Assembly: GCA_903894755.1 (NCBI GenBank)
Contig: CAITRH010000593.1
Span: 1-46,592 of the forward strand
DNA: 46,592 nt
Direction of reading: 5' to 3'
Origin: an uncultured delta proteobacterium
Lineage (GTDB): Bacteria > Myxococcota_A > Polyangia > Polyangiales > Polyangiaceae
Shown here: positions 1-46,592 of the stretch, in pieces
How positions within the stretch are numbered: position 1 is the stretch's first letter
Layout: each line of letters begins with the position of its first letter
Notes under the pieces: generated by a model
The model's database searches: none
What the model was told of the DNA's origin: nothing
What the model saw: only the letters and a program-made list of their open reading frames with translations
Translations under genes and position numbers: made by a program

Positions 1-320
1 CGGTCCGACGGGCCTGCCCTCACCCGTCCTCTCCCGATGGGCAGCCCGAGAATCAACATCGCCCGATCAGACCGCTAGCAGGAGAGATCGCGCGAATCAG
101 ACGGCCTAGAAGCACGTCCGGTGCCATGCCCGTCCGCTCGAAAACGTTCAGGTTTATCCACATCGAGACTGGCCCGGACACAGAATGCCCTGTTCTGGAC
201 AGGCCGCACCCTCACGCCTTGGAGCGTTTCATCCGAAAGGGTCCTGGGGCCGAGGCGTTCCTTGCAATTGAAAAATTGAAACGCCTATGGGACGCACCTA
301 CCTGTATTACGCTTGGGCCC
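1..320. other. left-edge stretch without a supported gene
   Basis: No protein family is recognisable here. One plus-strand frame is open from base 3 straight into the acyl-carrier-like gene that follows, so an N-terminally longer protein cannot be excluded, but the translated stretch before base 321 is arginine- and proline-rich and resembles no domain. No convincing promoter, tRNA or terminator is seen. Confidence 0.4.
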
Positions 321-728
321 ATGACAAGCTCGTTCGCCACGGTTCGACGCTGCATTGCAGAGAGCCTTGCCATCCCCGAAAGCGACATCACGCCGCAGAG
401 CCGTCTGGTCGACGACCTCGGAGCCGATTCGCTCGACTTCGTCGACATCGTTTTCATGCTCGATCGAGAGCTAAATATCCGAGTGCGCGACACCGAGTTC
501 AACTTCCTCACACGGCTCGATTTCTCGTCGCCCGAGGTCATGAAGGGGACCTTTTTGACCGAGCCCGTAATCGCGCGCCTCGCCGTGTGGCTCCCCGCAC
601 TTCAGACGCTGCCCGATCGCAATAGCATCACGCCACGTCAGCTCTTCTCCCTGATCACCGTGGAGGCCATCACCATCGTCTGCGAGCAGGCGCTCGCGAT
701 CGACGAGGGGCCCGTGGACTCTACTTGA
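321..728 (+). CDS. acyl carrier protein-like protein
   Basis: The product is 135 residues and contains an acyl-carrier fold near its N-terminus. The motif DDLGADSLDFVDIVFMLD places the likely phosphopantetheine attachment serine at residue 37, followed by the usual acidic helix II. Carrier proteins hold acyl intermediates on a 4'-phosphopantetheine arm in fatty-acid, polyketide or lipid synthesis. At about 135 residues it is longer than a housekeeping AcpP (about 78); the C-terminal 50-60 residues match nothing I recognise. No ketosynthase, AcpS or other synthase gene is adjacent, so the pathway is unknown. The start at 321 is chosen because homology begins just after it; an upstream in-frame ATG at 126 would add 65 residues of unconvincing sequence. 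The 3' end overlaps the convergent neighbour by 8 bases. Confidence 0.75.
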   Translation: MTSSFATVRRCIAESLAIPESDITPQSRLVDDLGADSLDFVDIVFMLDRELNIRVRDTEFNFLTRLDFSSPEVMKGTFLTEPVIARLAVWLPALQTLPDRNSITPRQLFSLITVEAITIVCEQALAIDEGPVDST

Positions 729-2535
729 GGAACACCCTCAGCGCGATAGCAAGGACCGCCGCCACAAGGAGCAAGACAGCAGCGTAGGTCCAGAAAGGCA
801 CAGCCGCAGTGGGCTTTTTTGCTGGCACAGTGGGCTTTTGTGCGGGTGCAGTCGGCGCAAGCGCTGTTGCCGCAGGTGCGACTAGGACCGCAATCGGGGC
901 GACGGCGGGATGCACGGAATCGCCCGCCACGGCTTCAGCAGGTAGCGCTGCCTCGATACTTCGGGCTGTTTCGCGCGCCTCTGCAGCGCGACGATCCTCG
1001 GCCTCACGCTCGGCCTGAATCCGCTTGGCCGCCTCGCGCATCGCGTCGTCGCCTCGCTGGCTGGCCTCACGGAGCATGCGCCGCTGCTCGGGCCCCATGA
1101 TGGAGGTCATGTCGGACTCGTCTTCAATGTCATCCATAGGTGGTGGCCTTGGGGTGTGAGGCTCTGAGGGGGCGGCCTTCGGAGGCGACGGGAGCGATTG
1201 ACTGTGATCCCAGGACAAACTGTCGAGCGAACGGGCCGCTTGCGCAGTCAGTGGGGGGGGCGGGGATGCGGGACCTCGAGACGAGGGGGACGAGCCCGCT
1301 GCAATGGGACTCGCATGGAGCATGGCCATCGCCGTTCGCTCGGCCCAATCCAAGCCATCCACGGCCGCTTCCACCACCTCCGGCACATGGTCGCCAAAAG
1401 CCGACGCAAGAGCGCCAACGAAGTCGGGATAAATCTCCGCGCACGCGTCCGAGCACGACGCCGCCGCGACGAGCGCATCGCGAACCCGGGGACCCGATGG
1501 ACGCGCCAGGGCAAGACGCGCGAGATGCACCCGGATCTCGCGCAAGTTGGACGGGTCCAAGGAGGCCGCCCGTGTCAACGCGTCGAGAGCGCGAACATCG
1601 TCGGAAGCCACCGCAGCCCCCTCGCGAAGCACCCGCGCCCTGTCGAGCGGAGCAAGACGTTCGTACTGAGCGTCGGCATTCCCACGGTGCGCCGTAGCCC
1701 GTGCCGCTTCTCCCCCGTCTGCTGCCGCCGCGGCAAGGCGTTCGTAGACCATGGCAAGCCGTGTGGCATCGGTCAGCGCCTTGACCACGTCGTCGGCTTC
1801 GTCCCACTCGCCCATGCGGGCAAGCGCCTCGGCACGAAGCACAGGATCTCCAATTTTGTGGGCCAGCAGGACCCCTTTGGTCGCGATCACAAGGGGCACG
1901 AGCACACGGTCACGATGGGGGGCGGCCGACAGCTTTTGAACCAGACCCCGCTTGATGAGGTCGTGCGGATCACTCTTGGCCAACGCCTCGAGAGCGGTCG
2001 CAAGAGCGGCCTCGCGCGTTTCACCGGAGGCAAGCGCCTCGGCCTCCACGAGCGCCTCGGAGAGCGCGGCAGCCGCCACCAACGCCCGCACCCGCGCCAC
2101 GCCTGCCGGCAGACGATGCGCCAGACGCGCAGCCTCGCCTCGATCGACCTGCCCAAGCGCGTCGACCACCACGGCAACAAGGACCCCACGGTCGGTCAGC
2201 GACGGCTCCGAGAAGGCTTCGCGTTCGGCCCGCTCGAGCAGAGGACGGGCCGCGTCTCGTCCCCTTCCCTTCGCGGCGGCGGCCAAGGTCCGCACACGCA
2301 ACACGCGGTCTCGTCCCCCCACCGCCTCGTCGACACGTGCATCATGACCAAGGGCGGCTAGGCCGGCTTTGGAAAGACGCTCCATTCCACGCGTCACCAG
2401 GGCCACGAGTAGCCCTAGCCGCGCGACGCGCACCAGATCGGCCTCGGACGACGCTACGCCCTGCAAAAGCTCGCCACGCACCGAATCCAGCGACGATCGC
2501 TGCGCGCGTTCGGCCAGCGCCACACCGTTGTCCAT
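721..2535 (-). CDS. hypothetical Ala-rich repeat protein with C-terminal membrane anchor
   Basis: A protein of 604 residues with no family I can name. Residues 1 to about 400 are alanine/leucine/arginine-rich helical sequence with a regular spacing that suggests HEAT- or TPR-like helical repeats. Residues about 400-480 are proline/serine-rich and probably disordered. There follows a charged helical stretch rich in E, R and A (about 490-525), an Ala/Pro-rich linker, and a single C-terminal hydrophobic segment of about 20 residues ending in RVFLK. This architecture suggests a tail-anchored cytoplasmic scaffold. The ATG at 2535 is preferred over a TTG at 2559. It is divergent from the HIT hydrolase gene and converges on the acyl-carrier gene. 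Function unknown. Confidence 0.7.
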   Translation of the reverse strand: MDNGVALAERAQRSSLDSVRGELLQGVASSEADLVRVARLGLLVALVTRGMERLSKAGLAALGHDARVDEAVGGRDRVLRVRTLAAAAKGRGRDAARPLLERAEREAFSEPSLTDRGVLVAVVVDALGQVDRGEAARLAHRLPAGVARVRALVAAAALSEALVEAEALASGETREAALATALEALAKSDPHDLIKRGLVQKLSAAPHRDRVLVPLVIATKGVLLAHKIGDPVLRAEALARMGEWDEADDVVKALTDATRLAMVYERLAAAAADGGEAARATAHRGNADAQYERLAPLDRARVLREGAAVASDDVRALDALTRAASLDPSNLREIRVHLARLALARPSGPRVRDALVAAASCSDACAEIYPDFVGALASAFGDHVPEVVEAAVDGLDWAERTAMAMLHASPIAAGSSPSSRGPASPPPPLTAQAARSLDSLSWDHSQSLPSPPKAAPSEPHTPRPPPMDDIEDESDMTSIMGPEQRRMLREASQRGDDAMREAAKRIQAEREAEDRRAAEARETARSIEAALPAEAVAGDSVHPAVAPIAVLVAPAATALAPTAPAQKPTVPAKKPTAAVPFWTYAAVLLLVAAVLAIALRVFLK

Positions 2536-2646
2536 CACGTCAAGGGCTAGCGGTTCCAAGGAGCGCAGGGTGCCGGAAAGCGATCGATGAGGTCAAGGGG
2601 AACGAGCAAGCACGACGAGCGAGCCTTCGTATTATCGTCCCGGGCA

Positions 2647-3162
2647 ATGACCCCTCCGCTCTGGGCCCCCTGGCGCATGGAATACATTCTGGGTGAACGC
2701 CAAACCGAGTGCATCTTCTGCGACTTCGCGTCCCTTCACAACCACGCGATGCGCGACAAGCTCGTGCTGCTCGTGCAGCCTCACGCGATCGTCGCACTCA
2801 ACCGCTACCCCTTCACCACCTGTCACCTCTTGGTCTCCCCGCGACGGCACGTCTCCGATCTGACCGAGCTCGACCCGGTCGAATACACGGCCCTCATGGA
2901 GCTGCTGCGCCTCTCGGTCATCCGCCTGCGCAACGCCACCGGCGCCCAAGGGATGAACGTCGGGTTCAACCTCGGCAAAGCCGCCGGAGCCGGCATCGCC
3001 GACCACACCCATGGACACCTGGTCCCACGCTGGCTAGGCGACACGAACTTCATGCCGGTGGTGGCCGATGTCCGCGTCATGCCCGAGTACCTAGACGACG
3101 CGTGGAGCAAGCTTCACCCATTTTTTGCCGACCTCGCCGGCGAGCGAGCCCCCGCACCATGA
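2647..3162 (+). CDS. HIT family hydrolase/phosphorylase
   Basis: A 171-residue histidine-triad protein. The signature HTHGHLVPRW carries the triad at H120, H122 and H124, and the N-terminal LWAPWRMEYI plus ECIFCDF are typical of the Ap4A phosphorylase-like/FHIT-like branch. Family members cleave or phosphorolyse dinucleoside polyphosphates or nucleotide phosphoramidates through a covalent nucleotidyl-histidine. CIFC could form part of a zinc site. ATG 2647 is chosen because homology starts immediately after it; an ATG 60 bases upstream is in frame. The stop codon overlaps the start of the AI-2E family gene in an ATGA arrangement, so the two are probably translationally coupled. The exact substrate cannot be read from sequence. 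Confidence 0.9.
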   Translation: MTPPLWAPWRMEYILGERQTECIFCDFASLHNHAMRDKLVLLVQPHAIVALNRYPFTTCHLLVSPRRHVSDLTELDPVEYTALMELLRLSVIRLRNATGAQGMNVGFNLGKAAGAGIADHTHGHLVPRWLGDTNFMPVVADVRVMPEYLDDAWSKLHPFFADLAGERAPAP

Positions 3163-4475
3163 CCATGTCAGCATCGGCGGCGGCGTCGGCAACGCACAGA
3201 GGCCGGGTGGTGTTTCTCAGCGTAAGCGCCGCCGTCGCCGTGGCCGTCGTGGTGGTCGCACGCGAGGTGCTCCTCCCGTTCATTTTTGCCCTGGTCATTG
3301 CCTACGTGTTCACGCCGGCGGTCGTTTGGGCGGAGCGACGAAGGGTTCCACGGGTCGCTGCGATCCTCCTTGTCTACGCAGTGCTTCTGGGAAGCCTCGG
3401 GACCTTCGCGCACTTCGCGCTTCCCCGCATCGCCGTGGAGCTGAAGACGCTCCGGTACGAGCTTCCCGAGCTTGCACGAACGGCAAAAGAGCGATGGGTG
3501 CCGGCCCTCGCCCGGGAGCTTCGAAGCCTCGGTCTCGCCCCGTCGTCGCCCCAAGGAGAACCTCACGCGTCCGAGGTCATCGAGCCAGACCCGCGTCCTG
3601 CTCCCCCACGTCCAGCGCTCATCGCCCGCCCCCTACCCGACGGCGCGGTAGCCATCGAGGTCGGGCAAGGAGTGGCCCTGACCGCAACGAAAACGGGGTA
3701 CGTGCTCGAGGCCGTTCGAGTGCGCGAGGAGACCTTCGACCCGAACCGCATGGTTGCCGAAGCCATGGGCAAGGGGTTTCACTATGCCCAAGAGAACACC
3801 TTCGAGATCTACCGAGTGGCCCGAGATGTCGTGGCGGGCATCACGCGGACCGTGTTCGTATTCTTCATTACGCTGATGCTGGCGGCCTACGTGATGATGA
3901 CCCGAGAACGCATTCTCGAGTTCTTCGAGTCCTTGGTCCGTCCATCGAGCCGTCCAGGATTTCACGGCCTGCTTGCCCGCATCGATCGGGGACTGTCTGG
4001 AGTGGTACGAGGACAGCTTCTTATTTGCCTGGTCAACGGCATTCTAAGCGCGATTGGTTTCGCCATGGTGGGGCTCAAGTACTGGCCGGTGCTCGCGCTG
4101 GTGGCCGCGGTCCTCTCGCTGATCCCGATTTTTGGTTCCATCGTGAGCAGTGTCCCCGCGGTCGCCATCGGCCTCACCCAGGGGATCGGAACCGCGACCT
4201 TCGTGTTCGTCTGGATCGTGGGGATCCACCAGCTCGAAGCGAACTTTCTAAACCCCAAGATCATGGGGGACGCCGCAAAAATCCATCCGTTTCTGGTCGT
4301 GTTTTCGCTTCTCGTCGGGGAGCATTACTTCCATGCGGCTGGCGCGCTGCTCGCGGTGCCATGCTTGTCCATCCTTCTCAACGTGTTTCTGCACTTCCGC
4401 GAGATCGTGCATCGCAACGACGTAGAGCTTTCAAAAGAGCCGCTGAGGCCCTCGTTCATGCCCCCAGCTCGGTAA
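3159..4475 (+). CDS. AI-2E family transporter (permease-like integral membrane protein)
   Basis: A 438-residue membrane protein of the AI-2E/PerM/TqsA family. Two N-terminal hydrophobic segments (about residues 15-75) precede a long hydrophilic insert of about 150 residues that is proline-rich in the middle. C-terminal transmembrane segments follow, including the glycine-rich stretch RGQLLICLVNGILSAIGF and an IPIFGSIVSSVPAVAIGL stretch characteristic of the family. Members have been linked to signal or small-molecule export and Na+/H+ antiport, so the substrate is open. The start at 3159 overlaps the HIT stop codon by four bases; an open frame reaching back to 2709 is only the shadow of the HIT gene. 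The central insert makes it longer than the usual 340-370 residues. Confidence 0.9.
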   Translation: MTMSASAAASATHRGRVVFLSVSAAVAVAVVVVAREVLLPFIFALVIAYVFTPAVVWAERRRVPRVAAILLVYAVLLGSLGTFAHFALPRIAVELKTLRYELPELARTAKERWVPALARELRSLGLAPSSPQGEPHASEVIEPDPRPAPPRPALIARPLPDGAVAIEVGQGVALTATKTGYVLEAVRVREETFDPNRMVAEAMGKGFHYAQENTFEIYRVARDVVAGITRTVFVFFITLMLAAYVMMTRERILEFFESLVRPSSRPGFHGLLARIDRGLSGVVRGQLLICLVNGILSAIGFAMVGLKYWPVLALVAAVLSLIPIFGSIVSSVPAVAIGLTQGIGTATFVFVWIVGIHQLEANFLNPKIMGDAAKIHPFLVVFSLLVGEHYFHAAGALLAVPCLSILLNVFLHFREIVHRNDVELSKEPLRPSFMPPAR

Positions 4476-4481
4476 GACCGC

Positions 4482-5534
4482 TCACAACTTGTTACGGCAC
4501 GAAGCCGTGGCCGCCCCGCCACCCGCGTCCATCTCCTTAGACACCACGCATTCCTGGGAGACGGTGCAGACCGCCACCTCCGACCACTTCCCGCTCACCT
4601 CGCACTTCTGAACCGTGCTACTGGAGGCGCACTGGGTGGTGTTGGGAACACAGAACTCCATACAGTCTGCGACACGGTCCTTGACATAGCAGTATTCCTG
4701 GGGACTGCATGTCTTCTTTGCATTGCTGCCACCATCCACACACTGGTAGGGCACGCCCGACGAAGAACACGACTCCTCGCCGTCGGTGCACTTGAAGGAA
4801 AGACAGACCGCCTGTCCGCCGGGCAGCACGATGCAGCCTTCGTCTGACGCGCAGGTATCTTTGAGCTGCATCACACCGCTTGTGCAAATGTGGGGGTTGC
4901 CCTTGGCGCTGATGGAGGGGCAGTACTCGAGTCCCTCCTGGCAGGGAATCTGCCGGCACGCGGCTTCTTCACGGGTTCCCCCATCAGCAGACGACGCCAA
5001 CAGGATCAGACAGATCTGCGTCTCCGCGCAAGCCTGTTTCACCTCCCAGCGACCCGTCTGGGTGCACCAGTAGGCATCCGCTCCGTTCTTTGGCGTCGAG
5101 CCTTGGGAGACGAGCTTGCACGTCTCGGTGTCACGGGCAGGGTCACAGGCAACCCCCGTCGGCACACAGACCGCTTTGCCGTCCTCGAGGTTCACAGTAC
5201 ACGATTCCGTGCTGGCGCACGCCGCACCCACCACCCAGGTGCCGGACACACACTGGCGCGCCTGCTTGCGGTCCTCGGTGCACCCCTCGGTGCTCCCCCT
5301 GCAGGCGCAGACCGCATGTCCCGCCCGCGCCACACACGACTCGGTGCGGACGTCGCATACCTGGCTGACATCCCACGTCGCGTTTTTGCACAGAAATGTC
5401 GCGGTGCCGGCCGCGTTGCAGATCCCCTCGCCATCCGTGCACATGGGCAAGTTGCCAGTGCCACACGACGCGACTCCCGGGAGGAACGCCCCGAGCCACA
5501 CCGCCCCAAGCCATCCAAACACGCCTTTTCTCAT
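4482..5534 (-). CDS. Cys-rich lipoprotein, myxobacterial type
   Basis: A 350-residue secreted protein. The N-terminus has a signal peptide ending in a lipobox (PGVASCGTG), predicting lipid attachment at the cysteine. The rest consists of about six short cysteine-rich modules with recurring C-x-D-G/C-x-W spacing, likely disulfide-bonded. No catalytic motif is visible. Such proteins are common on myxobacterial cell surfaces, but their function is unknown. The ATG at 5534 is preferred over a GTG at 5543 because GGTGG lies at ribosome-binding distance upstream. It is divergent from the next, also Cys-rich, lipoprotein gene with about 150 bases between the two starts. Confidence 0.8.
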   Translation of the reverse strand: MRKGVFGWLGAVWLGAFLPGVASCGTGNLPMCTDGEGICNAAGTATFLCKNATWDVSQVCDVRTESCVARAGHAVCACRGSTEGCTEDRKQARQCVSGTWVVGAACASTESCTVNLEDGKAVCVPTGVACDPARDTETCKLVSQGSTPKNGADAYWCTQTGRWEVKQACAETQICLILLASSADGGTREEAACRQIPCQEGLEYCPSISAKGNPHICTSGVMQLKDTCASDEGCIVLPGGQAVCLSFKCTDGEESCSSSGVPYQCVDGGSNAKKTCSPQEYCYVKDRVADCMEFCVPNTTQCASSSTVQKCEVSGKWSEVAVCTVSQECVVSKEMDAGGGAATASCRNKL

Positions 5535-5683
5535 GGTTTCCACCTCGAAGCTGATAGAGAAGATCAGTCTACCTCATGCCAGGAACACGTCGAGGTGAAT
5601 CCATTCTAAAATCGCTTGCCCTGCACGTATGCCCCTGCTACCCGCACCGCCAGGGGGCGGACCCCACAAACCCGCACAACGTC

Positions 5684-6577
5684 ATGCGAACCTTCTCCCT
5701 CACCCTCCTCTGTTGTCTCTTGTCGTGCCATCGGTTCCCCATCCGCGGCGACGACCCCCCTCGCCCAAACGACGCGGCTTCCGCCGTCCTCGCCTCGCCT
5801 CCGCCTCCCCCCTCCACAGGACCAAGCCGCGCCACCATCGCCTGCGGCTCCGCCCGCTGCAACGTGGGCGACGACTTCTGCTACGTTCAGGAACGGACCA
5901 ACACCGCTCGTTGTCTCCCCCTTGCCGACGAAACCCTCTACGGGAACATGGACGACCTCATCTTGCACTGCGACGACACCACCGACTGCTCCGAAGGCCA
6001 ACTCTGCTGCGGTGGAAGTTTCACGGGAACCGGTCCCACCTACCAGCGCTGCTCCAAAAACCGCTGCCCCTCCTACGAAGCATGTGTCCCAGGTGCTCTC
6101 TGTTCTGCCGGCCTCACGTGCGCTCCTAGTCGTGCCGATCCCCGCCGCGGACAGTGTGTCCCAGAAAAGTCCGCAACCTCCTGCGGCCCTAAACGCTGTG
6201 CCGCATCCCAGCCCGCCTGCTGCTGGAACCGCGACCTCGACGCCGGCCGTTGCACCGCTCCCTCCACCCCTGACGGCGGCCCGGTCTGCTTCGACAACGC
6301 CGACGAGCTCCGACAATGCGCTAACCGCTCCGATTGCGGCGGTTACTTCTGCTGTCTCGAGCTCCTTGGACGTACCTCTTGTTCCTCTAGCTGCCCCGGA
6401 GCTTCCATCGGCGTCGCCTGCACCACCAAGTCGGACTGCCCAAGTGTAGGCCCAGGCCCAGGGGGAATCCCCCAGCGCTACTCCCGCTGCCTCGTCGGCC
6501 CCCATGGATGGGGCGTCTGCGACGGGGACCAATGCGGCAGCGAAGGAAAATGGCGTCCTTGTAGCGAGCTCCAGTAA
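5684..6577 (+). CDS. Cys-rich lipoprotein
   Basis: A 297-residue protein starting MRTFSLTLLCCLLSCHRF, a short signal peptide with a lipobox ending at C15. A proline-rich linker follows, then a series of cysteine-rich modules containing C-x-x-x-DC and CC pairs (for example EGQLCCGG, QPACCWNR, GYFCCLEL), resembling WAP/EGF-like disulfide knots without a clear match. Probably anchored on the outer membrane or cell surface. The ATG at 5684 is preferred to one at 5576, since the signal peptide begins exactly there. Its stop lies only 3 bases from the convergent seryl-tRNA synthetase stop. Divergent pairing with the other Cys-rich lipoprotein suggests related roles. Function unknown. Confidence 0.75.
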   Translation: MRTFSLTLLCCLLSCHRFPIRGDDPPRPNDAASAVLASPPPPPSTGPSRATIACGSARCNVGDDFCYVQERTNTARCLPLADETLYGNMDDLILHCDDTTDCSEGQLCCGGSFTGTGPTYQRCSKNRCPSYEACVPGALCSAGLTCAPSRADPRRGQCVPEKSATSCGPKRCAASQPACCWNRDLDAGRCTAPSTPDGGPVCFDNADELRQCANRSDCGGYFCCLELLGRTSCSSSCPGASIGVACTTKSDCPSVGPGPGGIPQRYSRCLVGPHGWGVCDGDQCGSEGKWRPCSELQ

Positions 6578-6580
6578 AGC

Positions 6581-7855
6581 CTACCTCTTGGGCCGGATCG
6601 TCTCGATCCCGTTCATGTAGGGGACAAGTGCCTTGGGAAGCGTCACGGTCCCGTCCGCGTTCTGATGGTTTTCAAGCAGTGGGATCAGAATCCTTGGGCT
6701 CGCAATTGCCGTGTTGTTCAGCGTATAGGGATACCCCAGACTGCCATCGGCAAGACGTACCCGAAGGTTGCTTCGCCTGGCCTGAAAGTCCCCCAAGGTC
6801 GAACACGAGTGGGTCTCGGAATACGCCTTGCGCCCCGGCATCCACGACTCGACTTCGTGCTTGCGTGTCTGCCCTAGCCCAATCTCGCCCGTGCACGCTA
6901 TCGCTACACGGTACGGTATCTCCAGCTTCGCTAGGATCGCTTCCGCATTGCCTAGCAGTTGGTAGTGCTCCTTCTCAGCTAGCTCTTCGTCGGGAAGACA
7001 CACGACCACCTGCTCGACCTTTGTGAACTGATGGACCCGATACAATCCACGCGTGTCCTTGCCATGCGCCCCAGCCTCCCTTCGGAAACAGAGCGAATAG
7101 CCAGCATAACGCAATGGAAGCTTCTCCGCGTCTAGGACTTCATCGGCATGCATCGATACCAGTGGCACCTCGCTTGTCCCCACCAGGAAAAGGTCGTCAG
7201 CCGTGATCGCATACGCTTCTTCTCGCCCTAAAGGGAAAAACCCAGTCCCCGTGAGAGCCCTCTCTTTGACCATCACCGGTGGAACCACCAGCTCAAGACC
7301 GCATCCAAGAAGCGTGTCGATGGCAAGACGCGTGACCGCAAGCTCGAGAAGCGCTCCCAATCCTACCAACGCATAGGACCGTCCCCCCGCAAAACGCCGA
7401 GGCCCATCCCAGTTGACCAGGCCGAGCGACTGCATCAATTCGACGTGGTCCTTGGGCTCGAAGTCGAAGACACGGGGCGTTGCCACGCGACGCACTTCAA
7501 CGTTGTCTTCCTCGCCCTTTCCCACGGGGACCTCGGGACGAGGGATGCTGGGAACACGCAGCATCAATTCGGAAAAGTGGCGGTTGGCGTCGGCCTGACG
7601 CGGCTCGAGCAGTTCGAGCTCGGTCCGCACGGCCTTGGCTTCGTCAATCAGCACCGGCCGCGTCTCTTTCGAGGCCTTGGGAATCAGTGCCGCAAGCTCA
7701 TTTTTGCGTGCGCGCTTCTTGTCGAGAAGGACAATCAGCTCCCGTCGGTCTTTGTCGGCTGTCAAGAGCTCGTCAAGATCGATGTCGCAACGCTTGTTCG
7801 CAATGGCGGAGCGCACCGTGTCGGGGTGGTTCCTGATGAAGGTGATGTCGAGCAT
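6581..7855 (-). CDS. serS: serine--tRNA ligase
   Basis: A 424-residue class II aminoacyl-tRNA synthetase that charges tRNA-Ser (and tRNA-Sec where present). The N-terminal 110 residues form the antiparallel coiled-coil tRNA-binding arm, beginning MLDITFIRNHPDTV. The catalytic core shows TGTGFFP, class II motif 2 (FRREAGAHGKDTRGLYRVHQ), the SCSTLGDFQARR segment and motif 3 (SPRILIPLLENHQN). The ATG at 7855 gives the canonical MLD start; an upstream in-frame codon at 7891 would add 12 atypical residues. It is divergent from hypA with about 65 bases between starts. Housekeeping gene. Confidence 0.97.
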   Translation of the reverse strand: MLDITFIRNHPDTVRSAIANKRCDIDLDELLTADKDRRELIVLLDKKRARKNELAALIPKASKETRPVLIDEAKAVRTELELLEPRQADANRHFSELMLRVPSIPRPEVPVGKGEEDNVEVRRVATPRVFDFEPKDHVELMQSLGLVNWDGPRRFAGGRSYALVGLGALLELAVTRLAIDTLLGCGLELVVPPVMVKERALTGTGFFPLGREEAYAITADDLFLVGTSEVPLVSMHADEVLDAEKLPLRYAGYSLCFRREAGAHGKDTRGLYRVHQFTKVEQVVVCLPDEELAEKEHYQLLGNAEAILAKLEIPYRVAIACTGEIGLGQTRKHEVESWMPGRKAYSETHSCSTLGDFQARRSNLRVRLADGSLGYPYTLNNTAIASPRILIPLLENHQNADGTVTLPKALVPYMNGIETIRPKR

Positions 7856-7920
7856 GGCGCGGACCGTGCCTGACCCGACGGGGCTTTTCAACCCCCGACC
7901 TACGGTTTAGCCTCGCGGGG

Positions 7921-8262
7921 ATGCACGAGGTCGGGATCGTTCAATCGACGCTGGCAATGGCCGAACGTCACGCTCGCAACGCTGGGGGGAGCGCTATTTC
8001 GAGCTTGCTCCTGCGCGTGGGCGACATGACCGGGGTGGTCCCCGAAGCGATCGAACACGCCTTTGACGTGCTCAAGATCGGAACCCTCGCAGAAAACGCT
8101 AGCCTCGTCATCGAACGCGTCGGCGGGATCGGCTGGTGCGAGGGATGCTCCCTTGAGTTTTCCGCGGACGGGTGGATCGCCATCTGCCCGCGCTGCGCGG
8201 TTCCCACCGGGGACCTGCGGAGCGGACTCGAGCTCGAACTCGTAAGCCTTGAGGTGTCGTAA
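7921..8262 (+). CDS. hypA: hydrogenase nickel incorporation protein HypA
   Basis: A 113-residue nickel metallochaperone. It begins MHEVGIVQS, with the MHE nickel-binding N-terminus, and carries the zinc-finger cysteines C73/C76 (WCEGC) and C89/C92 (ICPRC). HypA hands Ni2+ together with HypB to the large subunit of [NiFe] hydrogenases. It lies two bases upstream of hypB in an obvious operon. No hydrogenase structural gene or hypCDEF is in the window, so the client enzyme must be encoded elsewhere. Confidence 0.95.
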   Translation: MHEVGIVQSTLAMAERHARNAGGSAISSLLLRVGDMTGVVPEAIEHAFDVLKIGTLAENASLVIERVGGIGWCEGCSLEFSADGWIAICPRCAVPTGDLRSGLELELVSLEVS

Positions 8263-8264
8263 CC

Positions 8265-8978
8265 ATGTGTATTGAATGCGGATGCGGGCAGCAGCCCCAC
8301 GAGAAGCACGATCATCCCCATCGGGTCGTGTCGGTCCACGAGTCGATTTTCGCCGACAACGACCGACGAGCGGAACGTAACCGAGGCTACTTCCGAGCCC
8401 ATGGGCTCTTCGTGGTCAATCTCGTGTCGTCGCCGGGAGCAGGCAAGACCGCGCTCCTCGAGAAGACCTTGGGACTCCTGCCGCTTCGCTCCGGGGTCGT
8501 GGTCGGAGATCTGGAAACGGACCTCGACGCCATCCGCCTTCGCAAAACCGGAACGTCGGTCGTGCAGGTGGCCACGGGGACTCTGTGCCACCTCGACGCG
8601 GCCATGGTGGCCCGCGCGGTAGGGACGCTCAACGTAAAGACGCTCGCCGTGCTCTTCATTGAAAACGTTGGCAATCTGGTCTGCCCCGCCGCGTTCGACC
8701 TCGGGGAGGATCTGCGGGTCACGCTGCTGTCGGTTCCAGAGGGCGAGGACAAGCCCCTCAAATATCCGCCGCTGTTCCGGTCTTCCAACTGGGTCGTCGT
8801 GACCAAGATCGACCTAGAGGAAGCGTGCGGATTCGATCGGGAGGCATGCCTGGGACACCTGGGACGGGTCGCACCAAAGGCGCGGATCCTCGAGCTGTCG
8901 TCGAAAACGGGGGCGGGGATGGACCAATGGTGCGACGAACTGGTTCGAGCCTACGAGAGCCGTCCCAAGGGACTGTGA
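8265..8978 (+). CDS. hypB: hydrogenase nickel incorporation GTPase HypB
   Basis: A 237-residue SIMIBI-class GTPase. The N-terminal MCIECGCG motif (C2, C5, C7) is the high-affinity nickel site of many HypB proteins, followed by a short His-containing linker (HEKHDHPHR). The P-loop SSPGAGKT lies at 55-62; ENVGNLVCPAAFDLGE carries the G-domain metal-site cysteine, and VVVTKIDL is the base-specificity motif. HypB uses GTP hydrolysis to deliver nickel to the hydrogenase large subunit with HypA. The start lies two bases after the hypA stop. The stop is just before the inverted repeat of the element that follows. Confidence 0.96.
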   Translation: MCIECGCGQQPHEKHDHPHRVVSVHESIFADNDRRAERNRGYFRAHGLFVVNLVSSPGAGKTALLEKTLGLLPLRSGVVVGDLETDLDAIRLRKTGTSVVQVATGTLCHLDAAMVARAVGTLNVKTLAVLFIENVGNLVCPAAFDLGEDLRVTLLSVPEGEDKPLKYPPLFRSSNWVVVTKIDLEEACGFDREACLGHLGRVAPKARILELSSKTGAGMDQWCDELVRAYESRPKGL

Positions 8979-8991
8979 GCGGGTCTACCTA

Positions 8992-9009
8992 AACCAAACC
9001 TACTTTGAG
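8992..9009 (+). repeat. left terminal inverted repeat
   Basis: AACCAAACCTACTTTGAG, the exact reverse complement of 9687-9704. With a 3-base offset the similarity continues inward (GAACC-CAG). Confidence 0.85.
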
Positions 9010-9026
9010 ATGAGAACCGCAGGTCC

Positions 9027-9060
9027 GATTCGCCTTCGGGGCTGCCAATCAACGCATTGG
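9027..9060 (+). repeat. internal direct repeat, left copy
   Basis: Begins GATTCGCCTTCGGGGCTGCC and continues ATCAACGC. It matches 9627-9661 in the same orientation with a 2-base indel and two or three substitutions. The GCC-TTC-GGGGC core can form a small GC hairpin. Confidence 0.8.
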
Positions 9061-9626
9061 CGCCTCATCGCCCGACACCCTCTACAGCCATGGGACGCGA
9101 AGTCCCTCACCTTTCCTGCCGCCCGACAGCCACCGATCGGCCAGCCCCCATCCCAGTTCGGAAGGACGCCGCGTGTTGCTCCATCTGGTCGCCACTGTTC
9201 CTGCCGACAGACTCGCCGCGTCGCCTTCTTCCGTTGCCGGTTTCCGAGCCCAACTGCCTGCGTCGCGTCCGCCCCGGGGCTGTTCCACTCCCGAACCGAC
9301 TCGGTCCATTGCGGGCTCCATGGCCGGTTTCGCCAAACAGGTCCGGGCAGCTGTGGTGCACCACGACACTTTTGGCCGCGGAGCGAAGGCGGCCCGTCAA
9401 GGTGGGCGTTCCGATGGCCAAACCGCCATCGGGCGCGCAAACGTACGGTCGTTCCGTGTCCCGACGGGCTACGGGAGCTGCGCACCTAGCCTGTCCGGCC
9501 GTTTCCGCCCCGCGGGTGCTTTTTTTCCGCAACGGTCCGCTAAGTTTCGGGGTCTCGGGCGCATTGAGACGGGTGCATTGAGACAAGCGCCACCTGCGAC
9601 CCAGGGTTCCCATCCTGGGCTGATTT

Positions 9627-9661
9627 GATTCGCCCCTTCGGGGCTGCCGATCAACGCGTGG
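9627..9661 (+). repeat. internal direct repeat, right copy
   Basis: Begins GATTCGCCCCTTCGGGGCTG and matches 9027-9060. The GCCCC-TTC-GGGGC hairpin is perfect in this copy. Confidence 0.8.
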
Positions 9662-9686
9662 GTCCGTAGGGAAAAACTGGGGTTCC

Positions 9687-9704
9687 CTCAAAGTAGGTTT
9701 GGTT
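9687..9704 (-). repeat. right terminal inverted repeat
   Basis: CTCAAAGTAGGTTTGGTT, the exact reverse complement of 8992-9009. Its last base is the first base of the stop codon of the FrzS-like gene (read on the minus strand). Confidence 0.85.
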
Positions 9705-10678
9705 CAGGAAACCTCATTCAGATGCTGGAGCGCTGACATAAGGGCCTCCCGTGCCCTGGCGAGCATCGTCTGGTCGGTCTCCCACTTTGCCAACGCTCGA
9801 TCGGCCCGGGTCTTCTCCGACGCGCATCGAGCCTCGGCCTCGAGCTGCGCCTGACGTATCCCCTCGAGCTCCCCTTCGCGCGCCACAAGCTCCGCACGCA
9901 CCAAGGCGAGAGTAACTTCGAGCTCCGCACGCTTGCCTCGCGCCTCTGCCAGCTCCCCCGCACGTCTATCGAGCTCCGCAAGCGCCTCTGCCAACAACGC
10001 CTCGAGCTCCGTACGTGTCCCTCCAAGCGCCTCGACGCTATCGCCATCAATTCGCTCGGTCGCATCAGAGCTTGGGGAGGTCTCCGTCGACGCAGCAGGA
10101 ACCTCCGCCTCGGTGCCGTCCGTCAGCCGTCCAAAGGCCGCGTCCGCAAACGCGTCGATGTCGGCATCCACTGGACGAGGCTCGGAGGGTAAAGGAGGCA
10201 GCTCGCCCCATTGAGTCCCGTCGTCCTCGACCAGATCGTCGTCGTCGAGAGGCTCGATGTCATCTTCGATGTGCACCCCTTCGTCGCCACTCGATTCCGG
10301 CCCCGCCAGAGGGACCAAGTTGCGAATACGCAGCAGGAGCTCGCCAAACGCGATGGGCTTGTGGACATAATCCTCGGCGTGGGTTCGGAGCTTGCGATGC
10401 TGTTCGAAGGTCTCATCACTCGAGTCGCTCGACATCAGGATCAAGGGGACGTCCTTGAGCGACAGGTCTTTTTTGAGCTTGTTGCAGACCGAGAACCCGT
10501 TCATGCGAGGAAGCTCGATGGACAATAAAATGAGGTCTGGACGATCGGCGGCAGCCTGCTTGAGGCCAACGTTGCCGTCGTCGACAACCACGATGGTGCA
10601 GTCTAGGTTCGACAGCTCGTGTCGGAGCTCGCTAGCGAAGGCCGCGTCGTTTTCGAACACGAGGACTTTGGTGGTCAT
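9704..10678 (-). CDS. FrzS-like pseudo-receiver/coiled-coil protein
   Basis: A 324-residue protein with an N-terminal response-regulator receiver fold (about 1-122), an acidic linker (about 123-205) and a C-terminal Ala/Glu/Arg-rich coiled coil (about 205-320). The segment HRKLRTHAEDYVHKPI closely resembles Myxococcus FrzS, a polarity protein for type IV pilus motility. The usual phospho-acceptor aspartate is replaced by Ser53 (ILLSIELPRMNGF) and the acidic pocket reads FEND, so it is probably not phosphorylated. K107 is kept. There is no DNA-binding domain. It lies 37 bases downstream of hisIE, in a minus-strand run that starts with the epimerase. A role in motility or polarity is inferred from the FrzS resemblance only. 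Confidence 0.8.
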   Translation of the reverse strand: MTTKVLVFENDAAFASELRHELSNLDCTIVVVDDGNVGLKQAAADRPDLILLSIELPRMNGFSVCNKLKKDLSLKDVPLILMSSDSSDETFEQHRKLRTHAEDYVHKPIAFGELLLRIRNLVPLAGPESSGDEGVHIEDDIEPLDDDDLVEDDGTQWGELPPLPSEPRPVDADIDAFADAAFGRLTDGTEAEVPAASTETSPSSDATERIDGDSVEALGGTRTELEALLAEALAELDRRAGELAEARGKRAELEVTLALVRAELVAREGELEGIRQAQLEAEARCASEKTRADRALAKWETDQTMLARAREALMSALQHLNEVS

Positions 10679-10715
10679 GGGGTTGGCGCAAGATAGGACC
10701 CCGCCGGAAAACGTG

Positions 10716-11393
10716 TCAAACTACGGGCTTTTTTGGCGCACGCTCGGCTTTTTCATGGAGGCCGCTCTTGCCCGCGCGAGCGTCGAGGGCCTCGAGCACG
10801 TGGCGAAGTGTCAGGCCTCGCGAGTGCAGTCCAACGAGCGTGTGGAACAGCAGATCGGCCGCCTCTGCGACCACGCGATCGTCGGCTTCGCGGGCGAGGG
10901 CTTGCGCAAACTCACCGGCCTCTTCGCGGACCTTGGCGCCGATGAGAGACGCCCCGCCGTCGTAGAGAGACCTCGCGTAGCTTTGCGCTGCTGACGAGTC
11001 CTTTCGGGCTTCGAGCGTGGCCTCAAGGGACCCGAGCACGGTTTGCGGTTCGACGGGACGTTCGACGAGGGTTGCCCCTTCCAGGGCGCGGAAGAAGCAA
11101 CTTGGAGCGCCCGTGTGGCAGCTCGGGCCGACCGGGTCGGAGCAGTAAATGAGGCAGTCGGCGTCGCAGTCGACCAGGACACGCCGGACCACGATGGAGT
11201 GACCGCTGGTCTTTCCTTTTTCCCAGAGCTCGTTGCGCGAGCGGCTGAAGAACGTGGCCCGCCCGCTTTCAAGGGTGGCGCGCACGGCCTCGGGGGAGGC
11301 GAAAGCTACCATGCGGATCTCGCCGCTGAAGAGGTCCTGCACAACGACGGGGAGGAGTCCGTTGGCGTCGAATTTTAGAGGTAAATCGCTCAT
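10716..11393 (-). CDS. hisIE: bifunctional phosphoribosyl-AMP cyclohydrolase/phosphoribosyl-ATP pyrophosphatase
   Basis: A 225-residue fusion catalysing steps 2 and 3 of histidine biosynthesis. The HisI domain (about 1-110) shows the metal-binding stretch VDCDADCLIYC and the PSCHTGAPSCFF zinc/active-site motif. The HisE domain (about 120-215) shows KVREEAGEFAQAL and EAADLLFHTLVGL, the helices that bind Mg2+ and pyrophosphate. The ATG at 11393 gives the normal HisIE length; the frame is open far upstream, but that part is the antisense shadow of the epimerase gene. No other his gene is adjacent. It lies 7 bases after the epimerase stop, so the two are probably co-transcribed. Confidence 0.93.
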   Translation of the reverse strand: MSDLPLKFDANGLLPVVVQDLFSGEIRMVAFASPEAVRATLESGRATFFSRSRNELWEKGKTSGHSIVVRRVLVDCDADCLIYCSDPVGPSCHTGAPSCFFRALEGATLVERPVEPQTVLGSLEATLEARKDSSAAQSYARSLYDGGASLIGAKVREEAGEFAQALAREADDRVVAEAADLLFHTLVGLHSRGLTLRHVLEALDARAGKSGLHEKAERAPKKPVV

Positions 11394-11400
11394 TGGGAAG

Positions 11401-12378
11401 TTATCCGGTGACCACGGGCGTGAAGGTACGGAACGCGGCGAAGGTGCGTTCGAGCCCCTCGCGGATCCTAACCTTGACTTGGTAGTTGAAGAGTTTTTGA
11501 GCAGCGGAGATGTCGGCGAGCGAGTCTCGTACGTCCCCCTGTCGTGTGGGTTTGTAGTCGGCCTCGAGGCGCGCGTTGGCGGGGACAGCGCCGGTGGCGA
11601 TGGCGACGTCACCGAGAATTCGCAGAAGCTGGTTGAGGGAGGTGCGCTCGGCGCATGCGACGTTGACGACCTCGCCGGAGAGCTTGTTGGGCGTGCTTGC
11701 GGCGAGGAGGTTGGCGCTGACTGTGTTGTCGATGAAGCAGAAGTCGCGGGTCTGTTCGCCGTCCCCGAAGATCGTGGGGCGCTGTTGACGGATGGCGGCG
11801 GTGATGAACTTGGGGATGACGGCGGCGTATTCGCTACCGGGGTCTTGACGTGGGCCGAAGACGTTGAAGTAGCGGAGGCTGACGGTTTCGATGCCGTAGA
11901 GGGAGGCGAAGACGCGAACGAGCTGCTCGCAGGCGAACTTGGAGACCGCGTACGGCGAGAGAGGGAACGAGGGCATGGTCTCGACCTTGGGGAGGGTCGG
12001 TGTGTTGCCGTAGGCCGACGAGCTTGCGGCAAAAATGACCCTTCGAACACCGGCGTGGCGCGCAGCGTTGAGGACCACCGTGGTGCCTTGGACCCCTGCG
12101 AGCACGGAGGCTTCGGGGTTTTCGACGGAGCGAGCTACCGAGGGGATGGCGGCTTCGTGGAAGACCACCTCGATGCCCTTGATGGCGCGAGCGACGGTGA
12201 CGGGGTCGACAATGCTTCCTTCGACCAGCTCGAAGTGGCCTGGGAGTCCTTCGAGGTTTTGCCTTCGCCCGCTTGAAAAGTCGTCGAGAATGCGAACACG
12301 TTCACCAGTAGAGAGGAGCGCCTCGGCGAGGGATGACCCGATAAAACCTGCGCCGCCTGTGATGAGGTACTTGACCAT
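11401..12378 (-). CDS. NAD-dependent epimerase/dehydratase (UDP-sugar 4-epimerase-like)
   Basis: A 325-residue extended short-chain dehydrogenase. The Rossmann motif GGAGFIG is at residues 8-14, the catalytic serine lies in AASSSAYGN (about 121), and the YxxxK pair is Y143/K147 (SPYAVSKFACE). The PRQDPGSEYAAVIPKFI segment is typical of WbpP/GalE-type UDP-GlcNAc or UDP-glucose 4-epimerases. These enzymes invert C4 of nucleotide sugars for lipopolysaccharide or exopolysaccharide. The ATG at 12378 starts directly at the Rossmann strand. It is divergent from a BY-kinase-like gene of polysaccharide export type, consistent with a surface-polysaccharide role. The substrate is not certain. Confidence 0.9.
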   Translation of the reverse strand: MVKYLITGGAGFIGSSLAEALLSTGERVRILDDFSSGRRQNLEGLPGHFELVEGSIVDPVTVARAIKGIEVVFHEAAIPSVARSVENPEASVLAGVQGTTVVLNAARHAGVRRVIFAASSSAYGNTPTLPKVETMPSFPLSPYAVSKFACEQLVRVFASLYGIETVSLRYFNVFGPRQDPGSEYAAVIPKFITAAIRQQRPTIFGDGEQTRDFCFIDNTVSANLLAASTPNKLSGEVVNVACAERTSLNQLLRILGDVAIATGAVPANARLEADYKPTRQGDVRDSLADISAAQKLFNYQVKVRIREGLERTFAAFRTFTPVVTG

Positions 12379-12482
12379 ATATTGCCTCCGGAGACCCAAG
12401 CAGACTACTACGACCGCACGTCGGCTCGCGCGTCTTACACCGTGCACCGAGCGACATCGCAGAAACGAAGGGGATAGCCCGC

Positions 12483-13238
12483 GTGGCGTATGATTCTCAG
12501 CGAACCCTAGTCATCCAGCGTCGAGAGCCCAGCGAGGCTCCGGTTCGAATTGTCCCCGCGTGGGCGTCACCGCCCGACACACGGGTCCTGGTCATGCTTG
12601 GGGAGTCGTCGGCGGAGGCGCCTGCTGCGCTGCGGCTGATTCGATTCCGGCTCGAGCAGAAACGGGCCGAGGGGATGTGGACCTTTGCCGTCACGAGCGC
12701 ACGGGACGGCGAGGGCAAGAGCGTGTTTGCGACCCAACTCGCGTTGGTGCTTTCCGAGTCGCAGAGGGCGACGGTACTGCTCGCGGAAGCAAACTTTCAT
12801 CGTCCTACGGTCGCAAGCCTGCTTGGGTTTCGTATCCCGTCGGGCCAGGGGTTTTCACCGCAGTTGTCGCGAAAAATGCACGGGAGCGCCGAGCCGTGGG
12901 CTGTCGTCGCGCTTGGCCCCTCGCTTCACGTGCTCGCGGAGTCCCCGGAAGAACCGGGGTATCCCGAGACGCTTCATTCCCCCTACTTTACGAAAGCCAT
13001 CGGGTTTCTTGCGCGCGGGTACGACTTCGTCGTGGTCGACAGTCCAAGCGTGCTCGGCTCCGGCGAAGCGCTCGTCGTCGAAGGGGCGGTGGACGCGGTG
13101 ATTCTGGTGGCCCGAAGCCAAAGGACCAAAGGGGCAGACATTCGTGAGGCGCTCAAGACGCTCGGAGGCGACACGGGCAAATGCGTCGGCGTCGTGCTCT
13201 GGGATGTCACCGAGGGACAAAAAAAGTCCAAGCGCTGA
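12483..13238 (+). CDS. CpsD/CapB-like polysaccharide biosynthesis ATPase (degenerate BY-kinase)
   Basis: A 251-residue P-loop ATPase of the bacterial tyrosine-kinase/MinD-like family. The Walker A motif TSARDGEGKS (about residues 71-80) and Walker B FVVVDSPS are present. Walker A', normally a DxDxR-type stretch, reads LLAEANFHRP with no aspartate, and there is no C-terminal tyrosine cluster. Canonical BY-kinases autophosphorylate and control exopolysaccharide polymerisation and export; here kinase activity is doubtful. The start is a GTG at 12483 with AAGGGGA upstream. No Wzc/Wza partner is next to it. Divergent from the epimerase. Confidence 0.8.
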   Translation: MAYDSQRTLVIQRREPSEAPVRIVPAWASPPDTRVLVMLGESSAEAPAALRLIRFRLEQKRAEGMWTFAVTSARDGEGKSVFATQLALVLSESQRATVLLAEANFHRPTVASLLGFRIPSGQGFSPQLSRKMHGSAEPWAVVALGPSLHVLAESPEEPGYPETLHSPYFTKAIGFLARGYDFVVVDSPSVLGSGEALVVEGAVDAVILVARSQRTKGADIREALKTLGGDTGKCVGVVLWDVTEGQKKSKR

Positions 13239-13275
13239 CGCGTGCCTCTCAGGTCAAGGCCAAGTCAAGGCGCGG

Positions 13276-13668
13276 TCAAGGGCCGGTGACGTCCATCATC
13301 GCGATAGCGTCGATCTCGACCTGGACTCCCCGTGGAAGCGCCGTGACCTGCACCGTCGAGCGCGCCGGGAAGTTCGACGTAAAGTATTTCGCATAGACCA
13401 GGTTGACATCCTGAAAGTTCTTCAGGTCGATCAGGTAAATGGTGGTCTTGACCACGTTGCCGTAGTCCATGCCCGACGCGCGAAGGACCGCTCCCAAACT
13501 CTGAAGCACGCGCTCGGTCTGGGCCGAGATGTCGCCGCCTACCACATTGCCCGTTTTCGGGTCGAGGGGGATCATCCCGCTGACAAAGACGGTGTTGCCT
13601 ACACGTACTCCATGGGAGTACGGACCAATGGTGGCAGGAGCGTCGCTGGCGGTTACGATGGTCTTCAT
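13276..13668 (-). CDS. RidA family deaminase
   Basis: A 130-residue YjgF/RidA protein that hydrolyses reactive enamine/imine intermediates (2-aminoacrylate and relatives) from PLP enzymes to ketoacids and ammonia. Family landmarks are IGPYSHGVRVGNTVFVSG at the N-terminus, the central VVKTTIYLIDLKNF and the C-terminal substrate arginine in FPARSTVQVTALPRG with the glutamate in VEIDAIA. It lies 14 bases after the recR stop as the last gene of ybaB-recR-ridA. Confidence 0.93.
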   Translation of the reverse strand: MKTIVTASDAPATIGPYSHGVRVGNTVFVSGMIPLDPKTGNVVGGDISAQTERVLQSLGAVLRASGMDYGNVVKTTIYLIDLKNFQDVNLVYAKYFTSNFPARSTVQVTALPRGVQVEIDAIAMMDVTGP

Positions 13669-13682
13669 GGCAGACGGCTATA

Positions 13683-14288
13683 TCAGAGCTTTTGCCTTCC
13701 TGCGAGCGCGCGTCCCATGGTCACCGGATCGGCGTATTCGAGGTCTCCACCGTGAGGAACCCCGCTTGCAATCCGCGAAAGAGGAATCCCAAGCGGCTCG
13801 ATCTCGCGCTTCAGAAACAACGCGGTCGCTTCACCGTCCACACTCGGCGGAGTCGCCACGATCAGCTCTCGTACGGGCTCGCGCTGCAGACGCGACAACA
13901 GTTTGGGCATCGGCAGATCCTCAGGACCGATCCCCTCGAGCGGCGACAGAAGCTTGCCCAACACGAAATACCGTCCCCGCATGCTCGCCGACCGCTCGAT
14001 CGCCAGGAGGTCCTGGACCCGGGCGACCACACAGAGCAAGCCCGGGTCGCGTTTGGAGTCCATACAGATGGCGCAAAGAGGACGGTCGCCGTCAAGTTCG
14101 GCCAGATTCCCACACGCGTCGCAGGCTCCCAACTGCGCCCGCAGCTCCACGAGCTCGGCTCCCAGCGTTGACGCGAGCGAAGGGTCTGTTGCGACGAGAT
14201 AGAGCGCGTAACGTTGCGCCGTCTTGTCGCCAACGCCAGGGAGCTTGGCAAACAGCCTGATGAGGCGCTGAAGGCGTGCTGGGAGCAC
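13683..14288 (-). CDS. recR: recombination protein RecR
   Basis: A 201-residue recombination mediator of the RecFOR pathway that helps load RecA on gapped DNA. The N-terminal helix-hairpin-helix (LFAKLPGVGDKTAQRYALYL) binds DNA. The zinc finger uses C56/C59 and C72/C75 (ACDACG, LCAICM), and the Toprim domain includes VATPPSVDGEATALFL. Length is typical. It sits 6 bases after ybaB, the conserved ybaB-recR pairing; dnaX, often the upstream partner, is absent here. Confidence 0.96.
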   Translation of the reverse strand: MLPARLQRLIRLFAKLPGVGDKTAQRYALYLVATDPSLASTLGAELVELRAQLGACDACGNLAELDGDRPLCAICMDSKRDPGLLCVVARVQDLLAIERSASMRGRYFVLGKLLSPLEGIGPEDLPMPKLLSRLQREPVRELIVATPPSVDGEATALFLKREIEPLGIPLSRIASGVPHGGDLEYADPVTMGRALAGRQKL

Positions 14289-14294
14289 GTTCGC

Positions 14295-14615
14295 CTAGGC
14301 GATGTTCGGAAGCTTGATGCCGCCGGTAGTCTTCTCGAGCTCCTTTTGCATCGCCTTATCGGCCTCCGCGATGGCTTGGGTCACCGCCACACACACCGCA
14401 TCGAGGGTCAGCTCGAGCCCCTCGGCCTCGAGGAACGCGGGGTCGACTGTGACCCGACGCACCTGCCGCCCATACGACACCGTGGCCGTCACCTTGCCGC
14501 CGGCCGTTTCTGCCGAAATCTCTCGGGTATTGAGCTCGATCCGAGCCAGATCGACTTTTCGTTGGAGACGCGCAGCTTGCCGTGTTAACTCGCTCATCCC
14601 AGCTTGGAACTTCAT
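14295..14615 (-). CDS. YbaB/EbfC family nucleoid-associated protein
   Basis: A 106-residue DNA-binding protein of the YbaB/EbfC family, which binds DNA as a dimer. The helical N-terminus (LTRQAARLQRKVDLARIEL), the central strand region with GGKVTATVSYGRQVRRVTVD and the C-terminal helix fit the family, although sequence identity to typical members looks low. Its position immediately upstream of recR supports the assignment. Confidence 0.88.
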   Translation of the reverse strand: MKFQAGMSELTRQAARLQRKVDLARIELNTREISAETAGGKVTATVSYGRQVRRVTVDPAFLEAEGLELTLDAVCVAVTQAIAEADKAMQKELEKTTGGIKLPNIA

Positions 14616-14756
14616 GGCAAACGTCTAGCAAGGATCGCGCGTCGCAGTCACGTTTTCCTGACACGACGCGGGAGCGCAGGGCGGGGAACGCGGGTAACCC
14701 TGAGTCGCGAGTGTCGCGGTCGGCCCCCGTGACTTAGCGGGCCGTTGCTTTAAGCT

Positions 14757-17468
14757 TTAAGTACGCTGCGCGGGCGCCCGGGCGATCCTCACCGCCGTAA
14801 CCTTGTATTCGGGGGTATGGGTGTTCGAGTCGCGCCCGGTGCCCGTAGCGTTGTTCACAAGGGCTGCAACGTTGTGAAAGACGCTGAAAAGTTCGCCCTT
14901 GCGAACGGTATCTGTGACTGTGGCGGTTCCCCTGAACTGGCCGTGTCGGCTCTCAATGGAGACCTGGTCGCCGTCCCGGATCCCAAGACGCGAGGCATCG
15001 CCTGGATGGATCTGCACCAGATCATCGCGTTCCAGTTCGGCATTGCGGGTGCGTCCAGTCATGGTGGCTGCATTGAAGTGAAAGAGCGTGCGTCCTGTGT
15101 TCAGGATGAACGGGAATTCCGCAGAGCTCTGTTCTCCAGAGGGGTGGAATTCGAGTCTTTGAAAAGCTGCGCGCACCCCAACTGGAAAGGAAGAGGAGTG
15201 AAGAACCTCTGTTCCCGGATGGTCGTCGGTCGGGCAAGGCCATTGCAGTCCGGCGTTTTCAATGCGGGGCCAGCTGATGCCCGCGGCCACGGGCCACACG
15301 GCGCGGACTTCGTTCCAGATGGCTTCTGCATCTTGGTAGGCGAAGTGTCGACCAGCCCCCATTTTCGAGGCCAAAAGGCATAGGATCTCCCAATCGCTCT
15401 TCGAGCTCCCACGTGGGCGGACAGCGCGACGAATCCGCTGGATGCGCCGCTCGGCATTCATGAAGGTGCCATCCTTTTCAAACGAGCTCTGGACTGGAAG
15501 GAACACGGTCCCAAAGCATTGGGCTGACGCGGTCATAAACAGGTCGCAGACGACGAGCGAGTCGAGGTTTCCCAATGCTTTGGCTGTTGCGTGGGCGTTT
15601 GGACTGGACAGGTACACGTCATAGCCGATCATGAGCATGGACTTGAGTTGTCCAGCTGCAGCGGCGTCGAGCATGGTCATCAACGTTAGGCCAGGACTGG
15701 TGGGCACGGGAGCTCCCCAAACCTGCTCGTGCAGGGTTTTGGCGGCGTTGATTTTCTGATAGCCGGTGAGGCGCGCAGGTTCACAGCCCATGTTGGCTGT
15801 GCCCTGGACGTTGTTCTGTCCCCGCAGGGGGTTTACACCGCCTCCGGGGACACCGACGTTGCCAGTGAGCATGGCAAGATTGGCCAGTGCCATGACGCCG
15901 TCGGTTCCCTGAATGTGCTCGGTGAGCCCCAGGCCGTTCAGGGCCATGGCCGGCCTTGCGGTCGCGTAAATGCGAGCAGCACGGCGAATGTCCTCTGCGG
16001 ATACACCGCAAATGTTGGCGGCATGTTCGGGTGTCCACTGGGCGAGGGACGCCTTGTACGCATTGAAATCGGTTGTGCGCGATGCGACAAACGCGTGGTC
16101 GACCAGGTCATTGTCGATAATGGACTTGGCCAGCGCACAGAGAAGCGGGACATTCGTGCCTGGCCTCAACATGAGATGCACGGTGGCAAGGCGTGCTACT
16201 TCGGTTCGGCGAGGGTCCACAACGATGAGAGGGACTCCGGCCAGAGCGCGCTGGCGGATGCGATTCCCCACAATGGGATGGTTTTCCGTAGGATTGGTTC
16301 CAACGAGAAGGATCGCGTGTGTCCGCTCGATGTCGTCAAAGCTGTTGGTTGCTGCGCCGGTCCCGAAGACAATTCCAAGTCCCGCGGCACTGGGACCATG
16401 GCAAACGCGGGCGCAGCAATCCACGTTGTTGGTACCAACGACAACACGGGCAAATTTTGCTGCGAGGTACGACTCCTCGTTGGTGGCGCGCGAGGAGCCC
16501 AACACGCCCACGGAATCCGGACCGGTGGTTTTGATGGCCTTTGTGAGCGCTTCTGCCGCAGCCGTGATGGCGTCATCCCAGGAAACCGTCACCCAGGTTC
16601 CCTTGCGCCGGACCATCGGGCTGGTGATGCGCTCCGCAGCGTCGATGAACGCAGTCCCATAGCGCCCCTTCACGCAAAGATGACCTTTGCTGACGGGCGC
16701 GTCGAGAACAGGACGCGATACGACAACCTTGTCGTCTCTCACCCCCACGTTCATTTCACAGCCTGTTCCGCAATACGGGCAGGTGGTTCGAACCCAGACG
16801 TCGGGCTCGATGGCCCGGGACGCTTTGCCAATTGCAGCAAGTGCGGCGTCTTCGAGCGCGCCGGTGGGGCAAGTATCCACACACGCTCCGCAACTGACAC
16901 AGGAGCTTTCGAGCAGTGTGCTGCCAGAATCGGGAACAACCACCGTGGCGGTACCGCGATTTTGGATCTTCCACACGAACTGTCCCTGCAAGGTCTCGCA
17001 AATGCGAACGCAGCGGTAGCAGCGGATGCAGCGACTCATGTCGACGTGAATATAGGGATGGGTTGTATCCGGCACTGTGGGTGAGTGGTCCGCGTCGAGA
17101 GCAGAACCCGCTGCAACGCCATATGCGCGGAGAACTCGGTGAAAGGGCTTGTCCGGATGCTGTTCGACGGCCTCGGGCGGATAGTTCCCGGACAGAAGCA
17201 TCAGCATGGTGCGGCGAAACCCTTCGAGAGCCGGAGTTGTGGTCCATAGACTCATGCCCGCCTGCACGGGGGTAGAGCAAGCGCAAACAGGACGTCCCAC
17301 GCCATCGATCAGAACCTCGCAGAGCCTGCAGACGGACGCGGGCTCGAGCCGTTTGTCGTGACAGAGGTTGGGAACCTCAAGACCGAGAGCCTTCAAGGTG
17401 TCGAGAATTGTTGAACCCGGGACCGCCTCAGCGCCAGTACCGTTGATCGTGATCTTGAGTGGCATCAT
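14757..17468 (-). CDS. molybdopterin formate dehydrogenase, single-chain alpha subunit
   Basis: A 903-residue molybdopterin oxidoreductase predicted to oxidise formate to CO2. An N-terminal [2Fe-2S] ferredoxin domain uses C36, C47, C50 and C64; two [4Fe-4S] clusters use C147-C157 and C190-C200; the [4Fe-4S] next to the cofactor uses C230, C233, C237 and C265. The Mo ligand is Cys356 within ARVCHGPS, with His357 beside it, so this is a cysteine, not selenocysteine, enzyme. The His-Cys3 cluster found in many NuoG/FdhA N-termini is absent: the region has HPDKPFH without cysteines. The C-terminal domain is the molybdopterin dinucleotide-binding fold. No NAD-reducing FdsB/NuoF-like partner is adjacent, so the electron acceptor is unknown. 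Confidence 0.9.
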   Translation of the reverse strand: MMPLKITINGTGAEAVPGSTILDTLKALGLEVPNLCHDKRLEPASVCRLCEVLIDGVGRPVCACSTPVQAGMSLWTTTPALEGFRRTMLMLLSGNYPPEAVEQHPDKPFHRVLRAYGVAAGSALDADHSPTVPDTTHPYIHVDMSRCIRCYRCVRICETLQGQFVWKIQNRGTATVVVPDSGSTLLESSCVSCGACVDTCPTGALEDAALAAIGKASRAIEPDVWVRTTCPYCGTGCEMNVGVRDDKVVVSRPVLDAPVSKGHLCVKGRYGTAFIDAAERITSPMVRRKGTWVTVSWDDAITAAAEALTKAIKTTGPDSVGVLGSSRATNEESYLAAKFARVVVGTNNVDCCARVCHGPSAAGLGIVFGTGAATNSFDDIERTHAILLVGTNPTENHPIVGNRIRQRALAGVPLIVVDPRRTEVARLATVHLMLRPGTNVPLLCALAKSIIDNDLVDHAFVASRTTDFNAYKASLAQWTPEHAANICGVSAEDIRRAARIYATARPAMALNGLGLTEHIQGTDGVMALANLAMLTGNVGVPGGGVNPLRGQNNVQGTANMGCEPARLTGYQKINAAKTLHEQVWGAPVPTSPGLTLMTMLDAAAAGQLKSMLMIGYDVYLSSPNAHATAKALGNLDSLVVCDLFMTASAQCFGTVFLPVQSSFEKDGTFMNAERRIQRIRRAVRPRGSSKSDWEILCLLASKMGAGRHFAYQDAEAIWNEVRAVWPVAAGISWPRIENAGLQWPCPTDDHPGTEVLHSSSFPVGVRAAFQRLEFHPSGEQSSAEFPFILNTGRTLFHFNAATMTGRTRNAELERDDLVQIHPGDASRLGIRDGDQVSIESRHGQFRGTATVTDTVRKGELFSVFHNVAALVNNATGTGRDSNTHTPEYKVTAVRIARAPAQRT

Positions 17469-18682
17469 GGGAGCTCAGTAGCAATGGATCGTGGTTGCCG
17501 ATGAACTGATTTCATCGCTGGCAGGCACCGCAGGCCAAAACGGAGGTTGGCGGAAACGGCGGGCGTCGCATTTAAAGGAGGTGGCCCACGGAACCTCCTC
17601 GGCGCCTCGCATCGGCCCAAGTTTCCGTGACGATACCTCCTCGGAGGCGTCATGAAACGTCATCTCGGGTGACGGTGGCTGCCGTTCACGTCGTCGCCGC
17701 GATAAAACCCACCACGGAATGCGCAAGGCGCGCATGACCCAAGGCTTCCGCGTGGAAGAATTCCTGTTTGCACCGCCACCGCCGCTCACCGACGTGAAGT
17801 GGGTTGCCGATGGGGCGTGCCACAGGGTCGCTACCGTCACGACATTTCTAGCAACCATGAGGCATGTCCCGTTCCCCGTCACGGGATCGGTCGGCGCGCT
17901 CGGGTCGCCGGGCTCACCGTCACAAAAGTTGTCGAGCCGATCGGCCCACGCGAGCTTTCCGCAACGAAATTTCTCGCGGCCGGCGAGCGCCACAAAGTTT
18001 CCGTATGCCAAAAGCTGGCGGCGCTGGGGCGGAGGCATCCACCTGACCGGTGTCGGCGAAGAGATCTGGTTTAGCGCCGGACAGTCCATCCGAGTGGTAG
18101 ATCTGTGGAGCGCTCAACCCGTGCAAGGACACGCAGGGAAAGGGGGACATGAGGCCGTCAGGAGAGGTCTGCGGCGAAGACCTCGTCGATGGAATTAGCC
18201 GTCACTGCCAACGACTTCCTAACCATCGCCAGCTCGAGAGCAGATACCGACAAACTGAGCGACCCCGACCAACGATTTACAGTGCTCGCGACGCCTTTCG
18301 GCGCGGCTCTTGCCAGCCTGCCATGTGCACACGCCCGCATGGACGTCCCCCGGACGTCCGATGGACGTCTCAACGCTGCGAGCGCGTTGGCAAACCTCTA
18401 CAAAACCCCATCGCTACCGAAGCCTCGGGCTCCCAGTGACGTCTGGCCGCCACGGGTCCGGCTCTTGCTCCATGGTGCGCAAGACCATGGAAACAGAGTT
18501 TCGCCCCTCCCTCTCTCCCCACCGCGCGGTGTTCGCTCCTAACTCCTCCTGGCGCAGGCGTTGGGCAAGATCGAGACGATATCAGTCTCGCTGGCGGCAG
18601 TGACCAATTGAACGGCGCCGCGCACCATTGGCGCCACAACAACGTCACCCACAGGTCACCCATCCAGTGCTAACGCGCGGAC
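17469..18682. other. 1.2-kb stretch without a credible gene
   Basis: This lies between the divergent formate dehydrogenase and efflux-operon starts. Open frames of 100-200 codons occur on both strands (for example minus 17475-18089 and plus 17719-18198 and 18189-18542), but they overlap each other, are rich in P, R and S and match no family. It could be a decayed gene plus two promoter regions. A triple GGACGTC motif sits at 18341-18370. Confidence 0.45.
18341..18370. promoter_or_regulatory. three GGACGTC motifs at 11-bp spacing, possible operator
   Basis: GGACGTC begins at 18341, 18352 and 18363, exactly one DNA turn apart; the first two copies are the full palindrome GGACGTCC. The array is about 310 bases upstream of the RND efflux operon. 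Helically phased direct repeats suggest cooperative binding of a regulator, but no regulator gene or promoter could be tied to it. Confidence 0.3.
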
Positions 18683-20089
18683 ATGAGGAACCGGTCCCCT
18701 TTTCTCCCGCCGCGTCTACGGTCAACTTCCAGGGTGGCGAAGAAACTCCTCGTTTTTGCAGCGCTTTCAGCCGGATTGACCCTAGCCCCCCCAACCTCGC
18801 AAGCCCAGGGACTCGCCACTCCCAACACGCATCCCGCCTCGTCGCGACCGCGCTTGACCCTCGAAGACGCCCTTCGCGTCTTCCGCGCCCGTAGCTTCGA
18901 CCTGGTCATCGCCCAAGCCGCCGTCGCGAGCGCCGAAGGCGATCTGCTCGTGGCCAGCATGATCCCCAATCCCGCAGTCATCGTCAGCCTGTCCCACATC
19001 TGGAACTACCGCGCCGACGGCAAAGCACCGGTCCTCGGTCCTTGCATCACCTGCGCTACCAATGGCCCTACCCTGCAGATCTCCGACCAGACCGCCCTCG
19101 AAAACCTGCTCACAGGCAAGACCGCCCTCCGACGCAAGGTGGCCCTGGCTGCACTGTCAGCTGCCAAAATGCAGCGCGACAACGCCCAGCGCGCCCTCGA
19201 ATTCCAACTCAAGACCCAATACTTGCAGGTCCTTTTTGCCGAAACCTCGCTCTCCTTTGCTCGTGAAACCCTCGACTTCTCCAGCCGTATGCTCGAACTG
19301 GGACGCCTCCGGCACCCCTCCATGATCAACGACGGCCAGCTCGCCCGCATCGAAGCCGACAAGCTCACCGCTGACCGCGCAGTCATCGCCGCCCAAGGCA
19401 TGCTGGAGGGGGAACAAGCTGCACTGGCCTTCTTGCTCGGCGACACCCAACCCGCGTTCCCCTACGACCTCGATCCAACCACCCTCCGCTTTCGCATTCC
19501 TTCCAAGCTTGCCTCCGCTGCGCCCACTGAGCTGCTCCGCACTGCCCTCGAGCGCCGCCCCGACCTGCGCGCCTACCGTTTCCAGGTCACCCAGGCCGAC
19601 GCCCAACTCGCTTCCGCTCGACGTGAGCTACTGCCCGATGTCGCCTTGACCCTTCAGTACTGGGAAATAGGAGCAGCGCAAAACACAGTCCAGCCTCCCA
19701 TGCTTATCTTTGGCCTCCAGACAACCCTTCCCATCTTCTACCAGATGGATGGCGAGATTCGACGCGCCGAAGCCTCCATCACCAGCTCCTCGGCCAACGT
19801 CAGCAGGGCCATCACCCAGGTCGTGCTCGACGTAAAGCTCGCTTTCGCCAACTGGAATGCCGCCCGCCGCACCGTCGAGGTCATGGAAGGCTCTCTTCTC
19901 GCCAGCTCGCGGCGCGGTCGGGACGTGACCGAGATCCAGTTTCGCGAAGGGTCAGCTCCACTCATCGACCTTCTGGATGCGGAGCGCCAATTCGTACAGA
20001 CCAACCACCTTTATATCCAAGACCTGCAGACCTATTGGAGAGCAGTCTTCGCTCTCGAACAGGCTGTAGGCATCGATCTGAGGAACTGA
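18683..20089 (+). CDS. TolC family outer membrane efflux protein
   Basis: A 468-residue outer-membrane channel of the CzcC/CusC type. A signal peptide ends near PPTSQAQG, followed by two OEP repeats with long helical hairpins (LTLEDALRVFRARSFDLVIAQ in the first, DAQLASARRELLPDVALTL starting the second). It forms the outer-membrane duct for the RND pump. The ATG at 18683 is listed; a GTG at 18734 gives a more ordinary signal peptide (MAKKLLVFAALSAG) and may be the true start. First gene of a four-gene operon; the next start is 2 bases after its stop. Confidence 0.9.
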   Translation: MRNRSPFLPPRLRSTSRVAKKLLVFAALSAGLTLAPPTSQAQGLATPNTHPASSRPRLTLEDALRVFRARSFDLVIAQAAVASAEGDLLVASMIPNPAVIVSLSHIWNYRADGKAPVLGPCITCATNGPTLQISDQTALENLLTGKTALRRKVALAALSAAKMQRDNAQRALEFQLKTQYLQVLFAETSLSFARETLDFSSRMLELGRLRHPSMINDGQLARIEADKLTADRAVIAAQGMLEGEQAALAFLLGDTQPAFPYDLDPTTLRFRIPSKLASAAPTELLRTALERRPDLRAYRFQVTQADAQLASARRELLPDVALTLQYWEIGAAQNTVQPPMLIFGLQTTLPIFYQMDGEIRRAEASITSSSANVSRAITQVVLDVKLAFANWNAARRTVEVMEGSLLASSRRGRDVTEIQFREGSAPLIDLLDAERQFVQTNHLYIQDLQTYWRAVFALEQAVGIDLRN

Positions 20090-20091
20090 CC

Positions 20092-20904
20092 ATGCGCACT
20101 CTGGTCTCCATCGTACTCTTTACCCTGCTGTTCCTCGGGTCTCGAACGGCCTTGGCAGAAGACGCGGGGCAGGACGCGGCCGATGCGTCCGTCGACGCCC
20201 ACCCCGTTGGCCTACAACCCACAGTTTTCGACAGCAACGTCGGCTGCCATGCGGCTCCTGGATTGCCTTCGTTTCCAGTGCCGCTTGTTTTGCTAGCCCT
20301 CGCGTGCGCAGGCCTTCGCCGACGTCGCCTGGCGCTACTTGCACTTCTACAGCTTTGGCCAAGCCCCGCGGCAGCGGAGGACTACGACGAGCCCGTGATC
20401 TCCCGTCCTGCTCCTGCCCGCCGTCGCATGGCCTTCGAGCTGACCCCCCTATCGTTGGTATTGCGTCACTTTGGTGCCACCGTGGAGCTCATGGCAGGGT
20501 CCCACCACGCCATAAACCTTGGGGCGTATTGGACCACATGGCGCACTGGGGACGACTCTTATCACAACACCTTCGAGGGGGCAGGCGGGGAGCTGGGCTA
20601 CCGTTACTACTGGGGTCCGGACGGGCCACGTGGAGTGTTCTGTGGAGCTTCCGTGCTTGCCGGCACCTTTGTGGGGATCCCTGAGGTCGGACAGCATGTG
20701 CCGTTCCAGATGTACGGCGGCGCAGTGGACTTCGGCTACCAGACGCTGGTGCTCGATCGATGGCTCATTGGTCTCGGGTTGGGACTCCAGTACAGTCATC
20801 CAACGGAAAGAATCCCTCAGCAGGAGCTTCCCATCTCCGTGATCGCGAATCCCGGCCTACGTCCCCGCCTTCTGCTCGCACTGGGGGTCGCATGGGACCT
20901 CTAG
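20092..20904 (+). CDS. fusion-like envelope protein: MYXO-CTERM-like segment followed by outer-membrane barrel domain
   Basis: A 270-residue protein inside the efflux operon. Residues 1-22 are a signal peptide (ending RTALAED). A short Asp/Ala-rich stretch then leads to GC (C52), a hydrophobic run and the arginine cluster RRRR at 76-79. This order, GC then hydrophobic helix then Arg cluster, resembles a MYXO-CTERM sorting tail, which normally ends a protein. Here it runs directly into a second hydrophobic, signal-like stretch (80-96, ending SPAAAED) and a domain of about 155 residues with alternating strands (YWTTWRTG, GELGYRYYWG, VDFGYQTLVL), likely an outer-membrane beta-barrel. Two ancestral genes may have fused. 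Its last 13 bases overlap the next gene. Confidence 0.65.
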   Translation: MRTLVSIVLFTLLFLGSRTALAEDAGQDAADASVDAHPVGLQPTVFDSNVGCHAAPGLPSFPVPLVLLALACAGLRRRRLALLALLQLWPSPAAAEDYDEPVISRPAPARRRMAFELTPLSLVLRHFGATVELMAGSHHAINLGAYWTTWRTGDDSYHNTFEGAGGELGYRYYWGPDGPRGVFCGASVLAGTFVGIPEVGQHVPFQMYGGAVDFGYQTLVLDRWLIGLGLGLQYSHPTERIPQQELPISVIANPGLRPRLLLALGVAWDL

Positions 20905-22043
20905 CCGCTGCGGCGCTGAGGAAAACTCGGCTCCTGGTGTTGTCTCTTGCTGTGGTTGCATCGTGCCACAAGTCCCAGTCGGCGCCTCCCGCACGGGAAA
21001 CGAAGGTGGGTGAGGTCTGGATCGAGCCGGCGCAAATGGTACGTTCCGGCATCGAGCTTCAGGCGGTCGACGAGGCTCCCATGGAAGACACCTTGCTTAC
21101 CAGTGGAAAGATCGCGTTCGACGACGCTCGGGTGTCCCATGTGTTTTCTCCGGTATCGGGACGGGTCTCGAAGATCACGGCGGTCCTTGGCGAGAACGTC
21201 AAGAAGGGACAGGCCCTTGCAGTTATCGAGTCTCCGGAAATCGGCAGTGCGTCGTCTGATGTTGGCAAGGCCCAAGCCGATCTGATCGCATCCGAGCATG
21301 CGTTTGCCAGGCAGGAGCGTCTCTTTCGGCAAGGGGCGACGTCACAAACGGAGTACGAGATTGCACAAGACAACTACATGAAGGCCCGAGCTGAGCTCGA
21401 ACGTGCGAAGCAAAGGGCACGTCTCATGGGAACCGGCACGGAGGTGACCCAGAGCTTCGTATTGCGGTCGGAGATTGCGGGTGAAGTGGTGATGAGGGCC
21501 ATCTCACCTGGGATGGAGGTGCAGAGTCAGTACTCGGTAGGCTCGGCCCTCGAGCTCTTTACCATTGGCACCATCGACAAGGTATGGGTGCTCGCGGACG
21601 TCTACGAGATCGACGCACTGCGCGTGAAGACCAAGGCCACCACGAGGGTGCGGGTCATTGCTCTTGCCGACGAGGTCTTTGAGGGGACTTTAGACTACGT
21701 AGGCTCGATGCTCGATCCGACCTCACGAACTCTGAAAGTGCGCTGCGTACTGGACAATCCGAAGCGCCTGCTGAAGCCGGAGATGTACGCCACCATGGCG
21801 ATCTCAGTTGCACCCCATCGAAGCCTAGCGGTCCCACGGGATGCCATCTTGCGCCTTGGCGACCAGACCGTGGTGTTTCTCGACCGGGGAACGTTGCCTG
21901 ACGGGCGACAGCGGCTAGTTCGGTACCCAGTGAGCATCAAGGAGCGGTCGCCCACCGGGCTTGTAGAGATCACGCGTGGGCTTTCCAAGGGGGATCGCAT
22001 TGCAGTGAGCGGCGTACAAATTCTGTCGAGTCTATTGCCATGA
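20892..22043 (+). CDS. RND efflux periplasmic adaptor (CusB/CzcB-like membrane fusion protein)
   Basis: A 383-residue lipoprotein adaptor that links the inner-membrane pump to the TolC channel. The signal peptide ends in the lipobox VVASC with lipidation expected at C25. The lipoyl/barrel-sandwich half-motif FSPVSGRVSKITAVLGENVKKG, an alpha-helical hairpin (about 125-190) and beta-barrel/MPD regions follow in the usual order. The start overlaps the preceding gene by 13 bases, and its stop overlaps the RND pump start by four bases (ATGA), indicating tight translational coupling. Confidence 0.9.
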   Translation: MGPLAAAALRKTRLLVLSLAVVASCHKSQSAPPARETKVGEVWIEPAQMVRSGIELQAVDEAPMEDTLLTSGKIAFDDARVSHVFSPVSGRVSKITAVLGENVKKGQALAVIESPEIGSASSDVGKAQADLIASEHAFARQERLFRQGATSQTEYEIAQDNYMKARAELERAKQRARLMGTGTEVTQSFVLRSEIAGEVVMRAISPGMEVQSQYSVGSALELFTIGTIDKVWVLADVYEIDALRVKTKATTRVRVIALADEVFEGTLDYVGSMLDPTSRTLKVRCVLDNPKRLLKPEMYATMAISVAPHRSLAVPRDAILRLGDQTVVFLDRGTLPDGRQRLVRYPVSIKERSPTGLVEITRGLSKGDRIAVSGVQILSSLLP

Positions 22044-25000
22044 TCGAACGCATCGTTGCCCAGGTATTGCGTTTCCCCGCCATTGTCCTAGGGATCACCA
22101 TGTTGGTGCTAGGGTTTGGCATCTACTCGTACTCGGTACTCAACATCGAAGCGTACCCAAACCCTGTTCCGCCCCTTGTGGAGGTGATTGCGCAGCCTTC
22201 CGGCTACAACGCAGAGGAGGTAGAGCGTTTCATCACGGTGCCGCTGGAGGTGGCACTTGGAGGAATGCCAGGGCTGGAACATATGCGGTCCCAGTCCTTG
22301 TTCGAGCTTTCCGACACCAAGTGTTACTTCAGTTGGGGCACGAAGTATGTGGACGCTCGCCGGGAGGTGCTGGCCAGGCTTCAAATGGTCAACCTTCCCA
22401 ACAACATCACACCCAAGCTTTCCCCCTGGAATGCGGTTGGCGAGGTGGTTCGGTACACCTTGGAGGGAGAGGGGTACTCCTCGATGGACCTCAGCGCCGC
22501 ACAAGACTTCATCTTGGAGCGTCAGTTTCGGCGGGTTCCTGGAGTAGCGGATGTGAGCCGCTTTGGGGGCGACACCAAAGAGTTTCATGTGGAGGTCGAC
22601 CCGTTTCGAATGATGGGGCACAAGATATCGCTGTCACAGCTCACGGGGGCGTTGCAGAACGCCAACCAGAACGTGGGAGGGCAGCGCGTGACGCTGGGGA
22701 CCGAGTCCTACGATGTCCGTGGGGTAGGACTGATTCGAGACATCCAAGACATCGAGGACGTTGTGGTGAGCGAGCGGGCGGGCACTCCGGTGCGTGTGTG
22801 CGACATTGCCAATGTCAACATTGGACCCGCACCGCGGCTTGGCATGATCGGACAGAACGAGCGTCCCGACGTGGTCCAGGGCATTGTGCTGATGCGCTAC
22901 GGTGCCGAGACCATGCCGACGATGAAGGCATTGAAGAAGAGGATGCAGTACATCGAAGAGAACCATCTGCTGCCGCCAGGGATGTACATCAAGCCCTACT
23001 ATGAGCGTGGGGAATTGGTTTACGTCACGACGCACACGGTGATGGAGAATCTGCTCCTGGGCATGGGGCTGGTCGTGCTGGTGCTTCTAGTGTTTCTTGG
23101 CAACGTACGGGCAGCTTTGGTGACCGCGTTCAACATCCCGCTTGCATTGCTGGTAGCGTTTTGCGGTCTAGTGGTCACGGGGACATCGGCGAACCTGATC
23201 TCCCTTGGTGCAGTGGACTTTGGCATTGTGGTCGATTCCAGTGTCATCATGATGGAGAACCTATTTCGGCATCTCGGTCACGGCAAGGGGACCGTTGTGG
23301 AGCGGGTATTGGCAGGGGCGCGCGAGGTCGTGACCCCGATGATGTTCTCGACAGCGATCATTTGCGTTGCCTTTTTGCCTCTCTTCACGATGACAGGGGT
23401 TTCCGGAGTCATCTTTGCTCCGATGGCCCGCACCTACGCGTTTGCGATCGGTGGGGCGATAGTGTTGTCGATCACGCTGACTCCTGTGTTGGCGTCGAAG
23501 GTGCTCAAGGCGGGCATGGAGGAGAAGGAGGGGATCATCATACGTGGGTTGCACCGTGTGTACGACCCGCTGTTCGACCTTGCGTTACGTTTTCCAAAGC
23601 TCGCGGTGTTCTTTTGTGCGATCCCGGTGCTTGCATCGGTGGGGCTGTTTCCTCTAGTGGGACGGGAGTTCATGCCGAAGCTCGAGGAGGGGAACTTGTG
23701 GATCCGAGCAACGTTGCCGATGTCGATATCGCGCGAGGAGGGGTCACGTTATGCAAACCGGATGAGGGCGATTGTGCGCGGCTGTCCACGCGATGTCAAC
23801 GCGCCCTGCACCGATGAAAACCGCAGGCACAAAGAGCTGCTCACTGTGACCTCGCAGATTGGACGTCCCGACGACGGCACGGACGTGACCTTGTTTTCGA
23901 ACATCGAGATCTTCGCCCCACTGGTACCACTGGACAAGCTTCCTCGCGGCGTCACCAAGGAGAAGATCATCGAGACCCTTCAAGGGGAGCTGAAGGCGGA
24001 GTTTCCAGGGACCACCTTTGGGTTCTCGCAGATCATAGGTGACAACGTTGAGGAGTCGATCTCGGGTGTCAAAGGGGAGAACTCAGTCAAGATCATAGGC
24101 CCCAGCGTAGAGACCAACGAGGAGCTTGCAGGGCAGGTCATCGAGGTACTCAGGGATATCCGTGGAGTTCAGGACCTTGGAATGTTTCACTCGCTGGGGC
24201 AACCAGCCATTCGGATCACGCCGGACCGCAGGGTCTGCGCGAGGTATGGGCTGAATACGGGCGATGTAGAGGCGGTCATTGCGGCAGCCATTGCGGGAGC
24301 TGCACAGACACAAGTCTACGAGGGGGACAAGTTCTTCAATCTGACGGTCCGATGGCTTCCTCAGTACCGTCAGTCCGTCGAGGCGATGCGGGCCATTCCA
24401 GTGAACACTCCCGAGGGGGCGGCAGTTCCCCTGGGGCAGATAGCGGCCATCGAGTCGGTCACTGGGGCAGCGACCATTTACCGCGAGGACGCTGAGCGGT
24501 ATGTGCCCGTGAAGTTTTCTGTGCGCGGCAGGGATCTAGCGAGCACTGTAGAAGAGGCAAGGGCGCGGGTGGCGAAGGCGATCAAGCTTCCATATGGCAC
24601 TCATGTCGAGTGGTCGGGGGAGATGAACGAGCTGCAGGAGGCGACGGAGCGTCTGCTTGTGGTGATTCCGTTGTCTCTGGTGCTGATTGCGTTTTTGACC
24701 TACGGTGCGGTGCACAACTGGCTCGACACGCTGCTTGTGCTCATTGACATCCCAGTGGCGTGTACGGGCGGGTTGCTTGCGCTACTGGTGACGGGGACCA
24801 ACTTGTCGGTGTCCGCCATCATGGGGTTCGTGAGCATCTTTGGCATAGCGGTGCAGGATGCGCTGCTGATGGTGACGTATTTCCAGCGGTTGCATGTGGA
24901 CCAGGGGATTTCGGCGGAGCAGGCGTGGCGGGAGGCGTCGGAGAAGCGGTTTCGTCCCGTGCTTATGACGACGCTGGTGGCAACGTTGGGGCTGCTTCCT

Positions 25001-25201
25001 GCGGCGCTGTCCAACGGGATTGGGGCGCAGACACAGAAGCCGTTGGCGATTGTGGTGATTGGGGGATCGTTGCAGCTTGCGATCTTGACCCGGCTGCTTC
25101 AACCGCCGCTCGGGGTGCTGATGTATCGGTGGCGGCAGAAGCGGCAGGCTCGCAAGGGGCCGGGCTGCGCGCGGGCCGACGAAAATCTTGACGCGGTGTA
25201 G
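22040..25201 (+). CDS. heavy-metal efflux RND pump (CzcA/CusA family)
   Basis: A 1053-residue inner-membrane proton-driven pump of normal HME-RND length. The first transmembrane helix is at 13-35, a large periplasmic domain follows, and TM4 carries DFGIVVD (D393-D399) and E406, the proton-relay signature of heavy-metal pumps rather than of multidrug AcrB types. A second periplasmic half and C-terminal helices complete the fold. It would export a divalent or monovalent metal ion with the adaptor and the TolC protein encoded just upstream; the ion cannot be assigned here. Last gene of the efflux operon, with HPt gene 33 bases downstream. Confidence 0.95.
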   Translation: MIERIVAQVLRFPAIVLGITMLVLGFGIYSYSVLNIEAYPNPVPPLVEVIAQPSGYNAEEVERFITVPLEVALGGMPGLEHMRSQSLFELSDTKCYFSWGTKYVDARREVLARLQMVNLPNNITPKLSPWNAVGEVVRYTLEGEGYSSMDLSAAQDFILERQFRRVPGVADVSRFGGDTKEFHVEVDPFRMMGHKISLSQLTGALQNANQNVGGQRVTLGTESYDVRGVGLIRDIQDIEDVVVSERAGTPVRVCDIANVNIGPAPRLGMIGQNERPDVVQGIVLMRYGAETMPTMKALKKRMQYIEENHLLPPGMYIKPYYERGELVYVTTHTVMENLLLGMGLVVLVLLVFLGNVRAALVTAFNIPLALLVAFCGLVVTGTSANLISLGAVDFGIVVDSSVIMMENLFRHLGHGKGTVVERVLAGAREVVTPMMFSTAIICVAFLPLFTMTGVSGVIFAPMARTYAFAIGGAIVLSITLTPVLASKVLKAGMEEKEGIIIRGLHRVYDPLFDLALRFPKLAVFFCAIPVLASVGLFPLVGREFMPKLEEGNLWIRATLPMSISREEGSRYANRMRAIVRGCPRDVNAPCTDENRRHKELLTVTSQIGRPDDGTDVTLFSNIEIFAPLVPLDKLPRGVTKEKIIETLQGELKAEFPGTTFGFSQIIGDNVEESISGVKGENSVKIIGPSVETNEELAGQVIEVLRDIRGVQDLGMFHSLGQPAIRITPDRRVCARYGLNTGDVEAVIAAAIAGAAQTQVYEGDKFFNLTVRWLPQYRQSVEAMRAIPVNTPEGAAVPLGQIAAIESVTGAATIYREDAERYVPVKFSVRGRDLASTVEEARARVAKAIKLPYGTHVEWSGEMNELQEATERLLVVIPLSLVLIAFLTYGAVHNWLDTLLVLIDIPVACTGGLLALLVTGTNLSVSAIMGFVSIFGIAVQDALLMVTYFQRLHVDQGISAEQAWREASEKRFRPVLMTTLVATLGLLPAALSNGIGAQTQKPLAIVVIGGSLQLAILTRLLQPPLGVLMYRWRQKRQARKGPGCARADENLDAV

Positions 25202-25234
25202 GCGTTTCCAAAGACTGGACCTAAGGAAGCCGGT

Positions 25235-25642
25235 ATGGCAACCGATAGCGCACCTCCCCCCGATGACTTGCTCGATGGCATCGCAGGAATTGACCTCACC
25301 GATGTCCTCGACCGGCTTTCGGGAAACCGAGCCCACCTCGTTCGGCTGCTGCGGAAGTTCCGGGACATGTGGCAGAGCCTCCCTGGCACCTTGCGAGCTG
25401 GGGTCAATAGCGGCGATCTGACTGCGGTCCGTCGCGGCGCCCATTCGCTGAGAGGGTCTGCGGCCATGCTCGCCCTCGAACGAGTGGCCATGGACGCAAA
25501 GGCCCTTGAAAAGGCCGCGGAGAACGGGGACTTGGTCGAAACCACGCGTTGTCTCGACTGCCTTGAGGTCACCCTGACCCCGCTGTGGAGCGCCATCGCG
25601 CGTCTGTCCGACGATCGGCCGCACCTGTCAAGCGGCTCTTGA
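25235..25642 (+). CDS. histidine phosphotransfer (HPt) domain protein
   Basis: A 135-residue single-domain HPt protein. The phospho-accepting histidine is H70 in AHSLRGSAAMLAL, flanked by the helices of a four-helix bundle. HPt proteins shuttle phosphate between hybrid kinases and response regulators. No kinase or regulator is adjacent, so its partners are unknown. It follows the RND pump by 33 bases on the same strand and could be part of that transcript, which would be an unusual combination. Confidence 0.88.
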   Translation: MATDSAPPPDDLLDGIAGIDLTDVLDRLSGNRAHLVRLLRKFRDMWQSLPGTLRAGVNSGDLTAVRRGAHSLRGSAAMLALERVAMDAKALEKAAENGDLVETTRCLDCLEVTLTPLWSAIARLSDDRPHLSSGS

Positions 25643-25730
25643 CACTATTCGAGACGCATGGGAGTGGTCGTTTGCCCTGTCGCATCAGGGCATTGTCACC
25701 AACGGGTAGTCCCGCGGAAAAGGATCTTTT

Positions 25731-26969
25731 ATGGCGGAAGCATTGGTTTATGAGGCGCTTCGTACGCCTCGCGGAAAAGGCAAGAAGGACGGTTCCCTGC
25801 ACGAGGTCAAACCCGTGTCGCTGGTCGTTGGGCTCGTTGACGAGCTTCGGCGTCGTCTTCCCAGCCTCGACACGAACCGGATTGACGATCTGGTGCTCGG
25901 GTGTGTGACTCCGGTGGGCGATCAGGGGGCCGATATTGCCAAGACGGTGGCGCTCATGGCGGGGCTTCCCGACACCGTCGCGGGGCTTCAGATCAATCGC
26001 TTTTGCGCGTCAGGTCTCGAGGCAGTGAATCTGGCAGCACAAAAGGTGCGTTCAGGTTTCGAGGACCTGGTCCTTGCAGGCGGGGTCGAGTGCATGTCGC
26101 GTATCCCGATGGGTTCGGACGGGGGCGCGTGGGCCATGGATCCCGAGATTAGCTATGCAACTGGGTTTGTCCCTCAGGGTGTGAGCGCCGATCTGATTGC
26201 AACAATGGAGGGGTTCACGCGGCAGGACGTCGACCGCTTTGCCCTCGAGTCGCAGAAGCGCGCCTCCAGGGCAAAGGAACAGGGACTGTTCAAGCGCTCG
26301 CTGGTGCCAGTCAAGGATCGAAACGGCGTGGTCATTCTGGACCACGACGAGTTCGTGCGACCCAACACCACGATGGAGGGACTCGGCTCGCTGCAACCAT
26401 CCTTTGTCATCATGGGTGAGATGGGGGGGTTCGACGCAGTCGCGCTGCAGAAGTACCACTGGGTTGAGCGCATCGACCATGTGCACACACCGGGCAACTC
26501 GTCGGGCATCGTCGATGGCGCCGCTCTGTGCCTCATTGGCTCGGACAAGGTCGGTCAAGAGCTGGGACTTCGAGCCCGTGGGCGCATTGTTGCCACGGCC
26601 GTTTCGGGGGCCGATCCCACCATCATGTTGACCGGTCCTGCACCGGCAACGCGCAAAGCCCTTGCCAAGGCCAACTTGACCATCGATCAGATCGACCTTG
26701 TCGAGATCAACGAGGCCTTCGCGGCCGTAGCCCTGCGCTTCATGAAAGACATGGGTCTTTCGCACGACAAGGTCAATGTCAATGGAGGCGCCATTGCCAT
26801 GGGACATCCGCTCGGAGCCACGGGAGCCATGATCTTCGGCACTGTGCTCGACGAGCTCGAACGCCGCAACCTTCGCTATGGGCTCTGCACCTTGTGTGTG
26901 GGCGGCGGCATGGGGATCGCCACCATCGTCGAGCGCTTCTGGTTGCCACCGACTTGCATCACGGAGTAA
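25731..26969 (+). CDS. acetyl-CoA C-acyltransferase (thiolase)
   Basis: A 412-residue thiolase that cleaves 3-ketoacyl-CoA to acetyl-CoA and a shortened acyl-CoA. The acyl-accepting cysteine is C92 ([13 protein letters not shown]), the catalytic histidine H359 ([13 protein letters not shown]) and the proton-relay cysteine C389 ([11 protein letters not shown]), with NEAFA also present. The gene precedes the multifunctional alpha subunit by 6 bases, the order seen in fadI-fadJ, so the pair forms a beta-oxidation complex. Confidence 0.94.
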
Positions 26970-26975
26970 ACGAAC

Positions 26976-29141
26976 ATGACTGAACAGACTGCCATTCGCT
27001 GGGAAAAGGACGCGGACCAGATCGTCACGCTCCTTCTTGACGACCCTAACCAATCCGCCAACACCATGAACGCGCTCTACATTCGTTCCATGGAGTTGAC
27101 AGTGGAGCGCCTCGTTGCGGAAAAGAGCTCCATACTTGGCGTGATCGTCACGTCTGCAAAGAAGTCGTTCTTTGCAGGAGGAGACCTCAGGGACCTCAAA
27201 CAGGCCCGTCCCGAGCACGCCAAGGCAATGATGGACGGCGTCACGGAGATCAAACGTCATCTGCGGGTTCTTGAGACCCTTGGAAAGCCCGTCGTGGCTG
27301 CACTGAACGGGACTGCACTTGGCGGAGGGTTCGAGATCGCCCTTGGTTGCCACTACCGGATCGCACTGGACGACCCAAAAGCCAAGTTTGGGCTTCCCGA
27401 GGTCAAACTCGGACTTCTTCCAGGAGGAGGCGGTGTGACACGCACCGTGCGACTTCTTGGGATTCAAAACGCGCTGATGAGTGTGCTTCTGCAAGGCGAC
27501 GAGATGGACGCGCAGAAGGCCAAGGCGCAGGGGCTGATCCACGAAGTCGTGTCCAGCCGCGACGAGATGTTCGACAAGGCGCGCGCCTGGATCAAGGGGA
27601 ATCCCAAGGCAGGACAACCCTGGGATCAGAAGGGCTACAAAATCCCAGGTGGAACCCCCTCGGTCCCGTCCTTTGCGATGAACCTTCCCGCGTTCCCTGC
27701 AAACCTACGTAAACAGCTCAAAGGGGCCAATTACCCAGCGCCTCTTGCCATCATGTGTGCGGCAGTCGAGGGCTCGCAGGTCGACTTCGACACAGCGTTG
27801 CGCATCGAAGGGCGGTACTTCACCGAGCTTGCCTGCGGACAGGTCTCGAAAAACATGATCGAGGCTTTTTTCTTCAACCTGCAGGCGATCAGTAGGGGAG
27901 GAAGTCGTCCTCAGGGAGTCGCCCCCTACACGGCGAAGAAGGTGGCCGTGCTGGGTGCGGGCATGATGGGGGCGGGCATTGCCTACAGTTGCATCCGCTC
28001 AGGCTGCGAAGTCGTGCTCAAGGACCTTTCGCTGGACGCGGCCGAGAAAGGGAAAGGCTACGCTGCAAGCCTTCTCGACAAGGAGGTCAAGAGAGGCAAA
28101 CTGACTCAAGACAAGCGCAGCGAGCTTCTCGGTCGCATCAAGGCGACCTGCGATGGTGCGGACTTGGCGGGATGTGACCTTGTGATCGAGGCCGTGTTCG
28201 AGGATCAAGCTCTCAAGCACCGCGTGTTTCGAGAGATCCAGGACGTGGTATCGAGCGATGCGCTGCTGGCGTCGAACACGTCGTCGTTGCCGATCACGGG
28301 TCTTGCAGAGGGGGTGCACAAGCCCGAGAACTTTGTGGGACTGCACTTCTTTTCGCCGGTGGAGAAGATGCCACTGGTGGAGATCATAAGGGGCAAGAAG
28401 ACGTCGCAAGAGGCGCTGGCGAAGGCCTTTGACGTGGTCTTGCAGCTCAAGAAAACGCCTATTGTGGTGAGCGACGCGCGAGGGTTCTTCACGACGCGCG
28501 TCATCGGGACCTTTATCAACGAAGGCATTGCCATGTTGGCCGAGGGACTGCATCCTAGCTCGATCGAGCAGGCGGCAGCGCAGGCGGGGTATCCGGTGGG
28601 AACGTTGGCGCTGATGGACGAACTGACGTTGACACTACCTCGGAAGCTGCGAGATGAGGCCAAGAAAGCCTTTGAGAAAGAGGGGAAAGCTTACCTGGCC
28701 CATCCTGCGGACCCCATCATCGATTGCATGATCGATGAGTTTGGGAGGAAGGGGAAGAGCACGGGAGGGGGCTTTTACGACTACCCGACTGGAGGCAAGA
28801 AGGCTCTGTGGCAGGGGCTGTTCGATCACTTCTACGTAGCGGGCAAAACCATTGCGTTTGAGGACATGAAGGATCGGCTGCTGTTTATCGAGTCTATCGA
28901 GACGGTCCGCTGCATGGAGGAGGGGGTTATCGAGGCCGTAGCGGACGCGAATATTGGGTCCATTTTCGGGATTGGGTATCCACCTTGGACCGGGGGGGTG
29001 GTGCAGTTCATGAATGGCTACAAGGGAGGACTTGCCGGATTCGTGGCGAGGGCGCGCGATCTGGCGTTGACGTACGGAGCGCGTTTCGAGCCTCCGCCGC
29101 TTCTGGTGGGCAAAGCCGAACGGGGTGAGGTGTTCGCGTAG
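26976..29141 (+). CDS. multifunctional enoyl-CoA hydratase/3-hydroxyacyl-CoA dehydrogenase (FadB/FadJ-like)
   Basis: A 721-residue fatty-acid oxidation alpha subunit. The N-terminal crotonase domain keeps the two catalytic glutamates (E120 in GGGFEIALG, E142 in GLPEVKLGLLPG) and the oxyanion-hole stretch FFAGGDLRD. The NAD-binding domain begins with AVLGAGMMGAGIAY near residue 323, and the dehydrogenase histidine lies in GLHFFSPVEKMPLVE near 456. The C-terminal 3HCDH domains complete the usual architecture. It hydrates 2-enoyl-CoA and oxidises the product to 3-ketoacyl-CoA for the thiolase encoded just upstream. Confidence 0.95.
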   Translation: MTEQTAIRWEKDADQIVTLLLDDPNQSANTMNALYIRSMELTVERLVAEKSSILGVIVTSAKKSFFAGGDLRDLKQARPEHAKAMMDGVTEIKRHLRVLETLGKPVVAALNGTALGGGFEIALGCHYRIALDDPKAKFGLPEVKLGLLPGGGGVTRTVRLLGIQNALMSVLLQGDEMDAQKAKAQGLIHEVVSSRDEMFDKARAWIKGNPKAGQPWDQKGYKIPGGTPSVPSFAMNLPAFPANLRKQLKGANYPAPLAIMCAAVEGSQVDFDTALRIEGRYFTELACGQVSKNMIEAFFFNLQAISRGGSRPQGVAPYTAKKVAVLGAGMMGAGIAYSCIRSGCEVVLKDLSLDAAEKGKGYAASLLDKEVKRGKLTQDKRSELLGRIKATCDGADLAGCDLVIEAVFEDQALKHRVFREIQDVVSSDALLASNTSSLPITGLAEGVHKPENFVGLHFFSPVEKMPLVEIIRGKKTSQEALAKAFDVVLQLKKTPIVVSDARGFFTTRVIGTFINEGIAMLAEGLHPSSIEQAAAQAGYPVGTLALMDELTLTLPRKLRDEAKKAFEKEGKAYLAHPADPIIDCMIDEFGRKGKSTGGGFYDYPTGGKKALWQGLFDHFYVAGKTIAFEDMKDRLLFIESIETVRCMEEGVIEAVADANIGSIFGIGYPPWTGGVVQFMNGYKGGLAGFVARARDLALTYGARFEPPPLLVGKAERGEVFA

Positions 29142-29160
29142 TCGAGGGACAAAATTGGAG

Positions 29161-29205
29161 CGGCAGCGAGTCCGGCGCAAGGGGAAGGGCCGGGAGTCGC
29201 TGCCG
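29161..29205 (+). terminator. hairpin downstream of the beta-oxidation operon
   Basis: CGGCAGCGAGTCCGGC (29161-29176) pairs almost perfectly with GCCGGGAGTCGCTGCCG (29189-29205) around a 12-base loop. It lies 20 bases after the stop of the alpha subunit. There is no T-tract, so it may stabilise the 3' end rather than act as a classical intrinsic terminator. Confidence 0.45.
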
Positions 29206-29351
29206 TTGCCAGGCTATTGAGCACGGTTTGTACCAATCCCTCCGCAGCAAAAACCCCGCGACAATCACCAGCTGGCACGGACGACCTTTCAAAGCTGCAA
29301 CGGGTGGCTTCCTTGAATGGAGGTTCTGTCACGCACGCTGGCCGAGTGAGG

Positions 29352-30818
29352 TCAAAGAGCTCGTGCAACGTCGTCGAGCATTTGCGAGGCAAGGGAACGC
29401 AGAGAGGCGAGCGCGGGGGGGTAGTCGTTGACAAAGCTCGCGAAACGATGGGCGGGAAGGCGCAAGAGCAGGACTTCGGTGCTGGCCTCGATGGTGCGTT
29501 CTGCGGGCTGACCGCCAAGCAAGGATTGCTGTCCAACGATGGCGCCTGGACTGAGGTGAGTCCCCACATGAAGGCCTTCGACAACGGTGAGCCGTCCAGC
29601 GAGAAGCACGTAGAAGCCGTCGCTTCGTCGTCCGCGACGTGTGAGCAGTGTGCCGAACGGCGCACGGCGGACCTCGAAGCTCTTGGCGATGAAACGTCTC
29701 GCGGAGGGCTCGAAGGGGGCAAAGAGCGGAGAAACTTGAAGCTGCCAGGTCACTAAGCGCTCGAGCAGAAGGCGCAACAGCACGTCGCCGACACGTGGGT
29801 CGTTTTCGACGAGCGGTCGGAGCGCGACGACAGGGATTCGCAGGGCGGTCAGAGGGCCACGGGCTCGCACGGTCGCGGAACGCGGTGTTCCCTGCAAAAT
29901 GCACCCCTCACCGAGGAGCTCACCTTTGCCAAGGAGCAGCCCTTCCGGATCGCCCGCAAAGGACAGATGGGCAAGTCCGTGGGCGATGGCGAAGAGCGCG
30001 TTTGAAGGCTCGTGCTCCGAGAAAAGCAGGTCGCCGTCCTGCAATTCGACGAGCTCGGCGGCGCGCATTAGTTCCGCAAGTGCGGAGCGTGGGACCTCGG
30101 CAAACAGCGCACAGGCGGACATGAGGGCAAGCCGCTCAGCCTCGGCGTCCGTGTCGTCGAGCTCTGGTTGGGCCTCGAAATCGCTCACATCGATGTCGAT
30201 TCCGTCGGGGTCGTAGGCATCGTTGAAGCGCACCTCGTCGTCCGAGGCATCGGGGGCTCGACGAAGGGCGACGGCCATGACCGACACGGTTGCTTTTTCC
30301 ACCAACTCGTCTTCCACGGGGGTCAGCGACGCAAACGTAGGAAGGGCGCTTTGGGGAGGAATTGCCAGGGGGGCGGCAGGTCGTTTCAGTGCAGGGGGCG
30401 CGCCACCTGGAGGGACCGACACGATGGGTGGGGGAAGCACGGAGCGCGTGAATGAACGCATGCTGGGCTCGGGCAGCGAGCGGTCGCGGATGCTCCTGAG
30501 CGTATCGGATTGCACCCGCGCGAGAAGGTCGACACGCTTTGGATTGATTGAGGTAATGAGCTTTGCCAAGGCGACAGCCTGTGCCAAAAAGCCTGCTGCA
30601 GTATACCGCTCAAAGGCTCGCTCGTACGCCGACTCGGCGTCCCGCACTCGTCCCAGCCGCCGGAGCGTGTCGCCAGCACGGTGCGACCAGCGCGGCTCTT
30701 TAGGTTCGAGCTGCTCAAGTTGCTCGAGGGCGCGAAGGGCTTCGTCGTGCCGGCCGCGCCCAGACGCATTTGTCCATGCTTCGCGGAGTCGAGCGATCTG
30801 TTCTGAAAGGCGGCTCAT
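29352..30818 (-). CDS. TPR protein with two tandem cyclic-nucleotide-binding-like domains
   Basis: A 488-residue cytoplasmic protein. The N-terminal about 110 residues form TPR-like helices (ALRALEQLEQLEPKEPRWS, GRVRDAESAYERAFERYTAAG). A Pro-rich then Asp/Glu-rich linker follows to about residue 225. Two Crp/cNMP-binding folds come next. The first has a recognisable phosphate-binding cassette (GKGELLGEGCILQGTPRSAT) with the arginine kept; in the second the cassette reads GQQSLLGGQPAERTIEA, lacking the usual Glu/Arg pair, so it probably does not bind a cyclic nucleotide. There is no helix-turn-helix, so it is not a Crp-type activator. ATG 30818 is preferred over an in-frame start at 30854. Role unknown; likely a signalling adaptor. 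Confidence 0.8.
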   Translation of the reverse strand: MSRLSEQIARLREAWTNASGRGRHDEALRALEQLEQLEPKEPRWSHRAGDTLRRLGRVRDAESAYERAFERYTAAGFLAQAVALAKLITSINPKRVDLLARVQSDTLRSIRDRSLPEPSMRSFTRSVLPPPIVSVPPGGAPPALKRPAAPLAIPPQSALPTFASLTPVEDELVEKATVSVMAVALRRAPDASDDEVRFNDAYDPDGIDIDVSDFEAQPELDDTDAEAERLALMSACALFAEVPRSALAELMRAAELVELQDGDLLFSEHEPSNALFAIAHGLAHLSFAGDPEGLLLGKGELLGEGCILQGTPRSATVRARGPLTALRIPVVALRPLVENDPRVGDVLLRLLLERLVTWQLQVSPLFAPFEPSARRFIAKSFEVRRAPFGTLLTRRGRRSDGFYVLLAGRLTVVEGLHVGTHLSPGAIVGQQSLLGGQPAERTIEASTEVLLLRLPAHRFASFVNDYPPALASLRSLASQMLDDVARAL

Positions 30819-30943
30819 AGGGCCGACCGTAGCCTCTCTGGGCGTCGAGGGCATAGCGAAACCTGGAGCCAGCCGGTCGAAAACGTCAACGGTCGTGCGA
30901 TTAAGTCTTGTCTCTGAGAAGCGGGTCCACTATCAGAGACTTC

Positions 30944-31258
30944 ATGGTCAACACAGTTACACCGCAAGAAGCCGAAGCATTGATTTCGCGGGGAGATCTG
31001 GACGTGGTCGACGTTCGCGAGCCCCGCGAGTGGTCCACGGGACACATTCCGCGGGCACGGTTGGTTCCACTTGACAAGCTCAAAGCAAATCCGCGCGAGT
31101 CGCTTCCACGCGACGGCGTGGTGTTTGTGTGCGCGAGGGGGATGCGAAGTCTGACAGCCGCCAAGCTTGCCGAAGCGGTGGGCCTTACACAGCTTTACAA
31201 CGTGGCGGGTGGGACCATCGGGTGGAGTGGCGCCGGGCTGCCCCTGGTACGAGGATAA
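30944..31258 (+). CDS. rhodanese-like domain protein
   Basis: A 104-residue single-domain rhodanese. The fold landmarks DVVDVREPREWSTGHIPRA and the active-site loop CARGMRS, with the persulfide cysteine, are complete. Such proteins carry sulfane sulfur from thiosulfate or a cysteine desulfurase to acceptors such as cyanide or thiol proteins. ATG 30944 is chosen; a TTG at 30908 would add 12 residues without homology. Divergent from the cNMP-domain gene; no partner enzyme is adjacent. Confidence 0.9.
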   Translation: MVNTVTPQEAEALISRGDLDVVDVREPREWSTGHIPRARLVPLDKLKANPRESLPRDGVVFVCARGMRSLTAAKLAEAVGLTQLYNVAGGTIGWSGAGLPLVRG

Positions 31259-31344
31259 CTTCCCAGTCCTGAAATCCACAGTTACCATCCAAGAACGGGC
31301 TGCATGGGTCGCGATCGCCCCCGACCCGACCTCCTACGTGTCGC

Positions 31345-31680
31345 AACCTTTTCTGTCACGGTAGACTCTTGATCCGTCTCCGTTGACTCTCCATCCGTCT
31401 CGGTAGACTCTTGATCCGTCTCCGTTGACTCTCCATCCGTCTCGGTAGACTCTTTTTCCGTCTCCGTTGACTCTCCATCCGTCTCGGTAGACTCTTTTTC
31501 CGTCTCCGTTGACTCTCCATCCGTCTCGGTAGACTCTTTTTCCGGCCTCCGTCGACTCTTGATCCGTCTCCGTCGACTCTTGATCCGTCTCCGTCGACTC
31601 TTGATCCGTCTCCGTCGACTCTTGATCCGTCTCCGTTGACACTCCATCCGTCTCCATCGACTCTTTTTCCATATGGAATG
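31345..31680. repeat. 21-bp tandem repeat array (minisatellite), about 14 full copies
   Basis: Units of the form GACTCTnnATCCGTCTCnGTn run from 31364 to 31658 with partial copies at both ends. Copies 1-8 alternate between two variants, giving a 42-bp higher-order period, while copies 10-13 are nearly identical. Because 21 is a multiple of three, the minus strand reads as heptapeptides of the ESTETDQ/ESTETDG/ESTETEK kind from an ATG at 31672. Copy 9 (31532-31553) is 22 bases long and shifts the frame. The stretch 31259-31344 before the array and 31681-31750 after it hold no gene I can see. Confidence 0.9.
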
Positions 31681-31750
31681 CCTCTTGGGGAGTCGAGGGA
31701 GACGGATGAAGGGTCCAAAGTTTCCGGCAGGGGTGACGGTCTGGAAAGTT

Positions 31751-32641
31751 TCAGCGCAGGGGGTCGAGCGCTAAGGAACCGAGTACTTCGCGTTCGAGTC
31801 TCGTCCTCGTCACCTCGATGGCCAGTGGACTGGTGTCGCATCCCACATAACGCCTTCCCAGTCGCGTCGCTGCCACCAGCGTGGTCCCGGAGCCGCAAAA
31901 CGGGTCGACCACAAGCCCGCCCGGGCAACTGGAGGCGCGCACGATGCGTTCGAGAAGCGCCAATGGCTTTTGCGTTGGATACCCCGTGGTCTCACTGCAA
32001 AGCGGCGTGTTAGCGACCATGGAAGGACAATCCGTCCAGACGCTTCCCAACGTACGCCCCTGATCCGCATAGTAGCGGTAGGTCTTGCCGCTCACCGTGC
32101 GCTCCCGGTACGCGCGCCCGTCCGCAGTGACCTTGGTAAAGTGCATTGCAAGGCTCGTCTTGGCAAAAGTCTCGCGCAGCGCGGGGTCGCCGTTGTTCCA
32201 GATGAAGTCGTCGCTCATGGCATACAGCAGCAGCGTCTGGTGCGTCATGCCGGGCCCGCGACGGGCTTTGCTTCCATTTCCTGGGACCCAGATGATCTCT
32301 CCCAGAAATCGCTCGAACAGTGAGTCACCAAGGACCTTTGCCTCGTGAACCGCTCGATGGTCGAGATGCAGCCACAAGGTCCCTCGAGGCGACAGCAACG
32401 GTCGCAGTGCCTCCAGCCGAGCCCCAAGCCAGCGTAGGTACGCGTCGAGTGACGGCCACCGGTCGTCGTAGGCCGCAGGACCCGAACGAGACGAGCTGCG
32501 CGCTCGCTCCTCATTGGGTTGCATGCGGGCGCCAAACACGGTACCGACAGCAAACGGGGGGTCCAGATAGGCGAGCTCGGCGCTTGCCAGTGGGACCTTG
32601 GCTGCAAGGTCCAGCGCGTCGCCAAGGGTCACGAGATTCAT
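31751..32641 (-). CDS. site-specific DNA methyltransferase (DPPF-type, beta class order)
   Basis: A 296-residue amino-methyltransferase. The catalytic motif IV is DPPF (D27-F30, AYLDPPFAVGT) near the N-terminus and the SAM-binding motif I, DPFCGSGTT, lies near residue 245, an order typical of beta-class N6-adenine or N4-cytosine enzymes. TGYPTQKPLALLERI precedes motif I as usual. No restriction endonuclease is adjacent, so it looks like an orphan methylase. Its ATG overlaps the stop of the upstream MepA-like gene by one base (TGATG), suggesting coupled translation. The minisatellite lies just past its 3' end. The recognition site cannot be read from the sequence. Confidence 0.88.
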   Translation of the reverse strand: MNLVTLGDALDLAAKVPLASAELAYLDPPFAVGTVFGARMQPNEERARSSSRSGPAAYDDRWPSLDAYLRWLGARLEALRPLLSPRGTLWLHLDHRAVHEAKVLGDSLFERFLGEIIWVPGNGSKARRGPGMTHQTLLLYAMSDDFIWNNGDPALRETFAKTSLAMHFTKVTADGRAYRERTVSGKTYRYYADQGRTLGSVWTDCPSMVANTPLCSETTGYPTQKPLALLERIVRASSCPGGLVVDPFCGSGTTLVAATRLGRRYVGCDTSPLAIEVTRTRLEREVLGSLALDPLR

Positions 32642-33459
32642 CAGTGCGGGTCGATAGGCCGAACAAGCGCTTCGATAAGGACACTTGTGGGCACTTCCTC
32701 CATCTCGAGCCCTGCACTGTGCCAAGGACGGGATGGGCCCGAAGGCTCGCAGCCTGAGACCGTTTCTTCCGTAGTGCACGACGTTCGAACATGGAGGTGA
32801 TCGTCGTGCGGAGCCGAACCGCGTGGTTGCAACATCACCTCGTGCGCCCTCCAGACGGTTTCCGGCGTCTCGCCCCTTGCACGAGCCCATTGGATAAGCA
32901 GCGCCTCGAGCACCTCGCTCACGAAGATCCACTGGATCCGCGCGTCGTTGTCCTCAACCAACGCCTTGACGAGGAGCCACTCGCGTTCAACATCGAACCG
33001 CAGGTACCGTCCTGTCTTCGCGTCAAACCCAAGACCGTCCGGTTCGATGGCGACAAAGCCGGGACTGGCAACTGGAACGCCGTCCAGGGTGGTCATGTAG
33101 AGCAGCAAGTCCGCGTCGCGCCCAGTACGATGCGAAGCGTGCCCGGAGATTCGACCTCCGTGGCGCGCAGACAGATCGCCAACCCAAAGGACCGAGCCCG
33201 CGCGTTGCATTGCGACCCGCGACGCGGCGCGCTCGAGCGTCGCGGTGAAGCGGGGAAGACCAAAGTGACGGTCGTTGGGGCGAAGCCAGCGAAGGTCGCG
33301 CCGATCCCGAGCAAGTTCGGCCGCATCGGTCAACATGCCTGCGTGGGGAAGGCCAATGGAGCCGCGATAAGCAGGGTTCAGTGGCGTGGGAGAGCGCGTA
33401 CAGCCAAGGGCCAACCCAAGTACAGCCAGTCCAACAAAGCTCAACGTCGGGTCCGTCAT
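32641..33459 (-). CDS. MepA-like penicillin-insensitive murein endopeptidase lipoprotein
   Basis: A 272-residue lipoprotein: the signal peptide ends in LGLALGC with lipidation predicted at C20. The peptidase M74/LAS fold is indicated by SGHASHRTGRDADLLL (H107, H110, D115/D117 region) and by DDHLHVR near the C-terminus, the zinc ligands of D-alanyl-diaminopimelate endopeptidases. It would cut peptide cross-links in peptidoglycan. The ATG at 33459 is chosen because the signal peptide begins there; an open frame to 33591 has no homology. It lies about 60 bases downstream of the cytochrome oxidase operon on the same strand. Confidence 0.85.
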   Translation of the reverse strand: MTDPTLSFVGLAVLGLALGCTRSPTPLNPAYRGSIGLPHAGMLTDAAELARDRRDLRWLRPNDRHFGLPRFTATLERAASRVAMQRAGSVLWVGDLSARHGGRISGHASHRTGRDADLLLYMTTLDGVPVASPGFVAIEPDGLGFDAKTGRYLRFDVEREWLLVKALVEDNDARIQWIFVSEVLEALLIQWARARGETPETVWRAHEVMLQPRGSAPHDDHLHVRTSCTTEETVSGCEPSGPSRPWHSAGLEMEEVPTSVLIEALVRPIDPH

Positions 33460-33521
33460 GCCCCCGACGAAAAGAGACACATCCGACAAAACACACCTCG
33501 TCACAGATGCCGCTAGGCTCG

Positions 33522-33944
33522 TTACAGAGCAGGCGCCTTGGGAGGCAGCCGAGGCAGCCGATCGGCCGACGACATCCCACCCGGAGCCCATTCTTCTGTG
33601 CGCGGCAAGATGCGCGTGCCGTTGTCCGCGCTAACCCTTCCTCTATTGGCCAGGTCCTCGTGGGTGAGCAGCAGGAAAATGCCAAGGAGGAACAACGCGG
33701 CTAGCAACGTCAGGGTGTTGAAGACCCTACCGTGACTGAGGTGCATAAAGAACGCAGCCACGAGCGATGCCTGCAACGTCGCGATGACAACGCCAGCGAC
33801 CGTCGTGACGGCACCGCAGTCATGGGACGTTATCTTGACCATGAGGAGCGTCAAGACAAAGAGTGCCGCGAAGATGCCCACGTAGACCTTTGCAGGCGAG
33901 ATGTGAGCTTGGACTGGCCCGTCATCAAGGGGTTCCGACGCCAT
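33522..33944 (-). CDS. cytochrome c oxidase subunit IV-like protein
   Basis: A 140-residue membrane protein with three hydrophobic helices (VYVGIFAALFVLTLLMVKI, VVIATLQASLVAAFFMHL, LTLLAALFLLGIFLLLTH), the profile of the small caa3-type subunit IV/CtaF family (prokaryotic COX4, DUF-type). The KVYVGIFAALFVLTLL start and AAFFMHL pattern are typical. The C-terminal 35 residues are hydrophilic and proline-rich. Last gene of the respiratory operon, 13 bases after subunit III. Confidence 0.85.
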   Translation of the reverse strand: MASEPLDDGPVQAHISPAKVYVGIFAALFVLTLLMVKITSHDCGAVTTVAGVVIATLQASLVAAFFMHLSHGRVFNTLTLLAALFLLGIFLLLTHEDLANRGRVSADNGTRILPRTEEWAPGGMSSADRLPRLPPKAPAL

Positions 33945-33957
33945 AACGTTCCTTCTG

Positions 33958-34704
33958 TCAGCCGACGAGGTAGAGGAGCGGGAAGAGATAGATCCAAATG
34001 ATGCCGACCAGGTGCCAATAGAGCGCGCCAATGTCGACAGGAGTGAAGTACTGCGCGGAAATCCCACCACGGATGTTCTTCAGCAGCACCCAGAACAGGA
34101 TCACCATGCCCACAAGGACATGCAGCCCGTGCAGACCGGTCATCATGAAGTACAGCGCAAAGAACATGTTAGCGCGGACTGGAAGGCCCAGAACCGACAC
34201 CGGTTGCGCCGACAGCCCCGCATCCCCGATGCAGCCTTCGAACCCGGGATGCCCAAAGCAACGCCCTGGCAAGAGCCCCAGTTGGACCTTTTGGGAGTAC
34301 TCGAAATACTTGACCGCCAGGAACACCGCCGCACATCCGATGGTGATCGCCAGATACACGGAGGTCAGGTTGCGCTTTCCCTGCTGAGAAGCGCTCACTG
34401 CAAGGGCAGCGGTCAAACTGCTGAACAGCAGAACCACCGTGTTGACAGTCCCAATCCCGCGACCCAGCTGGAGGTGGGCCTGCTGAAAGATGTCCCCGTC
34501 GGTTCCGCGCGAGACCGCATAGGCAACGAAGAGCCCAGCGAACATGACGATCTCGGCAGCGACCAACAGCCACATGCCAAGCTTCGCGGCGTCGAACTGC
34601 TGCGCGGGGGAGTCGAATTGGAGTTGCAAAAAGCTGGGGTTGTCGCGAGGCGAATCGACCGCAACCTGCGGCCTCGCACTCACGGCATTGCTGACGTTCG
34701 CCAT
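33958..34704 (-). CDS. ctaE: cytochrome c oxidase subunit III
   Basis: A 248-residue membrane protein of the COX3 family. The landmark KLGMWLLVAAEIVMFAGLFVAY keeps the conserved membrane glutamate; LHGLHVLVGM and the C-terminal ALYWHLVGIIWIYLFPLLYL are also diagnostic. A hydrophilic insertion with two cysteines (about residues 145-170) lies between two helices. ATG 34704 is used; an in-frame start 12 bases upstream also exists. It follows subunit I by 8 bases. Confidence 0.93.
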   Translation of the reverse strand: MANVSNAVSARPQVAVDSPRDNPSFLQLQFDSPAQQFDAAKLGMWLLVAAEIVMFAGLFVAYAVSRGTDGDIFQQAHLQLGRGIGTVNTVVLLFSSLTAALAVSASQQGKRNLTSVYLAITIGCAAVFLAVKYFEYSQKVQLGLLPGRCFGHPGFEGCIGDAGLSAQPVSVLGLPVRANMFFALYFMMTGLHGLHVLVGMVILFWVLLKNIRGGISAQYFTPVDIGALYWHLVGIIWIYLFPLLYLVG

Positions 34705-34712
34705 GGGGCCTC

Positions 34713-36396
34713 TCACTCCTTACGGTCCTCGGGGAACCCATCATAGAGCTCGCCGTCCGTTGCTAACGGATAGTCGTGGGTCCCCCGGGTCACGATGGGG
34801 GCCTTGGTGAAGTTCGCCAATACAGGCGGCGTTGCGGTCTGCCACTCGAGACTCGCCGAGCCCCAGGGATTGGGCGGTGCAGCCTTTCCACTGGCAATCG
34901 ATTCGATCAGCAGGTAGCCGGTGATGAAAACCCCCAGGCCCAGAATCCACGAGCCAATAGTCGACACCTGGTGCAACGTCTCAAACTGGGGAAGGTAGTC
35001 GTAACTGCGACGGGGCATACCCCGCGACCCCAGAACGAACTGGGTCAGGAAGGTCACATTGAACCCGATAAACACCAGGAGCCATCCCACCGTTGCCTTC
35101 CGCTCGTCGTACAGCTTGCCCACCATCTTGGGCCACCAGTACAACAGGCCGCCGATGAATGCCATCGCCGTGCCGCCCATCACGACATAATGGAACTGCG
35201 CGACGACGAAGTAGGTGCCGTGCAAGTGAATGCTTGTGGACAGAGTCCCTAGAAACAGCCCCGACAGCCCCCCGATGGCAAACAAGAAGATAAAGCTCAG
35301 TGCGTACAGCATCGGCGGACGAAGCGAGACCTCCCCCTTGTAGAGCGTGGCTATCCAATTGAAGATCGTCACGCCTGACGGTATGACCACCAGAAGTGTG
35401 AGTGCGGAAAACAGCATGGTCGAGAACTCACTCATACCTGCAGGAAACATGTGGCTTCCCCAGACGAGAAACCCCCAGCAGCGCAAGGGCGAGCGAGCTT
35501 GTCGCAATCGCAAGCTGACCGAAGACAGCACGCCGTGAGAACGTCGCAATGATCTCACTCACCACGGCCATCCCAGATACGACCGTGATGTAGACCGCTG
35601 GATGCGCGTAGAACCAGAAGAAGTGTTGGAAGAGCACTGGGTCGCCCCCCAGCTTGGGATCGAACAGGCCGAGGCCCAAGACGCGCTCGAAGATCAGCAG
35701 TCCAAGCGTGATGACCAATACGGGCGTTGCCAAGATCTGCGTGATCGCCGTGGCATACATCCCCCACCCGAAGAGCGGCAGCCTGGCCCAAGTGAGCCCC
35801 GGCGCACGCATCTTGTGGATGGTCACGATGAAGTTGATCCCAGTCAAGATCGAGGACAAGCCGAGGACCATCACGCTCAGCATCAGTGCAAGGACACACC
35901 CCTTGGTGGCCATACTGTAGGGCGTGTAGAAGGTCCATCCAGTATCGGCCGACTCCATGATGATCGCCGCCACGCAGAACACGGCACCGGTCACATAGAT
36001 GTAGAAGCTCAACATGTTGAGCCTCGGGAACGCCAGGCCTCTCGCCCCCACCATGAGGGGCAATAAGAAGTTACCCAGGACCGCAGGAATGGCCGGGATC
36101 AGAAACAGAAACACCATCACGACGCCGTGCAACGTGAAGAACCGATGGTAGGTTTCTGGGTCCACGATCGTTTTGCCAGCGGTAAAGAGCTCCAACCGCA
36201 TGACTAACGCGAAGAGCCCACCCACCAGAAAGGCCAAGGCAACCGTCGACAGGTACAGAAGACCAATGCGCTTATGGTCAACGGTCCACAGCCACGACAT
36301 GACGCCGCGGTTTGCCTTGAGGTAGTTCACGTTGGGATCACCATGGGCCTCATCCCCCGTTTGGCCTCCCGCGATCGGAATGTCCAATGCTGCCAT
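34713..36396 (-). CDS. ctaD: cytochrome c oxidase subunit I homologue, frameshifted and lacking key active-site residues
   Basis: Two overlapping frames (36396 to about 35474, then to 34713) together encode a full COX1 of about 560 residues with 12 helices. The frame changes at a run of five G on the coding strand (plus 35472-35476); deleting one restores [16 protein letters not shown]. Low-spin heme ligands are kept (H90; H402 in VVAQFHYV), as are HPAVY (H265, Y269) and the RR pair (462-463). In bovine numbering, CuB ligand H290 is Ser314, heme a3 ligand H376 is Gln400, K319 is Thr343, D91 is Gly120 and D369 is Gly393. The fold is intact but the binuclear centre and proton channels look lost. 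The Glu-less YAHPAVY places it near A2-type caa3 enzymes. Confidence 0.9.
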
Positions 36397-36483
36397 CGCC
36401 GTTGCTCCTCTACATCCATCCGCCTGCCCTACGCCTCGGCGCGCAGAGCAGCGCTATTCAGTCCCATTTGACACGCACACCGG

Positions 36484-37464
36484 TCACTTGAGCGTCTTCA
36501 TGTACTCGATGATTGCGTCGATTTCCTTGTCTTTGAGCCCCTGGTAGCTGGGCATGATGCTAGGCGACCCATACCCTTTGACAATCTTGGCGCTTGGCAG
36601 AACGATCGACTCCCTAAGGTAGTTGCCATCCACCGTCACCATGCTGCCGTCCAGCATGGGTTCCGACCGTGCCCAAAGCCCCTTCCACGAAGGCGCAACG
36701 CCGACGGAGCCATCCACCGAGTGACACGCGTTGCACCCTTTCTGCGTGTACAGAGCTTTCCCGAACTCCACGGGGTCTTTCGGAGTCCCCTTGCCCTGAA
36801 TGTACTTGTCGAAGTCCTCCTGCGTGTCCACGACAATTTGCGACAGCATCGACCAGTGCCCCTTGTACTCAGACGGTGCGAGCTCGTTGCCGTTCTGGTC
36901 CTTGCTCTTGCCTCCGCAATACTCCGTGCAGAACACGTCCATCTTCCCCGTCTTGTCCGGTTGGAACCAGAGCGACGTAAACATGCCTGGCACCAGATCG
37001 CGCTTCACCCGAAGCTGGGGCACATAGAACGAATGAAGGACATCGCTCGACGACATGATCAGCTTCACGGGCCTGTTCACAGGAACGTGAAGCACACTGT
37101 CCGTCTCGCCACCTGGGTATTCAAATTCCCATCCCCATTGGAACCCTCGCACCCGCACTTCCATCGCCCCCGCTGGCGCAATGGACATGTCCATATAGCC
37201 CTTGAAGCCCCAATGGAACATACCCACCAGGAGAGGAATCGGTGCGACAGCCAAGCCAATCTGCAGGAACAGGTTGTGTCCGGTTGGCTCGGCTTTGTGC
37301 CCCGGACGTTTCCGGTAAACCCAGACGAAATAGACGGTCGCCACCATGATCCCGACAAACAGGACCACGCTGAGCCAAAAAATGAACGAGTACAGCGCGT
37401 CAACGTTAGCCGCGGACGCCGACATGGCCTCGGGTAGCTGAAAACTGGGGGCGAAAATGCTCAT
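36484..37464 (-). CDS. ctaC: cytochrome c oxidase subunit II with fused cytochrome c domain
   Basis: A 326-residue caa3-type subunit II. Two transmembrane helices (about 23-48 and 65-85) precede the CuA cupredoxin domain and a C-terminal cytochrome c domain with the heme motif CNACH (244-248) and axial Met304 (SIMPSYQG). All CuA ligands are present: H144, C179, E181, C183, H203 and M206. Between C183 and H203 there are 19 residues instead of the usual 3, an insertion rich in charged residues. It accepts electrons from ActA/ActE or a soluble cytochrome and passes them to subunit I. The next gene starts 87 bases downstream. Confidence 0.93.
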   Translation of the reverse strand: MSIFAPSFQLPEAMSASAANVDALYSFIFWLSVVLFVGIMVATVYFVWVYRKRPGHKAEPTGHNLFLQIGLAVAPIPLLVGMFHWGFKGYMDMSIAPAGAMEVRVRGFQWGWEFEYPGGETDSVLHVPVNRPVKLIMSSSDVLHSFYVPQLRVKRDLVPGMFTSLWFQPDKTGKMDVFCTEYCGGKSKDQNGNELAPSEYKGHWSMLSQIVVDTQEDFDKYIQGKGTPKDPVEFGKALYTQKGCNACHSVDGSVGVAPSWKGLWARSEPMLDGSMVTVDGNYLRESIVLPSAKIVKGYGSPSIMPSYQGLKDKEIDAIIEYMKTLK

Positions 37465-37519
37465 GGCGTTGTGGCTCGCAGTCTCGGAATCTTGTTGCTC
37501 GTTTGGAAGGCCTCGCAGA

Positions 37520-37987
37520 TCACGGCTGCCTTGTGGGACCGGCCTCGCCGCTCACCCCAGCATCGCCGCTCACCCCAGCATCACCGCTCTGACCAGCGTC
37601 CGTCGCACCTTCTGTAGCGGGAGCCGGCGCGGGCACGGCACTTGAAAGCACGGGAGGCTCCTTGGGCATCTGCTTCCAACCCTGCATCGGGGCGAGGTCT
37701 TTGGAGTCGACAGGCACAATGCCAGGCTGTTGGCGTCCCCGATCCGCCAGGACAGCCATCGCTCGGTCGATAGGCAACGCACCGGACGACAGCAGCCGTC
37801 GCTCGTCGTCACGTTGCGCTCTCAGAGCCTCCGGGATCTGCGATGCGATCTTCGCGTACTCCTCCTCGCCCTGCATCTGCTTGAAGTACGACAGGAGCGC
37901 AAAGCGCATCGCGACCAGCGTGACGATGGCCAGAATTCCAACCTGAAAGATGAGCCCAACCCTGGGCTCCGATTTGTCCGTAGCCAA
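37520..37987 (-). CDS. small single-helix membrane protein of the respiratory operon
   Basis: A 155-residue protein with one N-terminal transmembrane helix (VGLIFQVGILAIVTLVAMRF), then a hydrophilic periplasmic region containing a short helical part and a proline/alanine-rich tail. The C-terminus ends in three copies of a six-residue GDAGVS-like unit, encoded by 18-bp direct repeats at 37543-37596. I do not recognise the family. Its place between actF and ctaC, with 11 bases to actF, suggests an assembly or linking role between the two complexes; this is inference from position only. Confidence 0.75.
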   Translation of the reverse strand: MATDKSEPRVGLIFQVGILAIVTLVAMRFALLSYFKQMQGEEEYAKIASQIPEALRAQRDDERRLLSSGALPIDRAMAVLADRGRQQPGIVPVDSKDLAPMQGWKQMPKEPPVLSSAVPAPAPATEGATDAGQSGDAGVSGDAGVSGEAGPTRQP

Positions 37988-37998
37988 CGGTCGTCTCC

Positions 37999-39360
37999 TT
38001 AGGCGTTCTCGAAACCGAGAGCCCTGGTTAGGCGGGGATCACCAATGGGAATGAGCGAATGCCCTTCCATCGCACGAAACACTACAGTCAAATACAGTCC
38101 ACCCACTCCCAGGAAACACGTAACATCCAGCCAGTGGAAGTGAAGCGGGCCAAGATTGGGCATCACGATCCAGTAGATCTCGACCACGTGCATGCACACC
38201 AGAATCAAGGCCCCCGTTGCGAGAAGCCCAAGCCGACGCTTGATGTTGCGCGACATGAGCAGCCAAAATGGGACCACGAAGTGCATCACAACAAGGGCTA
38301 ACGTAATTCCTTTCCATGTCCCGCCGTTGTCGGTCCAGCGCATGTGGAAAAACACGAGCTCCTCGGGGATAGCCGAGTACCAGATCAGGAAAAACTGAGA
38401 AAACGCGATGTACGCCCAGAACGCGTTCCACCCAAACAGCAGCTTCCCCATGTCGTGGTAATGCTCGATCGTCACCGCATGCGCCAAAGGACCGTTCTTG
38501 CGCAGTCCAAGGGTTGCCAGAATGAGCACCGCCATGGTCACGACATTCGACCCCGCAAACAGGTAGACCCCAAACATCGTGGAATACCACGAAGGCTCCA
38601 ACGACATGAGCCAGTCGACCCCCGCAAAGGTCAAAGTGACCGCAAACAACATGAGACCAATGGGCGCAAACTGCTGCGCTTTCAAGGTGTTTGCAATGGA
38701 CTTCGTCACATCCTGCTCGGTCGACCAGCGGAAAAACCGCATAGACAGGAAGATCCACACCAACGCGTAGAAGGCCACCCGAATCAAAAAGAAGCTCTTG
38801 TTCAGATACCCAGCCTTGCCATGCACAAGGGCCGCATGTTGTTTGTGCTTGGCGTCCTCGACTGCCCTCGCATTCCTCTCCTCAAGAGACACTGCAGGCC
38901 CATGGGTCGTCGGAACCGCATGACTGTGGTCCGATGGCTTTGCCACAGCGCCGTGCGAGACTGACTGCGCTGCCTGCGCCTCATGCCCGCCCTCATGCCC
39001 GCCAAGCCAACCGCCATACAACGTGCCCATGCTGATCAGCACCGGGATCACCAGCACGGCAAAGATCGGAAGCCCCGACATGAAAAACTCTGCGGTCCGC
39101 CGTACGCTCACGCTCCATCCGGCCTTTGTGATGTACTGGATCATCACAAAGAACAGCGAGCCTAAGCCTAGCGTCAAGAACGCAAAGAAGGCGAACAGGT
39201 ACGAATAGGCAAAGCGCTTTGGATCCTGGCCCAGACCCACTGCAGACACCACAAGCCCGACAATCCCCAGCGCTGCAGTCTTTTTCCAAAGCCCCGACCA
39301 CACCGAGTCAGGCTTGATGCGGTAGTCGGAACGGTCTACGACGGCATGCATTGAGCTCAC
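37999..39360 (-). CDS. actF: alternative complex III subunit ActF (NrfD/PsrC-like membrane subunit)
   Basis: A 453-residue integral membrane protein with about ten helices, the second quinone-type membrane subunit of alternative complex III. Family landmarks include GWSVSVRRTAEFF, FAGVDWLMSLEPSWYSTMFG and MHVVEIYWIVMPN. A histidine-rich loop (GGHEGGHEAQ onward, about residues 118-155) links two helices. A GTG start at 39360 overlaps the actE stop by three bases; an ATG at 39351 is the alternative and would shorten it by three residues. Confidence 0.92.
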   Translation of the reverse strand: MSSMHAVVDRSDYRIKPDSVWSGLWKKTAALGIVGLVVSAVGLGQDPKRFAYSYLFAFFAFLTLGLGSLFFVMIQYITKAGWSVSVRRTAEFFMSGLPIFAVLVIPVLISMGTLYGGWLGGHEGGHEAQAAQSVSHGAVAKPSDHSHAVPTTHGPAVSLEERNARAVEDAKHKQHAALVHGKAGYLNKSFFLIRVAFYALVWIFLSMRFFRWSTEQDVTKSIANTLKAQQFAPIGLMLFAVTLTFAGVDWLMSLEPSWYSTMFGVYLFAGSNVVTMAVLILATLGLRKNGPLAHAVTIEHYHDMGKLLFGWNAFWAYIAFSQFFLIWYSAIPEELVFFHMRWTDNGGTWKGITLALVVMHFVVPFWLLMSRNIKRRLGLLATGALILVCMHVVEIYWIVMPNLGPLHFHWLDVTCFLGVGGLYLTVVFRAMEGHSLIPIGDPRLTRALGFENA

Positions 39361-39992
39361 TTGTTCGGCTCCGTGAAAGAGGCTTGACTGAGTTGAAGCG
39401 CCCGAACATAGGCGACAATAGCCCAGCGGTCTGATACCGGTATCTGCGCAGAGTACGCTGGCATGTTGCGCACTCCGTTGCTTATCGTCGCAAACACCTG
39501 CCCGTCAGGCATCTGCCTAAGCCGCGCGTCGTGAAACGATGGAAGCGGCGGGAACCCGTTGGGCGCTTTCGCCACCATCCCCTTGCCCCCACCCGTGGCG
39601 TCGTGACACGGACCACAGTAAATCCCGTAACGCTCCTGCCCGCGTCCCAACATCGTCATCATCCCCCCAGTCCGCTGCACAACAGCCACCGGGAGAGTCA
39701 TCACATACCCAAGATTGTCGTCCCGCCAGCCCGTCGCAATCTCCTCGCTGGGCTCGTAAAACTCCCGCGACTGGGTCCCTGCCACAGGATTGCGCATGGT
39801 TCGCTTGTCAGCAAAAAACTCTGTGTACGACTGCGGATTCAATCGCTCCTGATCGTACATGTTGCGGATAGGAAGGATCGGCGGGTCCTCACTCACCTCC
39901 CCACGACAACCGAGGACAGCCACAGCAAGCGGGCCCATCAGCGCAATCAGCGCAAGGCCGCCTTGACGCTCGAACCGGTGTTTGCTGCCCAC
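39357..39992 (-). CDS. actE: alternative complex III subunit ActE (mono-heme cytochrome c lipoprotein)
   Basis: A 211-residue lipoprotein. The signal peptide ends VAVLGCRG with lipidation at C29, and one CxxCH heme site (YCGPCHDATGGG) lies near residue 125-130, with a methionine ligand candidate in NGVRNMPAYSAQI. ActE passes electrons out of the complex to the oxidase or soluble carriers. The start is GTG at 39992, sharing one base with the actD stop. Confidence 0.92.
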   Translation of the reverse strand: MGSKHRFERQGGLALIALMGPLAVAVLGCRGEVSEDPPILPIRNMYDQERLNPQSYTEFFADKRTMRNPVAGTQSREFYEPSEEIATGWRDDNLGYVMTLPVAVVQRTGGMMTMLGRGQERYGIYCGPCHDATGGGKGMVAKAPNGFPPLPSFHDARLRQMPDGQVFATISNGVRNMPAYSAQIPVSDRWAIVAYVRALQLSQASFTEPNK

Positions 39993-40570
39993 TACTCTTC
40001 CTCCTCTTCCACAACTTCAACCTGCGTCGCATGCGAAGCAACCAAAAGCTTCCGCGTCGCCTTCAGGTCAAACCTCGGATCATCCGACTCGATCGACAGG
40101 AAAAACTTGTCGTCCGTCGCCTTCGCAAATCGGTCCGACTCAAATACCGGGTGGTTGTGCCTGGGAAGCTTGTTCATGTAGAACATCCCAAACACCGCCG
40201 CAAACGCGGAAAACAATATGGTCAGCTCAAAGAGCACCGGCACCATGGACGGTATCGTGTCGGGCGGCTTGCCTCCAATGACAATCCGATAGTCCACACC
40301 GTTCATCCAGTACATCATCGTAAAGGCCGCCGTAAGCCCGGTCAGCGCTCCACAGAGCACGATCCACCCAAGCCGGGAGTCCGCAAGCCCCATCGCACGG
40401 TCCATCCCGTGAATCGGAAACGGCGTGTGCGTGTCCCACTTGCTGTACCCAGCGTCCCGCACCCTCTCCGCTGCATGCATCACCTCCGCAGCTGTGTCGT
40501 ACTCCGCTAAAAGCAATGCCACACGCTTCGGCGGACCTTCCACAACCCTCGTGTCTGCTTTGGTCAACAT
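39992..40570 (-). CDS. actD: alternative complex III subunit ActD (DUF3341)
   Basis: A 192-residue membrane subunit with two helices (LGWIVLCGALTGLTAAFTMMY and VPVLFELTILFSAFAAVFGM) and a hydrophilic N-terminal domain (KRVALLLAEYDTAAEVMHAAERV) typical of DUF3341. The FPIHGMDRAMGL segment is a family mark. The tail is a run of glutamates (VEVVEEEEE). It is a structural part of the complex without cofactors. It sits 3 bases after actC. Confidence 0.93.
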   Translation of the reverse strand: MLTKADTRVVEGPPKRVALLLAEYDTAAEVMHAAERVRDAGYSKWDTHTPFPIHGMDRAMGLADSRLGWIVLCGALTGLTAAFTMMYWMNGVDYRIVIGGKPPDTIPSMVPVLFELTILFSAFAAVFGMFYMNKLPRHNHPVFESDRFAKATDDKFFLSIESDDPRFDLKATRKLLVASHATQVEVVEEEEE

Positions 40571-40573
40571 GGC

Positions 40574-42037
40574 CTAGGCCCCCTCCGGAGCAAGTCCCTT
40601 GGAAGGAGCGCTTGCATCCCCATGCGCCTTGTGCACCTCATGAGCATGATGCCCATGCTCGGACGGCTCATGATAGTGCGGATCCGCCTGCGCCATGGTC
40701 CCCTTCACCTCCGCCATCGCCACCATGGGAAGCCACCGCATGAAAAGTAGGAACAGCGTGAAAAACACCCCGATGGTCCCAATGTAGGTCGTAAGATCGA
40801 TCACCGTCGGACTAAACATGCCCCACGACGAGGGGAGGAAATCACGGTGGAGCGACGTCACAATGATCACGAAGCGCTCAAACCACATCCCAATGTTCAC
40901 CAGTATCGATACCACAAACATCACGGGGATACTCTGCCGCATGCTCTTGAACCAGAACACCTGCGGCGTAAGTACGTTGCACCCAACCATCGTCCAATAG
41001 GCCCACGCATACGGCCCAAACGCCCGGTTTACAAAGACGTAGCGCTCGTACTCGTTGCCAGAGTACCACGCCACGAAAAACTCCATCCCGTACGCGTACC
41101 CCACCAACATCCCGGTGGTCAGAATAACCTTGCACATCAACTCGAGATGGCGCATCAGCACCACCCGATGCAGCTTGAACACGGTGCGTGCAATAAGAAG
41201 CACCGTCATCACCATCGCAAATCCCGAGAAGATCGCCCCTGCAACGAAGTAGGGGGGGAATATCGTCGTGTGCCAGCCAGGTATTACCGATGTCGCAAAG
41301 TCAAAGGACACTACGCTGTGTACCGACAACACCAGCGGCGTCGAAATGGCCGCCAATATCATGTACGCCCGCTCGTAGTTCTGCCAATGACGGTTCGACC
41401 CGCGCCATCCAAGTGCAAGAACCCCGTACACCGTCCGCCGTATCTTCCCCGCTGACCGATCTCGCAATGTCGCAATGTCAGGGATCAACCCGACAAACCA
41501 AAACATCAGTGAGACCGTGAAGTACGTGCTCACCGCAAACACGTCCCACAACAGCGGACTCTTGAAATTCGGCCAGATCGACATCTGGTTCGGTATCGGG
41601 AACACGTAAAAGAGCAGCCACGGTCGCCCTACATGGATCCCTGGAAAAATCAGAGCGCAGATGACCGCAAAAATGGTCATCGCCTCGGCAAAACGATTGA
41701 TCGCAGTCCGCCACTTCTGCCGAAACAGAAACAACACCGCCGATATCAGCGTTCCTGCGTGCCCAATGCCAACCCACCACACAAAGTTCGTGATGTCCCA
41801 CGCCCAGTACACCGGCGCTGAGTTGCCCCAAACTCCTATCCCACGCCAAAACAGGTAGCCAACGCTCGCCACAAACAGTCCCACGCCGCACAGCGCTAAC
41901 GAGAACGCTATCCACCATCCAGGTGGCGCCTTCGTCTCGGACACACGACTAATGTCCTCGGTAATGTCGTGGAGCCTGCTGCCTGGCTCGATGAGCGGCG
42001 CTTCGTCCAGCTCCCTGATCGGTTCATAGTACGCCAT
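40574..42037 (-). CDS. actC: alternative complex III subunit ActC (NrfD/PsrC-like quinol-binding subunit)
   Basis: A 487-residue membrane protein with about ten helices, the NrfD-type subunit that oxidises menaquinol or ubiquinol near the periplasmic face. Landmarks are [38 protein letters not shown] and [23 protein letters not shown] (conserved in segments). The C-terminus is histidine-rich ([20 protein letters not shown]). Its start overlaps the actB stop by one base (TGATG). Confidence 0.94.
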
Positions 42038-45000
42038 CAGACGATCTCCGGATTGGGATTGCGAACCTTGCCGAGGTACGTCGTGCGCGGTTTGGTCCCG
42101 ATCTCACCTAGCAGCGCGTAGCGCCGCGGATCCTTCATCGCCCTCGCAACCCGACTCTGTGGATCGTTCAGATCCCCAAAAACAATGGCATCGGCCGGAC
42201 ACGCCTGCTGGCACGCTACCACTACCTCGCCATCTCGGATCACCCGGTTCTCGCGCTTCGCCACAATCTTTGCCTTCTGGATCCGCTGCACACAATACGT
42301 GCACTTCTCCATCACCCCGCGGAAACGCACCGTAACATTCGGATTGTGCTGCATCTGGTGAACGTCCGGTACATTGCCGTCCTTCGCCCAAACCCCATCG
42401 TTGTGCCAGTTCAAATAGTTGAACCTACGCACCTTGTACGGGCAGTTGTTGGCGCAATATCGCGTCCCAATGCAGCGGTTGTACGCCATCTCGTTCAGCC
42501 CCTCAGGACTGTGCGTCGTCGCATTGACCGGACACACGTTCTCGCAAGGCGCGTTCTCGCAATGGACACACCCGATGGGCTGATGCACCACCAGTGGATC
42601 CTCCTCCGTCGCCCCGGTCCTCTGCTGCAACGACCCGTGCTCCTCGGTCACATAGTAACGGTCAATGCGAAGCCAGGTCATCTCCCTGCCGCGCGCTACC
42701 TCTACTTTGCCCACCACAGCCACGTTGTTCTCCGCCTGACACGCCACCGTGCATGCACTGCACCCCGTGCAGGCATTCAGGTCGATGATCAGCCCCCACT
42801 GGTTCCCCTTGCTGTAATCTTGTGGGGTCCATAGCGGCAAAAGACGCGGCGTAGGCTCCTGCAGCTCCGCAAAGTTCGAATGCTGCTGAAAATCAGCCCA
42901 CGTCGTCTCGCGTGCAAGGGGACGATGCTCCATGCTCGCATGCTCCTGGGTCACCGCAAAGTCGTAGCTCCCCTCCTTCGACAGCTTTACCCCAGTCGCT
43001 ACATGTGCTGCATCCGTCGTCCGTAAAGGATAGGCGTCAAACCCCTTGCCGTTCCCAATCCTCCCCGCCTTCTTGCGTCCCCATCCCAGTGCTATCGCAA
43101 CCGAATTGTTCGCCTGCCCCGGATTCAACCAAACCCCAACGGAAATCGACCGCTCACCTCGCGTCAGCTTGACCACATCGCCGTTCTTGAGACCAAGCTC
43201 CTTCGCAGTCTTCGGTGAAACAAGCGCCGCATTGTCCCAAACGAGCTTCGTAATGGGGTCGGGAAGCTCCTGGAGCCACACGTTGTTCGCATGACGCCCG
43301 TCGAACAACTTGCTGCAAGGCACAAACACAACCTCAAGGCTGTCTTTGCTCACAGGTGCTGACGTAGAGCTCTTCTCGAACGCTGCCGCCACATCTGCCA
43401 TCCGAACCGAACCGCGTGGGCCACTAGGTACTCCGCGACGTACCACCCCCTCCGCTAACGCCCGCTTCCAGTCCCTGTCGAGATCTGCTACGCGGAAAGG
43501 AACCTTGTTGTCTTGCACATCCCTGCAGTCAACCTTGCCATCCACCCCCGCCGCTCCGCAGGCGCTCAGCCCGTGTGCGGCAAGAAGATCGGCCCTAACT
43601 GTCGCCCGCACAATGTCGTAGCCCGTGCTCTCTTGCCCCGCTGTCAGCAGTGACAAAACCTCAATCTCGCTCCGCCCGTCAAACAGCGGCGTGATCAGCG
43701 GCTGCTGTACACTCACAGTCCCATCCAGCGCCCGTTGGTCGCCCCATGCCTCGTATTCGTGGGCCCTCGGAAGTTGCCACGTGCAACGCTCCCCCGTCTC
43801 ATCCTCCGACATCGCGAGATGCACACTCACCTGCACCTTCGCAAGAGCCTCGGCAAACTTCAGGTCCGCAGGCGCATCGTAGACAGGATTGCCGCCCAGT
43901 ATCAGCAGCGTCCCCACCTTGCCGTCCGCCATGTCCTTGGCAAGCGCCGCAATGTCTGCAATAGGATCCGCTTCCTCCGGGTCCAGCACAGAAGCAAAAG
44001 TTACCGTCTGCCCAGCGTTTCCCAGCGCCTCGTTGAGCGCATGCACCAATGCGTGCACCCGCGCCGGCTGTCTGGACCCCGCAACAATCAACGCTCGCCC
44101 CCGGTTGTTCACCAGGTCCTTGGCGACCGCCTTGAGCCACTTCTCCGAGATCGCTGCGTCGCCCACCCCCAACTTGGCCAGCTTGTCCGCCGCCGTCCCA
44201 AGAGGCCCAAGTGGCACTCGCAACGCCGCAATATGCGCAGCCAAAGCCAACGCAACTCGCTCTACATCGGTCGCAGCTACGCGAACCCGGTGGTCGGCCG
44301 CTGCCCCCGTCGTGGTCAGCGTCGGCTCCACCACATACAGGCGGTTCATCGGAGCCCCGACAACTGGACGACGCCCCGTTGCAAATCCTTTGTTTGCCCG
44401 TACCGATCCTGCCTCGGTCTGCAAGAAGTCGCAGTCAAGAGACAACACCACCCCGGCCTTGTCGTAGGCAAACACGGGCTGGATCACCGCGCCGTACGCG
44501 AGCTTGGCCCCCTGCCTTATGTTGCCTTCGTGGATCGGACTGTACGCTCGAAAGGTCGCCTTCGGAAGCCGCGCCTTGATCAGCCCTCGCAGACGCACCA
44601 CCGACGGCGAATTCGTTGGCGTAAGCAGCACATGCAACTTCGCCCCCTGGTCAGCCTCGAACTTGCCAGCCTTCAGGGCCGCCTCGAAGTCCGCCCAGCT
44701 CGCGGCTTTCTTCCCGCTCTTTGGTGTACGCGACCGGTCCATGTCGTACAGGTCTAGAATCGACGCCTGCGTCAATAAATCGGTCGCCCCCAGGCTCGAT
44801 GGATGCTGCGGATTGCCCTCTATCTTTGTGGGACGTCCCTCGTGGGTCTCCACCAGAAGCCCCACCGCGTCCCCTCGACGTGCGTACACCGTCGCATAGT
44901 GGGAAGCCACCCCAGGGATCACTTGCTCGGGAAGCTTCTGGTAAGGAACCACTTTCTCTACTGGCCGACGGCATCCCTCTGCCCCCACCAGAGCCATCGC

Positions 45001-45126
45001 TGCAGTCACAAAGCCCATGAACCCGCGCCGCCCAAGCGCCGCTGCGTCGTCGGACGGAGGCGTGGTCAGGTAATCCGGCGGGAACTCGTCGCCGCAGCTC
45101 CCCTGCGTGTCTTCTCGCTTGCTCAT
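42037..45126 (-). CDS. actB: alternative complex III subunit ActB (molybdopterin-like/iron-sulfur fusion)
   Basis: A 1029-residue peripheral subunit. The N-terminus has a Tat-like twin arginine followed by a hydrophobic run and cysteine (GRRGFMGFV at about 32-40, C52). A long molybdopterin-oxidoreductase-like domain follows (about 55-740), which in this family holds no molybdenum. The C-terminal ferredoxin domain (about 775-1010) carries cysteine groups [35 protein letters not shown] and CTYC/ACQQAC for four iron-sulfur clusters. It relays electrons from the quinol site to the hemes. ATG 45126 overlaps the actA stop by four bases; a GTG at 45135 is a less likely start. Confidence 0.94.
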
Positions 45127-45770
45127 CGGTGGCACCCCGTGCAGTTCTCCGGCGGATTGAGCTCGCGCGGCGGTTTCACGGGCTCATTCGGATTGCGCTG
45201 CCATTCCATGTTGGTGATCTGGGAGACTGGACGAAGTTTGAGCGACGCCCCTTGCTTCTGCTTCACGTCGCGATGGCACTCTAGACACCACCCCATGCTG
45301 AGCGGCTGCTGCTGACGTACCACCTCCATTTGATCGATGCGCCCGTGACACTCCGAACATCCGACCCCGGCGCTCACATGGACGCTATGGTCGAAGTACG
45401 CGTGGTCGGGAAGCTTGTGGATGCGAACCCACTCGACCGCCGCCCCACTTTTCCAGGCGTCGCGTATCGGCTGCAGCTTCGCGGACGCTGTCATGATCGC
45501 CGCGTGGCAATTCATGCAGGTCTGCGTTGGCGGCACCATCGCAACGGCGGAACGCTCCACGTTCGCATGGCAGTAACGGCAATCGATGCCGTATTGGCCC
45601 GCGTGCATCCGATGACTATAAAGTACCGGTTGCTTTGGCGCATACCCGACCTGGGTAAATAAAGGCGAAAAGAAATACCAAACCACGAATACTACGCCCG
45701 GAAGTCCGAGCGCAGCGCCTGCCCCCGCTAGAGGCGGAAGCTTATTGATGGAACGAGGGAATATTTGCAT
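45123..45770 (-). CDS. actA: alternative complex III subunit ActA (penta-heme cytochrome c)
   Basis: A 215-residue membrane-anchored multiheme cytochrome. One N-terminal helix (LGLPGVVFVVWYFF, about 20-36) is followed by five CxxCH motifs at residues 64 (CRYCH), 85 (CMNCH), 138 (CSECH), 162 (CLECH) and 210 (CTGCH). It is the first gene of the act-cox operon and the electron exit wire of the complex. ATG 45770 is chosen because homology starts there; the frame is open back to 46001, but the extra 77 residues look non-coding. The operon promoter must lie in the gene-poor region upstream (45771 onward). Confidence 0.93.
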   Translation of the reverse strand: MQIFPRSINKLPPLAGAGAALGLPGVVFVVWYFFSPLFTQVGYAPKQPVLYSHRMHAGQYGIDCRYCHANVERSAVAMVPPTQTCMNCHAAIMTASAKLQPIRDAWKSGAAVEWVRIHKLPDHAYFDHSVHVSAGVGCSECHGRIDQMEVVRQQQPLSMGWCLECHRDVKQKQGASLKLRPVSQITNMEWQRNPNEPVKPPRELNPPENCTGCHR

Positions 45771-46151
45771 GCGACCCGCGATTACCCATTCAGCTTCATC
45801 GTGTTGTGCATGTTGCGTCTCATCGGCACCACGCAGACTCACCCCAACTGCACCGAAAACTCGACCCCAACCATGCCAATGCAAACGTGGGGAGGAAAGT
45901 GACCGGCGGTCGTGACTTAGGGGCCGCTCCCACGCACGGCAAGGGGTTGCGACACTTCGCGACCGCATGGCCACGAAATAAGCCGTTTGCGCCCGGTTCA
46001 AGTGGTGCTGCGATCGCGTTCCTCCTTCTCAATTCGCCGGTTTCTCGCCGGGGAGCCCTGGATCGCGGTTCGGACCTACTATTTAAAATGGGTTTAGTTT
46101 TGCACATTTACCGCGCGCATTTCTGATCCTGCGTCGACCTGCGGTTGTTGT

Positions 46152-46379
46152 TTGCGCGCGCAACTTCAATCCGCATGCACGCGGGCTGAACGCGCAAGCA
46201 CGCGCGTCGAAGCTGCAGCGCGCGGGTTGAACCCGCTGTTTCAGGCGGGGCTTTTGGCCAAGCAAATGGGAGAGAAGGCGGAGGCGCAGAGGCTCTTCGA
46301 TCGGGCGATGGTGGAGTTCGAGAAGAAGAGCGGAAACGAAGAAGAGCGGAAACAAAGCGGTGCTGGTCACCCCAAATGA
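46152..46379 (+). CDS. possible small protein or gene remnant
   Basis: A 75-codon frame opening with TTG. The second half (LFQAGLLAKQMGEKAEAQRL then FDRAMVEFEKKSGNEEERKQ) reads like an amphipathic TPR-type helix pair and follows a reasonable codon pattern; the first half is Arg/Ala-rich and unconvincing. A 16-bp tandem duplication near its end changes frame, so this could be a truncated or decaying gene. An internal ATG at 46266 is an alternative start. Confidence 0.25.
   Translation: MRAQLQSACTRAERASTRVEAAARGLNPLFQAGLLAKQMGEKAEAQRLFDRAMVEFEKKSGNEEERKQSGAGHPK
46322..46353 (+). repeat. 16-bp perfect tandem duplication
   Basis: GAAGAAGAGCGGAAAC occurs twice back to back (46322-46337 and 46338-46353). 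As 16 is not a multiple of three, it shifts the frame of any gene crossing it. Confidence 0.9.
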
Positions 46380-46483
46380 GTTTCCGGGCGTCCTGCCTTC
46401 AGCTGCCTGGAGCCCGGGAGCGCGTCGGAGACGACACGGCTGGCGAAGTTGCACCAAGTCTCAGACGGCGCTAGCACCTTGCC

Positions 46484-46592
46484 ATGGCCGATCCCAATTA
46501 CCGAACCGACTTGCCCGGTCCTTATGACCTTTCCGACCTTCGCGAGGGAGACCGCTACGAGCTGTCCAACGGTCACCGCATCTATTGCTCAC
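46484..46592 (+). CDS. Uma2 family protein, 5' fragment cut by the window edge
   Basis: The first 36 codons of a gene starting MADPNYRTDLPGPYDLSDLR and continuing EGDRYELSNGHRIYCS. The GDRYEL-x-x-GH pattern resembles the N-terminus of Uma2 (DUF820) PD-(D/E)XK-like proteins, which are abundant in myxobacteria and cyanobacteria and of uncertain function. The catalytic residues lie beyond the window, so the call rests on a short match. Confidence 0.5.
   Translation, partial: MADPNYRTDLPGPYDLSDLREGDRYELSNGHRIYCS

Follow-up and report, generated by a model that had tools for sequence, protein, structure and literature searches.

Acido-Lenti-1 hairpin pairs inside a TA-duplicating MITE family of a Polyangiaceae genome and their probable origin as ends of class 3 Y1 transposase units

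The intergenic stretch and its mosaic layout

The window, that is, the whole stretch of 46,592 nucleotides analysed here, belongs to an uncultured delta proteobacterium of the Polyangiaceae and corresponds to contig C593 of its assembly. Between two convergent genes, a hypB-like gene preceded by a hypA-like one and a response-regulator gene, lies a stretch of 713 bp bounded by inverted repeats (Table 1). An earlier note had placed this stretch exactly between two stop codons, which is roughly the case; strictly, the stop codon of the hypB-like gene (8976-8978) lies 13 bases upstream of the left repeat, and the right repeat shares its final base with the response-regulator stop codon. The perfect 18-bp inverted repeats that the note described are present and extend to 22 bp at 95% identity (8988-9009 and 9687-9708). 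At up to three mismatches, two inverted-repeat matches were observed against a mean of 0.04 in shuffled windows. The inner direct repeat was also recovered, at 9033-9060 and 9635-9662, with 28 nt at 89% identity when ungapped and about 34-35 nt when one indel is allowed.

Table 1. Features of the 713-bp stretch and of the genes next to it
Feature	Position	Strand	Basis or remark
hypA-like gene (flank)	7921..8262	+	Pfam HypA, 6.9e-26
hypB-like (CobW/HypB/UreG) gene, left neighbour	8265..8978	+	Pfam cobW, 1e-17
TA, presumed target duplication, left of the terminal repeat	8990..8991	.	sequence; family flank profile
Left terminal inverted repeat TIR1, disturbed beyond 18 bp	8992..9009	+	canonical 26 bp AACCAAACCYAYYTTGARAACCGCAG
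Subterminal part of TIR1, AGAACCGCAGGTCCGA..., containing a small duplication	9010..9032	+	
Truncated Acido-Lenti-1: part of the second hairpin and GCTGCCAATCAACGC tail	9033..9060	+	
Filler body	9055..9527	+	4 genome copies
TIR2 left end	9530..9552	+	AACGGCCCGCTAAGTyrCGGGG
Full Acido-Lenti-1 (RF01687), two hairpins	9600..9645	+	47.2 bits, gathering 37
Remnant of the central part of an Acido-Lenti-1 inverted pair, GCTGCCGATCAACGC ... GGGAAAAACTGGGGTTCCC	9640..9686	+	same order in C748; coverage profile
Right terminal inverted repeat TIR1	9687..9704	-	
Response-regulator gene, right neighbour	9704..10678	-	Pfam Response_reg, 3.5e-17

According to the earlier note, neither protein coding nor a terminator explains the nested repeat order. 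Long frames within 9000-9690 have no Pfam match and no codon-position bias, which rules out their coding potential. The position between convergent genes and a T7 run after a short stem on the + strand (9504-9526) might suggest a bidirectional terminator, or a structured spacer kept for that role, but the terminator scan stayed at chance (2 found, 1.0 expected), there was no fold excess and every module except the filler is a dispersed repeat; we regard this explanation as highly improbable. Sigma-70-like promoters did not exceed chance level in the element, where none was found.

Judged from its sequence, the 713-bp copy has been rearranged into a mosaic that combines four or more types of repeat, running from left to right as TA, TIR1, subterminal stretch, truncated motif, filler, TIR2 left end, full motif, part of a pair centre and TIR1. 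The nested repeat order described earlier therefore stands as regards the repeats themselves and fails as a single design: from this layout, the nested direct repeat corresponds to one broken and one complete copy of the Acido-Lenti-1 motif. The pair that they form is itself broken, being in direct orientation and with one copy truncated. In addition, the right flank of the copy reads TG inward instead of TA, with one base changed, and its target duplication is thus imperfect: TA stands only at the left.

The filler of about 470 bp occurs four times in the genome, in the window and in contigs C201, C5 and C423, and these copies are 81-89% identical over 471 columns with one indel. Such a likeness may point to a decayed gene or an unrecognised non-coding RNA carried as cargo. 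Against this, the substitutions that distinguish the four copies are distributed evenly over the three codon positions, the filler folds as RNA no better than shuffles, it has no Rfam or Pfam match and it is absent from the genomes of 77 relatives; a cargo of this kind seems unlikely to us. Folding of the right part of the 713-bp stretch as RNA was also considered and rejected, as it was not above shuffles. In C5 and C423 (loci L042 and L043) the filler is followed downstream by the same short gene (MSARTLTYRTGLL...); the C201 copy is locus L041.

A family of TA-duplicating TIR1 elements

The 713-bp stretch matches its own genome at 53 places, four times with its middle (the body) and about fifty times with its right-hand 100 bp. 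The earlier note had named the lack of any second copy as the result that would speak against a repeat; many copies were found. As expected, a large number of them lie at contig ends, since repeats break an assembly, and some elements are cut because this assembly consists of 778 contigs, in which the repeats were sampled by stretches. The 18-mer of TIR1 was found at 82 places of the genome with up to two mismatches and its reversed control at none, and a 28-mer comprising TIR1 and the flanking TA was found at 223 + 263 (486) places in the same genome and had no match among 283 further genomes from the phylum.

The canonical end reads (C)TA-AACCAAACCYAYYTTGARAACCGCAG, and a typical element of 264-315 bp is made of TIR1, a motif in forward orientation, a centre, a motif in reverse and TIR1 again. 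These elements are gene-free, and the window copy contains no transposase gene according to Pfam and the codon-position test. TIR1 also bounds elements with other interiors (loci L090, L094, L095 and L064, in contigs C322, C647, C449 and C73), which indicates that the frame is independent of Acido-Lenti-1. The alternative interior at these four loci is a palindrome, GACCTCACCCC ... CCCCTCCCCATCGATGGGGAGGGG, without the motif. A second terminal repeat, TIR2 (AACGGCCCGCTAAGTyrCGGGGC), also frames Acido-Lenti-1 pairs, as seen at L053 (C158), L045 (C748), L028 (C28) and in the window at 9530-9552.

The bases that precede 59 distinct TIR1 ends are T in 93% at position -2 and A in 92% at position -1, and CTA is present in 43 of the 59. 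An empty site is available in C640 and C155, where the end of another insertion sequence reads GAGCTACTAGG; in C549 the filled site reads GAGCTACTA-element-TAGG, with a TIR1 element inside CTAG and TA on both sides. The TIR1 family inserts at TA, preferably within CTAG, and duplicates TA, this being a result at the level of the family that was obtained from paralogous sites (C549 versus C640 and C155). Elements of the IS630 family duplicate TA (PMC2170065), and the reference list of that paper includes Tenzen and Ohtsubo (1991), whose title states a CTAG preference of IS630. The suggestion of a MITE-like element or dispersed intergenic repeat, made from the window alone, was borne out: the outer repeats are the TIRs of a TA-duplicating MITE family.

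The frame would have been moved by a DDE transposase of the IS630/Tc1-mariner type. A DDE_3 search of the genome gave fragments only and no intact parent transposase of TIR1, and the sole DDE_3 piece adjacent to TIR1 is a fragment in C742. The IS630 copies in C640, C155 and C549 were considered as parents and rejected, as their ends differ. They represent a different IS630-family element (L076, L077 and L078 for C640, C549 and C155), which has CTCGCGGCGGAAGTCCTTGGACACTC at one end and CTAG at the junction.

The Acido-Lenti-1 motif and class 3 Y1 transposases

The complete motif copy of the window scores 47.2 bits with the Rfam model RF01687, whose gathering cut-off is 37. The same genome contains 144 RF01687 matches, often as inverted pairs inside elements; 89 unique copies have full upstream sequence, of which 51 are framed by TIR1, 7 by TIR2 and 31 by neither. 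Bare pairs without TIR1 are found in C275 and C637. None of 58 relatives has a match above the cut-off, and 6 other genomes out of 188 in the phylum do. G129, a genome of the phylum that is not the one of the window, has at least 28 matches, many at an identical 48.2 bits and several at contig ends, and its copies are an independent recent expansion. In locus L098 (Planctomycetales, 5908-6228), four copies, all in one orientation, repeat in tandem about every 89-97 bp.

The stems of the motif show compensation, with 26 doubly changed cells against 7.1 +- 2.3 in shuffles, and the GT[AG]G foot of canonical REPs is absent from the motif alignment. Acido-Lenti-1 was listed as a likely RNA that is not cis-regulatory (Weinberg et al., PMC2864571) and Rfam assigns RF01687 the type 'Gene; sRNA'. 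A 2026 paper suggested a role for RF01687 in the regulation of Tannerella forsythia protease genes (PMC13298647). In the open-access literature we found no link between Acido-Lenti-1 and a transposase; recent papers that name the motif treat it as a non-coding RNA of unknown function.

A scan of genomes with the motif core gave 80 loci in Planctomycetota, Acidobacteriota, Verrucomicrobiota, Lentisphaerota, Bacteroidota and others. The genome of the window holds one piece of a Y1 transposase gene (C267, PF01797), truncated at the N-terminus, and homologs of it occur at four of the 80 loci, in two cases about 100 bp from the motif. Locus L113 carries eight motif copies on 8 kb, several of them adjoining a Y1 gene. 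The C267 remnant has the signatures NHVH and Y----Q, with DHVH in some homologs. NHVH-type proteins with Y----Q are the rare class 3 Y1 proteins, present mainly in Planctomycetes, Acidobacteria and Proteobacteria, and their genes are flanked by 'atypical secondary structures', about 600 of them in Solibacter (PMC6006769).

At E<=1e-15, a class 3 homolog was found in 39 of 50 genomes with the motif core, all of them selected for holding the motif, and no match was obtained in the remaining 11. At E<=1e-20 there was none in 77 relatives of the window genome, which itself has one truncated class 3 gene and is the sole member of its relatives' group with many motif copies. Around the 30 best transposase loci, a motif above the gathering score lies within 200 bp of the gene in 12, and by hand count 16 motif copies fall in the near 12 kb versus 6 in the remaining ~67 kb. 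This 30-locus count is fairer than the Poisson P for motif-gene proximity, which is inflated since adjacency was the criterion by which its 8 genomes were chosen. No motif was present at three more distant Y1 loci from relatives. The usual arrangement is a reversed motif, the gene and a forward motif, at 45-60 bp from the gene.

The strongest piece of evidence comes from the boundary of paralogous units, which were compared in two genomes. L272 and L273 align over 559-1183, with motifs at 560-605 and 1138-1183; L285 and L287 align over 466-1150, and their motif-like ends are more divergent. Homology runs from motif edge to motif edge with none beyond, and therefore the motif is the end of a mobile unit.

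RF01687 is probably a DNA hairpin and not an RNA gene, as far as these comparisons of sequences can tell. Acido-Lenti-1 could instead be a true small RNA, or a cis RNA element, for which transposable elements are only carriers, and the Rfam type, the listing as a likely RNA and the two-hairpin structure with strong covariation speak in its favour. Nevertheless, the covariation of the stems fits a single-stranded DNA hairpin as well as an RNA and is equally expected of HUH-bound DNA, inverted copies of the motif make up the outermost part of class 3 Y1 units at either end, genomes carry anything between a few and at least 144 copies, which lie in varied contexts, and the window element has no sigma-70-like promoter. 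We thus give the small RNA a slim chance, and a secondary RNA role of Acido-Lenti-1 may exist. The earlier option of a structured non-coding RNA is accordingly right about the catalogue match, while the entry itself is doubtful, the motif being the ends of class 3 Y1 units.

A hairpin pair carried by another repeat

As a whole, the 713-bp stretch is very likely a decayed IS630-type TIR1 MITE that carries a captured pair of class 3 Y1 terminal hairpins. A class 3 Y1 transposase (HUH, IS200/REP-type) would recognise the two-hairpin motif as folded single-stranded DNA, and in this lineage an inverted pair of these ends may have been captured by the IS630-type TIR1 frame. Movement of that frame by a DDE transposase would then have spread the pair to many places, and the window copy may later have decayed through nested insertions and deletions. 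For the entire Acido-Lenti-1 family, we find it likely that the motif is a terminal single-stranded DNA hairpin of class 3 Y1 units, and not an RNA, which is present here in a hybrid with a DDE-type MITE in hundreds of copies.

It can also be proposed that the pairs of this genome moved only as REPINs by a Y1 transposase, with TIR1 as part of a long hairpin arm. The bare pairs of C275 and C637, the 31 copies out of 89 that neither TIR frames and the class 3 Y1 remnant of the genome agree with it. On the other hand, TIR1 frames elements without Acido-Lenti-1, the distinct TIR2 frames other pairs, and an exact TA duplication is the mark of a DDE transposase and not of Y1, and we hold movement as REPINs only to be improbable. 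With capture by the TIR1 frame as the preferred reading, the pairs may still have had a mobility of their own. Their orientation in this genome, with the first hairpins outward, is opposite to that around the transposase genes, and together with the 31 of 89 copies without TIR this suggests that Acido-Lenti-1 pairs were also moved or left behind by themselves.

The TIR1 elements resemble MITEs of the IS630/Tc1-mariner type in being short and gene-free, with TIRs, TA duplication in CTAG and hundreds of copies, and differ from them in an interior that carries REP-like hairpin pairs. With REPINs and their RAYTs (PMC3116915) they share a dispersed inverted hairpin pair with a spacer and the link with a Y1 gene, which is flanked by the same hairpin in other genomes and is truncated in this one. 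The differences are a unit of two hairpins that lacks the GT[AG]G foot, a TA-duplicating frame around most pairs here and transposase units with paralogous copies in other genomes. In the absence of that foot, and with class 3 structures described as 'atypical' (PMC6006769), the pairs are REPIN-like in their working and not canonical REPINs.

The agreement with class 3 TnpA_Y1 (PMC6006769) comprises the NHVH-type and Y----Q signatures, the occurrence in Planctomycetes and Acidobacteria and the high copy number of the structures. That paper does not mention Acido-Lenti-1, and we infer that its atypical structures would correspond to this motif; it calls the arrangement more REPtron- than IS-like, whereas the units compared here end at the motif, as in an IS. 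With the published RF01687 (PMC2864571) the likeness lies in the score above the 37-bit cut-off, and the difference in its filing as an sRNA versus the evidence for a hairpin of mobile DNA.

RF01687 serves as a non-coding RNA label in genome annotation. If the motif is the end of a mobile element, inferences made from that label, as for example in Tannerella forsythia, need revision, and, if this is true, class 3 Y1 transposases, a widespread and barely studied system, gain a defined substrate. In this sense, covariation searches can take DNA hairpins for RNA candidates. One repeat system can also hitch-hike inside another, as a REPIN inside a MITE. Finally, the contig with the Y1 remnant (L040, C267) has three closely similar genes in a row at 161-991, 2245-3114 and 3961-4953 (MDRSSSPPAKLHAPGP...PESRFEVMHG...), which lie next to the truncated Y1 transposase gene and to frames that resemble protein kinases.
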